DNA from: Natronococcus occultus SP4
GTDB lineage: Archaea > Halobacteriota > Halobacteria > Halobacteriales > Natrialbaceae
Direction of reading: 5' to 3'
Assembly (NCBI RefSeq): GCF_000328685.1
Contig: NC_019974.1
Span: 2,905,001 to 2,969,000, forward strand
Length of the DNA: 64,000 nt
The translations under genes and the position numbers were made by a program. Below, in pieces: positions 1-64,000 of the stretch (positions are counted from its first letter, which is position 1; each line of letters begins with the position of its first letter). Below the pieces are notes generated by a model. It had not been told where the DNA came from, did not search any database, and saw nothing but the letters and a program-made list of their open reading frames with translations.

Positions 1-750
1 GGGTGTCAGAAATGCCCCGACAAGGAGAATATCTACGCGTTTGATAACAGTATCACTGTTTTGTGTTAGTGAGATCGGAACTGCATATTCAGCAACTTGT
101 CGACGAAGCCCGGGTTTTATTTCCCCTCTCTCAAATCCAGAATATTGGTAATAAACGAAACCGACTGCAAGGGCTGCTGCACTGAGAGAGCCAATAACGT
201 GGCCTGTTAGGGCACCAACTGCACCAAATCCAGCGAGCACTAACCCGATTGCAACGACTGGTCGGATTACGGCCCCCAGAATCATAATATATGCCGACCA
301 ATTGATTTTCTTAAACCCCTGGCATATTCTTCGTCCGCTGCTGACAACACCGCTTGCAAAGACGTATGCCGCTCCGGCGAGGAGCAACGGCTCCAAACCT
401 GGCTCGCCAAAAATCACTACGAGGTGTTCGCGGGCAACAATCAGTCCGATGGTAACTGCTCCCAGCGTTATTACTAACGCTATAGCTGCGGTTTCAATAA
501 TATGGGGTATTTGTTGGGGGTCGTCCTCGATGTACTCTGTCACATAGCGAGCGGCAGATTTCCCGAGTCCCAATTTCCCTGCCAGTGTCGCTATCGTGAA
601 TATTGAGATTGAGAGGTACAACAGTCCGTACTCCGAAGGCTCCAACAAACGAGCCAGAACAATAGCAAGTAGGCCACCAGATATTGTTTTAGAAAATCTA
701 GATAGCAAATCTATCCTAAATCCAGAGAGTATTTTATTAGTTATCGACAT
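1..750 (-). CDS. Wzx-like polysaccharide flippase, N-terminal part (cut by window edge)
   Basis: Reading the minus strand from ATG at 750 gives an open frame that runs off the window start, about 250 codons without a stop. It begins MSITNKILSGFRIDLLSR and contains long hydrophobic segments typical of the MATE/MOP flippase superfamily (polysaccharide biosynthesis protein, Wzx or AglR type), including an early segment like the family's N-terminal helix and the phrase LARLLEPSEYG, common in Wzx proteins. Such proteins flip lipid-linked glycans across the cytoplasmic membrane. The pyruvyl transferase and kinase genes upstream lie on the same strand, so it is probably the downstream member of a glycan operon. 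The C-terminal half lies outside the window. Confidence 0.85.
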   Translation of the reverse strand, partial: MSITNKILSGFRIDLLSRFSKTISGGLLAIVLARLLEPSEYGLLYLSISIFTIATLAGKLGLGKSAARYVTEYIEDDPQQIPHIIETAAIALVITLGAVTIGLIVAREHLVVIFGEPGLEPLLLAGAAYVFASGVVSSGRRICQGFKKINWSAYIMILGAVIRPVVAIGLVLAGFGAVGALTGHVIGSLSAAALAVGFVYYQYSGFERGEIKPGLRRQVAEYAVPISLTQNSDTVIKRVDILLVGAFLTP

Positions 751-857
751 GAGGTTTTATAGACATCTCAGAATAGATAATTCTATTGGTGTGAGATAGA
801 ACTCTTTATGGGATCTGACCGTCGTGTCACCCTTCAGTGGGGGATCTCGGTGTGCGT

Positions 858-1592
858 TCACCGCTGATACCGTGTCACTTCCTCACTCACTGCTTGGATC
901 GCTTCATCCACAGTTGCGTCCTCGGTATCGATGGTGAGTGTACAGATAGAACAATCCCTTCTCGAAAAGGTTTCGATGATCCTAGCCACCTTTCCAGCGA
1001 CTTCATCGCAGATCTCAGCCGCGTTCGTGTCTCGGTCTCGTGCAATCTCCTCGAGTCGGCTCTCGTTTGTGTTCCGCTGTTGAAGTCGCGAAACGACTTT
1101 CGTGCCGTCAGTCTCGACGAATACGACGATGTGGGTCGTCGGGCTTGGGAACTGATCGAGGAGTCGATAGAGAACTGTCCTATCGCAGTCTGAGCCAGTG
1201 AGCAGTATCGACCACAGCAACTGGAACAGTCCTTGGTCAAGAATCTCGATCTCTGTTGTCGCACTCGACCGACTGTAGATGGTACGCAGGTATAGTGCGT
1301 ATACACTCAGTTTCAGGAGATCGACGTAGGAACGTTGGTTCGTCCTACAGAGCAACCAAAGGATCTTCGTTGACTGAATCGGATGACGAATCAGTGCTAT
1401 CAGGGCTAATTTAATAATAATCCCGTAACGTGTGAGATCAGACTCCGTTTGATGGGTTACCGAATAGGTCCGGTTATTAGCCGGAAGGGCGGTTGCCGTG
1501 AGATCGTCTTCAAGTCCGCGAGCAATCGTTGATTTTCCTGAAGCTGGGTTTCCAGCGAATTCAATAACAGCCGAAGAGGAAGATTTCGTCAT
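858..1592 (-). CDS. P-loop nucleoside/nucleotide kinase-like protein
   Basis: A 244-residue protein with a Walker A motif GNPASGKST near residues 14-22 and a later acidic ILDQGLFQ stretch (about residue 117), an arrangement like thymidylate-kinase or adenylyl-sulfate-kinase-type P-loop proteins. A central hydrophobic region (LIALIRHPIQ) is followed by a basic LQQRN segment that may act as a lid. It sits between a pyruvyl transferase and a flippase on the same strand, so a role in activating a nucleotide or sugar precursor is possible. The exact substrate cannot be read from sequence. Start ATG at 1592 places the P-loop at the usual distance from the N-terminus. Confidence 0.7.
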   Translation of the reverse strand: MTKSSSSAVIEFAGNPASGKSTIARGLEDDLTATALPANNRTYSVTHQTESDLTRYGIIIKLALIALIRHPIQSTKILWLLCRTNQRSYVDLLKLSVYALYLRTIYSRSSATTEIEILDQGLFQLLWSILLTGSDCDRTVLYRLLDQFPSPTTHIVVFVETDGTKVVSRLQQRNTNESRLEEIARDRDTNAAEICDEVAGKVARIIETFSRRDCSICTLTIDTEDATVDEAIQAVSEEVTRYQR

Positions 1593-1643
1593 AAGTGTAC
1601 AAAACTAGGTGGGTGAAATAATACCACCGATACGAAAGCAGGG

Positions 1644-2930
1644 CTATTTCTCAAAGAGGTCGGTGATCAGATCGTTCCGAAGGATTTCCGCCCGCTTTCG
1701 TTCGACCGTGGCTGCCTCATCCTTCCTGTTTTTGATCATTTGAGAGATCGCGGTCTCCAGCTCCTGTGTACTGAGAGTCTCTCTTCCGTCAAAATAGTAC
1801 TGTGCCTGGCCAAACTCGGCTAGGAGTTCTTTATACTTTATTGCCCACCCGATTGCAATAACTGGCGTGTTGTTTTTATACGCATGAACGAGCGAGTGAT
1901 ACCGCGAACCGATCAAGAATTCGAACTGGTCGATGATCCGTTCCAATTCGAGCGCCGAGAGGTCGTCATCTACCAAGTGAACTGCCTCCGTGTCATCGAA
2001 CAGTTGCTGAATCTCTTTACAGATCGCCAAGTCTTCAGTTGAGTGTCGAAGGATGTATACCTCGAAACCAGCCGCCAGCAGTGTTTCGATCGTGGTACTG
2101 TAAATCTCGTCGAGTTCTCCATCGGTTTTTCGCTCTGCAACCCGTGCGTTCGGGACGATGCCAACGGCATCGGACTCGATCTCGATCTCTTTGATCGACG
2201 GTCTCTCAGTGTAAATATTTTCTAGATTATACTCATCGTATTGAAGTACGATATCGAACTGCCGAGAGATGTTGTCAGTGGTATACGGGAGAAGCTGTCG
2301 AACGCCATCATCCTCACGTGGGCAGATTATTTTTGGATATGGGAGATAGTTCGAAAGGAACGGTTCGAGAAGGAATTGCTGTGGTGTGGGGTAGTCGAAC
2401 GGACCGATCGACTGCGGAAGGATATAGAGCGGGATGGAGTACTTTTTCGCAATTGCGATGTTCGACATGTATAGAAGCGACTTCTTTACGCCCCACTGGG
2501 AAGTGAGCGCATAGCCGTTGATATCGATCATAAAGAAGCAGTCATTCAAGATTGAGCGAACATCTTCGTGGACTGAATTCGGGACATCATACGTGAGTGA
2601 AAGGGGCATCGAGTCGATACGCTGGCTAACACCCCAAGGAACGATCGTGAACGCGTACTGTTCTTTCTCGGTGGGATCTCGTTCGAAATCCCTGTCAGAA
2701 AATAGATAAATGTCCTTCTCAGGGAATCGGCGCGAGAGTTGATCAACAACGGTAAAGGTCATCGCTTGGGCACCCTTGTTAAACAGTTCACCGCCCACGA
2801 TGACTATCGATTCCTTTGTTGTTTCCTCGGACTCGAGGGCGTCTCCAGTCAACTTATCAGTTATCAACTCGGCACCAAGCCCACCAACGAAACTAGCTTT
2901 CTCGCTTAGATTAGCGATTGTGTTTTTCAT
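1644..2930 (-). CDS. polysaccharide pyruvyl transferase family protein
   Basis: A 428-residue protein of the PS_pyruv_trans family (CsaB/WcaK type), which add a pyruvyl ketal from phosphoenolpyruvate to sugar residues of surface glycans. The family's N-terminal signature is visible as GGELFNKGAQAMTF (about residues 46-59), and the late GSRYHSLVHAYKNNTPVIAI (about 340-360) matches its conserved region with the catalytic-type RxH. Fifty bases separate it from the kinase-like gene downstream, which suggests co-transcription toward the flippase at the window start. A second family member lies at 23168-24190 in the AT-rich cluster, but the two are clearly different in sequence. Confidence 0.85.
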   Translation of the reverse strand: MKNTIANLSEKASFVGGLGAELITDKLTGDALESEETTKESIVIVGGELFNKGAQAMTFTVVDQLSRRFPEKDIYLFSDRDFERDPTEKEQYAFTIVPWGVSQRIDSMPLSLTYDVPNSVHEDVRSILNDCFFMIDINGYALTSQWGVKKSLLYMSNIAIAKKYSIPLYILPQSIGPFDYPTPQQFLLEPFLSNYLPYPKIICPREDDGVRQLLPYTTDNISRQFDIVLQYDEYNLENIYTERPSIKEIEIESDAVGIVPNARVAERKTDGELDEIYSTTIETLLAAGFEVYILRHSTEDLAICKEIQQLFDDTEAVHLVDDDLSALELERIIDQFEFLIGSRYHSLVHAYKNNTPVIAIGWAIKYKELLAEFGQAQYYFDGRETLSTQELETAISQMIKNRKDEAATVERKRAEILRNDLITDLFEK

Positions 2931-3056
2931 ATCTCTCAGTTACTTCACCAGCGTATAATTCTTCTCATAGCGCTTCTAAAAATATAGCAAATACAGTAAT
3001 ATAAATCCATACTGAATACCAATCTGATAGCGATTACACACGAGACAGTCGATAGA

Positions 3057-3300
3057 TTATGGCTGAAGAACGAGCGGTTCGTCCCACTCGCGGTTGGTTC
3101 GGTCCCAGTCGATGACCTCCCGGACGCCCTCGCGGCTGTCCCGCGTGGGTTCGTCGCCCAGCAGGGCGTTGGCTTTCGAGATGCCGGCGTGGGTGTGGGC
3201 GGTGTCGGCCTCGCGGGGGGTTCGTGTACTCGAGGTCGAGTTCGCGTCCCCAGGTTGAACGTGGCGAGCGGGCCGCAGCGTGTTCGAGGACGTGCAGCAT
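3057..3300 (-). pseudogene. C-terminal remnant of NAD-dependent sugar epimerase
   Basis: The minus strand carries the end of a sugar epimerase/dehydratase: LEYTNPPRG, then in the neighbouring frame READTAHTHAGISKA and REGVREVIDWDRTNREWDEP. This closely matches the end of the better preserved copy at 6088-6710, but with a frameshift and several substitutions. No start codon or Rossmann domain is left. It is one of three broken copies of the same gene within 10 kb. Confidence 0.75.
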
Positions 3301-3424
3301 GGCGTCGAGACCGTCGTCGACGTGCCAGGATCAGTCAACGCCGTGAGAACGACGCTGGAGTCGCCGATTTTGGTCGGTCGTTCGCGAGATGGGTTCGCAA
3401 GAACGAACTGGGTATTATATCAAT

Positions 3425-3625
3425 ATGGTCTCTGCGATGATGGATCTCTCGGTGAGACGACGAGGGGTGCTTTCCGGCGCTTCGATCGGCGTGGCCACGA
3501 TGGGCGGACTGTCAGTCGCGGATACAGGAGACGCGAGTCGAACGGACGCAGAAGCACTGAGCTGGCCCTCATATCGCGGTGGCAGTACGACCCCTGGTTC
3601 GGCGTCAGTTGTGCCCCCGCGCTGA
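3425..3625 (+). pseudogene. N-terminal remnant of a Tat-exported PQQ-repeat-type protein
   Basis: A 66-codon frame starts MVSAMMDLSVRRRGVLSG, a twin-arginine signal followed by a short hydrophobic stretch (ASIGVATMGGL), then SWPSYRGGSTTPG. The last phrase resembles the WPxYRG..TG opening of haloarchaeal PQQ-type beta-propeller proteins. The frame stops directly afterwards, so at most the secretion signal and first blade remain. Family assignment rests on a short stretch only. Confidence 0.4.
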
Positions 3626-4287
3626 GGATAGTGCCGTCGTTTTGATCGGCGTGTGTCCTCTCCGTGGCGGCTCCAGTGACTCCTCCGATCCGGAGGGGGG
3701 TCTCGAGCGACACGGCGACTCCGAAAGGCGAACCGGCAGAACACGACGGCGTTCCGAGCGCGGATCGGGTAGATATTAGCTCCGAAGAAACGCGAGCCCC
3801 ACTTGCGGGCGGGAAGGCTCCTTCCCTGGTCGCGCTCGGCTCGAGCGTTGTTCCGACGGCTACCGTGCTATTGCCTCGAGCCACTGTGAGGCGGATCTGA
3901 CGTAACGGTTCCCACAGTTGGACCCACCAGTAGCGCCGAACCCACGACGCTCGAGCCCCGTGGCGCCATCCAGCCTCGATCGGGTCAATGTCGCCTGTTG
4001 AGGCCGCGTTCTGCTTTTGTAACCTCGAAGCAAAACCCCACACGGCGATCCGGAGGATGGCAACCAGTGCGAGACTTCCCGTGCCGAGCACAACAAGGTC
4101 ACCCGTCATCGTTCCCTGCTGAACGTCCCGCACGCGAGTACAATTAACCTCCGTTCGGCAGCACTGTCTGCGACCGGCGTACAACTCTGGAGGCCCGACC
4201 TCGGAACGTCGCGGTCTCGTCGCCATAGTGAGTGCCGATCCTCCCCGTCAGGGCTGGAGCCACGCCGGTCGCACCTCGTCGTCTGGA
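3626..4287 (-). other. degenerate interval; possible small membrane protein near 3900-4110
   Basis: No convincing gene fills this stretch. On the minus strand a frame starting MTGDLVVLGTGSLALVAILR at about 4110 has one plausible membrane helix followed by about 50 residues with ordinary composition (RRYWWVQLWEPLRQI), then runs into low-quality translation down to 3420. It may be the 5' end of a broken membrane protein. Nothing recognisable was found on the plus strand. Confidence 0.25.
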
Positions 4288-4491
4288 TCACGCGGAAGTC
4301 GGCGTCCGCCAGCGGACCTGGTCGACGTCGCTCGCGACGTGGTAGTACTTCGTTGTCTCCGGCAGGTTCTCGCGAGAGCTCGGCTCCGCGCGGACACACC
4401 GGAGCCACTGCCCGTTCTCTCGGTCCAAGACGACGACCTCGTCGAACGCGAGGCGACGGCCGTTCTGTAGCTCGACGATGATGGTACCCAC
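4288..4491 (-). CDS. small hypothetical protein, 67 residues
   Basis: A 67-residue frame starting MGTIIVELQNGRRLAFDEVVV has the acidic, beta-rich composition of haloarchaeal proteins and reads smoothly to its stop (KYYHVASDVDQVRW near the end). Upstream of its start the sequence turns AT-rich (about 4500-4560), as expected for a promoter. I do not recognise the family. The flanks are decayed genes, so it may also be a relic, but the frame itself shows no damage. Confidence 0.5.
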   Translation of the reverse strand: MGTIIVELQNGRRLAFDEVVVLDRENGQWLRCVRAEPSSRENLPETTKYYHVASDVDQVRWRTPTSA

Positions 4492-4899
4492 TATAGTCCT
4501 CCGTTTGAGTATATTTCTTTTATTCTACTGTGTATATTTATAATTATTGTATAGTAGATTACAGTAGAGATCTGGGTGGTGAGAAATTGCCCGCCGGGAG
4601 CAGTACGGCAGGGAAGGAGCGCCCGGTCACTGTCTCCGGGAAACGGCTGTGATACGCGCCGAGCGAACCGCAGTGATGGGAGTATGGCTCCCAGTACACG
4701 GTCGTCGGGGCACTGCCGTACACCCGGCCGCCGAGACGACGTCCACGCTATCGCCTGTCCGTTCTCGCGGCCTGTCGTGTCCTATCCGGGTCCGCTTTCG
4801 GCGTCCGTCCCGAGGCGGCCATCGAGCGTGTCGGCGGGCTTTCCCCGGCGACTCGGAGAGGCCGAGCCGGCCGGGAGCCTTGAGGCGGAGGCGAAGCTG

Positions 4900-5065
4900 T
4901 TTGCGGCCCGTCGTTCCGACCGGCGCCTCACAGGCCAGCGCCTCGAGCACCGTTCGACGCATCCCGTCGGCCGGACTCGGCAGCGCGACCAGGTTCGCCT
5001 CGCCGACGACCGGCGGTCTCTGTTGGGTAGAAGTTCGCCAGTACGGCTCTGCTCGACGCACCACG
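4900..5065 (-). pseudogene. fragment of a GT4-type glycosyltransferase
   Basis: The minus strand reads ANLVALPSPADGMRRTVLEA followed by LACEAPVGTT, which corresponds to the nucleotide-sugar-binding motif of family 4 glycosyltransferases (ADLFVLPSxxEGxPxTVLEALACGTPVV). Upstream and downstream frames are scrambled, so only this roughly 50-residue piece is recognisable. It lies next to the nucleotidyltransferase gene, consistent with a former glycan operon. Confidence 0.55.
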
Positions 5066-5158
5066 GACCGACGGCGGCGTCCTCGCGTTCGACGAGCAGC
5101 CGGTTCGCGGTCTAGATCACAGAGCGGTCGGTCACGCCGCGGGGTGAGAGGTCCCCGG

Positions 5159-5893
5159 TCAGCCGGCGGTCGCCGGCAGTTCGGCGTCCCGAAGCCGTTC
5201 CTCGGCCTCGTCGCGGTCCTCGGGGTAACCGACGTCGATGCGCCAGCCCTCGAGGCCGATGGCGTCGATGGTGCGGCCCGACTGGATCAGCAGATCGACG
5301 GCGTCGCTGATCTCGTACTCGCCGCGATCGGAGGGCTGGACGAGATGACAGGCGTGGAAGATCGCGGGCGTGAACGTGTAGAAGCCGGTCATCACGAGAT
5401 TGGACGGCGGCTCCTCGGGCTTCTCGACGACGTCCGTGATCTCGCCGTAGGCGTTCGTATCACAGACGCCGTATCTGGAGGCCTCGTCCCAGGGGACTTC
5501 CTCGACGAGGAAGGCCGCGTCCGTGCGGTTCTCGCGCTGGCGGCGGACGACGTCCTCGAGGTTCGCCTCGAAGACGTTGTCGCCCAGGATCAGCATGAAG
5601 TCGTCCTCGATGTGCTCTTCGACACACAGCAGGGCGTGGGCGAGCCCGTTCTGTTCGCGCTGATGGGTGTAGGTGATCGGCACCCCGCGGTACTCGTCGC
5701 CGTAGTGTTCGACGATCCGTTCTTTCAGATACCCGACCACGACGATCAGTTCGTCCGCCCCCAGCTCGACGAGCTGATCGAAGCAGTGCGTCAGGATCGG
5801 CTCCTCGTCGATCTCGACCATCCCCTTCGGTTTGTCCTCGGTCAGCGGCCGCAGCCGCGTTCCCTCGCCGGCGGCGAGTACGACAGCTTGCAT
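5159..5893 (-). CDS. aglF: sugar-1-phosphate nucleotidyltransferase (AglF type)
   Basis: A 244-residue NTP_transferase-fold protein that would make an NDP-sugar (most likely UDP-glucose) from NTP and sugar-1-phosphate. The N-terminal signature LAAGEGTRLRPLTEDKPKGM (about residues 6-25) holds the nucleotide-binding loop and catalytic Lys; ILGDNVFEANL carries the metal-binding Asp; VVEKPEEPPSN and EGWRIDVGYPED are conserved family blocks. I chose ATG at 5893 (MQAVVLAAGEG) over one eight codons upstream because the family starts directly at the beta strand. A TTTAAA box lies about 55 bases upstream. With the dehydrogenase at 25944-27230 it could supply UDP-glucuronate for N-glycosylation. A broken copy lies at 8648-9005. 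Confidence 0.85.
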   Translation of the reverse strand: MQAVVLAAGEGTRLRPLTEDKPKGMVEIDEEPILTHCFDQLVELGADELIVVVGYLKERIVEHYGDEYRGVPITYTHQREQNGLAHALLCVEEHIEDDFMLILGDNVFEANLEDVVRRQRENRTDAAFLVEEVPWDEASRYGVCDTNAYGEITDVVEKPEEPPSNLVMTGFYTFTPAIFHACHLVQPSDRGEYEISDAVDLLIQSGRTIDAIGLEGWRIDVGYPEDRDEAEERLRDAELPATAG

Positions 5894-5947
5894 AGTACCG
5901 ACAGATGAGGTTATCATATAATAGATTTTTCCATCTATAAAAATACT

Positions 5948-5953
5948 TTAAAC
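5948..5953 (-). promoter_or_regulatory. probable TATA box of the nucleotidyltransferase gene
   Basis: TTTAAA on the minus strand in an AT-rich patch (5915-5955). It lies about 55 bases before the start codon, giving a predicted start of transcription near 5922 and a leader of about 30 bases. Position and sequence fit haloarchaeal promoters; no experimental support. Confidence 0.45.
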
Positions 5954-6087
5954 AGGGATCGTTCCCTCCGTGTCCCGTCTCGAGGCAGAGCGTGTGTCGG
6001 CTCGCGATGATCGCCGTTCGATTGCAAGCCCGGTTTAGCGTCGCTGGGCAACCCGAGGACGGACGTCGCGGCGACCGTGCGTCGAGG

Positions 6088-6710
6088 TTAGGACTTCCGG
6101 ACGAGCGGCTCGTACCACTCGCGGTTCGCTCGGTACCAGTCGATGAACTCCCGGACGCCCTCGCGGATATTCCGGGTTGGCTCGTAGCCAAGCAGTTGGG
6201 TGGCTTTCGAGATGTCAGCGTGGGTGTGGGGGGCGTCGGCCTCGCGGGGGTTCGTGTACTCGAGTTCAAGGCCGGGCGCGAGTTCGTCGCGGATCACTTC
6301 GGCCAGCGTCTCGATATCGATGGTGTCGGTACTGCCGACGTTGATGATCTCGCCGTCGGTCGCGTCGTCGGTCAGCAGCTGGCGGTTCACGTCGACGACG
6401 TCGTCGATGTCGGTGCAATCCCGGGTCTGGGCGCCGTCGCCGTAGATGACGGGTGGTTCGTCGTTGAGACACCGCGAGACGACGTTGCTGATCGCCATGG
6501 TCGGGCGCATGCGGGCCCGTAGACGGTGACGGAGCGCAGCGAGACGGTGGGGAGGCCGTACACCTCGCGGTAAACGCGAGCGTCCTGCTCGCCGGCGAGT
6601 TTGGAGACGCCGTCGGGGCTGACCGGCGTCGTCGGAGGGGCGGTCCTCGGGCTTGCCAGAGACAGAGGGGGAGTTCGCCACGATGACGCGGTTGGGTTCC
6701 GACACAGGAC
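6088..6710 (-). pseudogene. NAD-dependent sugar epimerase, 5'-truncated and frameshifted
   Basis: The C-terminal two thirds of an extended SDR epimerase/dehydratase can be read across three frames: RVIVANSPSVSGKPED, then PDGVSKLAGEQDARVYREVY (containing the K of the YxxxK-type active site, with the Tyr region altered), then AISNVVSRCLNDEPPVIYGD and the long C-terminus to EWYEPLVRKS. The Rossmann N-terminus (GGxGFIG) is missing and at least two frameshifts occur near 6500 and 6600. It sits just downstream of the halolysin gene on the same strand. The same gene is broken in other ways at 3057-3300 and 11839-12570. Confidence 0.8.
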
Positions 6711-6921
6711 GGGTACCGTGGGGCGATAGCCCACCTCAGTTTATTGACTGGTCCCCGAGTGAGCGGGAACTCGGGCGACGCCACGAGAACGACGTCGAAG
6801 GTTCGACGTAACCCTTCCGCTCCGCGAGAGTGACGATCGTCGGTCTCGACGCGACCGGTCTGTCCGGGAGACACGAACGGAACATTGCAGCAGATAAAAA
6901 GAGAACAATCGTCTGGTCTCT

Positions 6922-8190
6922 CTACAGTAATTCGACGGTGTCGAGAGCGTTGATCCGACCGGCGCCGGTCTTTGGATCGCCGCGTCCATCACCCTCTGCA
7001 CCGCGTTCGATCACGTTCTCAGTCTGGTTCGGGTTGGCATCCGGATCGAGTTCACGGACGAGAGCAGTGAGTCCAGCGACCTGAGGTGCTGACATGGAAG
7101 TGCCGGAAGCAGATGCGTACTTTGCGCCGGGGAAAGCGGGGTTATCTGGATCGACCGTCGAGGGAACCTCCGCACCTGGAGCACCGACTGAGATCTCGTT
7201 TGCCCCATAATTCGAGAAGTCTGCGAGTTCATCGTCTGCAGTGGTCGCACTGATTGAGGATGCATTGGGAAGGCTACCCCAAAGGCTGATCCAGTTAGCA
7301 CAAGTCTCCTCTTCTTCATCTTCGGGAGACCAACACTCGTTACCGTGCTGGAGGTTCGCCGAGTCGTTGCCTGCGCTCACGACAACCGACGTCCCTCGCT
7401 GAGTAACACTCCGCACCACCTGTTGGCGAGCAATACGATATCCTTCCTGATTCTCTCGAGAGGTCTGGGGAGGACTACCAAGGCTCATATTTGCTACGTC
7501 AAGACCTTCTTCAGCCGCGTAATCAAGCGCAAGGAAGGTGTCCCCAACTCTTGCGAGAAGCGGTGGCTCTGATGGGAAAACTCGAAGTGAAATGATCTCG
7601 GCGTCTGGGGCGACACCAGTAACACCTTCCGCGCCAGTCGCTGCCGCAATCCCCGCAACGTGCGTCCCGTGCCAATGTACGTCTCCAGTGTGGTCTCCTT
7701 CTTGCCAATCGATAAATGACCGGCTGTCACCTTCCTCAACGTTTCCTAAATCGGGATGATCGTGGTAGACGCCAGTGTCGATGATGCCGATACGCGTTCC
7801 TTCACCGGTTGCGTGGTCGTGCGCGTCAAACGCATTGATCAGATGCTTGTCCCACTGGTCGTCGTCAAGTGCGTCTTCCGTCTCTACCTCGGTCGGCTCT
7901 TCAGGAACGTCAAGTTCGTATGTGAAATCCTCGAACGCAGCATTGACGCCGTTTACACTCGCTGGATCTGAATCTTCAGGCCCCATGACGAGATAGACGT
8001 TTGTACCTGTGATCTGGTGTTCGACCGTGAAGCCCTGCCGCTCGAGCTGGTTAGGGTTCCCACCGGTGACGATGTATCGGACCAACTCCTCGTCAGTTTC
8101 AGTCTCTGCACTCGCCGTTCCGATCGTTGCCAGTCCGATTCCCGCCGCTGTCCCAGCCAGTACCGTTCGTCGGTTGACATCGTGTGCCAT
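6922..8190 (-). CDS. Tat-exported subtilisin-like serine protease (halolysin)
   Basis: A 422-residue S8 peptidase. The start at 8190 (MAHDVNRRTVLAG) gives a twin-arginine signal, cleaved near ASA (about residue 28). A propeptide I9-like region follows (about 35-100), then the catalytic domain with Asp in IGIIDTG (about 138), His in HGTHVAG (about 174), the oxyanion Asn in SAGNDS and Ser in GTSMSAP (about 370). Length and layout fit haloarchaeal halolysins without the C-terminal extension. Cys residues in ECWSPEDEEEETCANW could form a disulfide. It would be secreted folded and degrade proteins in the high-salt medium. Flanking genes are decayed, but this frame shows no damage. Confidence 0.9.
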   Translation of the reverse strand: MAHDVNRRTVLAGTAAGIGLATIGTASAETETDEELVRYIVTGGNPNQLERQGFTVEHQITGTNVYLVMGPEDSDPASVNGVNAAFEDFTYELDVPEEPTEVETEDALDDDQWDKHLINAFDAHDHATGEGTRIGIIDTGVYHDHPDLGNVEEGDSRSFIDWQEGDHTGDVHWHGTHVAGIAAATGAEGVTGVAPDAEIISLRVFPSEPPLLARVGDTFLALDYAAEEGLDVANMSLGSPPQTSRENQEGYRIARQQVVRSVTQRGTSVVVSAGNDSANLQHGNECWSPEDEEEETCANWISLWGSLPNASSISATTADDELADFSNYGANEISVGAPGAEVPSTVDPDNPAFPGAKYASASGTSMSAPQVAGLTALVRELDPDANPNQTENVIERGAEGDGRGDPKTGAGRINALDTVELL

Positions 8191-8647
8191 ACAGAATGGA
8201 GACCCATTTGGAATACTATAACTCTTGGCTTCCATAGAGTTAAGAGGGACATCCAATATTAATGGACCGTATACCCTGCTGAACTAAACGATCACCAGTG
8301 TTCGCCGATCACGCATCAGGGTGTGCTGCAGACACGCTTTGTATTCAGCACGACTCTCTCAGTATCTCTATTAGTTGATGGAAGAGACGCCTTACGTTCG
8401 TATCTGCATGTAACACTCTGACCATCTCAGATTCACGATTCACACTGAGTACAGAAACCGCACTCCCACCGACTGCGATACCTCCATGATCATTGAAGTA
8501 GCACGCAGAACCGATCGAAAACCTCGCCGACGGCCGGTGGAACCGACGCTTCGGAGTTTCGCCCATGAAATGCCGTGGGTCGACGGCGCCGGCGTTCTCT
8601 CACGGAGTCGGTCGTTCGGTCACGCTGCGGTAGAGTACAGTAACTGG
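8191..8647. other. intergenic, no gene supported
   Basis: The first 80 bases hold the AT-rich region upstream of the halolysin gene. On the minus strand 8345-8500 reads VRVLHADTNVRRLFHQLIEI, a short helical piece with no start signal that I cannot assign; it may be the tail of a lost gene. Nothing else is recognisable. Confidence 0.3.
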
Positions 8648-9005
8648 TCAGTCGGCGGTCGCCGGCACCGTCTCCTGCAGGCGGTCCTCGGCCTCGTCAC
8701 GATCCTCGGGGTAGCCGACGTCGATCCGCCACCCCTCGAGGCCGATCGCGTCGACCGTGCGGCCCGACTGGAGCAGCAGGTCGACGGCGTCGCTGCGCTC
8801 GTCCGCGCCGCGATCGGCGGGCTGGACGAGCTGACAGGCGTGGACGATCGCGGGCGTGAACGTGTAAAAGCCCGCCATCACGAGATTCGACGGCGGGTCC
8901 GCGGGTTTCTCGACGACGTCCGTGAGCTCGCCGTCCGCAGTGGTGTCATAGACGCCGTCCCGGGAGGCCTCCTCCCAGGGAACCGCCTCACCGAGCAGGG
9001 CCGAG
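8648..9005 (-). pseudogene. C-terminal half of a second nucleotidyltransferase copy
   Basis: The minus strand repeats the last 120 residues of the nucleotidyltransferase at 5159-5893 almost block for block (VVEKPADPPSNLVMAGFYTF, EGWRIDVGYPEDRDEAEDRL). The N-terminal half with the nucleotide-binding signature is absent, and the sequence upstream of 9005 becomes unrelated. Substitutions such as ERSDAVDLL for EISDAVDLL show drift. It is a truncated duplicate. Confidence 0.85.
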
Positions 9006-9138
9006 CCGCGCTCGCTCCGCGGTCGTGCCCTCGACCGCGTCCGTCCAGATCGAGCCACCTGCCCGGAGCGTCATCGCTCGACCGGCTCGGGCGCGGACAG
9101 CGTGGCCCGACTCGGCTCGAGCGCCGGCCGTGGATGGC

Positions 9139-9321
9139 TCAGGCCGGCCGGTCCGGTTTCGGCTCCCAGGGCGAGGCCTCGGTCGTGTCCTCGACACCGC
9201 CGTCCGCATGGAGCTCACGGTAGGTCGTACAGTTCGGACAGCCGGCCACCGTCCCCTCGCCACCGAACACCCGCACGAAATCCCGGGTGACGTACCCACC
9301 ACAGCTCTGACAGTTTGGCAT
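9139..9321 (-). CDS. small zinc-ribbon protein (DUF7563 type)
   Basis: A 60-residue protein starting MPNCQSCGGYVTRDFVRVFG, with CxxC at residues 4-7 and GCPNC about 25 residues later, i.e. a four-Cys zinc ribbon. Proteins of this layout are very common in haloarchaea, one family being known as DUF7563; their function is not known. I chose the ATG at 9321 because homologues begin right at the first CxxC. It lies alone among decayed genes. Confidence 0.75.
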   Translation of the reverse strand: MPNCQSCGGYVTRDFVRVFGGEGTVAGCPNCTTYRELHADGGVEDTTEASPWEPKPDRPA

Positions 9322-9975
9322 ACGAGGACCGATACTGGCCATCCACTAATAACCGTGCTGATGGGCGCAACGTTTCGGCCGGGGCGTGCGGACCAGCGCT
9401 CGGCTGGTTCGGGCTCCCCCCGCCAGGAATCCACCGTGGTCACCACGAACCGAGGGGCTGCGAGTTCCTCCCGGACGAGCGGGTCGAGCGGGGGTCCGGG
9501 GGATCCTCGAGGTGGATCCCGCGAGGACGACGCGTCCGGAGCGAGCGACCACGCCGCAGACGAGCCCCACAGGCGGGACGGCGACGGTCCCGAACTCGGT
9601 CTCGAGCCGGCGCCGGCTGGCGACGAGCGGCGCGGCGAGCACGGGCGCCGTGCCGAGGGGTGGACACGGAGCCCGCGGCGCCAGTGGTCGGCAGCGTGGT
9701 CCGCGCCGGGACCGTGGCGCGCTAGCCAGGTGCGTCCGCGGTCGGTACGTAAGGGCCCGTCCTCGCGAGCGGCGGTCGGCCGGTGATGGCACCGGCGAGG
9801 AGCAGCCGTGCGTCGTCCCACGGCCAGCCAATCGGTGGTCTCGTCCCACTCGGCCTCCGGCTCGGCCGAGGCCGGCCCGGACGCCCGCGGCCGATCGGGA
9901 CCCCACGTGGGCGGCTCGTCTGTGACCGGCACCGGTCGGTGACCAGCCCCACCCCGCGCTGCCCCAGGGGAAACT
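9322..9975. other. very GC-rich interval without a supported gene
   Basis: All six frames are open for long distances because of extreme GC content, but translations are Arg/Pro/Ala-rich and unlike haloarchaeal proteins. A minus-strand phrase WPWDDARLLLAGAITGRPPL (about 9760-9830) looks protein-like and may belong to a broken gene. No start, stop or family could be assigned. Confidence 0.3.
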
Positions 9976-10242
9976 TCAGCCGCCGGCAAGCCGCTGGACG
10001 CATGCCCGACAGAACGTGTAGCCGGGGTCGTTCGCCGTCCCACAGGCCGGACAGCGCCTCTGGCGGGGGCCAGCGCCGTCGGGCGGTCGGTCCGTCCGTC
10101 CGTCGCCGACGGGCGTCCCCGCGTCGGCGGGCGACCGCCGCTCCGAGCCCGCCTCCGCCACGGTCGTGCGGTACATCGCCACCAGGACGATCCCCCACGG
10201 CCCGACGAGGAAGAGGACGCCCACGATGGTAATTAGGCCCAT
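9976..10242 (-). CDS. small membrane protein with C-terminal zinc ribbon
   Basis: An 88-residue protein. The start at 10242 (MGLITIVGVLFLVGPWGIVL) gives one membrane helix (about residues 2-24), then a polar, Pro/Gly-rich linker (about 30-60) and a terminal zinc ribbon CPACGTANDPGYTFCRACVQ (about 65-84). The layout of an anchored helix plus CPxCG ribbon is frequent in haloarchaeal small proteins of unknown function. It would sit in the cytoplasmic membrane with the ribbon probably inside. Confidence 0.7.
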   Translation of the reverse strand: MGLITIVGVLFLVGPWGIVLVAMYRTTVAEAGSERRSPADAGTPVGDGRTDRPPDGAGPRQRRCPACGTANDPGYTFCRACVQRLAGG

Positions 10243-10766
10243 GGGAGGTATACACATAGTGGGCGAGCGCTGGTAGTCCTTGCGCGTGGCTCCTGGCAGC
10301 CGGCGCTGAGTGGGAGTGGGGAGCGCGAGGTCGTGCCCGCGACCGGCCTGTCAGCGCTACCGACCAGTGCCCCCGTACTCGGTGCCGTGTACCGACTGTG
10401 AGCTAGGCGTCAGTCCGACCGCGGCCGCGCCGGTGCGGCCCGTGGCACGGGCGACGGTCGCGGTCGAGCGGCTCCGCATCACAGCGTGCGCCGACGGGCG
10501 CCGTCCTCGTCCGGATATGACGGGGCAGCTTTCCGACTCGTCTTTCTTCCGGTGCCCGCTGGCTGGTGCGCGGTAGTTCTCTTAACTTGTGATGAGGTCA
10601 GTTCCGGTCGTACGAGAGACAGTGCGCAGCTCTCACAGCGCGTGGACACACTGGCTTACTCCCCGATCAAATCGCTCGGGTCCTCGAGAATCAGACAGCT
10701 CCCGCTCTTCACAGAGTTCGACACAAAATCAACCGCAGGTGGACGCCGACTTGATTCCGGCCTGTC
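10243..10766. other. intergenic, no gene supported
   Basis: No frame here has haloarchaeal protein composition or a recognisable motif. The stretch probably consists of decayed sequence between the zinc-ribbon gene and the chimeric protease remnant. Confidence 0.3.
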
Positions 10767-11838
10767 TTAGACGCGCTCGACCGTGTTCAGCGCGTTGACG
10801 CGCCCGGCCCCGAGTTCGGGGTCGCCGCGGTTGTCCGCGACCTCCGCGCCGTGTCGGATGGCTTGGAGCACCTGTTGTGGGTTCGCGTCGGGGTCGAGTT
10901 CGCGCACGAGCGCGGCGAGGCCGGTGACCTGCGGAGCCGCCATCGACGTGCCCGCAAACCAGTCGTAATCGCTGTCGTCCGGGCCATCGCCCTCGGGGAC
11001 CGTCGAGAAGACGAAGCTGAGCGGAGCGGGCCACTCGACGTCGGCCTCCGGGTCGACCGACAGCTCCTCGGTTTCGTAGCCGCCGCCGGGCGCGCCGACG
11101 TCGACGTCGTTCCGCCCCCAGTTCGAGTAGAACGACAGTTCGTCGTTTGGTCCGGTAGCGCTGACACCGACGACACCAGCGAGCCCGTTCCAGAGGCGGA
11201 CCCAGCCACCCTGCAGGTCCGTTTCATCGTTGCCAGCCGACCCGACGTACAGCGTGCCTTCGCGTCGTCCGTAGTTGGCGACCGGCTGGAACAGCTGACG
11301 GTAGAATCCGACGTCCACATCCTGGGGGGCCTGCATGGAGCCGAGGCTGATGTTGGCGGCGTCCGCGCCGACGGCGGCGGCGTACTCCATCCCGGCCATG
11401 ATGTCGCCCATCGATCCTGTGCCATACCCCAGCACGTCCACGGAGATGATGACCGCGTCGGGAGCCGTCCCGGTCATGGCGACATCCCCAGCGGCGGCCG
11501 CCGTCCCCGCGACGTGGGTGCCGTGACCGTTCGGGTCTCCTTGGTGACCGCTGTCCGTTCCAAAGGCGATCGTCGCGCTCGCGTCGGTGTCGAGATTCGG
11601 GAGGTCCGGGTGTTCGGCGACGCCCGTGTCGATGATCGCTACCGTCGTCCCCTCGCCCGTAGCGTAGGCCTGAGCCTCGCGAACGTCCTGGACCTGCTTA
11701 TCCCAGAGCAGGTCGTCATACACGTCCTCGGGGTCGTCCGGGATCTCAGGGTGTTCGTCTTCGGTTTCGATCACCGGTTCGACTTCGAGCGCGATGTCTC
11801 GCTCGGCGGCAGTGATACCGCCGACAGCTTCGAGATCG
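10767..11838 (-). pseudogene. subtilase catalytic domain fused in frame to an epimerase fragment
   Basis: An S8 peptidase domain with all catalytic motifs (VAIIDTG, HGTHVAGTAAA, SAGNDE, GTSMAAP) reads without interruption to its stop. It lacks the Tat signal and the first part of the propeptide. Instead, the frame continues upstream without a stop into 70 residues of a sugar epimerase (through LLTDDAAD), so one open frame spans about 10767-12047 and beyond. The junction at about 11838 is abrupt. Without a signal the protease could not be exported, so I treat it as a pseudogene created by a deletion or recombination. The catalytic domain is a diverged paralogue of the intact halolysin at 6922-8190; both end RINALDTVE/RVNALNTVE. 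Confidence 0.8.
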
Positions 11839-12570
11839 TCGGCCGCGTCGTCGGTCAGCAGCTGGCGGTTCGCGTCGACGACGTCGTCGATGTAGGTGAA
11901 GTCACGCGTCTGGGCGCCGTCGCCGTAGATCACTGGCGGCTCGCCGTTGAGACACCGCGAGACGACGTTGCTGATCGCCATGTTCGGGCGCATCCGCGGG
12001 CCGTAGACGGTGAAGTAGCGCAGCGACACCGTGGGGAGTCCGTACACCTCGTGGTAGACGCGAGCGTCCTGCTCGCCGGCGAGTTTGGAGACGCCGTAGA
12101 GACTAGGGCGTCGTCGGGTGGGCCTCGGCGGAGGGAAGGTACTCGGGTTTGCCGGCCACCGAGGACGAGCTGGCGAGGACCACGCGGTCGGTCTCGGAGT
12201 CGCGGACCGCGTCGGGGACGTTCAGCGTGCCGGCGACGGTGATATCGTTGGGGTTCCGTGGGTCGTCGACGCTGGTGCGGACCCCGGTCTGGGCGGCTGG
12301 TGGGAGCTCACCTCGGCGTCGCCGACGAGCTCGGCGACCAGGTCGGCGTCCCGGACGTCGCCGTCGACGAACGCGTCCGTGCCGTCGGTGGCGGCGGCGT
12401 CCTCGCAGATCTCGATCGTCCGTTCCGTGATCCTCATGTCGTCGGAGGGAGCCAGATCGTCGAGTCCCGTCACGTCGTGGCCCGCCTGGGCGAACGCCTC
12501 CGCGAGGTGGCCGCCGATGCAGCCGGTCCCATCCGTTACTACGACGTCCGTGTGCGGAGAGTGCGTCCGT
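11839..12570 (-). pseudogene. NAD-dependent sugar epimerase, 3'-truncated and frameshifted
   Basis: Three consecutive frames rebuild most of an extended SDR epimerase. The N-terminal Rossmann motif reads TDGTGCIGGHLAEAFAQAGH (one Gly replaced by Asp), followed by DVRDADLVAELVGDAEV; the next frame gives VRDSETDRVVLASSSSVAGK; the third gives SLYGVSKLAGEQDARVYHEV with the YxxxK motif, then YFTVYGPRMRPNMAISN. The frameshifts lie near 12270 and 12110. The gene is cut at about 11838, where it joins the subtilase. The 6088-6710 copy carries the missing C-terminus. Confidence 0.8.
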
Positions 12571-13224
12571 ACACATCGGAGTCTCATTGCCGTCGTCGCC
12601 AGGGCCGTCCTCGTGGCGCTCGAAAGCAACGGACAACAGAGCGGTGCCTCCGCAAACCGACGCCAGCGTGATGGCGTCCCATCGCCGACCACGGATAGCT
12701 ATGTCTCCCACCGATGGCACGACGGTGACGACCCACACCGACAGAGAGGGCCGTGGGGCGCCTGCAGGTAGCGGCCGGACTATTACTCCGGGAGTCAGGT
12801 CTTCCCCGGCTCAGATTCACAGTGAGCCGAAAACTCTCACACTGTATCGGCAGCGGTGGGTGCTCGAAGCCGTAGTGATCCGTCAGCTGTGTTAGTTGGT
12901 GGATCGCGATGAGTTCGATCACGTCCTCACCCGTGCTCATCGACGCTTGAGCCTCGATAAAAGATCTGATACTACCCAGCCATGTGCTTCTGACCGCATA
13001 GAGTGTGCTCGGAAAGCCACAAGCGCGATCGATGGTGATCGAACGCCCTCCTCTCCGTTCTAGGTAGTATCGGATCCACCACAGGTACGATAATGTAGAT
13101 TTTTTAAAAGAGATAGGTATATATGTTAGAATATAGAACAACCGTGACATCCAATGGTCATCGGTCTGGATGGTGTGTCTCGATGGTTGTTCAGCAAACT
13201 AGAGTGCTGGACAGGAGGCAAAGT
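12571..13224. other. intergenic upstream of the glycan cluster
   Basis: The left part is decayed GC-rich sequence. On the minus strand 12830-12940 reads LIAIHQLTQLTDHYGFEHPP, a short fragment I cannot assign. The right part (13085-13130) is AT-rich and holds the likely promoter of the deacetylase operon. Confidence 0.3.
13103..13109 (+). promoter_or_regulatory. probable TATA box of the deacetylase operon
   Basis: TTTAAAA within an AT-rich patch, about 115 bases upstream of the deacetylase start. A second AT run (TATATATG, near 13119) is an alternative. The leader would be about 90 bases, long for a haloarchaeon, and includes a GGAGG ribosome-binding site at 13214. Confidence 0.35.
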
Positions 13225-14118
13225 ATGAACGGCGAGCAGGTCGCGTGTCTGACGCTTGACCTCGAGAACGACTGGTACTTCGACGATCCGGAGTACGATC
13301 ACCTCACGTTCGAGTACATCGACGACTATATCGAACTGATCAAACGTGTTGGCGTGCCGGTCACGTTCTTCGTCGTCGGGAGAACGATCGAGCGCTATCC
13401 CGACGTCATCGACAAGCTGGATCGGGAACTGGAGTGTGAGTTCCATCTGCACTCCTACCAGCACGACACGTCGAAGTCATACGATTTCCGGACCGAGATC
13501 CGAAAGGGGAAGGACGCGTTCGAGGCCCACTTCGGGTACGAGCCACAGGGGTACCGCGCCCCACAGGGGAACATCGATCCCGAGGAGTTCGCCGTCCTCG
13601 AAGAGGAGGGGTTCGCGTTCGACTCGAGTATCTTCCCGTCCTTTCGGCCGGGCGTCTACAGCAACCTCGACAAGCCGCTGACACCGTACGTCGTTGAAGG
13701 GACCGACGAGCTGGTCGAGGTGCCGATCGCGGCGACGCCCGGTACGCGGATTCCGGTCTGTCAAAGCTACTTGAAACTGTTCGGGCGATCGTATCTCGCC
13801 TACCTGAAGTACGCGCCGCTGCCCGATCCGCTCGTCTTCAACACGCATCTCCAGGACTTTTACCGGACCGAGTCTCACGACCGCCTCGCCCAGCCCAAGC
13901 GGGCGATTATGACGCGTAACATGGATGAATCGCTCGAGTTGTTCGCGGAGGCAATCGAGCAGATTCGGGGGCGGGGGTATGAGTTCGGGACGATGACAGA
14001 TATCGTCGAGTCGAACACGACAACTAAGGTAGAGTATGAAACGGACAAGGTTCCGTCCGTACAGAAAACCGAGCAGGATTCATCAGAAATATCTCCTGCT
14101 GACCCGACTGACGATTAA
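13225..14118 (+). CDS. polysaccharide deacetylase (NodB fold)
   Basis: A 297-residue carbohydrate esterase family 4 protein that would remove N-acetyl groups from sugar residues of a surface glycan or precursor. LTLDLEND (about residues 8-15) carries the catalytic/metal Asp, EFHLHSYQHD (about 73-82) the metal-binding HxxxH-like motif, and GYRAPQGN (about 107-114) the conserved RxPxG block. A late region (RGYEFGTM) matches the family's end. ATG at 13225 is preceded by GGAGG, while earlier in-frame starts lack a ribosome site. The next gene starts three bases after the stop, indicating an operon. Confidence 0.85.
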   Translation: MNGEQVACLTLDLENDWYFDDPEYDHLTFEYIDDYIELIKRVGVPVTFFVVGRTIERYPDVIDKLDRELECEFHLHSYQHDTSKSYDFRTEIRKGKDAFEAHFGYEPQGYRAPQGNIDPEEFAVLEEEGFAFDSSIFPSFRPGVYSNLDKPLTPYVVEGTDELVEVPIAATPGTRIPVCQSYLKLFGRSYLAYLKYAPLPDPLVFNTHLQDFYRTESHDRLAQPKRAIMTRNMDESLELFAEAIEQIRGRGYEFGTMTDIVESNTTTKVEYETDKVPSVQKTEQDSSEISPADPTDD

Positions 14119-14120
14119 TA

Positions 14121-15353
14121 ATGCGCGGAGAGTTTCGAACCGGAGAGGTCGATAAATCGCGGATACTTTCCCTTCTGGATGAGTCGTTCGAGGACTGGGG
14201 TGACGAGGAGCTCTTCCAGTGGAAGTACGACGAGTATCCTGGATACGATTCTGACAAGCACGTATACTCAATTACTATCGACGGCGAGCTGGCTGCGTTC
14301 CGCCGAATATTTCGGAAGGAGATCGTCGTCGGCGGAGAGACGATTCCGATCCACATCTACGGTGATACAGCTGTCGCGCCGAAGTATCAGGGGCAAGGAC
14401 TGTACTCGGAACTCTACGAGCGCACGAAAGCGTACAGCGAGCAAAGCGACGCGAAATACGTCGCCGCGTTTAATCGGAAGGGGAATCTCACGTTCGACGC
14501 GAACCGTAAGCGGGGTTGGTCGTACCGGACGCTTCCGTTGCAGCTACGGATTCTCTCTCCGAAGGCCGTTCTCGAGACGTATGCTTCGCTCATTACTGAT
14601 CAAATCCCACTGATCGACTCACTTGCAGAGTTGATCGGACATCGGTTGCATGTTGGTACAACTGATGGTCAGCTCACATTCGAAGACCTTGTCACTGATA
14701 GTACGAAGCCGACAGGTTGGTCAGTTGGACCAGTACTATCAGATACGGCGGTTACCAGTTATGTTGAAGCTGTGAGTACAGATGGAAATACTATCGCTGA
14801 TCTCGTCATGGCGTCAGCACAGCTTGCCGTAAACGGCCATATCTCAGTTGGTCACTCAGCTAACTCGACGACATCGGCGTATCACTCTACTGGCGAAATC
14901 GATGTTTCCGTCCAGCAGTCGGTATCTGATGCTGAAATTGACGAGTTGGTTGCGCTCTACCATAATCGCCCCTCGTTCTGTCGGACACGTGAAGACATAA
15001 GTCATATTACTCAATATCCGAAGTCGGATGTGCTTTTTGCTCGCCGTGATGGAGCGATTGTCGGCTACGCTGTTCTAGGAGCATACGAAAACAATGGAGT
15101 CGTCGAAGGACGTGTACTCGAACTCCAGACCAGAACCGACGATGAGGCCATTGCTAATAAGCTTCTTGAGCACGTCGAAACCCGTGCGCTTGAGCGTGGA
15201 TTCGAGTTAGTGTTAATACTGACCGACAGGCAACTCGGAGAACGATGGGCAGCGATTGATCAACAGGTCATCGTCTGGGACGAACTCGGACAACCAAACA
15301 ATCAGCCACTTCAACGTGAGCACCTACAGATCAGTCTCTATGATGTTGTATAA
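14121..15353 (+). CDS. GNAT-family acetyltransferase
   Basis: A 410-residue protein with an N-terminal GNAT domain: the acetyl-CoA loop is seen as VAPKYQGQGLYSELYE (about residues 90-105), preceded by the beta strands IHIYGDTAV. A second GNAT-like half may occupy residues 270-400 (VGYAVLGAYENN, then a helix). Haloarchaeal glycan clusters often contain such double GNAT proteins, probably acetylating amino-sugars or peptides; the substrate is unknown. It follows the deacetylase by two bases and is the last GC-rich gene before composition turns AT-rich; its own 3' half already leans that way. Confidence 0.75.
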   Translation: MRGEFRTGEVDKSRILSLLDESFEDWGDEELFQWKYDEYPGYDSDKHVYSITIDGELAAFRRIFRKEIVVGGETIPIHIYGDTAVAPKYQGQGLYSELYERTKAYSEQSDAKYVAAFNRKGNLTFDANRKRGWSYRTLPLQLRILSPKAVLETYASLITDQIPLIDSLAELIGHRLHVGTTDGQLTFEDLVTDSTKPTGWSVGPVLSDTAVTSYVEAVSTDGNTIADLVMASAQLAVNGHISVGHSANSTTSAYHSTGEIDVSVQQSVSDAEIDELVALYHNRPSFCRTREDISHITQYPKSDVLFARRDGAIVGYAVLGAYENNGVVEGRVLELQTRTDDEAIANKLLEHVETRALERGFELVLILTDRQLGERWAAIDQQVIVWDELGQPNNQPLQREHLQISLYDVV

Positions 15354-15433
15354 AGGTTTATTTGAATGATCACTAAAAGTAGAATGAGAACAAACACAAT
15401 CAGTTGGGGTTAAAATATGAATGTGAGACATAA

Positions 15434-16423
15434 ATGAAGGTATTGCAGATTGCTAGCACGAATATGGAATTCTTCCAAGAACAGGTCCGTATTCTAGAGG
15501 AAAAAGGAGTCGAAAGTGACGTCTTGTACTCAGGAACCCGGAGTACGGACTATCATACTGAGAAGGACGGTATAGGAGCCAAAATAATGAACACACTTTA
15601 TGGACACAACGCTGCGTACTATGGGATCCGCGCTGGTGTGTTTTACCCAAAAATTCTCAAACAATCTATTTTTGAAGAGTATGACATCGTCCATGTCAAT
15701 TCGGGTATGGTAGCACCACTAGCAATGATGCAACCACAGCGTCCACTTGTCACCACACTCTGGGGGGATGACCTGCTCAGTGACCGGCTTAATGGATATC
15801 AGAGTGAAATCACGAAACAATGTGCAAAGCGAAGTGATGCCACGATCGTCCGAAGTAAGGAAATGCGTGAAGAGCTCCCGTGTGATGCACAAATAATCCC
15901 AAGTGGTGTTGATATGGAAAAGTTCACGCCAATAGAGCAAGAAGAAGCTCTTCATCAGGTGGGATGGTCATCCGAAAAGAAGCATATTCTTTTTCCATAT
16001 AGTCCTTCACAGTCGAAAAAGAGATACCCGGCAGCTAAAAAAATAGTAGAGAAAGTTAATTACGAGATTGAGGAAAAGGTAGACATGAAAACTATTTCTG
16101 GAGTCCCTCATGAAGAGATGAATCTATACTACAGTGCTGCTGATGTTCTTCTTCTTCCGTCACTTCGAGAGGGATCACCCAATACGGTTAAGGAGGCAAT
16201 GGCTTGCAACCTACCTGTAGTATCAACTAATGTCGGTGATGTTCAAGAAAGAGTCGGTCCAGTTCGCAATTCCTTCGCTTGCAAAGGCGATGAAGAAATG
16301 AAAGAACGAGTACAACAAGTAGTAGTATCCGGTGAACGGTCAAATGGGAGAAAGTTTGTTGAGGAAGTGAGCCTAGATACGATGGGAGATCGTATTTTAT
16401 CGATTTATGAGGCTCTCTCATGA
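15434..16423 (+). CDS. glycosyltransferase family 4 (first of tandem pair)
   Basis: A 329-residue GT-B glycosyltransferase that would transfer a sugar from an NDP-donor to a growing lipid-linked glycan. The donor-binding motif LLLPSLREGSPNTVKEAM followed by ACNLPVVSTNVGD is clear (about residues 235-270), with HVNSGMVAPLA and TTLWGDDL in the N-terminal domain. Codons are AT-rich, unlike the upstream genes. It overlaps the next gene by four bases (ATGA). The next gene is a paralogue with the same layout, so the pair arose by tandem duplication and probably adds two successive residues. Confidence 0.9.
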   Translation: MKVLQIASTNMEFFQEQVRILEEKGVESDVLYSGTRSTDYHTEKDGIGAKIMNTLYGHNAAYYGIRAGVFYPKILKQSIFEEYDIVHVNSGMVAPLAMMQPQRPLVTTLWGDDLLSDRLNGYQSEITKQCAKRSDATIVRSKEMREELPCDAQIIPSGVDMEKFTPIEQEEALHQVGWSSEKKHILFPYSPSQSKKRYPAAKKIVEKVNYEIEEKVDMKTISGVPHEEMNLYYSAADVLLLPSLREGSPNTVKEAMACNLPVVSTNVGDVQERVGPVRNSFACKGDEEMKERVQQVVVSGERSNGRKFVEEVSLDTMGDRILSIYEALS

Positions 16424-17403
16424 AAGTTCTAAACTTAGTAACTACAAGCAATTCCGCACACTATCAAGAACAGCTCCGAGCACTAAATAGAAACAATATT
16501 GAACAGGATATATTATCTTCACACGAAACAGGTATAAGTCCAGATTCAAGTATCATTGCGAACTTACCAAGTGGACTCAAGCAGGTGTTATATTATGGAG
16601 CGACAACTACTTCCTACTATCCAAATGTACTCAAACACTCTATGAAGACTGGTGAGTACGATTTGCTACATGCTACTTCAGGTCTCGTCGCTCCTTTCGC
16701 GTTAGCGCAACCAATTCGACCAATAGTCGTTACCCTGTGGGGATCTGACTTGATGGGCAACTATTTCGCCGGGCACTATGACCGTGTCTGTGAATATTGC
16801 GCGAGCAAAGCTGATGCTACAATTGTTATGAGTCAAGAGATGAATGAACAACTAGATCAGGATGTATATGTGATACCTCATGGGATTGACTTAGAAAAAT
16901 TTAAACCAATATCGAAAGACGAGGCACAACGAGAGTTAGGCTGGAACTCTAAAAAGAAGCATGTCCTCTTCCCTTATAGTAAGAGTCGAAGTGTGAAGAG
17001 ATACCCCCTTGCAAAAGAAATTGTCGATGAAGTGAATGAGAGAACGGAGAAGGTGGTTGAACTCCATACAATTTCTGGAGAACCACATTCAAAAATACCG
17101 ATCTATATGAATGCTTCTGATTGCTTGTTGTTAACTTCAAAACATGAGGGGTCTCCAAATACGGTTAAGGAGGCGATGGCCTGTAATCTACCCGTGGTTT
17201 CAATTAATGTCGGTGACGTAGAAGAACGATTATCTGGGGTTTATCCATCAAAAGTCTGTGATAAGGAGTCCGAGCTCGCTGACTGTCTTGAGAACACATT
17301 GGATAAAGATATGCGTTCAAATGGGAGAGACCATATTCAGGATCTGAGCCTGAAAAAAATGGGTGAACAGATCGTAGAAGTCTATAAGTCGGTTCAAAAA
17401 TGA
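16420..17403 (+). CDS. glycosyltransferase family 4 (second of tandem pair)
   Basis: A 327-residue paralogue of the preceding gene, sharing blocks such as VTLWGSDLMGN, KKHVLFPYSKS and SPNTVKEAMACNLPVVSINV. It overlaps both neighbours by four bases (ATGA at 16420 and at 17400), a pattern of translational coupling in one operon. The two copies differ throughout, so the duplication is old and specificities have probably diverged. Confidence 0.9.
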   Translation: MKVLNLVTTSNSAHYQEQLRALNRNNIEQDILSSHETGISPDSSIIANLPSGLKQVLYYGATTTSYYPNVLKHSMKTGEYDLLHATSGLVAPFALAQPIRPIVVTLWGSDLMGNYFAGHYDRVCEYCASKADATIVMSQEMNEQLDQDVYVIPHGIDLEKFKPISKDEAQRELGWNSKKKHVLFPYSKSRSVKRYPLAKEIVDEVNERTEKVVELHTISGEPHSKIPIYMNASDCLLLTSKHEGSPNTVKEAMACNLPVVSINVGDVEERLSGVYPSKVCDKESELADCLENTLDKDMRSNGRDHIQDLSLKKMGEQIVEVYKSVQK

Positions 17404-18110
17404 ATAGGATGGTCCACCAGTTTGTGAGAATGTTGTCAGAAAAATATACAAACCATATTAATTATAGAGGATATAAATCGGATGGCTCTCCGTGTCAATT
17501 ACTCCAGATCGACCCGTCAAGAATAACTAAAATATCAGAAAACAAGCCATCTATCCTCTTCCCTGCTTTGTCAGATGTGAGAAGTGGTGATTGGGATCTT
17601 AATACAAGAAAAGTTGAAGATGATGTCGTATACGAATCGTTCGTAGAGCGGTTTAAAAGAGGCTCCTCCTGGGAAGAGACGGAGTATTATTCCTTCTTAA
17701 TTGATAAAATAGATTCAAAGGGACTCGAATGGGGCAGATATAATTCAAAAGAAGATATTAAGAGGCGTTGTGTGCTACTAGATGAATTATATAACAAAAT
17801 AAAAGAAAAGGGCTACCAATCCCAACGCGAACTCATTAGTGACTCGGAAGATCTCGTTCAGTTCCCGAAAAAGGATAGTTTGGGGACAATCTTACCTCCA
17901 GAATTTAGCGAGATTTCTATTGATATCTCTAGAAAGGGTGAGTTCCTCTGGGCTGCAGGAATGCACCGACTTTGCATTGCCCAATTACTAGAGATTGAAC
18001 AAGTACCTGTTCGAGTTAGAGTGCGGCATAGAAAATGGCAAGAGTATCGTGAAGCAATATATAACGGAGAGCAAGTTGGTAAAAGCCATCCGGATATTCA
18101 ACGTCTATAA
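17400..18110 (+). CDS. hypothetical protein with ParB-like fold features, glycan-cluster associated
   Basis: A 236-residue soluble protein. I do not recognise a named family with certainty. The C-terminal third (ISIDISRKGEFLWAAGMHRL, then CIAQLLEIEQVPVRVRVRHR) resembles the ParB/sulfiredoxin-type motif in which a (D/G)xHR loop is followed by a helix and a beta strand (IPVRV). In ParB proteins this loop binds nucleotides; comparable proteins occur in haloarchaeal glycan clusters. It is translationally coupled (ATGA overlap) to the second glycosyltransferase, so a role in the same pathway, for example as a kinase-like or nucleotide-dependent factor, is an inference from context. Confidence 0.5.
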   Translation: MNRMVHQFVRMLSEKYTNHINYRGYKSDGSPCQLLQIDPSRITKISENKPSILFPALSDVRSGDWDLNTRKVEDDVVYESFVERFKRGSSWEETEYYSFLIDKIDSKGLEWGRYNSKEDIKRRCVLLDELYNKIKEKGYQSQRELISDSEDLVQFPKKDSLGTILPPEFSEISIDISRKGEFLWAAGMHRLCIAQLLEIEQVPVRVRVRHRKWQEYREAIYNGEQVGKSHPDIQRL

Positions 18111-18178
18111 GCCCCTCTGGTCAATAGATAAATTGAGTCCAGAGACGGAACTCACAATACCCTATATCGTAATAAGGA

Positions 18179-20137
18179 ATGTCTAATTATCATATGAAAG
18201 CTCTAAGAAATATTTCCACAAATACTGTTTTCTTATCTACATCTATTCTTATATTAGCTATTTTAGGTATTACTCTTTCTACCTTCTACAACAACATCTA
18301 TGTGACCGTATTACCAATAACATTATTACTTGGTGTAGGAGTCTTCACACTACTCTCTTTTCAGGGGCCTGTCTCTGAATTTTCGTTCAAACGTACGTTC
18401 TCTAACACCTTAATTAAAGCTGTTATTTGTATCTATTTCATTAATTTATCCGCTCTAAATATAGTTTATTATAATAATGGGAATGAGAGGGTACTCGCCG
18501 TACATATTTTGACATTATTATTATATTTATTGACTGTATCACTGGTAGTTATGATCAGATCGTCAAGTAAGAGAGTAGGATTTGTGATTTTAACCGGTGC
18601 AGTTCATAGAGCGACTATTTATTTTTCTTCCCAAACTCATATGGGGGTAGACATATTTCGACATGTTGATCATGTCACTTCCATTCTTGAGTCTGGGTCT
18701 CTATCATCAATTATTGGGAGCCGATATTATTATGCACCATTTTATCATATCTATACAGCTGTTTCCAATCAGATATTGGGGACGGAAATACATACTACAC
18801 TCTTTCTAATATTCACAATTTCAATGGTGGTTGTATTTTCTACCTCTATTTACATAATGACAAATATATTCTGGAGACCGACATTCGCACTGATTGCATC
18901 TATTCTATACCTTTCAGCTGATTCTGTAATATTATGGTCGATAAGTCCTCAAACCACTTCATTAGGTCTCTTCTTTTCTCTCCTTTCTATCTATTCCCTC
19001 ATAAGGTACATTAAGAGCAGTAATAAGATATATCTATTGTTGATGACGTCACTCCTTTTATTTACAGCCTCTACTCACCAAGTCAGTCTATTTGCAACAT
19101 TCATCATTATAAGCAGCTATGTCCTATTTTACAATTTTTATTCTGAATATCCCTTAAACAGATCAGTTTATGTAATGTCAATATCTCTTTTAGTGTTTTT
19201 CTTAGATTCGATTGTTACTCGTACTCAGCCAGGTGGGGCCACATTTTTTGATCAGCGAGTATTCGTCACTTTTCGCTCTCTTACCTCAGGAACAGGACGA
19301 ACAGAGCATTCACTTCCTTCGGATCCTCAATTCACAGCAACTGGAGCAGCAGCACTAAATGAAGTGCATATAATGGGACTTGCAATCCTATTCATACTCA
19401 GTATCGCTGGAGTGTTATATTACCTATCATTAGATTCACATGGAAAGAACAACCATTTGGTTGTTACGCTGGGAGGGCTTGTAGTAGTCATCTCATTTTT
19501 CACATTTGCTGCGCCAGCAATTGGAATAGACCTCTTTATGGCGTCTCGTTGGTTTGCCTTCTTACATATACCATTAGTTATATTAGCCACATTAGGTATC
19601 TTTGCAGTCGTCTCAGTAGCTTCTAATGCACTGTCGTCTAACAATAAAAAAATGCTATTCATCATATCTTTATTAATAATAATCTGTCCATATCTAATAT
19701 TAATGGGTGGGAATCATGAGGGTGCATATGATGATCCAGTTTTTGATTCTGCACCTGGTGCCGAAAGATGGATGACCACGGAAACAGAACGAGAGTTATA
19801 TAAGCATGCTTCTCACTACCGGGGAGACGATTCTGATGTATTAGGAGATAGAAGATCTGATTTTCCCTATCAGTATTACAATGGAGAGGGAACAGAAACG
19901 ATTCAAATGGAATATCAAAATCCCAATAGTATTATAGAGGAGAGAGAGGGAGATTTAATACTCTATAGAGAATATTTAGATACCAATCATCCGACATATA
20001 CGCTAAATGTTAACGGGGACAGGCATAATGTTCATGGACCAATACCGATTAATAAGATAGACAATAGAAATTACGGGAAATTGTACAACAATAACAAAGA
20101 AGGTATTTTAATCGTTATTAACGACGTGGAAGGATAA
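18179..20137 (+). CDS. large multi-pass membrane protein, GT-C/glycan-polymerase-like
   Basis: A 652-residue protein with about 12-13 hydrophobic segments from residue 15 to 530, then a soluble C-terminal domain of about 120 residues. The first periplasmic-side loop holds THMGVDIFRHVDHVTSI, an acidic/His motif typical of GT-C membrane transferases (PMT, AglB, ArnT), where Asp binds metal or lipid-phosphate donor. It may transfer or polymerise glycan units on the outer face. Exact class is uncertain. Strongly AT-rich codon use matches the neighbouring genes. The partial protein at 63390-64000 is similar in layout. Confidence 0.65.
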   Translation: MSNYHMKALRNISTNTVFLSTSILILAILGITLSTFYNNIYVTVLPITLLLGVGVFTLLSFQGPVSEFSFKRTFSNTLIKAVICIYFINLSALNIVYYNNGNERVLAVHILTLLLYLLTVSLVVMIRSSSKRVGFVILTGAVHRATIYFSSQTHMGVDIFRHVDHVTSILESGSLSSIIGSRYYYAPFYHIYTAVSNQILGTEIHTTLFLIFTISMVVVFSTSIYIMTNIFWRPTFALIASILYLSADSVILWSISPQTTSLGLFFSLLSIYSLIRYIKSSNKIYLLLMTSLLLFTASTHQVSLFATFIIISSYVLFYNFYSEYPLNRSVYVMSISLLVFFLDSIVTRTQPGGATFFDQRVFVTFRSLTSGTGRTEHSLPSDPQFTATGAAALNEVHIMGLAILFILSIAGVLYYLSLDSHGKNNHLVVTLGGLVVVISFFTFAAPAIGIDLFMASRWFAFLHIPLVILATLGIFAVVSVASNALSSNNKKMLFIISLLIIICPYLILMGGNHEGAYDDPVFDSAPGAERWMTTETERELYKHASHYRGDDSDVLGDRRSDFPYQYYNGEGTETIQMEYQNPNSIIEEREGDLILYREYLDTNHPTYTLNVNGDRHNVHGPIPINKIDNRNYGKLYNNNKEGILIVINDVEG

Positions 20138-20149
20138 AGGACACTGTCT

Positions 20150-20790
20150 AGTGTTCTGTCAATCGCTAATTGATGGGTAGAACCGGAACAGTTTGGTGCG
20201 AGCGTCTTCGGTCGTGAATTACCACTCGGTCTGAAATCTTCTCGTTTCGAGCACTTGACCATGCATCGACCTCTGAACGGGGTATCGCTGTATCCGGAAT
20301 TTGGCGGTCAAAGCATTGACGGGCGATTTCGTTTGTAGGTATAGTCGTGACAGGCATCCCTTCCCGGTTTCGCAGGCAGGGATGCCTTCCCATCGCCACG
20401 AAGGTGAACAGGACATTCATCAAAACAGATGACAAGATAGAGAGGATCGTACGGTTCGTGATAGAGATCAAGAATGTCCTTCATTCGTGTGACGAAATCA
20501 GCATTGTTCTTGGGGTGGAATCACCCCATAGCTTGATTTCCACGGTTCCAGGTCGTTTTTAGAGCCTACCGAACCGTCTCCTGGGAGATTGACTCGACTT
20601 GATTTCCCTGAGTTTGACGAGTTCGTTGGCGAAAAGTCGAAGCGTCCACCGAGAGTACCCCATTGGCGGCTGGCTACACGCCAGTGCAACGAGTCGGGCT
20701 TCAGTAGCACCGTCTAGTTTGCGTTCGTAGACGCGATCGGGCTTGCGACGATCGAGTGGTCTGCGGAAGAGTTGACCCTTTTGGGAGCGT
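20150..20790 (-). mobile_element. decayed IS630-family transposase
   Basis: The minus strand carries recognisable IS630 pieces in several frames: ATEARLVALACSQPPMGYSR followed by WTLRLFANELV, then FHPKNNADFVTRMKDILDLY with YLVICFDE (containing a catalytic Asp), and near the end TKLFRFYPSIS. Stops and frameshifts interrupt every block and the last third of the catalytic domain is shortened. It is non-functional. It sits directly after the membrane-protein gene, back to back with another IS630-type gene. Confidence 0.75.
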
Positions 20791-21720
20791 CTCTCTCTCT
20801 TGATGAAGAACAGTCGGCGAGGGCAGTTGGTGAGACATTTTGTCGGAAAAAACGGGATCTATCGATTGAAGCTGCTCAGAAGGCGGACGAGACGCGTCTC
20901 GTTCGACGACTTTGCTTCGTGAAGAACCTCTATCTAGGCGATTCGCGTGAAATGGCAGGCCGACGCGTCGGGATCTCTCGATCCACGACGCGTCGATGGG
21001 CACGGGCGTGGAACGATGGTGGCGTCAATGGACTCCGCCTGGGCTTCGGCGGCCGGCCGCCACCGAAACTCACTCCAGCACAATTCGATGAACTCTGTGA
21101 GATCCTCGAAGAAGGCCAACCATGGACGCCACGAGCAATTTGTGCACTTATCGAGGACCGCTACGACGTCACGTATCATCCGTCACATCTGAGTCGGAAG
21201 CTTCGAGCCACCGGGGTGAATTATGCCAAGCCACGTCCGATGGATCCGCGTCGGCCGGAGAACGCAGATGAGATTCTCGCCGAGCGCCTGATTGAGGCAC
21301 TCGGCAAGGACGATCCAGCGGCTGAGACAGATGAGCCAGTCGTACTGAGATTTTTTCGATGAAGCGTGGCCACAACCGTTCGACAACTCCCAGCGGATGT
21401 GGTCGTTCGATCAGACAGTAACAATCGAGAAACCGCTGGTGACGTTCCCATGGCGGTCGATTGGGTTCTACGCATTAACTGGCCAGAGCGTGATCACGTT
21501 CAAAGAGGAGTTAGTCAAGGAGACGATCGTTGAGGCGCTCGAAGAGATCCACAAGCAGAATCCGGCCGAGTGGTCTGCAAAAGTCCTGAACACGTACCAA
21601 CATCTGCTCTACATTTCCAACTCTCGAGTAACTACAGTCTCCATCCCGAAGGGTTCACCTGCTACGCTGATCACTCTGTTGACGAGGAAGTTAAGGAGTA
21701 AATCCTCGTGGATTGAACCG
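20772..21720 (+). mobile_element. IS630-family transposase remnant with frameshift
   Basis: Frame one (to 21362) encodes the helix-turn-helix half: REMAGRRVGISRSTTRRWAR and PWTPRAICALIEDRYDVTYH. Frame two begins FFDEAWPQPFDNSQRMWSFD, i.e. the DDE domain with DEA, reached by a +1 shift at a run of six T (about 21349-21354). IS630 elements can use programmed frameshifting, but here the second frame loses family similarity after about residue 70 (QNPAE), so the element is also truncated. No terminal inverted repeats were found by eye. Confidence 0.7.
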
Positions 21721-22204
21721 TCTGCTTGCTGGGTACTAGGTACACTTCATCAAGCAGACTTCTCAACTAACCAGCTTTGTGAAGTACTGACACTACGTCT
21801 GCTTACGTGCAGCAGCGATGAGACTAAACGAACTGGAGCGTATGCAAGATTGGGTGTTACAGGGTGTGGTAGCGGCTCATTTGGCCTGCATGGAAGGTGC
21901 GAGTCTTGCTCTCAAGCAAGAACCACTAGACCTGGGTGCCGGCCCTAGCGCGTTCTGCAACGCCCTTTTGGTGAAGAACAGAGCCGTGAGATCCGTATAA
22001 CGGTGTTTGCTGTCCCAGGTGAAACCGACAACCCGCCAACGTTCGAAATCAAGGAACAAGACCGTGCCTCGCTCCACAAAACCCAATTCGATTTCACCTC
22101 ATCTCATCATTCAGACTTAACTAGTCACGACCATTATTATGGACGGACAGTAGTTCACACGAACCATAATGTATTTATAGCACGAATCCTGTACCTATAG
22201 GAAA
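21721..22204. other. further insertion-sequence debris and upstream region
   Basis: Short broken reading frames such as LERMQDWVLQGVVAAHLACM (plus) suggest fragments of another transposon gene, but I cannot name the family. From about 22090 the sequence becomes AT-rich and leads into the next gene. Confidence 0.35.
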
Positions 22205-23092
22205 ATGTCCAGAATAAGCCTTCTAAAGGCCGCAGTCCAGCATCCGGAACTTGCTATTGGCAAAGTAAATTGCTATGTCAATCATATATCAAATAAGAAG
22301 AAATACAATCCTGATGGCGTGGATGTGTTCTCAGAAGACTGGGATAATTTAATAATACTTGATGCTTGCAGGTACAATGAATTTAAATCCGTATCTAATT
22401 TATCTGGGAATCTCGAATCACGAGTTTCTAGAGGTAGTACAAGTAAAGAATTCATACGTGGAAATTTCATGAATAAAAAATTATATGAGACTATTTATGT
22501 ATCTGCGAATGGATGGTTTGTTAATTTGAAGGACAAAATTGATTCAGAAGTCCATAAATTCACGATGGTGGATCGAGACCTTATGGATGGACTTACCAGC
22601 CATCCAGAAACAGTACGAAAAGCAGCCATTTCTGAACATGAAAAACATCCAAATAAGCGCCTTATTGTTCATTTCATGCAACCACACCACCCATTTATAG
22701 GAGATTTCTCCTCCAAATTTGATTTCCAGAAAGGATTTGTTGAGACAGTATCTAAAAGTGATGTTTCGCAACAAGAAATCATTAATGCTTATAAGGAAAA
22801 TCTCGCTCTCGCTTTAGATGAGGTGGAGTTACTACTAGATGAAATTAGTGGAAAGTCTGTGGTAACCGCAGATCATGGTGAGCTTCTCGGTGATCGGATG
22901 CGACCTCTTCCTGCTAAGATTTATAGTCATCCGGAAGGGGTATATGTGCCAGAATTAGTAAAAGTGCCTTGGCTCGTTCAGGAGTCAACCGATCGGAGAG
23001 AAATCACATTCGAAAAACCAGGCCAACAAGCTATTGATGCCGATCATAATAAAGTCCAAAATCATCTAGAAGATTTAGGATATATTGTATAA
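22205..23092 (+). CDS. sulfatase/alkaline-phosphatase-superfamily protein
   Basis: A 295-residue protein. NLIILDACRYNEFKS (about residues 47-61) matches the N-terminal metal-binding strand of alkaline-phosphatase-fold enzymes as seen in haloarchaeal glycan clusters (the DACRYD motif), and VVTADHGELLGDR (about 217-229) is the conserved second metal site. HFMQPHHPFIGD lies between. It may be a sulfatase, phosphoglycerol transferase or phosphodiesterase acting on the glycan; no classic C-x-P-S-R formylglycine motif is seen, so a true sulfatase is unlikely. AT-rich, between IS debris and the second pyruvyl transferase. Confidence 0.75.
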   Translation: MSRISLLKAAVQHPELAIGKVNCYVNHISNKKKYNPDGVDVFSEDWDNLIILDACRYNEFKSVSNLSGNLESRVSRGSTSKEFIRGNFMNKKLYETIYVSANGWFVNLKDKIDSEVHKFTMVDRDLMDGLTSHPETVRKAAISEHEKHPNKRLIVHFMQPHHPFIGDFSSKFDFQKGFVETVSKSDVSQQEIINAYKENLALALDEVELLLDEISGKSVVTADHGELLGDRMRPLPAKIYSHPEGVYVPELVKVPWLVQESTDRREITFEKPGQQAIDADHNKVQNHLEDLGYIV

Positions 23093-23167
23093 TCTTCTAA
23101 CATATTATAACTAGATTTCATAGCTAAACAAAAAGCTTATATAATTGAGATAAGTTAGAGCTATATA

Positions 23168-24190
23168 ATGAAAGTCGTACTACTCCGAACCTGGTTAACA
23201 AATATTGGTAATGGCTTTATTGATAAAGGTGCGAGACAAATTATTGAGAAAGCCCTTCCTAACGCAGAAATAGTTGAAGTTAGTGGGTATCCCAACTACG
23301 CTGCAGAACAACTGAACGATGGTCTATCTGCAGGGGCACCCAGTATAGTAACCAACACATATCATACACTACGCAATATATTCGATGGTGAGGTAGACCC
23401 TAAAGAAAGGATGGTGAATGTGTCTGAGTTTGTAGACGCAGACGTTGCTGTTTTTCCTGGTTGCACTCTTTATCCTGGTGCCCTTGATTTGTATGAAAAT
23501 ACTTTACGTGAACTCTCGAATCGTGGTATGAAAATCGTGTTTCTAGGAGCAGGAGGAGGAAATTACCTACCAGAGACACAGAGATATGTTAAATCTGTGC
23601 TAAAGGACTTAGACGCTCCTATTCTCATAACAAGAGATACAACTTCACATGATATATACTCCGATCTTTTCGCCTATTCCTACAACGGTATCGATTGCGC
23701 ATTTTTTATTGATGAATGGTACCAACCACCGGACGCAAATAGGGATTTTGTAGTATCTACGTTTGATAAGTCTAAAGAGCCGGATTACATACAACAAAAC
23801 TATCAAACAATAATACGACCAGAACATAACCCACTTGGACACTCTCATCCTTTTTATGGAATACCTAGGAGAATTGTTGATAGGATTAGAAGTCCGCCGG
23901 TATATAATAGAGAGAATATTTTTGTGTCAGATACACTTGAAGACTATCTATTTTGGTTTAAGAATGCTAACATAACCCATTCCGATAGAATCCACTCTTG
24001 TGTTCCTACGTTGGTATATGGAAACCAAGCGCAGTTCTACTACGACAGCCCCCGTGGAGATTTGTTTGAAAATGCTCCATTAGATGGTGACATAAGAAAC
24101 GAGCTTGTTTCCGTCAAAAAAGGCGACTTAGAGGAATTGAAATCAGAACAGGTAAACAAGATGGAAGAATTTATTTCTCTTGCTATTTAA
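23168..24190 (+). CDS. polysaccharide pyruvyl transferase family protein
   Basis: A 340-residue protein beginning MKVVLLRTWLTNIGNGFIDK, the N-terminal signature of the pyruvyl transferase family. IVFLGAGGGNYLPETQRYV and the late NITHSDRIHSCVPTLVYGNQ (with RxH) match its conserved blocks. It likely pyruvylates a sugar in the glycan built by this cluster. Only three bases separate its stop from the flippase start, indicating an operon. It differs strongly from the family member at 1644-2930. Confidence 0.8.
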   Translation: MKVVLLRTWLTNIGNGFIDKGARQIIEKALPNAEIVEVSGYPNYAAEQLNDGLSAGAPSIVTNTYHTLRNIFDGEVDPKERMVNVSEFVDADVAVFPGCTLYPGALDLYENTLRELSNRGMKIVFLGAGGGNYLPETQRYVKSVLKDLDAPILITRDTTSHDIYSDLFAYSYNGIDCAFFIDEWYQPPDANRDFVVSTFDKSKEPDYIQQNYQTIIRPEHNPLGHSHPFYGIPRRIVDRIRSPPVYNRENIFVSDTLEDYLFWFKNANITHSDRIHSCVPTLVYGNQAQFYYDSPRGDLFENAPLDGDIRNELVSVKKGDLEELKSEQVNKMEEFISLAI

Positions 24191-24193
24191 TTA

Positions 24194-25711
24194 GTGTCGA
24201 TATTTAGAATGAAATCTAGCTCAGATGATTCAGATGTTTCTGCGGTAGGTCAGGCTGGGATACTAGTTCTTATTGGATCAGTATTCGGGATGTTTTCTGA
24301 TTTTCTTTTTCGAGTTATATTATCTAATATAGTAGATGCGGATATATTTGGTGCTGTATTTCTGATTTTGTCTCTAGTAAATATAATAGCTATTCCTTGT
24401 TTATTGGGCATGAATCAAGGGATAGTTAAATATATTCCTGAGTCAAATACTTCGAATAGAAATAGCTATATATTATTTTCAATGATTTGCTCTACTATAG
24501 CTTGTGTCATAATATCTGTGTTTATACTCATATACCCTGGAGATATCATATATACATTATTGAATGTTGAAGAGAGAATATATTTATATTTTCTGATTCT
24601 CTTATTACCATTTTATTCGTTATATGAAATATCACTTAGTTCATTAAGAGGGTTAATGAAAACCGACCATCATGTTATTCTGAAAAATTTAGCTCATCCT
24701 ATATTGAAAATCTCTATCCTAGGGGGTGCTGCATGGATATTCGGAACTCTTCTTCCAATACTTGCATCTCTATTACTTGTATTCATTATTTCGGCAGTAA
24801 TTGGCGTATTTTTCCTTTTGAGATCTAGATGGCGTCCTAAAATGTCTCTATCGATCAATTATACCTCATTTATTTATTTTTCTCTCCCATTAATGGTTTC
24901 TTCCTCAATATACATATTACTCAAGAATGTAGACAAGGTCTTGATTGGCTCTTTTCTGAATACAGCTAGTGTTGGAGAGTATGAAGTAGCAATAACGATA
25001 GCCACCCTACTAGGAATATTCCAAACCTCTTTTTCATTCCTTTTATATCCAAAAATATCTGATCTCATTTCCCAAAAGAAATCTGGTAAAATTCCCCATT
25101 TATATACCCAAGCTACAAAATGGATCTTTCTTTTTACTCTTCCTCCATATCTAATATTGGTAACTCGTCCAAATGCGTTAGTCTCTCTCTTTGGAGATCA
25201 ATATTCAATTAGTACTCTTTCTATACCACTCGCTATTCTTGCAACCGGTTACTTTCTTGATGCAATTCTTGGCCCAAACGGGCAAGCACTACTAGGACTT
25301 GGCAGATCAAGAGCTATACTTATCTATAATATGATAGCTATATTTATAAATATTCCTCTAAATATTATGCTAATCCCTTCTCATGGTCTTATTGGTGCTG
25401 CTCTTGCTACTATAACTGGATATATCACCATGAACTTACTGAAGTCAGCTGATCTATGGATGAACTATCGAATCCCCTCTATACACACTTCTACTGCAAT
25501 TATACTTATTTCTGTATCTCCAATATGTGTTTTATTACTTAATATATTCCCAGAATATGGGTCAGTTGTCTATGAAATTGCTATATTGTCTCTTTCATCT
25601 GTGATATCAATAGTAATTGGTATTGTTTCCTTATCCGCCTTTGGATGCGTATCGGCTTCTGATAAAAAACTAGCACAAGATAGTCTTAAAAAGTTAACGA
25701 ATATAGTGTAA
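24194..25711 (+). CDS. Wzx-like polysaccharide flippase
   Basis: A 505-residue membrane protein with about 14 hydrophobic segments, of the MOP flippase superfamily. Family-like phrases include GMNQGIVKYIPES, LRGLMKTDHHVILKN and LGPNGQALLGLGRSR. It would move the lipid-linked oligosaccharide across the membrane. Either GTG at 24194 or ATG at 24209 (MKSSSDDSDVS) could be the start; the family starts close to the first helix, which fits both. It is the last gene of the AT-rich island. A second complete flippase lies at 36249-37823. Confidence 0.85.
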   Translation: MSIFRMKSSSDDSDVSAVGQAGILVLIGSVFGMFSDFLFRVILSNIVDADIFGAVFLILSLVNIIAIPCLLGMNQGIVKYIPESNTSNRNSYILFSMICSTIACVIISVFILIYPGDIIYTLLNVEERIYLYFLILLLPFYSLYEISLSSLRGLMKTDHHVILKNLAHPILKISILGGAAWIFGTLLPILASLLLVFIISAVIGVFFLLRSRWRPKMSLSINYTSFIYFSLPLMVSSSIYILLKNVDKVLIGSFLNTASVGEYEVAITIATLLGIFQTSFSFLLYPKISDLISQKKSGKIPHLYTQATKWIFLFTLPPYLILVTRPNALVSLFGDQYSISTLSIPLAILATGYFLDAILGPNGQALLGLGRSRAILIYNMIAIFINIPLNIMLIPSHGLIGAALATITGYITMNLLKSADLWMNYRIPSIHTSTAIILISVSPICVLLLNIFPEYGSVVYEIAILSLSSVISIVIGIVSLSAFGCVSASDKKLAQDSLKKLTNIV

Positions 25712-25943
25712 TGCCGAATTGTTTTTATTTCTATCTAAATTTATAAATATGATAGTATATGTTGAAACAGCAATACTTTTACCTTGTGGTCGTCTCAAGT
25801 AGCAACTTAGAAAGTTGTAGCTGCCAAAGCTGCTCAGCGGTTATAAGGTTTATAATAAGGCACCCGTATATATTGATTGATTAGAGGTTTCTTATCGGAT
25901 AGTACCAGAACGTTCTTACAAGTCCACGTGAGCAATCAACCTA

Positions 25944-27230
25944 ATGCATATCTCCGTTATCGGTAGTGGGTATGTCGGGACGACGGTCGCGGCCTGTTTC
26001 GCAGAGCTCGGCCACGAGGTCACGGCGATCGACATCGACGAAGACGTCGTCACCACGCTCAACGAGGGGAAGGCCCCGATCAACGAGCCCGGCCTCGAGG
26101 ATCTCCTTGCGAACCACGCCGGCGATCGACTCGAAGCCACGACGTCTTACGACGCGGTCCCCGAGTCCGATGCCACCTTCCTGGCGATCGGGACGCCGTC
26201 GAACACGGACGGCAGCATCGACCTCAGCGCACTGGAGGCGGCCGCCGAGGCGACGGGCGAGGCCCTCGCCGAGAAACCCGAGCGCCATCTCGTCGTCATC
26301 AAGAGCACGGTGACGCCGATGAGTATCGGGGAGGTTCTCGAGCCTGCCGTCCTCCGGGGCGCAAACGATAACGAGAATATCGAGGTTGGCATGAATCCCG
26401 AGTTCCTCCGCGAAGGGAGTGCGGTCTCGGACTTCATGCACCCCGACAAGGTCGTCTACGGGACCCGCTCCGAGTGGGCTACTGAACGGCTACACGAGGT
26501 GTTCGAGCCGCTGCTCGAGCAACACGACGCCGATATCATCGAAACCGATCCAGCGACGGCCTCGATGATCAAGTACGCCAACAACGCCTTCCTCGCGTCG
26601 AAGATCAGCCTCGTCAACGATCTCGGGAACATCTGCAAGGAGTTCGGCCTCGACGCCTACGAAGTGATGGACGCGGTCGGGCTCGACGATCGCATCTCCG
26701 AGCAGTTCCTCCGTAGCGGTGTCGGCTGGGGCGGCTCCTGTTTCCCGAAGGACGTCAATGCGATCATCGCGGCCGCACGCGAGGAGGGGTACGATCCTGC
26801 GCTGCTCGAGGCGACTGTCGAGATCAACGACCGACAGCCCGAGCGAATGCTCGATCTGCTTGAAAAGCACGCCGACCTCGAGGGGGCACGCATCGCCGTG
26901 CTCGGACTCGCATTTAAGCCTCAAACTGATGACATTCGGAACTCGCGGGCGATTCCTACCATCGAGAGCCTTCAGGAACGGGGCGCCGAGGTCGTTGCGT
27001 ACGACCCTGTTGCGATCGACCCGATGCGCGAGCGATTCCCAGAGATCGAATACGCCGGCTCGGCGGCCGACGCGCTCGCAGACGCCGACGGCACCGTCGT
27101 CGTCACCGACTGGGACGAGTTTGCTGCGCTGGATGAGGAGTTCGACGCGATGAAAAATGGAGTCGTTGTCGATGGACGTCGAATTATTCAGCGACGTGAC
27201 GGAATAATATACGAAGGGCTTACATTCTAG
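25944..27230 (+). CDS. aglM: UDP-glucose/GDP-mannose dehydrogenase (AglM type)
   Basis: A 428-residue enzyme that oxidises UDP-glucose to UDP-glucuronate with two NAD+. The Rossmann motif GSGYVG is at residues 7-12; the domain order NAD-binding, central, UDP-binding is complete. The catalytic Cys lies in GWGGSCFPKD (about residue 265), and LAFKPQTDDIRNSRAIP (about 325) is a conserved C-terminal block. Length fits the family. GC content jumps back to the haloarchaeal norm here after the AT-rich island. In Haloferax, AglM works with AglF in N-glycosylation; the matching nucleotidyltransferase is at 5159-5893. It converges with the HRAMP operon, 12 bases away. Confidence 0.9.
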   Translation: MHISVIGSGYVGTTVAACFAELGHEVTAIDIDEDVVTTLNEGKAPINEPGLEDLLANHAGDRLEATTSYDAVPESDATFLAIGTPSNTDGSIDLSALEAAAEATGEALAEKPERHLVVIKSTVTPMSIGEVLEPAVLRGANDNENIEVGMNPEFLREGSAVSDFMHPDKVVYGTRSEWATERLHEVFEPLLEQHDADIIETDPATASMIKYANNAFLASKISLVNDLGNICKEFGLDAYEVMDAVGLDDRISEQFLRSGVGWGGSCFPKDVNAIIAAAREEGYDPALLEATVEINDRQPERMLDLLEKHADLEGARIAVLGLAFKPQTDDIRNSRAIPTIESLQERGAEVVAYDPVAIDPMRERFPEIEYAGSAADALADADGTVVVTDWDEFAALDEEFDAMKNGVVVDGRRIIQRRDGIIYEGLTF

Positions 27231-27242
27231 TTACTTTTTATT

Positions 27243-28142
27243 TTATTTCTTTATTTGAGGGTCGGGGGTCGGCACGACACGGATCTCTCCGAACCCGAAC
27301 TTCGAGTGGGTTCCCATACGGGTGACCCCTGCCTTCGCGGTTTCGACCGGTCGATCGCCCGCGTAGCCGACCGTTTGACCGTGATCGATCGTTTCACACC
27401 GGTAGTCGGTGCCGCTCTCGAGGAACTTCTCCGAACGGGTGCGGAGTTCGTCGCGGTCCGCGGTCCACCACCACGGAACGTTGACGACGTTCGTGCCCGG
27501 ATACGTCGACTGCAGCACGAACGGCGTCACGAGTTCCAGTTCGTGGTGCTCGCTTTCCTCGAGCCGACTGTAGTCGAGTACGTCGAGATCGATCAGTTGG
27601 GCCTCCTTGAGACGGATGCAGCCGTAGCCATAGTTGCGCTTGCTCCCGAACTGCAGGCCGTCGAGTCGCTGGTCATCGAGGGGCAACAGATCCTCGTGGT
27701 CAGCGTGGAGGTAGGCGTGGACGTACCACTTCGTCGTTTCCCGTTGCCGATCCGCATCTGCGGGCCGGCCCTGGATCATCTCGTGGGCCAGTGCCGGGTG
27801 GCCGCTCTGTCGACGAACGTCGTGGGTGTTCAGCGCGTCCCGCGGACGAGAGTCGAGCAGCCACGGCTGGGATGGCCGGCGCAGGAGGAACAAGTCCTCG
27901 TAGCGCTCGACAGGCGGTAAGTTGCTCCCCAGATGCGGGCGTACACCCGATTGTGAGTGCCAATCCGGAAACACGCCAAATTGCCCCGGTACGAAGATGC
28001 CGTGACTTGCGTGGAGATCGCGATGGATCTCGTACGGGAGCTGCCGGCCGAGTGCGTGCTTGATGGCGTTTCCCGAGACGTAGTAGGGATGGCCGATGTA
28101 GTCCATCTCCAGTTCCCAATGAATTTGTTGAATTTTCTTCAT
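27243..28142 (-). CDS. Cas5-like RAMP protein of an HRAMP-type system
   Basis: A 299-residue protein and the last gene of a minus-strand operon. It begins with a short charged stretch followed by YIGHPYYVSGNAIKHALGRQ (about residues 15-34), a RAMP-type beta strand and helix, and ends with a glycine-rich loop MGTHSKFGFGEIRVVP (about 275-290), the G-loop of Cas5/Cas7-type ferredoxin folds. Order and size fit the diverged Cas5 of HRAMP, a predicted derived class 1 CRISPR-Cas system of haloarchaea. An internal start (MDYIGHPYYV, residue 13) is possible. It would bind RNA as part of a backbone complex; this is inferred from family, not shown. Confidence 0.7.
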   Translation of the reverse strand: MKKIQQIHWELEMDYIGHPYYVSGNAIKHALGRQLPYEIHRDLHASHGIFVPGQFGVFPDWHSQSGVRPHLGSNLPPVERYEDLFLLRRPSQPWLLDSRPRDALNTHDVRRQSGHPALAHEMIQGRPADADRQRETTKWYVHAYLHADHEDLLPLDDQRLDGLQFGSKRNYGYGCIRLKEAQLIDLDVLDYSRLEESEHHELELVTPFVLQSTYPGTNVVNVPWWWTADRDELRTRSEKFLESGTDYRCETIDHGQTVGYAGDRPVETAKAGVTRMGTHSKFGFGEIRVVPTPDPQIKK

Positions 28143-28166
28143 TTGTGTACGTTATCTTTAATTCAT

Positions 28167-28886
28167 CTAATCACTACAGGCGCTTTGGAAATCCTCGAGA
28201 TACTGGAGTGCCGTCGACCACGCTCGGATGCGACGCAGGTTCGCGTCCAGCACCATTGCATCCCGATTTCCGTCCGTGGCCAACGGATGATCGGACAACT
28301 GCGACCAGACCGCCGCCCACGACCGCCACGGACGAGCTCCCAGCCGTGCCGACGGACGGCGGTTGGCGTTCCGATCGATTCGGAGCGCGAAGCGATCACC
28401 GGCGTAGACCGTCCGATGTGGAACGATTTCGTCGGGTGGATCAACCACGAGCCGCAACTCATCGAACTCGTGCCCGCTGGCGTAGTTGTCCGCAAGTGCG
28501 GCCACTAACAGCGTGTGATACTTTAGTGAGGTGTAGGGGTAGTATAGTGACTCGTTGAACAGCGCCGCGACGTCGCTCGTCAGCCAGGCGGCGTGCATCG
28601 TCTCCGGATCCGTCTCAGTCAGGAGCTCCCGCACGGCCCGGCCGAGATCCCGCTTCGAGCGATCGCTCGCCGACTCACCAGTGAGCAGCGACAGTCGTTC
28701 TGGCGACGGATGGTTAGGAACGGTCAACTCCGGCGTCCCGGACGGCCGACTTAGTCGCGCCGCATCGCCATCCGCGCCGTGCGGGACCGACTGATTGACT
28801 GGCACCCCTGCGAACGTCTCGTCGGCGTGGGCGTGGGATTGGCCGGTCAATTTGTGGACATCATGACGATACACTTGTATTATCAT
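28167..28886 (-). CDS. unrecognised HRAMP-operon protein
   Basis: A 239-residue protein between the Cas7-like and Cas5-like genes; start and the preceding stop overlap (ATGA). The N-terminal third is polar, the centre (AALFNESLYYPYTSLKYHTL) and C-terminus (ARPWRSWAAVWSQLSDHPLA) are helical with conserved-looking aromatic residues. No motif I know. By position it is a candidate for the uncharacterised conserved component of HRAMP, or for a small-subunit/Cas11-like role. The downstream Cas5-like gene starts 24 bases after its stop. Confidence 0.6.
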   Translation of the reverse strand: MIIQVYRHDVHKLTGQSHAHADETFAGVPVNQSVPHGADGDAARLSRPSGTPELTVPNHPSPERLSLLTGESASDRSKRDLGRAVRELLTETDPETMHAAWLTSDVAALFNESLYYPYTSLKYHTLLVAALADNYASGHEFDELRLVVDPPDEIVPHRTVYAGDRFALRIDRNANRRPSARLGARPWRSWAAVWSQLSDHPLATDGNRDAMVLDANLRRIRAWSTALQYLEDFQSACSD

Positions 28887-29764
28887 ATATCTTTATTTGA
28901 GTGATCGTCGATCCGTTCGTGGAGCGCGTCAACGACGGCTGGCCGGTAGTCGTCGGCCCACTGGTCGTCCTTCCGTTCCATCGCGTCCGTCGGAGTCCGT
29001 GCACGGTCGAAGACGCGGGTGAGTTCGTCGTCCTCGTACAGCGGATTGAGCAGTTCACAGTAGACGACTCCGGCTCCGAAGTTCCGCGCACCGCCGAGTT
29101 GGTATCGGAAGTCCGTTCGGTGGTCGTGGAGAAAGCCGATTGCTTCACACAGCAACCCGAGGAATGCCGGCTTCACCTCGCGGAAGGAGAGGTGCCAGCA
29201 GCCGTCCAAGTTGGCGACTGCATCCAGTTCGACGTTACGCAGTGGTTCGCGGTCGTCCGCATCGTTGCGCGAGACGACGTTTCTGTTCAGCCGGCGGTAG
29301 TGACCCTCGGCCTGACCGCGCGTGTAGTCGACGCTCGCTCGGACCGGGCTGAATCGGATCGGCCGACGCATCAGCTTCCCCGGGTGAGCGTTGAAGCCAC
29401 CGAAGAGGTCGAAGATAACGCAGCCGTCGTCGGTCTCTTCGAGACAGCTTCCCTTCGGATGATACCCGTCTTCGAGATCGCGCTCGTAGACCTCCTCCTT
29501 TCGGAAGTTCGCGTTCGCCTCACCTGGATGGCAGGCCGTTCCACCCCGGTCTTGGACGACGCGTTCCATCCCGTGGCGGAGCCAGCCCGACAGCGAAAAC
29601 GCGGGAATGATGCCGCCGATCTGGTTCTGCGGATCGTCGGCCTCGTAATTCGTGTTCGACGCGTGGTGGCGATCGGTCAGAATCGAGTCTCGAACGACCA
29701 GCAGATCACACTCGAGACGGACGTAGACGTCCGTACACTCCTCGATCGCTACGTCGGCACTCAT
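28883..29764 (-). CDS. Cas7-like RAMP protein of an HRAMP-type system
   Basis: A 293-residue protein. IGGIIPAFSLSGWLRHGMER (about residues 49-68) resembles the Cas7/Csf2 motif in which a glycine-containing strand is followed by a helix with S-x-x-R/G; FDLFGGFNAHPGKLMRRPIR (about 118-137) is like the LFG block of Cas7-type proteins; YQLGGARNFGAGVVYCEL (about 221-238) is the glycine-rich loop. Start ATG at 29764 overlaps the stop of the zinc-ribbon gene (ATGA) and its stop overlaps the next start (ATGA), so the operon is tightly coupled. It would form the RNA-binding backbone. Confidence 0.75.
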   Translation of the reverse strand: MSADVAIEECTDVYVRLECDLLVVRDSILTDRHHASNTNYEADDPQNQIGGIIPAFSLSGWLRHGMERVVQDRGGTACHPGEANANFRKEEVYERDLEDGYHPKGSCLEETDDGCVIFDLFGGFNAHPGKLMRRPIRFSPVRASVDYTRGQAEGHYRRLNRNVVSRNDADDREPLRNVELDAVANLDGCWHLSFREVKPAFLGLLCEAIGFLHDHRTDFRYQLGGARNFGAGVVYCELLNPLYEDDELTRVFDRARTPTDAMERKDDQWADDYRPAVVDALHERIDDHSNKDI

Positions 29765-30153
29765 GGCGCACATCCCTCCGCCGGCGGGCTGAATGCCCGT
29801 AGCGCGAGTTCGGTGAGACACAGCCGTGGGCTGCGCGGCGTGGGCAGCGTGATCGTGCCGAGGCGACCGCCAACCAGCAGTTCTGTTGTGCCGAGCGTCG
29901 GCGACCGGATCCGGCTGGGCGCACAGCCGTGACAGAACAGTCGTGGGACGTCCCACTGCACAGCGTCGGCACAGCGATACGCGTACGCGAACACGATGTC
30001 GGTCTCGTGGAGCGGCGATCCACAACCGATACAGACGGCCGCGTCGGGTTTCGGACCGACCGGGTGGCCTGCCAGGATCTGCGCCGGCGTCGCGGTGACG
30101 GTCAGCTCCTCGCGATGTTCGGCGCGGTACCGACGGCAGTCGTCAGCGGCCAT
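29761..30153 (-). CDS. 130-residue zinc-ribbon protein, first larger gene of the HRAMP operon
   Basis: Contains CIGCGSPLHETDIVF (Cys 41 and 44) and RLFCHGCAP (Cys 74 and 77), forming a four-Cys zinc ribbon, then a beta-rich C-terminal half (LVGGRLGTITLP, PRLCLTELALRAF). The zinc ribbon and the position beside Cas7 recall Csf1 of type IV CRISPR-Cas, but I see no more than this resemblance. ATG at 30153 overlaps the end of the upstream microprotein frame, so I prefer it to longer starts. A close paralogue lies at 31947-32351. Confidence 0.7.
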   Translation of the reverse strand: MAADDCRRYRAEHREELTVTATPAQILAGHPVGPKPDAAVCIGCGSPLHETDIVFAYAYRCADAVQWDVPRLFCHGCAPSRIRSPTLGTTELLVGGRLGTITLPTPRSPRLCLTELALRAFSPPAEGCAP

Positions 30154-30286
30154 CTTCCTCCTCCGTGCTGCGGACGCTGAAACACGCGAAGCAGGGCAAC
30201 TGGTCGCCGGTCGGACCGGCACACCAGTCGTGTTTGCACGATTCCTCAGCAGTACGCTTTTCAACGATCGGATTCGTAGTTGACAT
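30143..30286 (-). CDS. 47-residue four-Cys microprotein, HRAMP operon leader gene
   Basis: Begins MSTTNPIVEKRTAEE and contains CKHDWCAGPTGDQLPCFAC: Cys spaced C-x4-C-x9-C-x2-C, a zinc-ribbon-like pattern. Its stop overlaps the start of the 130-residue gene by 11 bases. The counterpart at 32341-32490 has the same length class and the same DWCxGPxGDxLPCFACF core, so it is a true conserved gene, too short to be noticed by most gene finders. A 21-base inverted repeat (30287-30307) ends one base before the ATG. Confidence 0.75.
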   Translation of the reverse strand: MSTTNPIVEKRTAEESCKHDWCAGPTGDQLPCFACFSVRSTEEEDGR

Positions 30287-30334
30287 GCTTCTCGCACCTC
30301 GAGAAGCGCGGTTCGGTGTCTCCAGCACCGGGCC
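30287..30334 (-). promoter_or_regulatory. twin-hairpin leader of the HRAMP operon (copy 1)
   Basis: Read on the minus strand, a stem of GCTTCTCG paired with CGAGAAGC (loop AGGTG, 30287-30307) ends right at the ATG of the microprotein gene; the loop and the inner stem hold GAGGTG, a ribosome-binding site. A second inverted repeat (30310-30334) lies just upstream, with 9-base arms that pair fully only if two G-U pairs are allowed on the plus strand. The first hairpin is identical in copy 2; the second has a different sequence but a similar shape. It may control translation or be a structured RNA. Confidence 0.65.
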
Positions 30335-30395
30335 ACAGCGGTTCTGCGGCGATCCGTGCTTCTCATCTGGGTCTACAACCTTCTGCTACTTAGAC

Positions 30396-30410
30396 TTTTG
30401 CTAAGCAAAA
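30396..30410. promoter_or_regulatory. palindromic operator between the HRAMP operon and its divergent regulator
   Basis: TTTTGCTAAGCAAAA is a 15-base palindrome with one central base, lying between the microprotein gene (minus) and the winged-helix gene (plus). A related GCTTAGC lies at about 30437-30443. In copy 2 GTTTGCTTCTCAAAC occupies the same place; both share TTTG-N5-CAAA. It is a likely binding site for the neighbouring regulator. Confidence 0.5.
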
Positions 30411-30467
30411 TGCTTGGATGCATACTTAGAGGACTGCTTAGCATATGGTGTAGTATTATGTTCTGTG

Positions 30468-30728
30468 ATGGTAGAGAACCTAGTAATGGTTAATCGGAAT
30501 TACGAACCGAACGAACGAGAAAAAGTAATCCTTGAACTTTTCAAAGAAGGGAGAGGAAGCAATGAACCGTGGGGGCGTGCAAATCCCCAGTTCTTTCGTG
30601 AACACACAGATCTCGAAAAAGGGCAAGTTGAGTACGCTCTCCGAAATCTCACTAATGCGGGGTGGATTCGTCGTTTGAATAAAGGCGGATTGTACGAATT
30701 TGTGGAAGATCCACGTACCGGAAATTAA
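30468..30728 (+). CDS. winged-helix transcriptional regulator
   Basis: An 86-residue protein, divergent from the HRAMP operon. It begins MVENLVMVNRNYEPNEREKV (ATG at 30486 is an alternative start). The sequence VILELFKEGRGS, then REHTDLEKGQVEYALRNLTN and AGWIRRLNKGGLYEFVEDPR, gives helix-turn-helix and wing of the PhiH1/MarR-like type common in haloarchaea. The wing GLYEFVEDPR is matched by GLYELIDDPR in the counterpart at 32703-32945. It probably represses or activates the operon through the palindromes in between. Confidence 0.75.
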   Translation: MVENLVMVNRNYEPNEREKVILELFKEGRGSNEPWGRANPQFFREHTDLEKGQVEYALRNLTNAGWIRRLNKGGLYEFVEDPRTGN

Positions 30729-30774
30729 CCTGTTATCTAACGTCGACGAACACGAACTCGATGCCAAACGCCTA

Positions 30775-31260
30775 CTATCGACTCTTACCCACACCCACTG
30801 AACGCAGCGAACAAGCGAACACCAGCGACCGAAGCTGCTCTTCCGGCAGATCGAGTTCGCGCTCGAGCGCGTACAACGTCTGCTCGCTCTCTTTCAATAC
30901 CCGAAGAACGCGAAGTGCCTCGTTGCGATCGGTTTCGGCGAACTGTCGTTCGACGTGTGCTCCTTTGAGGTGATTGTGGCAGTTCCCACAGACCGTAACG
31001 AGATTCGGGTCGAGACGCGCGTCGGCCTTCGGGAGGTACTTCCCCGGAACGATGTAGTGGACCTCCATCGACAGGGGATAGAACTCGTAGTTCCCGTTGT
31101 GGTCCCCGCAGCGCTGACAGATGTTGTTGTCTCGCTTTCGAACCTCCTTCGCACGTTTCGTCCAGTCACCTCCACGATCTTCGGGTACGTCGAACTCCGG
31201 GACGTCGACGTTCGGCCCAACCGCCTCGGGAAGTCCAACCTAGTCCTGCTTGTGGCTCAT
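30775..31260 (-). pseudogene. HNH nuclease gene with early amber stop and altered active site
   Basis: The frame begins MSHKQD at 31260, then TAG (31240-31242), then continues VGLPEAVGPNVDVPEFDVPE and a zinc-binding ICQRCGDHNGNYEF, SMEVHYIVPGKYLPKADAR, VTVCGNCHNHLKG. This is a haloarchaeal HNH endonuclease with two CxxC zinc ligands. The usual catalytic HH of VHHIVP is HY here. Apart from the stop at codon 7 the frame is undamaged, and no good alternative start exists before residue 64 (ATG at 31068). I regard it as inactive. Confidence 0.7.
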
Positions 31261-31319
31261 CGATCTGCCCCCATCAATAGTGGCTTCGCTCCTCGGACTC
31301 TCGTGTGTTCTCTCATCGT

Positions 31320-31799
31320 TCAGTGTGGAATCCGCCAGTCGATCGGTTCCGACCGGACGATCTCTTCGACTTCGACTCCTGAACCGCACGTCGGGCAGAA
31401 GTTGGTATCCTCGCGTTTAGTTAACTGATTCGGGGTGCCACACGCTCGACAGAGAACCTTGAACCCGGAGAGGTTGCGATACGTCTCCTTCGACTTTGCT
31501 CGGTGACTCCCCGTATCGAGTAGTTCGTAGTTTTCCAGCCTGTTATCGAACGGACAGCCGTTGACATGGTGGACCTCCTTCTCGGCGAGTTCTCCGATAT
31601 CGTCTACGAGCAGCGTCGCGTGAAGTCGGTGAACTTGGACGCGGTGACGAGTGCCGTTGTGCTTCGTATCGATCTCCCTGTGACCGTACGGGTCACACCG
31701 GGTAGCCGGCACTCGAGGGAAATGAACCTGCGACGCGTGGACCGACTTTGCTCTGTGCGAATCGAAAGCCCGATCGCAGTGGGGACAGTCGACGCTCAT
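31320..31799 (-). CDS. HNH endonuclease with N-terminal C2H2 zinc finger
   Basis: A 159-residue protein starting MSVDCPHCDRAFDSHRAKSV: a C2H2 zinc finger (residues 5-27). Residues 70-95 carry EVHHVNGCPFDNRLENYELL, the HNH_3 motif with intact His, Asn and Asn, as in homing endonucleases and phage nucleases. The C-terminus has a CxxC..CxxC ribbon (LCRACG, FCPTCG). It may cut DNA. It lies on the same strand as copy 2 of the HRAMP module, where the Cas7-like gene would be expected. HRAMP loci are reported to carry varied nucleases, so it may be the effector. Confidence 0.8.
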   Translation of the reverse strand: MSVDCPHCDRAFDSHRAKSVHASQVHFPRVPATRCDPYGHREIDTKHNGTRHRVQVHRLHATLLVDDIGELAEKEVHHVNGCPFDNRLENYELLDTGSHRAKSKETYRNLSGFKVLCRACGTPNQLTKREDTNFCPTCGSGVEVEEIVRSEPIDWRIPH

Positions 31800-31946
31800 C
31801 TCACATCCCACCGCTCGTTGCATCGGCGAACCGGCTCGGACTCTCGACTTCGAAGCGAAGACTATCGCTCGGAAGACGATTCCGATCTCGCAATCGTCGG
31901 TCGGTCCTCCTAATCGGGAATTCGAATAAGAGCGTGTCGACGGCAT
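31800..31946 (-). other. junction where the second HRAMP copy is truncated
   Basis: The stop of the zinc-ribbon paralogue overlaps an ATG (ATGA) as in copy 1, but the following 49-codon frame (MNAVDTLLFEFPIRR...) does not match the Cas7-like protein. The Cas7-, unknown and Cas5-like genes are absent and the HNH gene follows. Confidence 0.6.
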
Positions 31947-32351
31947 TCATGGTGAACAGCCCTCCGTCGGCCCGCTGAACGCCCGAGGGGAGAGTTCTGC
32001 CAGACACAGCCGAGTGCGACGCGACGTCGGCAGCGCGATCGAGCCGAGACGACCACCGACGAGGACCTCGGTCGCTCCAAGGGTCGGCGAGCGAATCGTG
32101 TCGGGAGCACAGCCGTGACAGAACAGCCGCGGAACGGTCCACGCTCTCGAATCGGCACAGCGATATGCGTACGCAAACACGATATCGGTCTCGCGGAGCG
32201 TCGCGCCGCAACCGATACAGACGGCGGAATGGGGTTGTCGACCGACCGGATGGCCCGCCAGAGTCTGCGTCGGGGTCGCGACGATAGCCGATCCGTCTTC
32301 GAGCGACTCCGGCCTCTCGGTCAGACACCCCGAAGTCTCATCAGCGGGCAT
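31947..32351 (-). CDS. zinc-ribbon protein, HRAMP copy 2
   Basis: A 134-residue paralogue of the protein at 29761-30153: CIGCGATLRETDIVFAYAYR and PRLFCHGCAPDTIRSPTLGA are nearly identical to copy 1 while the N-terminus has diverged. Start ATG at 32351 overlaps the stop of the microprotein gene, as in copy 1. The absence of frameshifts suggests that it is still under selection, although its Cas7 partner is missing here; it might work with the copy 1 complex or with the adjacent HNH nuclease. Confidence 0.75.
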   Translation of the reverse strand: MPADETSGCLTERPESLEDGSAIVATPTQTLAGHPVGRQPHSAVCIGCGATLRETDIVFAYAYRCADSRAWTVPRLFCHGCAPDTIRSPTLGATEVLVGGRLGSIALPTSRRTRLCLAELSPRAFSGPTEGCSP

Positions 32352-32490
32352 CTGACTTACCCTCCGTTCTGTGCGCTACCTGGAAACACGCAAAGCAGGG
32401 GAGCCCGTCTCCCCTGGGTCCCGGACACCAGTCGTGATCGCACGATTCAACCTCGTCACGTTTTTCAACGGTGGAATTCGTAGCTAACAT
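32341..32490 (-). CDS. 49-residue four-Cys microprotein, HRAMP copy 2
   Basis: Begins MLATNSTVEKRDEVESC and has the core CDHDWCPGPRGDGLPCFACF with the same C-x4-C-x9-C-x2-C spacing as the gene at 30143-30286. Its stop overlaps the next start. Conservation of spacing and reading frame between copies, with many base changes, supports a real protein. It is preceded immediately by the same 21-base hairpin. Confidence 0.75.
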   Translation of the reverse strand: MLATNSTVEKRDEVESCDHDWCPGPRGDGLPCFACFQVAHRTEGKSDAR

Positions 32491-32535
32491 GCTTCTCGCA
32501 CCTCGAGAAGCGCAGGCGGTGTCCTAGCACCGCCT
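32491..32535 (-). promoter_or_regulatory. twin-hairpin leader of HRAMP copy 2
   Basis: The hairpin at 32491-32511 is identical, base for base, to 30287-30307 and again ends at the ATG. The upstream hairpin at 32514-32535 has arms AGGCGGTG and CACCGCCT around TCCTAG, a perfect 8-base stem whose bases differ from copy 1. A TATA box lies 53-60 bases further upstream. Confidence 0.65.
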
Positions 32536-32586
32536 GATTCTACTCAGGAACCCTGCACTCCTCCAGTCTCTACTTCCGTGCCCAGC

Positions 32587-32609
32587 ATTATATAGTTTGC
32601 TTCTCAAAC
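32587..32609 (-). promoter_or_regulatory. TATA box and overlapping palindromic operator of HRAMP copy 2
   Basis: On the minus strand ACTATATAATG (about 32586-32594) is a clear archaeal TATA box, and GTTTGAGAAGCAAAC (32595-32609) lies directly upstream over the BRE position. A regulator bound there should block TFB/TBP. The palindrome shares TTTG-N5-CAAA with 30396-30410. Confidence 0.55.
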
Positions 32610-32702
32610 TCAAGTTAGAAGCTTGCGAGCAGTACTCGAAGAGTTCCCTGCTGGGGATCAGATAGCACTAAGTATGTAATGCAAGTATGCGAACCAAACG
32701 GC

Positions 32703-32945
32703 ATGACACTCTCTAATAGCGATCTCCGCGACGTTGATCGGGATCTACTGGAGTATCTACTCGAGGGACGTGTAACACCAGTCTACGCGCGTGAGCGGAT
32801 GAACGACGAGGGACGCAGAGAGGTGACGAGCACGTATCTCGGCCAGCGGCTCCAGCGTCTCGAGGAGCACGACCACGTGCGAAACCTCTACGAGACCGGT
32901 TTGTACGAACTGATCGACGATCCACGCGAGCGCGAGGGCGACTAA
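32703..32945 (+). CDS. winged-helix transcriptional regulator, HRAMP copy 2
   Basis: An 80-residue PhiH1-like winged-helix protein starting MTLSNSDLRDVDRDLLEYLL; STYLGQRLQRLEEHDHVRNL is the recognition region and YETGLYELIDDPRE the wing. An ATG eight codons upstream (32679) is possible, but the family starts at MTLS. It is divergent from the second HRAMP copy and equivalent in position to the gene at 30468-30728. Confidence 0.8.
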   Translation: MTLSNSDLRDVDRDLLEYLLEGRVTPVYARERMNDEGRREVTSTYLGQRLQRLEEHDHVRNLYETGLYELIDDPREREGD

Positions 32946-33066
32946 TCGACGGTAGCTCCGGTTCCGAGAGCACGCGCACCGAATAGTAGTCGTTTCGAGA
33001 ACCACCCGCTTCAACGACGTGACGGTTACAACGCAGTTCCGATAGCACGCGCACCGAGACCGTCAG

Positions 33067-33723
33067 CTACAGATCGGGGACTGCGTCCTCCCACATCATC
33101 CGGAGGGCTTCGTACCGAATCGCCGCAACCTCCTCGAGCGTCACCCAGCTGTCGTTGCCGGGCTCGACCTCGCCCTCGTTGCAATCCTCGGTGGCAAGTT
33201 CCACCCAGTAATCGTCCTCGAAGACCTCCCGAACAGCCCCAAGCACCGACCCGCCGTCCGGATGGGTCTCAGACCACGTCTCGAGGGAAACGCCGAGGAC
33301 CGCCTCGGCAAACTGCTCGTAGGCGTGGTACTGCACGTACAGGTCACCGAACAGCACGCGAAGCCGTTCGGCTCGCTCGGCTGCCCGCTCGAGGGTCTCG
33401 TCGGATGGCTTCTCGTTGCTGTGGAGATCGATGGCCCACCGCGCGTGTTGGGACTGGCGTTCCAACTCGAAGGACAGCAGGGTCGTATGGAGGTCAGACA
33501 GCGCATGGTGGCAAAACAGCAGCGCGATCCGCCCGCGCTCGGTGTACGCATGGTCGGCCATCTGATACCGGTGTCGGGGGCAGGTCGTGCGGAGGGTCTC
33601 GAGCCAGTCGTCTCGGTCGTCGGCGACGCCCTCCAGAAACAGCCCGAGGTGCTCGTCGGGCGAGAGCTCCTCGAGTATCAGGCGGTGGGCCTCGATCTCG
33701 CGTTCGATGTGGTGTGTATTCAT
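33067..33723 (-). CDS. orc-associated conserved hypothetical protein
   Basis: A 218-residue soluble, helical, acidic protein that I do not recognise. Conserved blocks with the paralogue at 55204-55875 include LSDLHTTLLSFE (against LYDLHTTLLQRA), LYVQYHAYEQFAEAVLGVSLE (against LYTQYHAYDRFAEHHLGVDLE) and DDDWVTLxxLxxxRYxAxR. His residues in DLHTTL and QYHAY are conserved and could be functional. It lies 390 bases downstream of an orc/cdc6 gene, as does its paralogue. It may be involved in replicon maintenance or initiation control; this is inferred from location only. Confidence 0.65.
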   Translation of the reverse strand: MNTHHIEREIEAHRLILEELSPDEHLGLFLEGVADDRDDWLETLRTTCPRHRYQMADHAYTERGRIALLFCHHALSDLHTTLLSFELERQSQHARWAIDLHSNEKPSDETLERAAERAERLRVLFGDLYVQYHAYEQFAEAVLGVSLETWSETHPDGGSVLGAVREVFEDDYWVELATEDCNEGEVEPGNDSWVTLEEVAAIRYEALRMMWEDAVPDL

Positions 33724-33838
33724 CGGACTGGACCTCCCTGGCGATCTGGAGCAACTCGAGATCCGACTCCATCTCGTCGAGATCGGTGTCCGTCGTCAGC
33801 TGACGGTACGGCCCGGCGAGTGAGCCGAGCGTCTGCAT
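33724..33838 (-). pseudogene. damaged small partner gene of the orc-associated pair
   Basis: The minus strand reads WMQTLGSLAGPYRQLTTDTD followed by LDEMESDLELLQIAREV, matching WIRTFGYLTGQYRRLLKDED of the intact small gene at 55872-56132. The frame runs past the expected stop by a one-base shift and the N-terminal half upstream of 33838 lacks a clear start (in-frame sequence extends upstream without ATG). It appears truncated or frameshifted. Confidence 0.55.
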
Positions 33839-33934
33839 CCATATGATCGCGAGCTCCTGATAAGCTCGTGAGTTTAGCCACTCCCTGGTCCGAACGGGCG
33901 GCCCGTTAGCGCCGCTGCGGACTCACCACCCTGT

Positions 33935-34090
33935 GGCGCCCATCACGGCGTACCGCAGCGCGTCGAGGCAGTGATCAGCGTCGGTCGACGCCCCGACGTG
34001 GTCGTCCGTGGAGCCCTCAAACGTCCGGTTACCGCCCTCCAGTGCGCTGCGATCGCCGGTCCATCGGTTTGATATCAGCCGACTCGTCGG
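33935..34090 (-). pseudogene. short C-terminal remnant resembling a phage terminase large subunit
   Basis: The minus strand reads TFEGSTDDHVGASTDADHCL followed by DALRYAVMGATGW and a stop. The H-x-L-D-A-L-R-Y-A ending resembles terminase large subunits, in which a nuclease-domain Asp lies in DALxYA. A more decayed copy (AFEGATDDHVGVPTAAAHWL) is at 46780-46880. Only about 45 residues remain. Confidence 0.4.
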
Positions 34091-34114
34091 GCGCGTCAAC
34101 CGCCCAGATTCCGG

Positions 34115-35335
34115 TTAGTCCTCAGTATCCGCCCCCAGATACGTCGACTCCTCTACATAGCGCAGCCTATTATCGCGCACCCACTGCGGCTCGAACGTCG
34201 TCTCAATCTGTTTGACCCGGCCCTCCCGTCCTCGAGAGTCGATCCAGGTCTCGACTAATCCCATCGTCTCGAGGTCGGTCAGCACGCCCCGAACGGCACG
34301 TTCCCCGAGCTGGAGCGCCTCGGGAAACGTCTCGCCCTCGAGAATCGAGTGGACGTCGGCCGTCGTCACGGGCTGTTTGATCTCCCCACCCTGGTCCCAC
34401 CCGGTGACGGCCGTCAGCACCAGGAAGTGATTCGTCGGGAGATCGAGCAGCTTCGAGACGGTCGCCTCTCGCTCGGTCGCCTCGAGATTCGTCTCGAGAC
34501 ACTCCCTCGTCAACTGGTCGAGCCCGCGCTCGGTGGCGGTCTCGCCGGCCTGGCGAAACAGCGTCAGGGCCTTCCGGGCGTCCCCCCAGCGACGTGCAGC
34601 CTCCGCCACGCCGTAGTCCCGAACCTCCTCCGGCACTGTCCCCTCCCGAAACGCCCGCTCGAGCCGGGGTTCGAGGACGGCCGCCAGTTCGTCCGGCCCG
34701 TACGGTGGGAAAAAGACCGCCTCGTCGCTCATCGCGCTCTCGACCCGGCTATCCAGCCGCAAGTCGACCTCGAGCAGCTCGTTGCTCACCAACCACACGG
34801 AGAGATCGACCCCCCGCTTGAGCTTGCCCTCGCCGCGCAACAGGCGGTAGAAGAAGTCGCTGGGGTCGTAGTTCGAGTCGTGCTGGACGTGGTCGATCTC
34901 GTCCAGAATCAGCACCGTCCACTCCGGATACTCGGCCAGCGCCTCCCAGATACCCTCGAACACGCCGTCCAACCCCTCGTAGGCGCCTTTCTTCTCGCCG
35001 GTGAGTTCGAACAGGATCTCGTTGGCGGCACTAAAGAGCGTCCGGCACTCCTTGAGGTTGACGTACTCGACGGCGACCGCGTCGGTTCGACTGGCGAACT
35101 CCCGGCAGACCCGCCGCGTCGACAGCGTCTTCCCGGTGCCGGGCGGGCCGTAGATCGTCACCGTCGGCGGCAGGTACCCCTCGTGGACCCCGGCGAGTAG
35201 CGACGCCAGCTCGCGCTCCTGGGCGTCGCGGGCGTGGATCTCGTCCGGTTCGGCGAGGGGATCGAGGACGCCCTTCTCACGAAAGAGGCTCTCGTCGGCT
35301 GTCACCTCGTCGAAGAGATCGTCATACTTGCTCAT
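34115..35335 (-). CDS. orc: Orc1/Cdc6 family replication initiator
   Basis: A 406-residue AAA+ ATPase. Walker A IYGPPGTGKT (residues 61-70), Walker B VLILDEIDH (141-149), sensor-type and arginine-finger regions in the centre (WLVSNELLEVDLRLDSRVES), and a C-terminal winged helix (VLTDLETMGLVETWIDSRGR) are present and in family order. It binds origin repeats and recruits MCM. Start at MSKYDDLF is shared with the paralogue at 56346-57566, which is about three quarters identical by eye. No convincing ORB repeats were seen upstream or downstream. The companion gene at 33067-33723 lies downstream. Confidence 0.9.
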   Translation of the reverse strand: MSKYDDLFDEVTADESLFREKGVLDPLAEPDEIHARDAQERELASLLAGVHEGYLPPTVTIYGPPGTGKTLSTRRVCREFASRTDAVAVEYVNLKECRTLFSAANEILFELTGEKKGAYEGLDGVFEGIWEALAEYPEWTVLILDEIDHVQHDSNYDPSDFFYRLLRGEGKLKRGVDLSVWLVSNELLEVDLRLDSRVESAMSDEAVFFPPYGPDELAAVLEPRLERAFREGTVPEEVRDYGVAEAARRWGDARKALTLFRQAGETATERGLDQLTRECLETNLEATEREATVSKLLDLPTNHFLVLTAVTGWDQGGEIKQPVTTADVHSILEGETFPEALQLGERAVRGVLTDLETMGLVETWIDSRGREGRVKQIETTFEPQWVRDNRLRYVEESTYLGADTED

Positions 35336-35554
35336 CAAATCTGACTTGGTCGTACTACTTGTGTAGCCACAATGAACGTATCGCCTCCCCGACGACCGGT
35401 GAACGCTCATCGCGGTGTCGGGAGCTGCGGGCCCGCGTTCACCCGACCGTCTCGGTGTCGTCGCCGCTCGCGTCCGCCGGCGAACAACCGAGACGAGGAC
35501 GGACCCATCGGGCTGGAAGGACACGCTCCATGTGGGCACCCGTGAGGACCTACC
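35336..35554. other. upstream region of the orc gene
   Basis: About 220 bases before the orc start; no gene. I searched by eye for paired G-runs and long inverted repeats typical of haloarchaeal origin recognition boxes and saw none that repeat. Confidence 0.3.
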
Positions 35555-36000
35555 GCTCATCCGCTACGAGGACGCACACGAGGACACGGACGGCCACAAA
35601 CCCCAGACCGCCGCTGGCGATGTCGCCGGGATGGGGGAGGACTCGTCGCGTTCTAGACGGGCGCCGACGAGTACCGGCGGACCTCGGCGCGGTCGGAGGC
35701 CGAGACGAGGCCACCGTCGACGACGACGGCTGCGAACGCGTGGCCGCCCGGAAAGCCGTCCGCGTCGGCCGCGAGCGGTTTCAGGAAGCGCGCCGCCGGC
35801 GGTCGAGGCAGCTCGAGGACGGCCTTGATCATGAGCACCAGCGAGAAGCCGGCGAGGGCGGACGCGATCACGAGCGCGGTTCGACGCCGGCTCGAGAGCC
35901 AGCACAGTGTCGCGAGCACCACCATGCGGAAACGCTGTCCGCCGAGGACCCGATGCTCGGGAGCGCGAGCTCGGCGGACGCCGCCGGGACCGCCGCTCGG
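35555..36000 (-). pseudogene. PAP2-type phosphatase, frameshifted
   Basis: The minus strand reads LVLMIKAVLELPRPPAARFL and ADGFPGGHAFAAVVVDGGLV, the K-x6-RP and PSGH motifs of PAP2 phosphatases (here FPGGHA), and after a frameshift PGDIASGGLGFVAVRVLVCV, which matches the third motif region (GDxxxG). The N-terminus is scrambled, so no continuous product remains. Such enzymes often dephosphorylate polyprenyl pyrophosphate in glycan pathways. Confidence 0.65.
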
Positions 36001-36202
36001 AGCACGGCGCTTGCGGTCTCAAATCGCGCAGTGCGAGACGGTCGTTGTGCAGCGACTGTGCTCCTCTCGTCTGGCGTCTCCCGGCACCGAACGGACCGGT
36101 TACCGAGCGCGTTTGGCCGGCGGACACGAGCGCTGGCGAACGGTGCCGTGACAGACGGCAGTCCATCTGTCGACTCGCCGCGGTCGATGTGCTTTCGCTA
36201 CT

Positions 36203-36209
36203 TTTTATA
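36203..36209 (+). promoter_or_regulatory. probable TATA box of the flippase at 36249
   Basis: TTTATAT about 42 bases upstream of the TTG start codon, in an otherwise GC-rich stretch. Transcription would begin about 15 bases before the start, enough for the GGGGGA ribosome site at 36237-36242. Confidence 0.5.
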
Positions 36210-36248
36210 TGAGTCGGAGGGTCGCTACAGTCGTCCGGGGGAACAGAG

Positions 36249-37823
36249 TTGAATCGGAGTCTGACGAGCGCGATTCTCTCAGTCGCCAGCAGCAAGTTCG
36301 TCGCGTTGATCCTGGGGATCATCGCGTCCCCGCTGCTCTATCGCTGGCTCGGCGAGGTTGACTACGGCGCCTACGTGACGGTCCTCTCTGCCCACTCCCT
36401 GTTCATGATCGGTGTCAGTACCCCGATCGCCGACGGCGTCCGGAAGTACGTCGCCGAGGACCGCGACGACCCCGCCTGGGAACGGATCGTCGTCGGCTTC
36501 TACTTCCGGCTGGCGACGCTGCTGGCCGTCCTCGGCGCCGGCGTTCTCGGAGCCGTCACCTACCTCGGCTTCTTCGAGTGGCTCTGGCGCGAGGAGTTTA
36601 CGCGCTACTTCTACGTCAGCATCGCGCTGGTACTCACGGCGCAGTACTGGCCCTTTGCCAGGAAGACACTGATGGGATTCGGCCTCGAGCGCTACTCGGA
36701 ATCACTGAAGGTTCTGTTCAACGTCTCGTTCGTGGCCGTTGCGCTCCCGCTCGTGTATGCGGGCTACGGCGTCGTCGGGGCCCTGCTCGGTCACATCCTC
36801 GCGAGCGGTCTGGTCGCGCTCATCGGCCTGGTCGTCCTCCACTCCCGGCAGTCGCTCCGGGGCGCCCTCGAGACGAACGACGGGATGCTCCCCAAACGGG
36901 AGATGATGACCTTCAACTCGCTGTCGATCGTGCTCGTGTTCCTCTTGATGTCGCTGTACCACATCGACATCCTGATGCTCCAGGCGATGGCCCCGGCGGA
37001 CGCCCCGGGTCATTACAAGGCGGCGCTCGTGTTCGCCGAGTTCCTCTGGTTCGTGCCGATCGTCCTGCAGACGGTGTTCGTTCACTCGACGTCCGAACTC
37101 TGGTCCCAGGGGAAGGTCGAGCAGATCTCCGAGGTTGCGGGTCGGACGCTCCGGTACACGTGCTTGATCACGGCGGTGATGGCACTCGGGATGGCTGCCC
37201 TCGCCGATGTCGCCGTCCCGATCTACTGGGGCCCCGGCTCCGAACCGGTGATCGCGCCGTTGCTCCTCTTGCTGCCCGGGGCGGTCGGCTTCGCGCTCGC
37301 CCGCCCGATGCTCGCGATCGCCCAGGGAAAGGGCCAACTCCGGTACCCGATCGTCGCGACCGGCGCCGCGGCGATGATCAACCTGGTCCTGAACGCCGCC
37401 CTCATTCCGACCCACGGGATGCACGGGGCAGCGATCGCGACGTCGATCGGGTACGGCTCGATGGCGATCTTCCACCTCTGGAGCGCCCGCAAGACCGGCT
37501 TCGATCCGATCACCAACGCCCGGTACGGACGGGTCGCCGCTACCACCGCCGTCGCGGCGATCCCGATCTTCCTCATGGCCGACGCGCTCTCGATGCCGAT
37601 CGGGATCCCGATCGTCGGCACGGTCCCGATCTCGGTGTTCGTCGTCCCGCCTGCAGGGTTGCTCGTCTTCCTCGCCATCGCCGTCCTCTGCCGTGCCCTC
37701 GAGTTGACCGAGATCGTCCGCGTTCTCACGGAGTTCCCCGAACCGATCGGGTCGATGGCCCGTCCGCTCTGTCGGCGCCTTCGGAACGCCGACGACGAGA
37801 ACCGCCTGTTACGGTACTTCTAG
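36249..37823 (+). CDS. Wzx-like polysaccharide flippase
   Basis: A 524-residue membrane protein with 12-14 hydrophobic segments; SKFVALILGIIASPLLYRWL and LGEVDYGAYVTVLSAHSLF match the N-terminal region of haloarchaeal AglR-type flippases. I use TTG at 36249 because the first helix begins 10 residues later and a ribosome site (GGGGGA) precedes it; no ATG lies upstream in frame. It stands alone, with an O-antigen-ligase-like gene 8 kb downstream. It is GC-rich, unlike the flippase at 24194-25711, so it belongs to a different lineage. Confidence 0.85.
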   Translation: MNRSLTSAILSVASSKFVALILGIIASPLLYRWLGEVDYGAYVTVLSAHSLFMIGVSTPIADGVRKYVAEDRDDPAWERIVVGFYFRLATLLAVLGAGVLGAVTYLGFFEWLWREEFTRYFYVSIALVLTAQYWPFARKTLMGFGLERYSESLKVLFNVSFVAVALPLVYAGYGVVGALLGHILASGLVALIGLVVLHSRQSLRGALETNDGMLPKREMMTFNSLSIVLVFLLMSLYHIDILMLQAMAPADAPGHYKAALVFAEFLWFVPIVLQTVFVHSTSELWSQGKVEQISEVAGRTLRYTCLITAVMALGMAALADVAVPIYWGPGSEPVIAPLLLLLPGAVGFALARPMLAIAQGKGQLRYPIVATGAAAMINLVLNAALIPTHGMHGAAIATSIGYGSMAIFHLWSARKTGFDPITNARYGRVAATTAVAAIPIFLMADALSMPIGIPIVGTVPISVFVVPPAGLLVFLAIAVLCRALELTEIVRVLTEFPEPIGSMARPLCRRLRNADDENRLLRYF

Positions 37824-37930
37824 CGACCGAAGCCGTATTCGGAGGCAAGCGACTCGCGGATACCGACCCACGTCGACGCTGTTTCCTGCAGGTAGCTCGT
37901 TGATACTCACCGCCGGCTAGAGCCCCGCTG

Positions 37931-38089
37931 TTACCAGACCTGGACGCCGGGCACCCCACACGACGCACAGACGACCGCCCAATTCCCCTTGTGGGTCCCG
38001 CGCTCGAGCGTCTCCGTCTCGCAGTACGCGCAGGTATCGCCTGCGAGCGTACTCAAGAGCCGGTCGGTCTCCGTTCGTGAGTTCAACAT
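37931..38089 (-). CDS. 52-residue zinc-ribbon protein
   Basis: Begins MLNSRTETDRLLSTLAGDTC and has CAYCETETLERG followed by VVCASCGVPGVQVW, a two-CxxC zinc ribbon at residues 20-46. The proteins of this kind are numerous in haloarchaea and mostly of unknown function. The start at 38089 precedes a helical stretch. It is too short to be found by standard gene calling, but frame, composition and motif agree. Confidence 0.65.
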   Translation of the reverse strand: MLNSRTETDRLLSTLAGDTCAYCETETLERGTHKGNWAVVCASCGVPGVQVW

Positions 38090-38479
38090 ATATCGAACGA
38101 CAATCCACTGAGACTACTGCCGTCTCCCGACCGGCGGCCAGCTGTGCGGTATCACCGTATCGACGACGCCGACCGACTGCCGGCAATACGGGGATGCCCA
38201 CCGATGCGAGTCGAACGCAGTCGGCGCAACGAGATACCGCCCGATAGCAACGGCACAACACACGGCGTCGCCCCGTGTCGAGCAGCCCAGCGCGTCTCGG
38301 CGACGTGGTGTCGAGAGCCAGGACCGCGCGCCCGACAGCACGCTGTTGGCTTCGGAGCTGCACATGCGAGCGTGTCGGTACTGCCCAGGCTCGAGAGTCC
38401 CACACCACACTCGACGCAGTTGCTGTGACCCGTATCTCGACCAGCCCCGAGGACGGACGGGTCCCCGTCGCCGGTCGGT

Positions 38480-38830
38480 GTGCGGGGCGCCAGCCGCCAG
38501 CGAGGACGGGGAGCCACTCGCAGGCAGCGCCGGAACGGCCGGCTGTCGCCGCCGAGACACACTCCGGAGGGGAACGAGCAGGCGCAACTGCCGGTCGGTG
38601 ACCGGCGCACGGCACGGTCGGCTCGCCATGGCTCGAAGACAGAACACAGCGATCCACCCGGTCGCGTGAGTGACAACGGCGGGAGGTCGGGGGGAGTGGG
38701 TGCTGACACACGTGTCGGCCTGATCGAGGGCCGACGCCACCGGCAGTGGATCGCCATCTCAACCCACGGGGGCGGGTCGGAAAAGGCGCGCTTTCGTGAC
38801 AACTACTGCGGCCACCCCGGGTGGGTCGGC
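38480..38830. repeat. diverged direct repeat, copy A
   Basis: About 330 bases that align base for base, with substitutions and small gaps, to 46965-47290. Shared landmarks are CCGCCAGCGAGGACG, CAACTGCCGGTCGGTG, GCGATCCACCCGGTCG and ATCTCAACCCACGGGG. Neither copy has an undamaged reading frame. Copy B runs straight into an orc fragment, so the repeat was probably part of an orc locus. Confidence 0.6.
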
Positions 38831-39040
38831 TGGCTGGTGGCATGTAGTGGCCCGCCGTCCCATCGACGGCCGAGCCGGTGACGCCCGGTCCATCGCTCAC
38901 GAGCCGAGCGCCCGGCTGGCTCCCCACCGTCCTCGGACCGCGGCCGCCACCGACCGTCGGCGCCGCGAACGCATTGGGTGCCAAGAATATTTATTAAACG
39001 TAAATAATTGTTTTCGTCTAGATATGTCGACTTGTTCCAG
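38831..39040. other. no gene supported
   Basis: GC-rich remnant sequence up to an AT-rich patch at 38985-39020. No recognisable coding signal. Confidence 0.3.
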
Positions 39041-39440
39041 CTACAGATCAGGGATGGAATTCTCCCAGGTCTCGAGCTGCATTTCGTACCGAATCTCCAC
39101 GATATCGGTGGACATCACCCACGACTCGCCTCCGGGATCGGTCTCGGCGTCATTGAGTACCCCGTCGTGAGATCCTGCCAGCGGGGGTCTTCGAGAGTCT
39201 CTTGGACAGCCAGAAGAACAGCTCTACCGTCCGGATGGGACCCCAGCCACGTTTCAATGTTGACACCGAGGACGTCCTCGGCAAACTGCTCACAGACGTG
39301 AGACTGCCTGTACAGCACGCAAAACGCCGCGGCCCACTCGCGTGTCGACTCGACTGTCACGTTAGATCGCGTGTCCTCGCGGTAGAGATCGATGACCGAC
39401 CGCGCGTCTTGGCGCTGCCGAGCAGCGTTCTCAGCCATCG
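39041..39440 (-). pseudogene. remnant of the orc-associated hypothetical protein
   Basis: The minus strand gives RQRQDARSVIDLYREDTRSN and CEQFAEDVLGVNIETWLGSH, then after a frameshift DSWVMSTDIVEIRYEMQLET with the ending WENSIPDL. This follows the 33067-33723 protein closely but lacks about 80 internal residues after the start and has a frameshift near 39130. A shorter fragment with the same deletion is at 43440-43590. Confidence 0.75.
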
Positions 39441-40157
39441 GACTGGTCCTCCGTGGCGGCTTATGGCAGGTCGAGAACAGGCCGCGAACCCCTCCCGCTT
39501 GCTCAACCACAGGGTCTCAGTGAGGGCCGGATCCCCGAGGCTGCCGTCGGCCTCGAGGGGTCGTCCCACGTCGATGGCCGTGGCTGCCGTCGCGACGGGA
39601 ACCCCCCATGCTCGAGCGCGTCGCTGCGGGCGAGGTCGTGCTCGCAGTAGCTCACCCCGGAGGGCCGCTCCGTGAGCCCCTCGAGGACGGCCGCGATGGG
39701 GGCGCCGAGTGCGGCGACCGCGGCCACCACGACGAGCTGGTCGCAGGCGGTCGGGCCGAGCTCGAGGACGACGCGCGGATCTCTGCCGGCGTTGGAGCCG
39801 GAGACGCGTCAGTCGTCGACGACGCGTTCGGCGGCCTCGGCGTGGCGGATGACGTGGGTCTCGTGGCGGAACCCGTCGGACACCCACCCGACCGACGGCA
39901 GCCCCGCCGTGCAGCGCCTGCTGTTCGCGTGTGGTGTCGGCGTCCTTGCGCTTTTGCGGGTGGCGTAGAGCGATTCCCGTGGAGCTGTGTGCATCCCTAG
40001 TTCGGCGAACCAACCGCTACGGCGAGGTGCTCGTTTACCGCTACCGTCTCTCCCCCGATTTGAGGTATCCCTGTTCGTTCCTCCCGAAGTGTCGTCGCGG
40101 GAACGAGCCCTCGGAACCTGTCCAAATAAACAAATACTATCAAAATTAATCAACACT
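39441..40157. other. decayed interval, unassigned minus-strand fragments
   Basis: On the minus strand short protein-like phrases occur in different frames (ETHVIRHAEAAERVVDD near 39830; DQLVVVAAVAALGAPIAAVL near 39700), suggesting a broken membrane-associated protein that I cannot name. The end is AT-richer and precedes the next gene. Confidence 0.35.
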
Positions 40158-40610
40158 ATGCCAATCAGTATAGAATCGGATGAGTGGAACGAAAGCCCAA
40201 GCATCGATATTCTGGAGGTAGAGGTCGAGAGATTTCTCCGGAAGAATCCGGAGAAGGCGTACACAGTATCGGAAATCACAGACCATCTCACAGATGAGAA
40301 ACCGACGGTGTTTCCTGAAAAACTACTTACTGATGAGAGAGACGCCGACTCATCTCGACTCGCGTTAGTCACATCTCGATTGGAAAAACTAGTCTGGCAC
40401 AACCGCGTTGAAGCCCGTTCTCTTGACGGCCAGTTGTACTATACCGACGATGAAGATGGGTGGTTTCCGATAGCCGAACTAGAACGGGATATTCCGAGTC
40501 GGTTCATCGGAGTCGAGCAGGAGATCGAGGAAATAAAAGAGAGGTTAGATGGCCTACAGATGGTCCTTGAAAACCACGACCAGTTTCCCGATGAGTTCGA
40601 CTTGCAATAG
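40158..40610 (+). CDS. winged-helix protein with C-terminal coiled coil
   Basis: A 150-residue protein. Residues 15-95 form a predicted winged helix (AYTVSEITDHLTD, SRLALVTSRLEKLVWHNRVE, GQLYYTDDED), followed by a helical coiled coil (GVEQEIEEIKERLDGLQMVL). ATG at 40158 follows an AT-rich leader; longer in-frame starts run through unlikely composition. It probably regulates transcription or acts as a DNA-binding accessory factor. No partner gene lies close by. Confidence 0.7.
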   Translation: MPISIESDEWNESPSIDILEVEVERFLRKNPEKAYTVSEITDHLTDEKPTVFPEKLLTDERDADSSRLALVTSRLEKLVWHNRVEARSLDGQLYYTDDEDGWFPIAELERDIPSRFIGVEQEIEEIKERLDGLQMVLENHDQFPDEFDLQ

Positions 40611-40913
40611 AGACGAACCATCACCAACCAGAGTACTACATTGGTGCCTGTACTGAACGGTCACTACAGAGTCGAAAAGGCATGTGGCGGCCGTGGAGAG
40701 CGACACGAGCAGAGATCGTGTCGCCGGTCGCGTCTCGGCTCCGTGTGGACCCCCCGGGCGTCGTCGAACCCGGTGCCCGACAGCGACCAACCCGTCGAGC
40801 CGGCGACGACACACAGCCGCGAGCCCGGGCTCTCGCAGAGCCTCAATTTAACCTAAATTGGCTGCACAATTAATATGAAAACGTTTTATTTTATCGCAGT
40901 TAGACGCTACTTC
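40611..40913. other. intergenic, no gene supported
   Basis: The last 70 bases are AT-rich (AATTTAACCTAAATTG is near-palindromic, about 40846-40861) and likely hold the promoter for the next gene. Confidence 0.35.
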
Positions 40914-41300
40914 ATGACGGAGAACAACCGCTGCCAGGGGAAGGGAGAGCCATCAACCGGGACCCACACGAGGGAGACGTGGTTCGATGCGATCTTCGCT
41001 GCCCTCAGCGACGCCCGGCGGCGATACGTCCTGTACTACCTCCGGAACGAAGCACAGGCCTCGGTGACCGACATCACTCGCCAGATCATCGCCTGGGAAC
41101 ACGGGGTTCCTGCCGAGGACGTCCCGGACGAGGTCGGTGCCGAGATCGAAACGCTGCTGGTCCACAGTCATCTCCCACAGCTGCGGAACGCACGGCTCGT
41201 CGACTACGACCAGCGATCCGAGCAGCTCGTCCGTCGTGACCTGCCGGAACTCGTCGAGAGCTGCCTCGAACACTGCGCGGCGCACGAGCTGCCTACCTGA
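40914..41300 (+). CDS. winged-helix regulator (DUF7344 type)
   Basis: A 128-residue protein with the haloarchaeal motif IFAALSDARRRYVLYYLRNE (about residues 25-44), which opens a winged-helix domain, followed by LVHSHLPQLRNARLVDYDQR. Start at 40914 (MTENNRCQGK). The family is frequent in haloarchaea and treated as a sensor or transcription regulator. It converges with a HalOD1 gene with an 8-base overlap at the 3' ends. A paralogue lies at 57714-58028. Confidence 0.8.
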   Translation: MTENNRCQGKGEPSTGTHTRETWFDAIFAALSDARRRYVLYYLRNEAQASVTDITRQIIAWEHGVPAEDVPDEVGAEIETLLVHSHLPQLRNARLVDYDQRSEQLVRRDLPELVESCLEHCAAHELPT

Positions 41301-41559
41301 CGGCCTCCGACCCGCGGATCACGATCCGGCGATCGTCGACGGTGATCTCCAGCTCGTCGTACGCGAACGTAATCGTAGCGTCGGTCCCGCTCCTAATGAG
41401 CGTCTCGAGCGCGTCAGTCGGAACTGCCGCCGCCAGCGGTGGCAGCTCCGCCGGATCAGTCCCCCGCACAGCCGCGATCGCGTCGGCCACTGCGACCACG
41501 AGCGGTCTGTCCGGCGAATAGTCGGTCCGATACTCAGTTCGCTTTGTGTTGTCGGTCAT
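41293..41559 (-). CDS. HalOD1 output-domain protein
   Basis: An 88-residue protein consisting of the HalOD1 domain: VVAVADAIAAVRGTDPAELP followed by PLAAAVPTDALETLIRSG and a beta hairpin ITFAYDELEITVDDRRIVI. HalOD1 proteins accompany regulators or stand alone in haloarchaea; their target is unknown. Start ATG 41559. The 3' end overlaps the convergent winged-helix gene. Confidence 0.8.
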   Translation of the reverse strand: MTDNTKRTEYRTDYSPDRPLVVAVADAIAAVRGTDPAELPPLAAAVPTDALETLIRSGTDATITFAYDELEITVDDRRIVIRGSEAVR

Positions 41560-42377
41560 GGTACTAATGGGATCCGCGTTCTACCACTCACTACCTCCAA
41601 ATGGACTGAGCTGGTAAAAGTCACAGGTGCGTTTTCAGGCGCTGTGTCGTGACAACACCGTGAGGGAGAGAGCCAGCCCAGCTCACAGCCGAACGCCGGC
41701 TGCGGTTCGACACCCCGTTTCTCGCCCCGGTGGGTGGCGACTGGCTGGGAGTGCACGTCGTGTCCGTCCCGCATCTGGCGCTCCTCTAGGACATCGTCGG
41801 CACTCCCGCTCGTGGTGGTCGCGACGGTCGGGGTCCTGTTGGCGTTGACCGACGGCCGGCGCCAGCAGTTCGCGATGAGGCTGCCGGCCGTGGCTGTCGC
41901 GCCTGCAGTGATCGGGTTTCGCATGCGCGTCCAGGAACGTGGACGAGGACGTCCGTCGACGACCGGGCGGGGGGTCGAGGGCGTGTCGACGGGCTCGATC
42001 TTCCACCGTACGAACACCCACGGGTTTGCCCTGATGGTCGGGAGCCGCGCGGCGCTGTCTCAGCCGCCGTGGGGCAGTCTAGGGCTGGGCGCTCACGAGC
42101 TGGCTGCTGGCCTGACAGCAGGTCGCACCTGCGATGGCGGTTCGCGTCCCGAACGGCGCCCCACACGAGCACGAGCGGGGCGAGCAGTGGGTGCCGCGTG
42201 CGATGTCTGGGGCCTTTGCCAGGTGCGTCGCGTGGTTCGACGACGCGGTACGACCGAGGCCAGCGCATCGGAACGCTGTTTCACCGGCCCAACAAAGCGA
42301 GCGAAGCGGGCCCAAAGGGGAGAACAGCCGGCTTCGGTGCCGGGTGTGGTTTGCGTTGCGCCGGCGGCAATCAGGCG
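41560..42377. other. decayed interval without a supported gene
   Basis: Plus-strand sequence near 41800-41940 reads LPLVVVATVGVLLALTDGRR followed by QQFAMRLPAVAVAPAVIGFR, a possible membrane-protein scrap in a broken frame. The remainder is GC-rich with no usable signals. Confidence 0.3.
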
Positions 42378-43214
42378 CTATCCCTTCTTGGCCTTCTTGC
42401 CGTACTGCTTGCGCTTTCGCGTATACTTCTCGTGTTTCTTCTTGTACTTCTTGTACTTCTTCTCGGCCGTTTTATGATACCGCTTATACTTCTCGTGTTT
42501 CTTCTTGTACTTCTTGTACTTCGTCTCGTGCTTCCGCTTCTGTTTGCACTTCTTCTCGTACTTCTTTCGCTTTTTCTTGTATTTCTTTTTCTTTTTCTTG
42601 TACGTCGCCGTTTTCTCCTCGAACTCCGCCCGCTTTTTCCTGTACTTCTCCTCCTTCTTCGCGAACTTCCTCTTCTTGCTCGCGTCCTTCCCGTCGTTTC
42701 TGTCCGTCTTCTGCTTCCGACAGCGCTTCGTCGTCTCTCCCTTGCGGTCCTTCTCCAGCCTTTTCCGCTTCCTCTTGAATTTCTTGTATTTCTTCTCGTG
42801 TTTCCTGGCTTTCTTCCCGAACTTCTTGTATTTCCGCTTCTGTTTCCTACACTTCTTCGCGTTCTCCCTCTTTTTGTACTTCTTATATTTATTTTTGTAT
42901 TTCTCCTTTTTATCCTTGTATTTGTTATATTTCTTTTTGTGCTTTTCCTCCTTCTTCTTATATCTCTCGTGCTTTTTGCCGAGTTTGTCTTTCCGCTCGT
43001 CCTTTTTGTCGGGCTCGTCCTCCCGCTCGTCCTTGCGAGTCTCCTTTTCGTCCCGCGTCTTCTCGTGGTCGTTCTCGTCGTCACGGCCTGCACCAGCGAC
43101 CGTAAAGCCACCAGCCGTCAGCGCGCCTGTAGCAGCCATCCCTTTCACATACGAGCGACGGCCGAGCCGGGACTGTTCGCCCCGTTCGTTTGCGTCGTCT
43201 GGTTGGTCCGTCAT
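42378..43214 (-). CDS. Tat-exported lysine-rich repetitive protein
   Basis: A 278-residue protein. The N-terminus (GRRSYVKGMAATGALTAGGF, residues 18-37) is a twin-arginine signal. After about residue 45 the chain is dominated by Lys with Tyr, Glu, Arg and His, in irregular units such as KYKKYKKKHEKY, which occurs twice from a 38-base DNA repeat (42422-42459 and 42485-42522). Three Cys lie in similar KxCxKQK-like contexts. Heptad-like spacing suggests long helices or coiled coils. A strongly basic exported protein is exceptional in haloarchaea, whose proteins are acidic. It could bind acidic glycan, DNA or polyphosphate. I know of no family. Confidence 0.8.
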   Translation of the reverse strand: MTDQPDDANERGEQSRLGRRSYVKGMAATGALTAGGFTVAGAGRDDENDHEKTRDEKETRKDEREDEPDKKDERKDKLGKKHERYKKKEEKHKKKYNKYKDKKEKYKNKYKKYKKRENAKKCRKQKRKYKKFGKKARKHEKKYKKFKRKRKRLEKDRKGETTKRCRKQKTDRNDGKDASKKRKFAKKEEKYRKKRAEFEEKTATYKKKKKKYKKKRKKYEKKCKQKRKHETKYKKYKKKHEKYKRYHKTAEKKYKKYKKKHEKYTRKRKQYGKKAKKG

Positions 43215-43439
43215 TGCAGTCCGGCAGATATTTCTGCTGTCTGTATTGTAGTGTGCAGACTACTATCCGCAGGACCAGACTACTCCCTCCCGTTCGCTCT
43301 CGCATCTCAGGTAATAAACCGCCTACCCGTCGCTTGCCAGTCCAGCCGGTTCCCGCTCTCGCTGCTGTTCGTGAGTCGCCCCTTCGACGCGCTCCCTGTT
43401 CTCGTCAGCGCGCCCCCGCCAGCCACGTGAGTGGCACTC

Positions 43440-43590
43440 ACACCACGACTCGGCCCGCTCGACCGGCAGGTTGGATGGCGGGTCCTCGCGGTGGGGACCG
43501 ACCGCGCGTCTTGGCGCTGCCGAGCAACGCTCTCAGCCACCGAACTGATCTCCCGTGGCGGCTTGTGGCAGTTCGAGGCCGTGGACCCCA
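43440..43590 (-). pseudogene. short fragment of the orc-associated hypothetical protein
   Basis: Minus strand: MAESVARQRQDARSV at about 43540-43496 matches MAENAARQRQDARSV of the remnant at 39041-39440, and the DNA upstream of both start codons is also alike (CTGATCTCCCGTGGCGGCTT). It carries the same internal deletion, so both derive from one already deleted copy. Confidence 0.6.
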
Positions 43591-43703
43591 GTCGTCGTCA
43601 CACCGGCCGGCAACGCGAGTGACGCACGACGGCCGGGCGGCAACACACCACGACGTCGGACGCTCCGGAATCGTTAACCGATCCGCCCGAAAGGAACGAG
43701 TGA

Positions 43704-44330
43704 ATGCGTCTCGGCGACCACTGGAAGCGACTCCTCACCCTCGGCCTGCTCGTGGGCGTTCTGTGTGGACTGTTCGTCTGGTACGGAACGGTCACGTACA
43801 ACCCGGCACTGAACGACTATCCGACCGAGGACGACATCGCGCCGACGCCGGAGAGCTATGTCGGCGACCGTGTCACCCTCGGCGGCGAGGTCGTCGCGAC
43901 CGAGCCCGTCGTCGCCGCCCTCGACACGGCGGACGGGCCCTGGCGCGTCACCCTCGCGGACGCGGACGCCGCTATCGTCCGTGGTGACGAGCCCGCGGTC
44001 GGCGAGCGGATCTCGGCCCACGGAACGCTCACCGACGCGAACACGCTCGCCACCGACCGGGCCTACACCCGTGAGCCCTGGGAGTGGCCCTACATGTACG
44101 CGATCTCGCTCGTCGGCGCGGTGTGGGTACTCGGCCGGGCGGTCACGGGCTGGCGGTTCGACCCCGATCAGCGCATGGTCGTCCCCCGCGAGCACCGGCT
44201 GGCGCTGGGGACGGTGCTTGCTTCGCCGTCGGTCCTGGTCTCGCCCGCCGGAACCGACGCGACACCGGACGGCGACGAGCCGGCGGATCCGGACGAGGCC
44301 GCGACGATCGGGGGTGAGCGCGATGGCTGA
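43704..44330 (+). CDS. membrane protein with OB-like extracellular domain
   Basis: A 208-residue protein with N-terminal membrane helix (LLTLGLLVGVLCGLFVWYG, residues 11-29), a beta-rich domain (about 50-125: GDRVTLGGEVVATEPVVAAL and ERISAHGTL, as in OB-fold nucleic-acid- or sugar-binding modules), and a second helix (YMYAISLVGAVWVLGRAV, about 132-149). Its stop overlaps the start of the next gene, so the two form an operon. Function unknown; the same pair arrangement is seen with metal-dependent membrane hydrolases. Confidence 0.7.
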   Translation: MRLGDHWKRLLTLGLLVGVLCGLFVWYGTVTYNPALNDYPTEDDIAPTPESYVGDRVTLGGEVVATEPVVAALDTADGPWRVTLADADAAIVRGDEPAVGERISAHGTLTDANTLATDRAYTREPWEWPYMYAISLVGAVWVLGRAVTGWRFDPDQRMVVPREHRLALGTVLASPSVLVSPAGTDATPDGDEPADPDEAATIGGERDG

Positions 44331-44805
44331 GCTGTTCACCCACATCCTCACCGCATACGTTCTCGCGACGCTGCTGTCGTGGCGCTACGAGTGGCTCACC
44401 CCGCAGTTCGTCACGGTGGCGATGGTCGGCGCGATGATCCCCGATCTCAACCGGCTGGAGCTCCTCCTCCCGGCCGACCTGCTCACGGCCGTCCTCGGGG
44501 TCCCGTTCGACTGGGGCGCGTTTCACGTCCTCGGGGGCTCGCTGGTGGCCGTGGCGATCGGAACGCTGCTGGCCCCACCAGCGTACCGCCGGCGCGCCGG
44601 CGCGCTCCTCCTGCTGGGGATGGCCTCCCACCACGCGCTCGATCTGCTCTTGCTCACCCCCTCGGGCTACGCCGACGCGGTCCGCTGGCCGATAACGGGC
44701 TCTCATCCGCCGTCGCCGGGTCTCTATCTGAGTACCGATCGCTGGCCGGCCCTCTGTAGCGCCGTCCTCGCCGCTGGTGTCTGGTATGCACGCTCTCAGC
44801 GGTGA
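44323..44805 (+). CDS. membrane-bound metal-dependent hydrolase-like protein (YdjM/DUF457 family)
   Basis: A 160-residue protein with 4-5 hydrophobic segments. Motifs THILTAYVLATLL at the N-terminus, MVGAMIPDLNRLE (about 38-50) and MASHHALDLLLLTPSGY (about 103-119) are the conserved His and Asp blocks of the YdjM/DUF457 family of membrane-bound putative metal hydrolases. It begins eight bases before the stop of the preceding gene, an arrangement of translational coupling. Substrate unknown. Confidence 0.85.
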   Translation: MAELFTHILTAYVLATLLSWRYEWLTPQFVTVAMVGAMIPDLNRLELLLPADLLTAVLGVPFDWGAFHVLGGSLVAVAIGTLLAPPAYRRRAGALLLLGMASHHALDLLLLTPSGYADAVRWPITGSHPPSPGLYLSTDRWPALCSAVLAAGVWYARSQR

Positions 44806-44878
44806 GCTCACCGGCGCCCGTACTTGGTGTCAACTCGCGTCGGCAACCGTTATTCACGCCGCCGTCGAAGTGTGTGGT

Positions 44879-45343
44879 ATGGCAACACGCGTACTCGTTC
44901 CGATCGACGACAGCGAGCAGTCGAGGGCCGCCCTCGACTTTGCCCTCGAGGAGTTCTCCGACGCGGCGCTCATCGCGATCCACGTGACCGATCCCGGCAC
45001 GGTCTACGGAGCGACCGGGGTCGAGGCCGGGACGAAGACCAGCCCCGAGACCGGGACAGGGGTGAGAGACGACTACGAACGGATCCGCACCCATCGCGAG
45101 ACCGAGGTGGAACGCCTCCTCGCGGACGCGCGGCGTCGGGCCGAGGCTGCCGGCGTCGCCCTCGAGACCGAGGCCCTCGTTGGTGACATCCCGAAGCGAA
45201 TCATCGCCTCCGCTGAGGCCCACGACGTCGATCGGCTCGTCATCGGAAGTCACGGGCGGACCGGGGCGAGTCGGCTCCTCCTCGGGAGCGTGGCCGAAAC
45301 GGTCGCCCGGCGGTCGCCGGTCCCGGTGACGATCGTCCGGTAA
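44879..45343 (+). CDS. universal stress protein A family
   Basis: A 154-residue UspA protein. MATRVLVPIDDSEQSRAALD is the typical first strand and helix, and the ATP-binding motif GSHGRTGASRLLLGSVAETV with ending SPVPVTIV is complete (G-2x-G-9x-G-S). Cytoplasmic nucleotide-binding stress protein. Start ATG at 44879. It stands alone between the metal-hydrolase pair and the O-antigen-ligase-like gene. Confidence 0.9.
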   Translation: MATRVLVPIDDSEQSRAALDFALEEFSDAALIAIHVTDPGTVYGATGVEAGTKTSPETGTGVRDDYERIRTHRETEVERLLADARRRAEAAGVALETEALVGDIPKRIIASAEAHDVDRLVIGSHGRTGASRLLLGSVAETVARRSPVPVTIVR

Positions 45344-45467
45344 CCGGGCTCGCCGACGACCGCGCGGGTCGGCGTCCGCACGGCGAGCCCGGCGTGTCGG
45401 TCCCAGCAACATATCCATCGGAATTTATACCTCAATAAAACTGATTCGTAGTGACAGTGGCATATCG

Positions 45468-46685
45468 ATGAACGTCCAACAGCTACTCTGGGGGGACACA
45501 CGGGAAGAGGCGACGATTCCGCTCTACGAGCCGGTTCTCGCGTTGCTGCCGATTATCGCGAGCCTCACGATCACGAGCTGGGCGCTCTCCCAGCGGGTCG
45601 GCTACATCGTTACGGGAACGACGCTGGTTGCCGTCTCGGCGTACGGGTTGTTCCACCCCGAGATTCGGCTGCAGTTCGAGTCGGTCTTTCTCGTGTTGCT
45701 CGGTGGCTACTGGCTCGGCCTGCTCGCACACTACGCCGTTGCCCCCCACACCGACCTCCTGCAGTACATCGTCGCCACACCGCTGGCGGTGGGTGCGCTG
45801 GTGGTCGTGCTGCCGACGCTGATCACTGGCCGCGAGCAGACGTTTACGATGGGCCTGACGCTCGTCGGGGTCGTGCTCGCAGTGATCGGGATCGGCATGC
45901 TCCTCCATGAGTTGCAGACGAGTGCGGACCTCTATCAGTCCGTCGGTGGCTCGGTGCTGGGGATCGAGGGGCTTCGGACGGCCTCGCTCTTCGAGACCCC
46001 GAGCGACTACGGGTTCGTAATGATGGTCGGCAGCCTCGCGGCGTTGTACACGGTCCTGGCCCGCCGCGGGGTGGTGTGGCTCGGCGCACTCGGGCTCTGT
46101 CTGGTAGGCTTTCTCCTGAGCGAGGGCAACGCCGCGTTCGTCGGTTTTACCGCCGGCGCAGTCCTCCTGGTGTCGGGGTTCGACCGCCGGTTCGGCGTTC
46201 TCGGGATCGGGCTCGCCATCGTCGGGGTCGCCGCCGTGACCCGGCTCGGCCACGTCGGCGCGGTGATGGAAACGACGCTGCTGACCCGCGTCGACCAGTG
46301 GGTCGCCTCGCTCGAACGTCTCGCCCAGGACCCGCTGCTGGGGATCGGCTTTGCGGATACCGCCGCCGAGATCGGTGAGTCCCGCGGCCCGCAGAACTCC
46401 TACATCTATCCCTTGTTGAACACGGGTCTCATCGCGGGCAACCTCTATCTGGGCGCGCTCGTCTACGCGCTGGGCCAGGGGATCCGCACGCGGTGGACTC
46501 CCTGGACCGCGTTCGTCGTCGGGCTTACGGTGGCGATCTTCCTGTATATGGGCTTCGAGTCGCTGTTCTTCGGTGGGTTCAGCCCCGCCTCGATCACCCT
46601 GGGGCTGTGTCTGGGCCTGTTGCTGTACTCGCCCGACGCTGACGGCCCGGTCACCGAACTGCGCTCGAAGTTCCAGGTTCGCTGA
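45468..46685 (+). CDS. O-antigen ligase/polymerase-like membrane protein
   Basis: A 405-residue multi-pass membrane protein with about 11 hydrophobic segments. A large hydrophilic loop near residues 275-310 (RVDQWVASLERLAQDPLLGI, then GPQNSYIYPLLNTGLI) resembles the Wzy_C loop of O-antigen ligases and polymerases (R..W..a...P..G.G...N.y....). It likely joins glycan units or attaches glycan to an acceptor. It is preceded by an AT-rich promoter (45415-45440). It may work with the flippase at 36249 and the epimerase at 48084. Confidence 0.7.
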   Translation: MNVQQLLWGDTREEATIPLYEPVLALLPIIASLTITSWALSQRVGYIVTGTTLVAVSAYGLFHPEIRLQFESVFLVLLGGYWLGLLAHYAVAPHTDLLQYIVATPLAVGALVVVLPTLITGREQTFTMGLTLVGVVLAVIGIGMLLHELQTSADLYQSVGGSVLGIEGLRTASLFETPSDYGFVMMVGSLAALYTVLARRGVVWLGALGLCLVGFLLSEGNAAFVGFTAGAVLLVSGFDRRFGVLGIGLAIVGVAAVTRLGHVGAVMETTLLTRVDQWVASLERLAQDPLLGIGFADTAAEIGESRGPQNSYIYPLLNTGLIAGNLYLGALVYALGQGIRTRWTPWTAFVVGLTVAIFLYMGFESLFFGGFSPASITLGLCLGLLLYSPDADGPVTELRSKFQVR

Positions 46686-46964
46686 TCGCCGTGACCACGG
46701 AGAGCGATTCCAAAAACCCGACGACCGCCGAGGCGGGGCTCCCCCGACTCCCGTTACTGCTCGGTCACAGCCACCCCCTCACCGCGTCGCAGAGGCGTCA
46801 GCCAGTGGGCAGCGGCGGTCGGCACCCCGACGTGGTCGTCCGTGGCCCCCTCAAACGCCCGGATTCGTCCCTCTCTGAGACCACCAGCCCGGGTGCGGCA
46901 GCGACAGCCTCGAACGAGTTGGACGCCGCGGTGTCGGTCTAACCGCCGTCGCCGTTCGGCGCGC
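46686..46964. other. decayed interval with terminase-like remnant
   Basis: On the minus strand 46780-46880 reads IRAFEGATDDHVGVPTAAAH, a weakened copy of the terminase-like tail at 33935-34090. No other coding signal. Confidence 0.4.
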
Positions 46965-47290
46965 GAGGCACCAGCCGCCAGCGAGGACGCAGGTCACGCC
47001 GGACAGCGCCGAAACGGCCGGCTGTCGTTGCCGAGGCCCACGCCAGAAGCAGGCGCAACTGCCGGTCGGTGCTCGGCCCACGGCACGGTCGCCTCGTCGC
47101 GGCTCGGAGCCGAAAACAGCGATCCACCCGGTCGTATGAGTGACAGCGGCGGGAGATGAGGGGGAGTGGTCTCTGACACACGTCTCGGCCTGGTCGAGGG
47201 CCGACGCCACCGGTAGTGGACCGCTATCTCAACCCACGGGGGGCGGTCGGAAAAGGGAAGCTTTTGTGACAAGTACTGCGGTCACCCCCG
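46965..47290. repeat. diverged direct repeat, copy B
   Basis: Aligns with 38480-38830 in the same orientation; see that entry. It is followed at once by an orc fragment, which suggests what the repeat's original neighbour was. Confidence 0.6.
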
Positions 47291-47460
47291 GAGCCGTGTC
47301 GGCAGCGTCCGCCGGTGGCCACCGGGCCGGGGGTCGAGACCGTCGGCGCCAAGTCCCCCTCGTGGACACCGGCGAGCGCCTCCCGCAGCGTCGCGTCGGA
47401 GCACGGCGGTCGGAAGCGGCGAGCAGTAGCACGTTCCCACTCCCGCTGGCTCACGAGCGG
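47291..47460 (-). pseudogene. fragment of an orc/cdc6 gene
   Basis: The minus strand reads LREALAGVHEGDLAPTVSTP, matching ELASLLAGVHEGYLPPTVTI of the intact orc at 34115-35335 just before Walker A; the following GPVATGGR is a ruined GPPGTGKT. Nothing else of the gene remains. Confidence 0.65.
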
Positions 47461-48083
47461 CTGTGCCGTTCGTACTGGGGATCGTGACTCCAGTATTGCT
47501 CAGCACACACAATATACCTCCTAGAGATCGAGAGTGAGATACGGACAGTTGGTTCTACTCCCCGAGACCGGCCGTAGGCAGCGTGGGGTCCCGAAAGGCG
47601 CTGTCGTCACGGAAGCCTTCCCGACGGCACCAGGCGGACAGCCCATCTGCTCCCAACACCGAGTGAGGTCGGAGTGGGGGAACAGCAGCTCGCAACTGTC
47701 GCTGCTGACGAGATGAATCCCCTTCAGGGCCGGCTAGCCGATCGCCAGCCGCGGGCACGAACACGTAGCCGAGACAGTGAACATCACCGAACGCCACCGG
47801 GCGGAGAACTGGCCTCGAGACGCGGACGCCAGTCCGGAGAGCGGCCGTTTCGCGGCGTTGCCTGGCTCTCTCCGAGCGAAGGCTCCGGACCGAGCCGTCC
47901 CCGGAACAGACTGGAGTTGTTTTCTGAAACTCCAGCAGAACTACGTGTCTATCTTTACAGAACCTGAAATAGGGGGCGGCCAGCGCCCACGGGTTCTCAC
48001 AGCCGGCTGTCTCCTTTACTGGCGAAATGTTACTTTCATAGAGAGACCAGTATACATATAGGAACCCACCAGCATGTTCGGGT
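47461..48083. other. intergenic, no gene supported
   Basis: No frame with haloarchaeal composition. The last 100 bases become AT-richer (ATAGAGAGACCAGTATACATATAGG at about 48038-48062) and probably contain the promoter of the epimerase gene. Confidence 0.35.
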
Positions 48084-49016
48084 ATGACCACGACACGGCC
48101 GACCGACCGGACGGTGCTGATCACCGGCGGCGCCGGCTTCATCGGCAGCCACCTCGCGAACGCACTCGTCGACGACAACGAGGTGCGGATCCTCGACGAT
48201 CTGAGCTCGGGCACGCGAGCCACCGTCCCCGAGGACGCAACCCTCATCGAGGGCGACCTTCGTGACGAGGCCACGCGCGAGCGCGCCACCACCGGCGTCG
48301 ATCTGATCTTCCACGAGGCGGCCCTCGTCAGCGTCCAGGGCTCGGTCGAGGATCCGCTGGGGAGCCACGCGATCAACGCGACGGCGACCCTCGAGCTACT
48401 CGAGGCCGCCCGCCGCGAGGACGCCCGGGTCGTGCTGGCCTCAAGTGCAGCGATCTACGGCCACCCGGAGGGGGTCCCGATCGCCGAGACCGACCCGAAG
48501 ACGCCGGCCTCCCCCTACGGGATCGACAAGCTCTCGGTCGACCACTACGCCCGCCGGTACCACGAGCTCTACGGTCTCGAAACCGTTTCGCTGCGGTACT
48601 TCAACGCCTACGGGCCGGGCCAGACCGCCGGCGATTACAGTGGGGTGATCAGCGTCTTCTGCGACCAGGCGCTCGCCGACGAGCCACTGACGGTCCACGG
48701 CGACGGCGGCCAGACGCGGGACTTCGTCTTCATCGACGACATCGTCCAGGCGAACCTGCAGGCGGCCACCACCGATCAAGTGGGCGGGGCCTACAACGTC
48801 GGCACCGGAACCAGCGTCACGATCCGGGAGCTGGCCGAGGCGATCGTCGACGTGACGGGATCAAGCGCCGACATCACACACACGGAGGGCCGCGAGGGCG
48901 ACATCCGACACAGTCGGGCCGATATCGCCGCCATTCGATCCGAACTCGGCTACGAGCCGACCGTCTCGCTCCGCGAGGGACTCGAGCGAACGGTCGAGTG
49001 GTACCGCCAGCACTAA
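48084..49016 (+). CDS. NAD-dependent sugar epimerase/dehydratase (extended SDR)
   Basis: A 310-residue enzyme, full family length. VLITGGAGFIGSHLANAL (about residues 11-28) binds NAD; ASSAAIYGHPEG and SPYGIDKLSVDHY (about 155-167) give the catalytic Ser/Tyr/Lys; SLRYFNAYGPGQ and GDGGQTRDFVFIDDIVQA are conserved SDR blocks. It is likely a UDP-glucose 4-epimerase or related enzyme for nucleotide sugars. Unlike the three broken epimerases at 3-12.6 kb it is intact, and its sequence differs enough to be a separate gene. Confidence 0.9.
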   Translation: MTTTRPTDRTVLITGGAGFIGSHLANALVDDNEVRILDDLSSGTRATVPEDATLIEGDLRDEATRERATTGVDLIFHEAALVSVQGSVEDPLGSHAINATATLELLEAARREDARVVLASSAAIYGHPEGVPIAETDPKTPASPYGIDKLSVDHYARRYHELYGLETVSLRYFNAYGPGQTAGDYSGVISVFCDQALADEPLTVHGDGGQTRDFVFIDDIVQANLQAATTDQVGGAYNVGTGTSVTIRELAEAIVDVTGSSADITHTEGREGDIRHSRADIAAIRSELGYEPTVSLREGLERTVEWYRQH

Positions 49017-49098
49017 GCAGCCGTCGGTAGCTCCGTCTCGACCGCTCCAGCAGAGTTGGAACTGACAGGGACAGCGTACCTGGGATGTCGAACCTGGT

Positions 49099-49353
49099 TC
49101 AGTTCTCGGGTCCGCTCACGTCGAGTTCGCCCTCGAGATACGAACGACCCCTTTCCGTACGCTGGTAGAGACCACTCTCACCTGATGCGAGGAGTCCGGC
49201 TTCAGCGAGCTGTCGACAGCGTTTGCTCAGGTACTGGCGGTCGTACTCGATAGTGGCTGCGAGCACCCGCGGGGAAACCCGGATAGCGTGCTCATCGAAG
49301 CAGAGCCTGCTCTCGTGATCAACGGGTGACCTCCAGGAAACCCGCTCTACCAT
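49099..49353 (-). CDS. winged-helix regulator, possibly 5'-truncated
   Basis: An 84-residue frame with SPRVLAATIEYDRQYLSKRC followed by RQLAEAGLLASGESGLYQRT, the recognition helix and wing of a PhiH1-like haloarchaeal regulator. The N-terminus (MVERVSWRSPVDHESRL) lacks the usual DxxILExL helix, so the start may have been lost or rebuilt from unrelated sequence. Confidence 0.6.
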   Translation of the reverse strand: MVERVSWRSPVDHESRLCFDEHAIRVSPRVLAATIEYDRQYLSKRCRQLAEAGLLASGESGLYQRTERGRSYLEGELDVSGPEN

Positions 49354-49965
49354 CTGTTCGCAATCGGTGGTCGGAGGACAGAAAAATCAGTGACAGCTAC
49401 GCCAAAAAGCTCGTCTCGCGGACGATCGACGCCGTGCTTGACCTCTCGAAGAACCACCTCGCGGTCCATCGGAAGTCCCAGCGCAAAAACGGCCTCTCCT
49501 ACACGGAACGGCGGATCGTCCCCCCCGCCCCCGACCGACGCCGATACCCCGGGTGGGTCGTCCCCGATACCGGAGACAGCCGACATCCACGGAGCAAGCT
49601 AGGTCGGCCTCGAGAGTCCACATTCGACACGGGGCGACTACGCTCGAACGAGCACGCATCCGCTGGAAACCGAATCCATTCACGCCGAACGCAGCCAGTC
49701 CGACGGGGCGAGTGGCCGAGGGACCGTCCTCGATCGGTCGTCGTCGGTCGGGGCTCGAGACGCCTCTCGAAGGGGTGACCGAGGACACCAGCTGTCACCG
49801 GACCCATCCCTCTGTGCACCGATCGGTTCCGACAGACACGCGATCGAAAAACAGATCCGCGGCGGACGCAGCCGCCATCTGACGCGAGAGAGCTCTCACG
49901 ACTCGTCGACAGAGCCGACGGCCCCACGACTCACACTCTGACTCGGCCACGTTAGCGAACTGCTG
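49354..49965. other. decayed interval, no gene supported
   Basis: GC-rich with long open frames in all directions but no protein-like composition or motif. Confidence 0.3.
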
Positions 49966-49969
49966 TCCT

Positions 49970-49989
49970 CCCACGACTGCAGTCGTGGG
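49970..49989. mobile_element. IS200/IS605-type terminal palindrome (copy 1)
   Basis: A perfect 20-base palindrome, CCCACGACTG followed by CAGTCGTGGG, preceded by GTCCT. Haloarchaeal IS200/IS605-family elements and their non-autonomous derivatives end in palindromes of this type. No tnpA or tnpB gene is attached. The same motif is at 58515-58534. Confidence 0.5.
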
Positions 49990-50750
49990 GTGCCCGTCAC
50001 AGACGGGGGCCCACGGGTGGGGCGGGTCGCGGGTCCGCTCGCTCCGCGTCCGAGAGCGACCCCCGTTTGGGGTCGCGCCAGGACGACCCCCGGGCGAGAG
50101 AGCGGGCTTCATCTACCCCGGTAGGGTGCGTCTCCGTCTCTCGACCTCGGTACGCGAACGTCCGGTTCGAGGGCGCGTCAAGCGTACGCGCTGTTCGGCG
50201 GTAATGGACAGTACTCCTGTACGCCCTCACCCGAGCCGGTAGCCACGGAAATCGCCTCGTGACTCGAGACACGATCGAGCGCCCACTCGAGTAGAACGTA
50301 CACGAAACCGAGGCTCTGCCACGTCAGGAGGGTGATGGAAGCACACGAACTCCACTCTTCTCCCCGCCAGCGCTGGATGAAGCATACAAACGGTACTCCC
50401 CTCCTCCCTCTGTAACCGACATACGGTGAGCCGAAAAGCACACGACATGTACTCTCCCCCGGTGGCCCTCGTCGGCCCCGCTCACGTCCAGCGCGTTGAC
50501 GATCGCCGCCCGGTAAACGATCGAGTGTGAGGGACGGAAGCTACGCTTTTGGGCAGCGCTCTGTCAGAGCACACGAAATCTACTCTCCCTCAGTACCAGA
50601 GACACCGATCGACTCGCCGGCGTCCCGTCGTCGGTGGACGGCAGCTCCCGCACCCTGGCGCCAACCGCACTAGGTACGATACACGACCGCGGCACCAGGA
50701 CGTGGGCCGGCCGCCGGCGACACGCTGGTTGCCACGCCACTACGCGCCGC
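49990..50750. other. intergenic, no gene supported
   Basis: Starts at the IS200/IS605-type palindrome. Fragments on the minus strand are not recognisable as TnpB. No coding signal of confidence. Confidence 0.3.
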
Positions 50751-53700
50751 TCAGTCGTCGGCTGGCAGCATCGCCGACTGGGCGTCGCTGTCGGCGTCGA
50801 GTGCGCCGACGAGGTACTTGACCGCGTTGCCAAGGACCGTCTCTGCGTCCTCGGAGTAGTCGCTCCCGGTCACGTCACCGCTCGTGGCAAAGCTCGAGAG
50901 CAGGACGGTGCTTTTCCCGTCGTCGATGCCGACGCCACCGCCACCGCTGATCTGGTGGGCGTGGATCTCGCCGACGACGTCACCATCGTAGCCGTCGAAC
51001 CAGCTGCGGTCGGGGTGGTGTGCGTCGTGGATCTGGAACGAGTCGCCGTCGTCCCCGACGCCGTCGAAGATCGGATGGTCCGCGACGATCTCGAGTTCCG
51101 GGTTGGATCCGGGGCCCCCACCGCGGCCGTCGTCGGTCGTCTCGGGGTTGCCAAGGACGTCGGCTTTCGCAGCGATCCCCTCGAGGCGACCCCACTGGTC
51201 GAGCCAGACGACGTTGGTCTCCGCATCAGCCGTATACTCGTCGAACGCCTCGACGAAGTCCGTCTCCATGCTGTTGACGACGTACGTGGTGTACTCTCCC
51301 GCTTCGGCGGCGTCGACGGCTTCCGCGCCCGTGAGCAGGTCGATCTCCTCGTCGAGCTCCAGCTGGTCGTCGAGCCGCGAGACGAGATCGGCGCCGGTAC
51401 CCGACGGGATCCCGGGCTGCTCGTCGTTGACGACCGCCGGCGCCAGTTCCCAGTCGTCGTCTTCGGGCGCCGCGGCGTAGGCGACCGCGTTGGCGACGAT
51501 CGCCAGCGCGTCGTCGGTCAGCTCGTCCGGGCCGACCCAGCCGATCCCGATCGCTGTCAGGAGCACGTCGCTGCGCTCCTCGTCGACGGCGAAGGCGTTG
51601 GCCTCGTCGGCCGCCTCGGCGTAGACGTCGGCGTCGGTGTCGCCGAAGGAGGCGCCGTCGCCCCAGGTGTCGGTGTGGATCTCGACCTCGTCGCCGGGCT
51701 CGGCGACGTCATCGAGGATCTCGTGGGGCTCGGTGATCTCCCAGGTCGCCAGGTTGGTCCCCGTCGTCACGCTGTCCGGATCGTCGATGAGCTCCGCCCG
51801 CGGGCTGAGTGTGTCCGGGCCGAGGTTCTGGGCCGTGTAGATCGTGCCGATCTCGGCCGTGGCCTCGTACCACTCGTCGGAGTCGAGCCCGTGGACGAAG
51901 TAGGCGTCGTACGCCTCGATGTCCTCGAGTGCCTCGCTGGAATCGACGTGCTCGACCTCGTAGACGTCGGCGAGCTCGTCCTCGAGGAGGGCCACCCAGT
52001 CGTCGCCGTAGCCTTCGGTGTCGTCGATGACGGCGACCTCGATCAGCTCCTCGACGACCTGTGTCGGCCCGGTCGTCAGGCTGGTCGTTTCGCCGGCGCC
52101 GTCGAACGTGTGCTCGAGTTCGACATCGCCGCTGGTGTCGGCGTCCGTCTCGACACTGACCGCGACCTCCCCGATTCCGCCGTCGAGGGCGACCGGCTCG
52201 CCGAGGGTGGCGTCCTCGCCGTCGACGGTAAGCGCGAGGTCGCCGCCGTAGCCGCCCGTGTTCGAGACCGTAACGGTCTCGGGATGTGCCGCATGGAGCG
52301 TCGTCGTGATCGTCTCGCCGCCCTCGATGATCGTCGGCTGGTCGGCGACCACCTCGGCGGCCAGCGCAGCGGGCAGTTCGAAGTCCTGTTCGGCGGTACC
52401 ACCGTCTGGCACCGACACGTCGTGGCTGACCGCCTCGTACCCGAACGCCTCGGCCGTCACGGTCGTGTCGCCGGCTTCCGCGAGCACGTCGTAGCCGCCG
52501 TCGGCGTCGGTCTGTGTCGAGGTGCCGGGATCCGCGACCGTGACGTCGGCACCCTCGATCGGGCTGTCGTCGGTGTCGGTAACGGTGCCGGTGACACTCT
52601 GATCGAGGGCGACCTGCTGGGTCGCCTCCAGGGCGTCGATGACGCCGTGACCGTACTCCGCGTTCGGATCCTCGCTTGGTGCCTGCTCGGGCTGCCACGC
52701 GGTGTCGACCATCGTCTCCTCGAACCACTCCCGATCGAGATCACCGCTCGCCGAGACCATCAGCGCAAAGGCACCGGCCTTGTGTGGCTGGGACATCGAC
52801 GTGCCAGAGATCTCTGCGTACTCATCGGGGTACAGGCTGAGCACGTCGACGCCGGCCGCAGAGGCGGTGGGAGTGACGTACTCGTCGGCCCAGTAGTCCG
52901 GGATCTCCTCGGGATCATCGAAGAACTCCTCGGGCTCGATCCACTCGCCGACGGCGAACTCCGCGAGGTCGTAGTTCTCGTCGATCGCCTGGCTGCCGAA
53001 CGACGAGTAGAACGCCCCCGGCGTCGAGAGGCTGTTGTTGCCGTTGGATGCCGAGAGGATGACGCCGGCGTCGGCGATATGCTCCGTGGCCTCGAGGGTG
53101 ACCGTATCCGACGGCGAGCCACCGAGGCTCATCCCGATGATGTCCGCGGTGGTCTCGTCGACGGCCCACTCCATGCCAGCGATGATCTGATCGAAGGTGC
53201 CGCCGCCGAGTGCGTCGAGCACCTTCCCGTGCCACAGCTCCGCGTCGGGAGCGACGCCGTAGGCGGGGACGTCGCCATCGGGCTCCAGCGGGCCGGCGGT
53301 CGTGCCGGCCACGTGGCTGCCGTGGCCGTTGTCGTCGAAGGGGTCGGAGTCGATCGGGTTGCCGTCGCCGTCGAACTCCTGCCAGTTGTCCGAGTCGAAC
53401 GCCGCGAAGTCCGGGTGGTCGGCGTTGATCCCGGTGTCGAGGACTGCGACCTCGGCACCCGCCCCGGTGACGTCGAGTTCGTCCCACACCTCGGGGACGT
53501 TGAGTTGGTCGAGGCCGTAGGTGACGTCGTCCGCGCTCGTACTGGCGTCGGTCACCGACGCCGGCTCCGGAAGCTGGTAGTCGACGTTGCGGTGGACCCA
53601 CCGAACGGATGGCCAGCTGGCGAGGTCGTCCGGCCTGATCTCGTCGGTGCGGACCTTCAGCACGATCGCGTTTGCGAGCCAGAACGTGTTCGCGACACGA

Positions 53701-54020
53701 ACCTCGTCGAGTGCCTCGGCTCGCCGGTGAAGCTCTTCCTGAGTCGCCTCGGCGTGTGCTTGGAGTTGGGAGACGACCTCGTCTCGCCCGACGTCCTGAA
53801 GTTGGGCCCGATCGAGTCGCTCGAGCCGGAGGACGACCTTGACCATCTCGTTGTCCGCCCACAGGTCGGCAAGCGCCGAGTCGACCGCCGGGTTATCCGC
53901 GTCCTGTGGGGTCACGTCCCGCGCGGCGACACCCGCGGTCGCCCCACCGATAACGCCGGCCGCGCCGAGCCCCTTGAGTACTGTGCGTCTCTCGAATCCG
54001 CTCTTGTCGTGATCACTCAT
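50751..54020 (-). CDS. large Tat-exported subtilase with C-terminal repeat domains
   Basis: A 1089-residue S8 peptidase. FERRTVLKGLGAAGVIGGAT (residues 9-28) is a Tat signal. A propeptide follows (about 50-155), then the catalytic domain with Asp in VAVLDTGINADHPDF (about 195), His in GHGSHVAGT (about 233), oxyanion Asn and Ser in SGTSMSQPHKAG (about 408). Residues 470-545 are a carboxypeptidase-regulatory-like beta domain (VTGTVTDTDDSPIEGADVTV), next a CARDB-like domain, and the C-terminal 400 residues form a glutamine-amidotransferase-like or ThuA-type alpha/beta region (EYTTYVVNSME, DAHHPDRSWFDGY). Acidic composition fits secretion in brine. Upstream AT-rich DNA at 54120-54180 may hold its promoter. 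Confidence 0.9.
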   Translation of the reverse strand: MSDHDKSGFERRTVLKGLGAAGVIGGATAGVAARDVTPQDADNPAVDSALADLWADNEMVKVVLRLERLDRAQLQDVGRDEVVSQLQAHAEATQEELHRRAEALDEVRVANTFWLANAIVLKVRTDEIRPDDLASWPSVRWVHRNVDYQLPEPASVTDASTSADDVTYGLDQLNVPEVWDELDVTGAGAEVAVLDTGINADHPDFAAFDSDNWQEFDGDGNPIDSDPFDDNGHGSHVAGTTAGPLEPDGDVPAYGVAPDAELWHGKVLDALGGGTFDQIIAGMEWAVDETTADIIGMSLGGSPSDTVTLEATEHIADAGVILSASNGNNSLSTPGAFYSSFGSQAIDENYDLAEFAVGEWIEPEEFFDDPEEIPDYWADEYVTPTASAAGVDVLSLYPDEYAEISGTSMSQPHKAGAFALMVSASGDLDREWFEETMVDTAWQPEQAPSEDPNAEYGHGVIDALEATQQVALDQSVTGTVTDTDDSPIEGADVTVADPGTSTQTDADGGYDVLAEAGDTTVTAEAFGYEAVSHDVSVPDGGTAEQDFELPAALAAEVVADQPTIIEGGETITTTLHAAHPETVTVSNTGGYGGDLALTVDGEDATLGEPVALDGGIGEVAVSVETDADTSGDVELEHTFDGAGETTSLTTGPTQVVEELIEVAVIDDTEGYGDDWVALLEDELADVYEVEHVDSSEALEDIEAYDAYFVHGLDSDEWYEATAEIGTIYTAQNLGPDTLSPRAELIDDPDSVTTGTNLATWEITEPHEILDDVAEPGDEVEIHTDTWGDGASFGDTDADVYAEAADEANAFAVDEERSDVLLTAIGIGWVGPDELTDDALAIVANAVAYAAAPEDDDWELAPAVVNDEQPGIPSGTGADLVSRLDDQLELDEEIDLLTGAEAVDAAEAGEYTTYVVNSMETDFVEAFDEYTADAETNVVWLDQWGRLEGIAAKADVLGNPETTDDGRGGGPGSNPELEIVADHPIFDGVGDDGDSFQIHDAHHPDRSWFDGYDGDVVGEIHAHQISGGGGVGIDDGKSTVLLSSFATSGDVTGSDYSEDAETVLGNAVKYLVGALDADSDAQSAMLPADD

Positions 54021-54634
54021 GGTAGACGCCGGTAGCTACGGCTTCCCACGGCGCACCCTCCGAGGCGCGTTCTCCGATTGGGAATGTAACATACCAGCGG
54101 TGAACATTATTCTATTCTTTGGTATAGTTCTTAGGGAATTAACAACAGGAGAATTTATATTTAGCAGTTATAAATACTTCTCTTGGCAATAAAGAGTATG
54201 GAATCAATAATCGACCGACGGCGGAGGGGGAGAAGGTTTCTATTCCAATAGGTTATTATGTTATTGTTTTTAGCGAATAATATTATATTCGGAGCAGGCG
54301 CAGTACCACGGCCTGCAGAGCGTGGAGCCGCGCCGTCACGTACTGTCACCTTCTACCGAGAGCGTCAGCGTCGGGTTCCACGTATTGGAGACTGCTGTGC
54401 TCGGCGAGCACTGCCGTCCGCCGGCGTTCACCGCGCCCATCGAAACCGACGCGTCCGCTCGCGCTGTCCCCACAGCATCTCGACGCGCTGCTCGAGGCGA
54501 TCGTCTTCCGGTGGCAGCCGCCGATGGTTCGTTCGAACGGGTCCGATACGCCAGAGTCCGCCGGGTGTGACGCCCGGTAGGCGCTGTGCCGCGGCCCCGG
54601 ACACTCTTATCCCCTCGGATCACAGGTAGCGATA
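54021..54634. other. intergenic with AT-rich promoter zone
   Basis: The sequence 54100-54290 is strongly AT-rich; TTATAAAT (54168-54175, minus strand) and other TATA-like elements could serve the protease gene. The right half is GC-rich with no coding signal. Confidence 0.4.
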
Positions 54635-54940
54635 ATGACCACCGACGCGACAGCGCGGCGCCACCGGCTGACACCACCCGTCGATCTCCGGGCGGCGCTC
54701 GGCTCGCTGGGGATCGAGCATCTCGTCGTCAACCGGACACGGCTGTTCGTCATCTTCGGGACCGCCGTCCTCGACTGTCGGGTCCGGCAGGGCGATCTCG
54801 CGTCCGCAAGCGAGGTCGCGCTCGCGGTGCTCGACGGCCCGTCCCGGTCAACCGAGACCGGCGCCGCCCTCCGGGACCGGTTGCTGGCACAGCTGGCACC
54901 CACGGGGGGATCGGACCAGGGTGGCGACGCCGGCCACTGA
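54635..54940 (+). CDS. small hypothetical protein, 101 residues
   Basis: MTTDATARRHRLTPPVDLRA opens a mixed alpha/beta frame (LGIEHLVVNRTRLFVIFGTA and SEVALAVLDGPSRSTETGAA). The composition is plausible for a soluble protein. I do not recognise it. It lies between the protease and the second orc locus. Confidence 0.5.
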   Translation: MTTDATARRHRLTPPVDLRAALGSLGIEHLVVNRTRLFVIFGTAVLDCRVRQGDLASASEVALAVLDGPSRSTETGAALRDRLLAQLAPTGGSDQGGDAGH

Positions 54941-55203
54941 CCGCCACGTAGCGATCTCGTGGCGAGGCTCACCTGACCACTGCAGCGTTCCGGTCAGCGA
55001 CGACGATACACGCCGCGGACGCTATCGTCGAACGCGGCCCACAGGCGTTTCGATCGCGGGTGATCGACCGTTGCAGTCGCCACCGAAAACCCGGCCCGGT
55101 CCGAACGGCCCCCTAGGGTCCGCCGTCTCACCGGCCAGACGGAGGCTCTCAGGCTCGGCGGTTACGACGCGCGTCGAGGCGGCGATCAGGGGGCGCCGAC
55201 GCG
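54941..55203. other. intergenic
   Basis: No gene seen. Confidence 0.3.
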
Positions 55204-55875
55204 CTAGTCTGGCCGGCAGTCGGACTCGTCGAGGACGGTAAACGTGTCCCGGAACGCCCTGTACCGGTCCTCGACCAGGCTGTCGAGCGTCACCCAGTCG
55301 TCGTCTCCGCGTTCGATACCGAAGCCGTCGTTGACGAACTGCTCGAGGTCGTCGGGCTGTGCTTGCTCGAGGACCTCGCTTGTCGCCGCACGCACGTTGT
55401 CGGCGTAAAAATGGGGTCCGAACCAGATCTCGAGGTCGACCCCGAGGTGGTGCTCGGCGAACCGGTCGTAGGCGTGGTACTGCGTGTAGAGATCGACCGT
55501 CAGCAGCGTGATTCGGTCGGGCCGCTCGCGGGCGCGCTCGAGCGCGGCCTCGGAGAGCCCGTCGTCGCGTTCGTGATCGATCACCAGGACGGCCCGGTGG
55601 TGCTCGCGGAGGCGGGCCCGCTGGAGCAACGTCGTGTGGAGATCGTACAACGCGACCTGCCTGGCGTTGGCCGCGATCCGGAGTGATTCGATGAACGTGC
55701 GGTCGAGTCCACGATACCCCCTGACCGGACAGCTCTCGTAGAGGCGCTCAACCCACCGATCGAGGCCGGCGGCCTCGGCCTCCAGCACGAGCTGGATGCG
55801 CTCCAGCGGCTCGAGGTCGGCGAGGACCTCCTCGGTGAACTCGTCGAACTCACGCTCGATGTCTCGTTTCGTCAT
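55204..55875 (-). CDS. orc-associated conserved hypothetical protein (paralogue)
   Basis: A 223-residue protein starting MTKRDIEREFDEFTEEVLAD. It shares the DLHTTLLQRA, QYHAYDRFAEHHLGVDLEIW and DDDWVTLDSLVEDRYRAFRD blocks with the protein at 33067-33723. Its start overlaps the stop of the 86-residue gene (ATGA), so the two are co-translated. The pair lies just downstream of an orc gene, in the same order and strand as at 33-35 kb. Function unknown. Confidence 0.7.
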   Translation of the reverse strand: MTKRDIEREFDEFTEEVLADLEPLERIQLVLEAEAAGLDRWVERLYESCPVRGYRGLDRTFIESLRIAANARQVALYDLHTTLLQRARLREHHRAVLVIDHERDDGLSEAALERARERPDRITLLTVDLYTQYHAYDRFAEHHLGVDLEIWFGPHFYADNVRAATSEVLEQAQPDDLEQFVNDGFGIERGDDDWVTLDSLVEDRYRAFRDTFTVLDESDCRPD

Positions 55876-56132
55876 GGGTCTCGGAGATCGAGAACGCGGT
55901 TGACAAGGTCGGCGTCCTCGTGGAGTTGGTCGATGTCCTCGTCTTTCAGGAGCCGACGATACTGGCCGGTGAGATAGCCGAACGTCCGGATCCACTTGAT
56001 CTGCAGGTGCTGTTCCTCGAGCGAGTCGGCCTCGCCCGGCTCGATATGCTTATGAGTCGTCTTGATCGTCTCCTCGAGGAGCTCGAGGATCTCTTCTCGA
56101 TCGGTCTGGTCGGTTTGTTCGATTTCGTTCAT
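55872..56132 (-). CDS. small helical partner of the orc-associated protein
   Basis: An 86-residue, very acidic, all-helical protein (MNEIEQTDQTDREEILELLE at the start; HLQIKWIRTFGYLTGQYRRL, about residues 42-61). It is coupled by ATGA to the 223-residue gene. A damaged equivalent precedes the 33067-33723 gene. A two-gene arrangement with a small acidic first protein resembles toxin-antitoxin operons, but there is no sequence evidence for a toxin. Confidence 0.65.
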   Translation of the reverse strand: MNEIEQTDQTDREEILELLEETIKTTHKHIEPGEADSLEEQHLQIKWIRTFGYLTGQYRRLLKDEDIDQLHEDADLVNRVLDLRDP

Positions 56133-56345
56133 ACGTTGTATCGGTCGCCGACAGCGCCGACGTGCTCGACTGAGCCGACAGTGGTCCGTCGCTCGCTGTC
56201 GGGTGATATAAGCTGTATGTGCCGCTGCCGACATTACTATATACTATATAAATCGAGAGTTTCAGCAATTATCCGAAAATGAACGGTATGAGGGCCGGTA
56301 GCGGCGGTATTCCGTATATGGAGTGGGTGTTTCTGAGGTAAAAAT

Positions 56346-57566
56346 CTACCGGGAGATGACAATCTCGAGATAGGTCGAGTCGGTCGCGTACTCGGTGACC
56401 GCTTCGTGGACCCACTGCGGGTCGAACGTCGTCTCGATCCGTTTCTGTCTGCCGCCCCGGCCCTTCGATTCGATCCACGTCTCGACGAGCCCCATCGTCT
56501 CGAGGTCGGTGACGATGGTTTGAATAGTACGTGAGCCGAGCTGTAACTCCTCGGGGTGGCGGTCCCGGTGGAGATAGTCGTGGATCTCGCCCGTCGTAAC
56601 GGGCTGTTTGATCCCGTCGGCGCCGTTCCAGGCAGTGCTCCCCGTCAGCACCAGAAAATGATTGACCGGGAGATCACACAGTTTCTCGATGGTCGCCGCC
56701 TTCTCGGTCGTCCCAAGGGTCGCGTCGATGCAGTCGATCGTCAGCCAATTGCGCCCGCACTCGCTTGCGTGCTCGCCGGCCTGGCGGAACAGCCGCAGCG
56801 CCTTCCGAGCGTCGCCCCACCGCCGGGCGGCCTCGCGGACGCCGTACTCAAAGACAGCGTCGGGCACCGCCCCGTCCCGGAACGCCCGCGCGAGACGTGG
56901 CTCAAGGACTACTCTCAGCTCGCGTTCGCCGTACGGCGGGAAGCAGACCGCCTCGTCGCTCATTGCGCTCTCGACGCGGCTGTCCAGGTGGAGATCGACC
57001 TCGAGTAGTTCGTTGCTCACCGGCCACACCGAGAGGTCGATCCCCCGTTTCAGCTTCCCCTCGCCGCGCAGCAGCCGGTAGAAGAAGTCGTTGGGGTCGT
57101 AGTTCGCGTCGTGGCGGATGTGGTCGATCTCGTCCAGGATCAACACGGTCCAGTCGGGGTAGTCCTCGAGCGCGGTCCAGATGCCCGCGAACACGCCGTC
57201 CAACCCCTCGTAGGCGCCTTTCTTCTCACCGGTGAGTTCGGCGAGGATCTCGTTGGCCGCGCTGAACAGCGTCCGGCACTCCTTGAGGTTGACGTACTCG
57301 ACGGCGACCGCGTCGGTGCGGGCGGCGAACTCCCGGGCGACCCGTCTCGTCGTCAGCGTCTTGCCCGTCCCCGGTGGGCCGTAGATCGCGACCGTCGGCG
57401 GGAGGTAGCCGTCGTGGACGCCGTTGAGCAGCCGCGCCAGCTCGCGTTCCTGGTCCTTGCGGGCGTGGATCTCCGGAGGGTCGGCGAGCGGATCGAGGAC
57501 GCCCTTGTCGATGAAGGGGCTGTCGTCGGGCGCCGTCGCGGCGAAGAGGTCGTCGTACTTGCTCAT
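56346..57566 (-). CDS. orc: Orc1/Cdc6 family replication initiator (paralogue)
   Basis: A 406-residue AAA+ protein of the same length as the one at 34115-35335 and closely similar. IYGPPGTGKT, VLILDEIDH, WPVSNELLEVDLHLDSRVES and the C-terminal winged helix (IVTDLETMGLVETWIESKGR) are intact. The start MSKYDDLF matches the paralogue; an extra ATG lies one codon upstream. The two genes probably come from one replicon lineage. No origin repeats were recognised in the flanks. Confidence 0.9.
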   Translation of the reverse strand: MSKYDDLFAATAPDDSPFIDKGVLDPLADPPEIHARKDQERELARLLNGVHDGYLPPTVAIYGPPGTGKTLTTRRVAREFAARTDAVAVEYVNLKECRTLFSAANEILAELTGEKKGAYEGLDGVFAGIWTALEDYPDWTVLILDEIDHIRHDANYDPNDFFYRLLRGEGKLKRGIDLSVWPVSNELLEVDLHLDSRVESAMSDEAVCFPPYGERELRVVLEPRLARAFRDGAVPDAVFEYGVREAARRWGDARKALRLFRQAGEHASECGRNWLTIDCIDATLGTTEKAATIEKLCDLPVNHFLVLTGSTAWNGADGIKQPVTTGEIHDYLHRDRHPEELQLGSRTIQTIVTDLETMGLVETWIESKGRGGRQKRIETTFDPQWVHEAVTEYATDSTYLEIVISR

Positions 57567-57713
57567 CACGTGGTCGGCGAGAGTAGCCGTGGACCACTTA
57601 TGAATCCATCCTTGGGTGGGAGTCTCATCCCGGTGGGTCGCGTGATCGCCACTGGGTGGCCGTCGGCTGGACCCGACCGGCCCACCGCCGCACGCCCGCC
57701 CCGCGGGCGTCGA

Positions 57714-58028
57714 CTACGGCTCGAGCGGGAGCGGCTGGCTGTGTGGCAGATCGGTCAGAAACGGTTCGAGGGCGGCGTCCTCAAGGACGACCTCCCCGCG
57801 TGCCCGGTCGTACTCGATCACGCCGTGGGCAGCCAGCCGCGGGAGGTGGTCGTGGACCAGCCGGAGCTCGGCGCGGTCCCGGGCGGGCGCGCCGGCCCGC
57901 GTTCGCCGGGCCGCGAGCTGGGCGGCCAGGGCGTCTACCGTGACGTGGTCGTCGGTATCGAACAGTGCTGCGAGGACGTGCTGGCGCTCGGTGTCGGCCA
58001 GGAGCGCGACCGTCTCATGACTGTCCAT
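57714..58028 (-). CDS. winged-helix regulator (DUF7344 type)
   Basis: A 104-residue protein beginning MDSHETVALLADTERQHVLA, the opening of the DUF7344-type winged helix (ALL-D-xRRxxVL), then AELRLVHDHLPRLAAHGVIE and YDRARGEVVLED. It is cytoplasmic and probably DNA-binding. It resembles the protein at 40914-41300 in its core. Start ATG at 58028; longer frames have atypical composition. Confidence 0.8.
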   Translation of the reverse strand: MDSHETVALLADTERQHVLAALFDTDDHVTVDALAAQLAARRTRAGAPARDRAELRLVHDHLPRLAAHGVIEYDRARGEVVLEDAALEPFLTDLPHSQPLPLEP

Positions 58029-58514
58029 GGGCGCCGTCGGGAGAGCACACGAAAAAGGCCCGCTCCAAAGAACGTAGGCGCCGTTCCGTGAACGGTTCAG
58101 CTCGCGAACCCGTCGGTGCCGTCCTGGGCCACCCGACAGCCCCTTCCTGGCCAGCCGGTGGGTCCCTGATCCGCGAGCGGTCGGCGCCACCCCTGCTCGA
58201 GACCAGGCTCCGGCCGCGCGTCGGCCACCGATCGAGACCCGGCGCTCGGTGCCCAAGCTGTCGTCTCCCCTCGCGGACAGCGCCGGTCGCGGCCGTCGGA
58301 ATCGTCACAGGAAATAGTGAAATTTAAACGAACGGGGTCGAAAGATACGGATGGCGTGTGACGGAGCGATCCAACGCGCGCTTCCTTCCACCATCCCATT
58401 TCACTGGCGCCCGGCGAGGGTACCGATGCAACCTGTTCCCGAGGAGCGCCCGCCGTCTCCGAACCGGCGGCGTGCCGACCGGGCGCCCGTATCGTGTTCG
58501 GCCTGTGACGTCCT
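58029..58514. other. intergenic, no gene supported
   Basis: No coding signal. An AT-rich spot at 58310-58330 stands out but leads to nothing recognisable. Confidence 0.3.
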
Positions 58515-58534
58515 CCCACGACTGAAGCCGTGGG
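58515..58534. mobile_element. IS200/IS605-type terminal palindrome (copy 2)
   Basis: CCCACG-ACTGAAGC-CGTGGG, an almost perfect palindrome that shares the 15 bases GTCCTCCCACGACTG with 49970-49989. It is followed by CTTCCGCT, also typical of haloarchaeal IS200/IS605 ends. No transposase or tnpB is near. Confidence 0.5.
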
Positions 58535-58917
58535 CTTCCGCTATATTTGTGTCATTGCAGCAGCGTGGCCCCGGTCGTCACGGACGGCGGTGGGCACATC
58601 TGCCAGCCATCACAGCGCCCCACTGGCTTTTCGTCGGTGAGACATCCCGGGAGCAGCCGGTCGGCTCACACACCAGCCGCTATGGAGCCTCGCTCCGGTG
58701 ACCGACTCGGAAGACAAGCCCTGAGGGGTCCTCTGTGATCGCGTGAGAACGAGTGGGAGACGGTCGTCCGGTAGCGGAGTCGAAGGCGGCCGACGCCCGC
58801 CCGACGACGGGTGTCTGGGCCAACATGGTCTCCGGACGCCGGGCGGTGGAGACCGACACCCGCGTGGCCGTCTTCGGTTTCGCTCACCCGCAGACTGGGG
58901 GAGTCGGGGACGAGCGG
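58535..58917. other. intergenic, no gene supported
   Basis: GC-rich; no coding signal. Confidence 0.3.
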
Positions 58918-59361
58918 TTAGGCGTCGTCCTCGTCGCCCAGCGCGTCGTCCTCCGTCTCGAGATCGTCATCCTCCTCGTCGTCCTCCTCAAGGTCGTCAT
59001 CGCCGTTTTCGTCGAGCTCGTCGTCTTCGTCGTCGAGGGCGTCGTCCTCATCGTCTTCCTCGAGGTCATCGTCCGCTTCGTCGTCCTCCTCGAGGTCGTC
59101 ATCCTCCTCGTCGTCCTCGTCGAGCTCGTCGTCTTCGTCGTCGAGGGCGTCGTCCTCGCCCTCCTCGTCGAGATCGTCATCCTCCTCGAGGTCGTCGTCA
59201 CCGTTTTCGTCGAGGTCATCGTCCTCGTCCTCGAGGTCGTCCTCGGCGGGATCGTCCTCTGGCTCCTCCTCTTCCTCATCGCCACATCCGGCCAGGGCGA
59301 CCGCGGCACCGGTTCCAGCGAGCGCTACGAACCGTCGTCGGTTCAGCGAGTTCTCTGACAT
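58918..59361 (-). CDS. Tat lipoprotein with polyacidic tail
   Basis: A 147-residue protein. MSENSLNRRRFVALAGTGAA followed by VALAGC forms a twin-arginine signal with a lipobox (Cys about residue 26), so it should be anchored to the outside of the membrane by a lipid. The rest is almost only Asp, Glu and Leu in units such as DDALDDEDDELDE and DENGDDDLEEDD, each present twice. It is likely disordered and highly hydrated, and would bind cations or basic proteins. ATG at 59361 is preferred to one 10 codons upstream because the twin-arginine signal begins here. TATTTATATAT lies about 65 bases upstream. Confidence 0.8.
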   Translation of the reverse strand: MSENSLNRRRFVALAGTGAAVALAGCGDEEEEEPEDDPAEDDLEDEDDDLDENGDDDLEEDDDLDEEGEDDALDDEDDELDEDDEEDDDLEEDDEADDDLEEDDEDDALDDEDDELDENGDDDLEEDDEEDDDLETEDDALGDEDDA

Positions 59362-59423
59362 ATTCCAGCCGGAGAGATTTCGGGATAACATATAGAGGTG
59401 TACGTCTGACGGGCCGATCAGTG

Positions 59424-59434
59424 TATTTATATAT
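59424..59434 (-). promoter_or_regulatory. probable TATA box of the polyacidic lipoprotein
   Basis: ATATATAAATA on the minus strand, about 65 bases upstream of the start codon; leader predicted at about 40 bases. Confidence 0.5.
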
Positions 59435-59828
59435 CCATTGCAAGATCCGATCCGTGAGCGTCCGTCACGGCTGTTATCGGTCGCACCTACCGGTCACTGG
59501 GGATCCTCGCCGGAATGCGCTTCCCGGCGGGGCCCCCTCCCCGTGACGCGGCGGTCGCTGAGCGTCCCTTCCATGTCGTCGGCGAGGGAGTCATCTCGGG
59601 GTAGCTAACCGGCCCCCAAGGTCGGCGTTCTCGGCGGGGCTGTGTCCGGCGCTCCATCCGGGATGCCAGCGCAACACGGGTGGGTCCGGGTTTTCGAGCA
59701 CGGCTCCTCTGCGAAAGGCCTCTCGAGCGTTGACTCGCCCTGACCGGACGACCGGGGGGCAAAACATGGCAGCCAAGGAACCAACAAGCGTGATCAGACG
59801 CAACCGCGTGGCGTCAGTCGTATGTTAG
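59435..59828. other. intergenic, no gene supported
   Basis: The minus strand (59591-59803) has a 70-codon frame MRLITLVGSLAAMFCPPVVR with a signal-like start, but the rest reads like random GC-rich translation. Not annotated as a gene. Confidence 0.3.
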
Positions 59829-59927
59829 TCAGTAGTCCTTTCCCTTCCGGTCACGGGACTTCTCGGCGAAGGTCTCCGGTCCCCGTGTGTACGTGTCGGC
59901 TTCCGCTTCATAAGCTGGGTAGTTCAC
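59829..59927 (-). CDS. 32-residue microprotein, coupled to a small membrane protein
   Basis: Begins with GTG overlapping the stop of the upstream 30-residue gene (CTGTGA) and reads NYPAYEAEADTYTRGPETFA with a basic end SRDRKGKDY. Composition is natural and the overlap suggests translational coupling. I do not recognise it. Confidence 0.4.
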   Translation of the reverse strand: MNYPAYEAEADTYTRGPETFAEKSRDRKGKDY

Positions 59928-60016
59928 AGTACCCCTGCCTCGAGAATGACATACAGCGACACGACCAACCCGGCGAGCCCTGCGATCAGTTCCTGTTTCT
60001 CGGTTGGTAACTCCAT
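59924..60016 (-). CDS. 30-residue single-helix membrane protein
   Basis: MELPTEKQELIAGLAGLVVS followed by LYVILEAGVL: a short charged start and one membrane helix of about 20 residues. The frame is short but clean and is followed by the coupled 32-residue gene. Pairs of this kind occur as accessory subunits of membrane transporters or oxidases; no partner is visible here. Confidence 0.4.
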   Translation of the reverse strand: MELPTEKQELIAGLAGLVVSLYVILEAGVL

Positions 60017-60306
60017 AGTGAGAGATAGAGTGTCTCTGTACAATAATCCGCCGATCGCTGGAGCAAGTACAGTTCGGGTCGGCCGCTACGGAGGGAACCG
60101 CCCTGTAGTGGTGTATGTCTCTCGTTCGATGCGGCCGACTCGAAAGGCCACCGGCCCGGCAGCGTTGCGTACACAGCATACGACGTGTCCCGAAACAGGG
60201 CGTCGTTACCGGTAGGTGTCGATTGAGATCCCGTTTGCAGGAACAGAACAACCGTGGAACTGGTAGGATCTGAGTACTAATCAGTGTATGTGGTAATGAA
60301 CGCCGT

Positions 60307-60876
60307 ATGGACAGACGACATGTCCTGCTCGGTAGTGGTACCGCGCTCGCGACCGTCCTCGCCGGCTGCTCTGGCAGTATGAGCGGCCGGGAAGAGGCGG
60401 CGAGCGACGAGAAACGTGAGACGGATGACTCGAAGACAAAGAGGGACGACGAGCAGTCCAAGACGAAAGAGGACGACGAGAAGCGCTCCGACGAGAAGCC
60501 CGACAAACAGAAGGAGGAGGCCAAAATCCCTGGCTTCGACCGCGCGAAGTGTTACGTCGAGAGCGATGTCGTTCGGATCAAGGAGATAGCCTACTCCGAC
60601 CGGTGTCTGGATCTGCAGGTGATGCTGAAAACGTCCGACCGAGAGACGCTCCGCAAGGAGCTCCGCGCACTCGCGCCCGGGCTTGCACGTGGGATTCGTG
60701 ACGCCGAAGCGTTCCTCGCGGAGGTCAAAGAGATCAAATTCACCCTCTACGACAAGCACAAGAACCGGCTCGTCGCGCTCTACCTCGACGTCGCCAGACT
60801 CCGCAAGTACCTCGACGGTGACCTCACGAACGACGAGCTCGTCGATCGACTTCTCGACGGCCTGGACCACCGCTAA
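60307..60876 (+). CDS. Tat lipoprotein with charged linker
   Basis: A 189-residue protein starting MDRRHVLLGSGTALATVLAG with Cys directly after (lipobox LAGC, residue 21): a twin-arginine lipoprotein signal. Residues 30-75 are a mixed-charge linker of Lys, Glu, Asp and Ser; residues 78-189 are a folded-looking helical domain (FDRAKCYVESDVVRIKEIAY, LRALAPGLARGIRDAEAFLA). Two Cys (about 83 and 101) could form a disulfide. It is GC-rich and intact. Function unknown. Confidence 0.75.
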   Translation: MDRRHVLLGSGTALATVLAGCSGSMSGREEAASDEKRETDDSKTKRDDEQSKTKEDDEKRSDEKPDKQKEEAKIPGFDRAKCYVESDVVRIKEIAYSDRCLDLQVMLKTSDRETLRKELRALAPGLARGIRDAEAFLAEVKEIKFTLYDKHKNRLVALYLDVARLRKYLDGDLTNDELVDRLLDGLDHR

Positions 60877-61457
60877 CCCTCGCTTGGCCCTCTCTGCCAC
60901 GCTTTGGGTGGCTGTGATCCGGTCCTGAGCGGCCTCTTCTGTCACGAGGCCCACACCGATACGAACGGATCGGCGTCCCTACGGACTCGGTCGGCACGAC
61001 GCCGGTCACGTTTCGATTCACCGCCCTCGATGAGTAACCCGAGTCCGGCTCGGTCTCTGTCGACCGGCCTCAGCGGCCCGGACCGAACGAGGATGCGTGT
61101 CATCCCTGGAACGCTGCCACCGGTTCGGCTCGGTCGAGCCGCGTCCGGGGTGTCGCCGACGCGGTAACGACATACTAACAATACTCCAGTCGGCTGTACG
61201 CCGTGCTATATCAGTTGTATGGATCGTCCTCGGTTGGTGGCTGAGCAACGAGCAGAGCCAGGCACAGCCGTACGCACGACTCGGGGGAGCGACGACCGTA
61301 GTCGGTCCGCCGACGGGTCGTCGTGGATCCGGATCGGAGCGATCGCCTGGCTGGTGGAGAAGCCACTCCAGAGGGGAGCCCGTCTGTCGGCTTCGAAAGG
61401 GAGTGGCAGCCGAGCGCGCAGCGCGAAAGCCAGCAGGAGGGTTAAGACGGGGTCAAC
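60877..61457. other. intergenic, no gene supported
   Basis: No confident gene. Plus-strand fragments near 61220-61440 have odd composition. The last bases lead to the start of the permease gene. Confidence 0.3.
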
Positions 61458-62642
61458 ATGCGCCTGAGCGATCGTCTCGTGGCGGGACGCACCATCATAG
61501 AGCTCGGCCTGACCCAGCTGCGACATACCCCCGGTCGAACCGTACTCGCGATCGGCGGCGTCGTCCTCGCGGTGCTGTCGGTAACACTGCTTGCAGGACT
61601 CGGGATCGGCGTCGTCGAGACGGGACAGGACACGTTCGACGACTCCGGACTCGAGATCTGGGTCACGGGCGGGCCCGGAGCGGAGGCGACGACCGATAAC
61701 GAGGTCGTCGGGACACAGACGCTGACCGACGAGATCCGCGACCACGAGGGGGTCTCGGGGGTCGTCGGGATCGCGATGCACGAGATCTACGTCGGCCCGC
61801 AGCCCGATGAGACCGAACTGACCACTACTGTCGGCATCGAGGGCTCACACAGTCAGTTCGAGCGAGCGGATGAGATTGAAGACGGTGCAGGGATACTTTC
61901 GAGGGCCGTCGTCGTCGATCCTGCTATCGCAGAACGCCACGATCTCACGGTCGGCGATCCCGTCTATATCGGGGCAAGCCCACAGACTGTCGAGGCGTTC
62001 ACCGTCGCCGAGATCGGCTCCTACGCCCAGTACACCGGGACCGAAACGGTCGCCCTCCAGCTCGGAACGCTCCAGAGAACGACTGGGACCGCCAGTGCGG
62101 ACCGGGCCTCGTTCGTCGCCGTCACCGTCGCGGACGATGTTGATCAGGAGGCCGTCCAAGCCGATCTCCAGGCCGCTCACCCCGACTACGACGTCCGCAG
62201 TAGCGACGATCAGTTCGCCGCGATGGTCACCGACCAGGCGCTGGTCGTTGCAAGTGGCGTCGCCCTGGTCGGTCTCGCCGTCGTTGGCGGAATTGCTCTG
62301 ACCGGCAACCTGTTCGTGTTGGTCGCCTACCAGCAACGTGAGACGCTCTCGGCGCTGCACGCGCTGGGGCTGTCGAGAGCGTTCCTTGCGGGGCTGATCG
62401 GTATCCAGGGTGCGCTCATCGGTCTCCTCGGCGGCGTCGTTGCGCTCCTGGCAACGCCCGTGCTCGCCGCCGCCCTCAATCGGCTCTCGACGGCTGTACT
62501 CGGATTCGAGCGGCTCGTCCGGACCGGGCTTGAGATCTACGTCCTCGGACTGGCGGTTGCGCTCGTCGTCGGGACGGCTGTTGCACTCGGCGCGGGCTGG
62601 TATGCCGGACGGGCGGTGACGGTTACATCGGTTAGAACGTGA
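61458..62642 (+). CDS. FtsX/MacB-like ABC transporter permease
   Basis: A 394-residue protein with four membrane helices in FtsX order: one N-terminal (TVLAIGGVVLAVLSVTLLAGLG, about residues 29-50), then a large extracellular MacB_PCD-type domain (about 55-265), then three helices (GVALVGLAVVGGIALTGNLF; LIGLLGGVVALLATPVLAAAL; VLGLAVALVVGTAVALGAGW). It would work with an ATPase for lipoprotein export or stress response. No ATP-binding protein gene lies next to it in this window, which is unusual. Start ATG at 61458. Confidence 0.85.
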   Translation: MRLSDRLVAGRTIIELGLTQLRHTPGRTVLAIGGVVLAVLSVTLLAGLGIGVVETGQDTFDDSGLEIWVTGGPGAEATTDNEVVGTQTLTDEIRDHEGVSGVVGIAMHEIYVGPQPDETELTTTVGIEGSHSQFERADEIEDGAGILSRAVVVDPAIAERHDLTVGDPVYIGASPQTVEAFTVAEIGSYAQYTGTETVALQLGTLQRTTGTASADRASFVAVTVADDVDQEAVQADLQAAHPDYDVRSSDDQFAAMVTDQALVVASGVALVGLAVVGGIALTGNLFVLVAYQQRETLSALHALGLSRAFLAGLIGIQGALIGLLGGVVALLATPVLAAALNRLSTAVLGFERLVRTGLEIYVLGLAVALVVGTAVALGAGWYAGRAVTVTSVRT

Positions 62643-62771
62643 GGACGCTGTTCCTGTGTCCACACGGTGCTGGTCATTCGTCTGGACAGTCGTCCACTCA
62701 CCGGATCGATAGCGGTGGCGAGACTATTGGTCCAGAATCTTTAGGTTCATCGCAGCCAACTACATTGTAGA
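62643..62771. other. intergenic
   Basis: Short interval with an AT-rich patch (62750-62770) upstream of the zinc-ribbon gene. Confidence 0.3.
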
Positions 62772-62924
62772 ATGACTCAGTCGATCCCCACACAGTGTCC
62801 CGAATGTGGCTCTTTAGACGTGCGGGTGACGAAACTATCCCCGTCCGAGCACGACCAGGGTGACGAATGGGCCACCCGTGTCGCCTGTAGGGGATGTACG
62901 GAGTACGTCGAGTGGTTCAACTGA
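62772..62924 (+). CDS. 50-residue zinc-ribbon protein
   Basis: MTQSIPTQCPECGSLDVRVT opens with CPECG (Cys 9 and 12) and CRGCTEYVEWFN gives the second CxxC (about 39-42), a full four-Cys zinc ribbon. Small proteins of this layout are frequent in haloarchaea. The promoter region upstream is AT-rich. It was found by reading the frame directly; the motif spacing leaves little doubt that it is a gene. Confidence 0.7.
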   Translation: MTQSIPTQCPECGSLDVRVTKLSPSEHDQGDEWATRVACRGCTEYVEWFN

Positions 62925-63389
62925 GCGGCTCGCTGACCAGCAGTACGATCAGCGTTGTCTCTGCTGGGGAACCGACGACGATATTCGTATAACTTTGTTA
63001 GGGACCGAACGGCAGTAAATTCGTGATCTGATCTTACCTGCTTTCTGTTCATTCCACGGGGTTGAAAACCGTATTCTGTCGTAGTCGGCCAATATAACGG
63101 AATTCCAGCCGATTCCTCATTAGCAGAACCAACTCGATTTATTCAATTATATATTATGTCCAGTTCACCTTTGAACAAGACTAATATATATCCGTGAACG
63201 GGCTAAGATTAGGTGACTGACAATCCATGCACAGAAACTCTTTCGTATATCCTCACTGTACTCTTAGGAAAACTATCTACCTTGTAATTCAGCTATAAGA
63301 AACAATGGAAAGAGAAAGACCACTCATCGATAAACAGCGTATTCGCACCATTTACTGCTATCAGTATCCTAACCAAAAGCTCAAATAAT
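62925..63389. other. AT-rich intergenic region
   Basis: Unusually AT-rich for the window. No gene found on either strand; several TATA-like elements (for example ATATATTATG near 63149) could serve the membrane-protein gene that follows. Confidence 0.35.
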
Positions 63390-64000
63390 ATGTCATCCAA
63401 ACGCCATAAAATAACAATCAGTGCACTGGTTCTTCTAACTGCGGGTATGATTGTCAGCACAGAACTCATCACTGAGCGTCTATTTCCGGTCCTTCCAGCG
63501 TCAATAGCACTCTGTATGGGGATCATTTTAGTCGCCTACTACGGACGAGACCGGCTAGTTGGTCCCCTGCTCCTCGCTGGTATCGTCGTAAGTGTCCACC
63601 TTCTATGGATGGCAGCCTTCGGTTCGTCTATGATCGGAACGGATCCTGATAAGGTAGCTCTCTGGACACAAGCAATGATCGAGGAAGAGAGTTTGAGTGG
63701 CACACAAGAACATTCAACTTTCTATGCGGCTGCACCCGTGTTTTTGATTCTGGCTGCGTTTGCCTCGCTCATACTCGATACGACCATACGATACGGATTC
63801 TTGATCTATCCACTACTCGTCGGATTCCTTCTGCCGATGATGACTGCTGCGGTTGTTTCCCGTGTTTGGCGATCGAAGGACGCCGCGTTAGTCGCCGGAA
63901 TCCTGTCAATGACAATGGCCCAGACGGTAATGTACTCCTTTACTCAGATCCCACAGAACGCAGCCGTATTCCTCTGGGCCGGATTTACACTCGCTGCGGT
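63390..64000 (+). CDS. multi-pass membrane protein, N-terminal part (cut by window edge)
   Basis: ATG at 63390 opens a frame of at least 203 codons running off the window end. MSSKRHKITISALVLLTAGM and several further hydrophobic segments (SIALCMGIILVAYYG, LLLAGIVVSVHLLWMAAFG, FLIYPLLVGFLLPMMTAAVV) give six or more membrane helices. The extracellular loop FGSSMIGTDPDKVALW with Asp residues recalls the GT-C type protein at 18179-20137 (THMGVDIFRHV), so it may be another membrane glycosyltransferase or related protein. Codon use is less GC-rich than neighbours. Confidence 0.65.
   Translation, partial: MSSKRHKITISALVLLTAGMIVSTELITERLFPVLPASIALCMGIILVAYYGRDRLVGPLLLAGIVVSVHLLWMAAFGSSMIGTDPDKVALWTQAMIEEESLSGTQEHSTFYAAAPVFLILAAFASLILDTTIRYGFLIYPLLVGFLLPMMTAAVVSRVWRSKDAALVAGILSMTMAQTVMYSFTQIPQNAAVFLWAGFTLAA

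Follow-up and report, generated by a model that had tools for sequence, protein, structure and literature searches.

A probable HRAMP operon of Natronococcus occultus SP4 headed by a conserved structured RNA and encoding a possibly Cas10-derived third protein

What machinery is encoded by a haloarchaeal operon that combines Cas7-like and Cas5-like genes with no CRISPR array, and how might it be controlled? This question was raised by a locus in a 64-kb stretch of the Natronococcus occultus SP4 genome (the window). The overall best explanation, to which we give a probability of about 0.65, is a reduced type III-like HRAMP ribonucleoprotein under the control of a leader RNA. The operon consists of five minus-strand ORFs, all open and all found where the earlier note had placed them, with a leader RNA in front:

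30287-30364, minus strand: structured 5′ leader RNA, a three-way junction followed by a 3′ hairpin whose end abuts the mic ATG
30143-30286, minus strand: microprotein mic, 47 aa, with four Cys (CxxxxC...CFxCF), the first ORF after the leader
29761-30153, minus strand: zinc-ribbon-like protein znr (family F6), 130 aa
28883-29764, minus strand: Cas7-like protein (Csm3-type RAMP), 293 aa, PADLOC Csm3 match at 1.4e-4
28167-28886, minus strand: p239, the third core protein, 239 aa, analysed by AlphaFold, fold search and conservation
27243-28142, minus strand: Cas5-like protein (Cmr3-type RAMP), 299 aa, PADLOC Cmr3 match at 6e-4

The earlier mention of ATGA overlaps between most genes was slightly generous, because such overlaps join znr to cas7 and cas7 to p239, whereas mic and znr share 11 nt and a gap of 24 nt lies between p239 and cas5. 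That the operon appears complete holds for its five intact ORFs, but is partly wrong because the HNH gene next to it is broken in SP4 and intact in two relatives. In family profile searches, mic matched no family and znr no named one. Peptides related to mic also lie 3′ of the same leader RNA elsewhere, and family F6 has 22 members, the znr homologues being the first ORF of the B-type operons described below.

The Cas7-like and Cas5-like calls, made earlier from sequence motifs, were borne out by PADLOC profiles, as Csm3 was matched by 22 of 39 Cas7 relatives (best 1.8e-6) and Cmr3 by 47 of 47 Cas5 relatives (best 6.9e-9). With alignments built in this study, hhalign aligned Cas7 and Csm3 over the expected stretch at an E-value of 0.004, while Cas5 vs. 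Cmr3 was not significant; because these comparisons were weak owing to shallow profiles, the PADLOC models were relied on for both proteins. Searching PDB sequences with profiles of Cas7, p239, and Cas5 yielded no matches.

HRAMP (haloarchaeal RAMP, Makarova et al. 2019) has been described as an array-less haloarchaeal system with diverged Cas5 and Cas7 nearest to type III, uncharacterised proteins, and HNH or PD-(D/E)xK nucleases (PMC8730458, PMC12669027). The family analysed here fits this account, as the earlier note had proposed, the comparison being with the published descriptions, not with published locus sequences. Both diverged RAMP proteins were recognised by PADLOC, p239 is a conserved uncharacterised operon protein, array and adaptation module are missing (no array in the window, no Cas1 genome-wide), and an associated HNH nuclease occurs in subfamily B and, intact, in the related loci L001 and L002. 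The likeness falls short in that subfamily A, to which the SP4 operon belongs, has no downstream B-type exonuclease and HNH, and the SP4 HNH gene is a pseudogene. Identified by profiles and published descriptions, the SP4 operon is very probably an array-less, type III-derived member of HRAMP.

Among 391 halobacterial genomes, cas7 was present in 104 and cas5 in 113, and about a quarter of the genomes are HRAMP carriers. The gene order cas7–p239–cas5 is conserved across loci, and, judged from sequence comparison, conservation of the operon is far beyond chance. Besides subfamily A, the family comprises subfamily B, in which the core is joined by a DEDD-type exonuclease and by either an HNH nuclease (30 loci; Pfam 4e-8) or an unrelated nuclease-like gene, F16 (6 loci), which is PD-(D/E)xK-like by eye only.

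Of the CRISPR parts stated earlier to be lacking from the window, repeats and Cas1 were likewise not detected here: no CRISPR-like repeat array was found in its 64 kb, nor were CRISPR repeats in a repeat search of 24–37 kb, and Cas1 is absent from the whole SP4 genome, as it is from 54 of 93 HRAMP-bearing genomes. Neither Cas6 (profile TIGR01877 only) nor Csm3 was found in the whole SP4 genome, and the Cas10 search of this genome returned one match elsewhere, consisting of an HD domain only, with no full Cas10 detectable. Loading of the complex by CRISPR RNA from the SP4 genome is unlikely.

Upstream of the operon, the following features were annotated:

30414-30728, plus strand: divergent winged-helix protein, candidate regulator (weak HTH_27 match)
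30775-31260, minus strand: HNH1 pseudogene, with an early stop codon and the 3′ end lost
31320-31799, minus strand: HNH2, HNH-like with a C-terminal zinc ribbon (weak Pfam HNH_3 match, 0.047)
31947-32351, minus strand: znr2, zinc-ribbon duplicate, from repeat comparison
32341-32490, minus strand: mic2, microprotein duplicate, from repeat comparison
32491-32563, minus strand: second leader RNA copy (R2 match of 62.4 bits, own-genome search)
32679-32945, plus strand: another divergent winged-helix-like protein, next to the duplicated leader/mic/znr genes (ORF list)

The HNH1 counterpart is intact in L001 and L002 (203 aa) and distantly similar to the B-type HNH, the L002 copy matching Pfam HNH at 3.7e-4; HNH2 is kept at the same place in both loci. 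The duplicated leader/mic/znr unit (31947-32563) shows 76–84% identity and carries no cas genes; neither it nor the leader at 30287-30364 figured in the earlier note. Terminase remnants adjoin the locus. A viral origin via an ORC1–terminase cassette was considered, but terminase is present in the window only as remnant pieces, such pieces are missing from most other HRAMP loci, and the locus was therefore not called a provirus. No relatives were found in phage records or viral contigs.

The leader is almost certainly a real, conserved structured RNA. RNA model R2 matched it at 30301-30364 with 62.2 bits, the B-type model R3 cross-matched 30284-30361 (E 0.008), and the SP4 leader folds with a z of -3.0. 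The RNA is roughly 80–95 nt long and covaries strongly, the covariation counts coming from alignments fitted to the model. Alignment A13, with rows L280 and L284 wrongly cut, was left out of the analysis. The RNA heads 36 of 37 B-type and 31 of 42 A-type operons and extends to the first start codon; model matches lay upstream on the same strand in 50 cases vs. 9 elsewhere, and the match ended 7–23 nt before an ATG in 50 of 50 matches tested. TATA-like boxes, about 30 nt upstream, were found at -35 to -30 in 27 of 36 cases, and judged from them the mRNA presumably starts at the leader. Copies further off, in trans, were recovered by the own-genome search of SP4. The idea of an HRAMP-exclusive RNA was dropped when the RNA was found in 13 of 18 HRAMP-negative genomes; it also stands before non-HRAMP genes (SWIM-like, coiled-coil, and F13-like), several of the leader-bearing ones belonging to families that head HRAMP operons (mic, F13, F14, and znr).

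The third core protein, p239, is encoded between cas7 and cas5 at almost every locus, was found only in Halobacteria, and has the invariant residues R7, H8, D9, K12, H18, D39, H98, and H124. Its AlphaFold model is confident (pLDDT 93.8), as is that of one orthologue. In a fold search of 350,542 PDB chains, Cas10 ranked top for p239 (E 0.25) and for the orthologue (E 0.035), and the top 26 and top 29 matches of the two models were all Cas10 chains from several species; individually these matches are insignificant, none having E < 1e-3, and TM-scores are low (0.2–0.5). The best profile–profile stretch set the N-terminal HDxxK of p239 against HDIGK of Cas10, the scores falling inside the control range. 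Sequence tests of p239 vs. Csm1 were not significant (8 of 60 shuffles equally good; z 1.96), and the PADLOC Cas10 profile did not match p239. Colinear motifs of p239 and Cas10 (HDxxK, AD..LS, and SLxxH), noticed by eye, were not counted as evidence. On the strength of the models, p239 is reasonably likely to derive from Cas10 as its reduced N-terminal (HD-like) part. That it is instead an independent helical subunit, e.g., a Cas11-like or adaptor protein, is possible and would agree with sequence and structure matches of which none is significant and with profile–profile scores within the controls; however, the two orthologues, modelled separately, both ranked Cas10 top, and Cas10 is exactly the subunit otherwise missing beside a Csm3-like Cas7 and a Cmr3-like Cas5.

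As for the leader, the capacity to re-pair beside the AUG is modest (mean 5.7 bp vs. 4.4 bp in shuffled sequences) and suggests a translational switch. A mainly cis-regulatory role is likely, and likelier than a guide role because the leader also precedes non-HRAMP genes. As guide or scaffold, the RNA would have its transcription driven by the TATA box, be freed ahead of the AUG, and associate with Cas7, Cas5, and p239; with no array in the system and no Cas6 found in its host (TIGR01877), an RNA partner is missing, and the leader heads operons of both subfamilies and has extra copies in trans in the same genome. This role is nevertheless unlikely, since the start codon is abutted in all matches tested and the AUG-side re-pairing is kept, as for a cis element, the leader occurs before unrelated genes and in HRAMP-free genomes, and no obvious spacer-like variable segment was seen in it. 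Quite unlikely, too, is that a Cas10-HD/Cas7/Cas5 ribonucleoprotein loads the RNA of its own operon leader, together with the trans copies, as guide or scaffold, the RNA both switching the operon and arming the complex; if this is true, HRAMP would be an immune system that depends on RNA but keeps no CRISPR memory. It is possible, although tentatively so, that haloarchaea use the leader as a general regulatory element (metabolite, metal, or stress sensing) and that it is not effector-specific: because of its presence in HRAMP-negative genomes and before non-HRAMP genes, its link to HRAMP may be one of shared regulation only, but it is near-universal in B-type operons and several of the non-HRAMP genes come from the families heading HRAMP operons. 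A decaying, functionless remnant in SP4, to which the broken HNH1, the second unit without cas genes, and the adjoining terminase remnants could point, is very doubtful, as none of the five ORFs is interrupted, identity to the closest Natronococcus relatives is 71–93% for cas7, p239, and cas5, and the invariant residues have been retained.

In the preferred explanation, a leader-controlled reduced type III-like complex, Cas7 would assemble into a short RNA-binding filament with Cas5 as its cap, and p239 would stand in for Cas10 as a large subunit reduced to the N-terminal (HD-like) part; the cyclase palm being absent, no cyclic-oligoadenylate signalling would be expected. The leader would act as a translational switch. 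In one state, the 3′ strand of the closing stem would pair with the 5′ strand, so that the junction forms and the pre-AUG region is free; in the other, it would pair with the AUG-abutting segment and sequester the start region. Coupled downstream ORFs would follow the translation of the first gene. Once switched on, the complex may attack foreign nucleic acid via the HD-like subunit, and in other members partner nucleases (exonuclease, HNH, and RuvC) may also take part. The HRAMP operon putatively, and rather probably, serves defence.

Compared with type III CRISPR-Cas (Csm/Cmr), the operon shares a Csm3-like Cas7, a Cmr3-like Cas5, and a possible Cas10 remnant, but no array (window), Cas6 (TIGR01877), Cas11, Cas10 cyclase palm, or full Cas10 was found; p239 has no GGDD motif and resembles Cas10 at the fold level only. 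ARAMP of Asgard archaea is likewise an array-less RAMP derivative, related to HRAMP, but most ARAMP loci carry Cas1 (PMC8730458), which the SP4 genome does not. Subtype III-I also has a strongly diverged Cas10, recognised by structure only; Cas10i, however, lost the N-terminal polymerase domain and partners a multidomain Cas7-11i (PMC12669027), whereas p239 would represent an N-terminal remnant that accompanies Cas7 and Cas5 as separate proteins. As in translational riboswitches and other structured 5′ leaders, alternative pairing would expose or sequester the start region, but the HRAMP leader has no Rfam match (24–37 kb of the window and four relatives).

HRAMP has been known since 2019, and the reviews describing it (PMC8730458, PMC12669027) assign it no mechanism, regulation, or RNA partner and mention neither a leader RNA, a Cas10-like third protein, nor a coupled mini-TnpB; the leader RNA and the Cas10-like fold of p239 both appear to be new. 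If p239 is Cas10-like, HRAMP would be a complete minimal type III-derived effector and not an odd RAMP pair, and the conserved leader offers a concrete RNA to test. Structured leaders are considered atypical of haloarchaea, 72% of Haloferax volcanii mRNAs being leaderless (PMC4983044), and a covarying structured leader common to many haloarchaeal genes would be an exception to this view. Because A-type operons are located on Halobacterium salinarum plasmids, and strain 91-R6 of this species carries the operon HBSAL_RS12655-12630, a laboratory species is available for testing these proposals.

The five minus-strand reading frames proposed for the operon in the earlier note were all present in the window:

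30143-30286, minus strand, 47-aa microprotein (mic)
29761-30153, minus strand, zinc-ribbon protein (znr)
28883-29764, minus strand, Cas7-like protein (cas7)
28167-28886, minus strand, third core protein (p239)
27243-28142, minus strand, Cas5-like protein (cas5)

The ATGA overlaps said to join most of these genes were found at znr/cas7 and cas7/p239 but not at mic/znr, which overlap by 11 nt, or p239/cas5, which are 24 nt apart. cas5 and cas7 each have an AT-rich 22-mer at the 3′ end (27238-27259 and 28880-28901); the two are 86% alike and lie in otherwise GC-rich surroundings.

Matches of the single window proteins were weak (RAMPs, 0.054; Csm3, 1.4e-4; Cmr3, 6e-4). Across the families, Csm3 was matched by 22 of 39 Cas7 relatives (best 1.8e-6) and Cmr3 by all 47 Cas5 relatives (best 6.9e-9), so that the Cas7-like and Cas5-like assignments are borne out family-wide at the sequence level. 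Among 391 halobacterial genomes, Cas7 relatives (E ≤ 1e-3) occurred in 104, with identities of 68-93% within subfamily A and 54-59% to subfamily B, and Cas5 relatives in 113. The cas7-p239-cas5 order was constant across loci, and both subfamilies coexist in some species (e.g., locus L014). Plasmid copies of the operon genes are annotated as 'hypothetical proteins' at NCBI.

HRAMP systems have been described as type III-derived and array-less; in these descriptions, diverged forms of Cas5 and Cas7 are combined with uncharacterised proteins and with nucleases, of which HNH and PD-(D/E)xK are the most common (PMC8730458, PMC12669027). By this description the window operon belongs to HRAMP, as had been claimed, and in that sense is real and ordinary. 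The fit is close for subfamily B, in which the genes downstream of cas7-p239-cas5 encode an exonuclease of RNase_H_2/DEDD type (3e-6) and an HNH protein (4e-8). In six subfamily B loci the HNH gene is replaced by family F16, PD-(D/E)xK-like by eye only, and the two never co-occurred in the locus set. The window operon is of subfamily A, which has the same three core proteins behind 5′ partners that differ between loci: the zinc-ribbon protein, TAT-signal-like small proteins, a protein of 44 aa, and a RuvC/zinc-ribbon TnpB remnant. The last (197-223 aa; Cas12f1-like_TNB, 9e-10) overlaps cas7 by 8-14 nt in five A-type loci from three or four lineages:

L021:7325-7987, TnpB remnant
L028:7394-7987, TnpB remnant
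L131:8336-8929, TnpB remnant
L145:7403-7996, TnpB remnant
L148:7282-7953, TnpB remnant

This coupled RuvC remnant is a new feature, firm as anatomy. Its catalytic D/E/D appears intact, and it is a candidate nuclease of A-type operons. In A-type loci L016, L020, L026, L137, L142, L147 and L148, translation of cas7 is coupled to that of small proteins with a TAT-like RRxFL signal start, which are odd partners for an RNA-binding complex inside the cell.

The host genome (4.3 Mb, 99.95% complete) carries a single cas7, and searches of it for Cas1, Cas6 (by TIGR01877) and Csm3 found none. Among the 93 genomes that matched HRAMP strongly, 54 likewise lacked Cas1, indicating that a local CRISPR system is not generally required as guide supplier.

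The third protein, p239, was found in Halobacteria only and had no matches in family databases. AlphaFold models of the window protein and a B-type orthologue (about 50% identity) reached pLDDT values of 93.8 and 89.6. When the two models were searched blind against 350,542 PDB chains, Cas10 (Csm1/Cmr2) chains from several species took all of the top 26 and top 29 places, respectively, each match being insignificant alone (best E 0.25 and 0.035) and TM-scores low. The subunit returned is the one that a Csm3/Cmr3-like pair would lack. An N-terminal HDxxK of p239 aligns with HDIGK of Cas10, and the sequence similarity of the two was not clearly better than that of shuffles. Judged from the models, p239 is probably, though not demonstrably, Cas10-like, which would be a new feature.

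The segment 5′ of the mic AUG (30287-30364) folds at -37.3 kcal/mol (z -3.0); a relative precedes a duplicate leader-mic-znr unit, and others lie in four related loci. A hairpin, GGTGCTNGNGACACC, recurs in both subfamilies, 5′ of cas7 and in its orientation. Eight A-type sequences were used to build a first model (R1), and its refinement with 25 sequences (R2) gave 50 matches upstream of cas7 on its strand vs. 9 at other positions in 1.46 Mb; duplicate units account for three of these 9. R2 covered 31 of the 42 A-type loci and 10 of the 37 B-type loci. R3, built from four B-type sequences, matched 36 of 37 B-type loci, each 382-681 nt upstream of cas7 and reaching to the first gene's AUG, as well as the window's A-type leader (E 0.008). 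In 27 of the 36 B-type loci, TATA-like motifs clustered at -35 to -30 from the start of the RNA. In alignments A11 and A14, both fitted to their own model, 92.7 and 95.9% of cells were paired (slid controls, 29-57 and 24-48%), with 55 and 101 double changes vs. 17 ± 3.4 and 23 ± 7.5 in shuffles; the unfitted seed alignment A7 showed the same trend more weakly. Rfam returned no matches for window positions 24-37 kb or for four relatives. By sequence covariation and distribution, this predicted leader RNA is firmly a new feature.

An ORF ATG followed the leader element by 7-23 nt in all 50 tested matches, and the 3′ strand of stem 1 has a potential alternative pairing partner in the stretch next to the ATG (mean 5.7 bp vs. 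4.4 shuffled). The element also occurred in 13 of 18 HRAMP-negative genomes and before non-HRAMP genes. In the host genome it stands before a cas-less module of an F13-like protein plus a zinc-ribbon homologue (G000:C1:1253132-1253193, L243:6133-6194). A shorter form precedes a recurrent coiled-coil protein at G000:C1:3001543-3001589 in the host genome and at L001:675-731, L285, L295 and L296. Together, these observations point less to a dedicated guide than to a cis-regulatory switch that HRAMP has in common with some small genes of haloarchaea; this likely role is a new feature. Structured leaders are held to be atypical in haloarchaea (PMC4983044). The cas-less host module amounts to an orphan HRAMP 5′ module, and the coiled-coil protein typically begins MSTDDSRGNQTPDR. 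The leader also stands before SWIM-like zinc proteins (L246:5084-5150, weak; L289:1935-1995; L284), whose C-terminus resembles the mic peptide.

Upstream of the operon, the duplicate unit (31947-32563) is 76-84% identical and is followed by HNH2 and then HNH1. In the window, HNH1 is interrupted by a stop shortly into the gene and is missing its 3′ end; intact copies (203 aa) in L001 and L002 show distant similarity (hhalign E 1.5e-7) to the HNH of subfamily B. Two minus-strand cassettes of ORC1/Cdc6, F42 (86 aa) and a p218-like gene lie at 33067-35335 and 55204-57566, with terminase large subunit remnants at 33929-34027 and 39599-40840; in L002, L008 and L133 the cassette runs on into the terminase large subunit.
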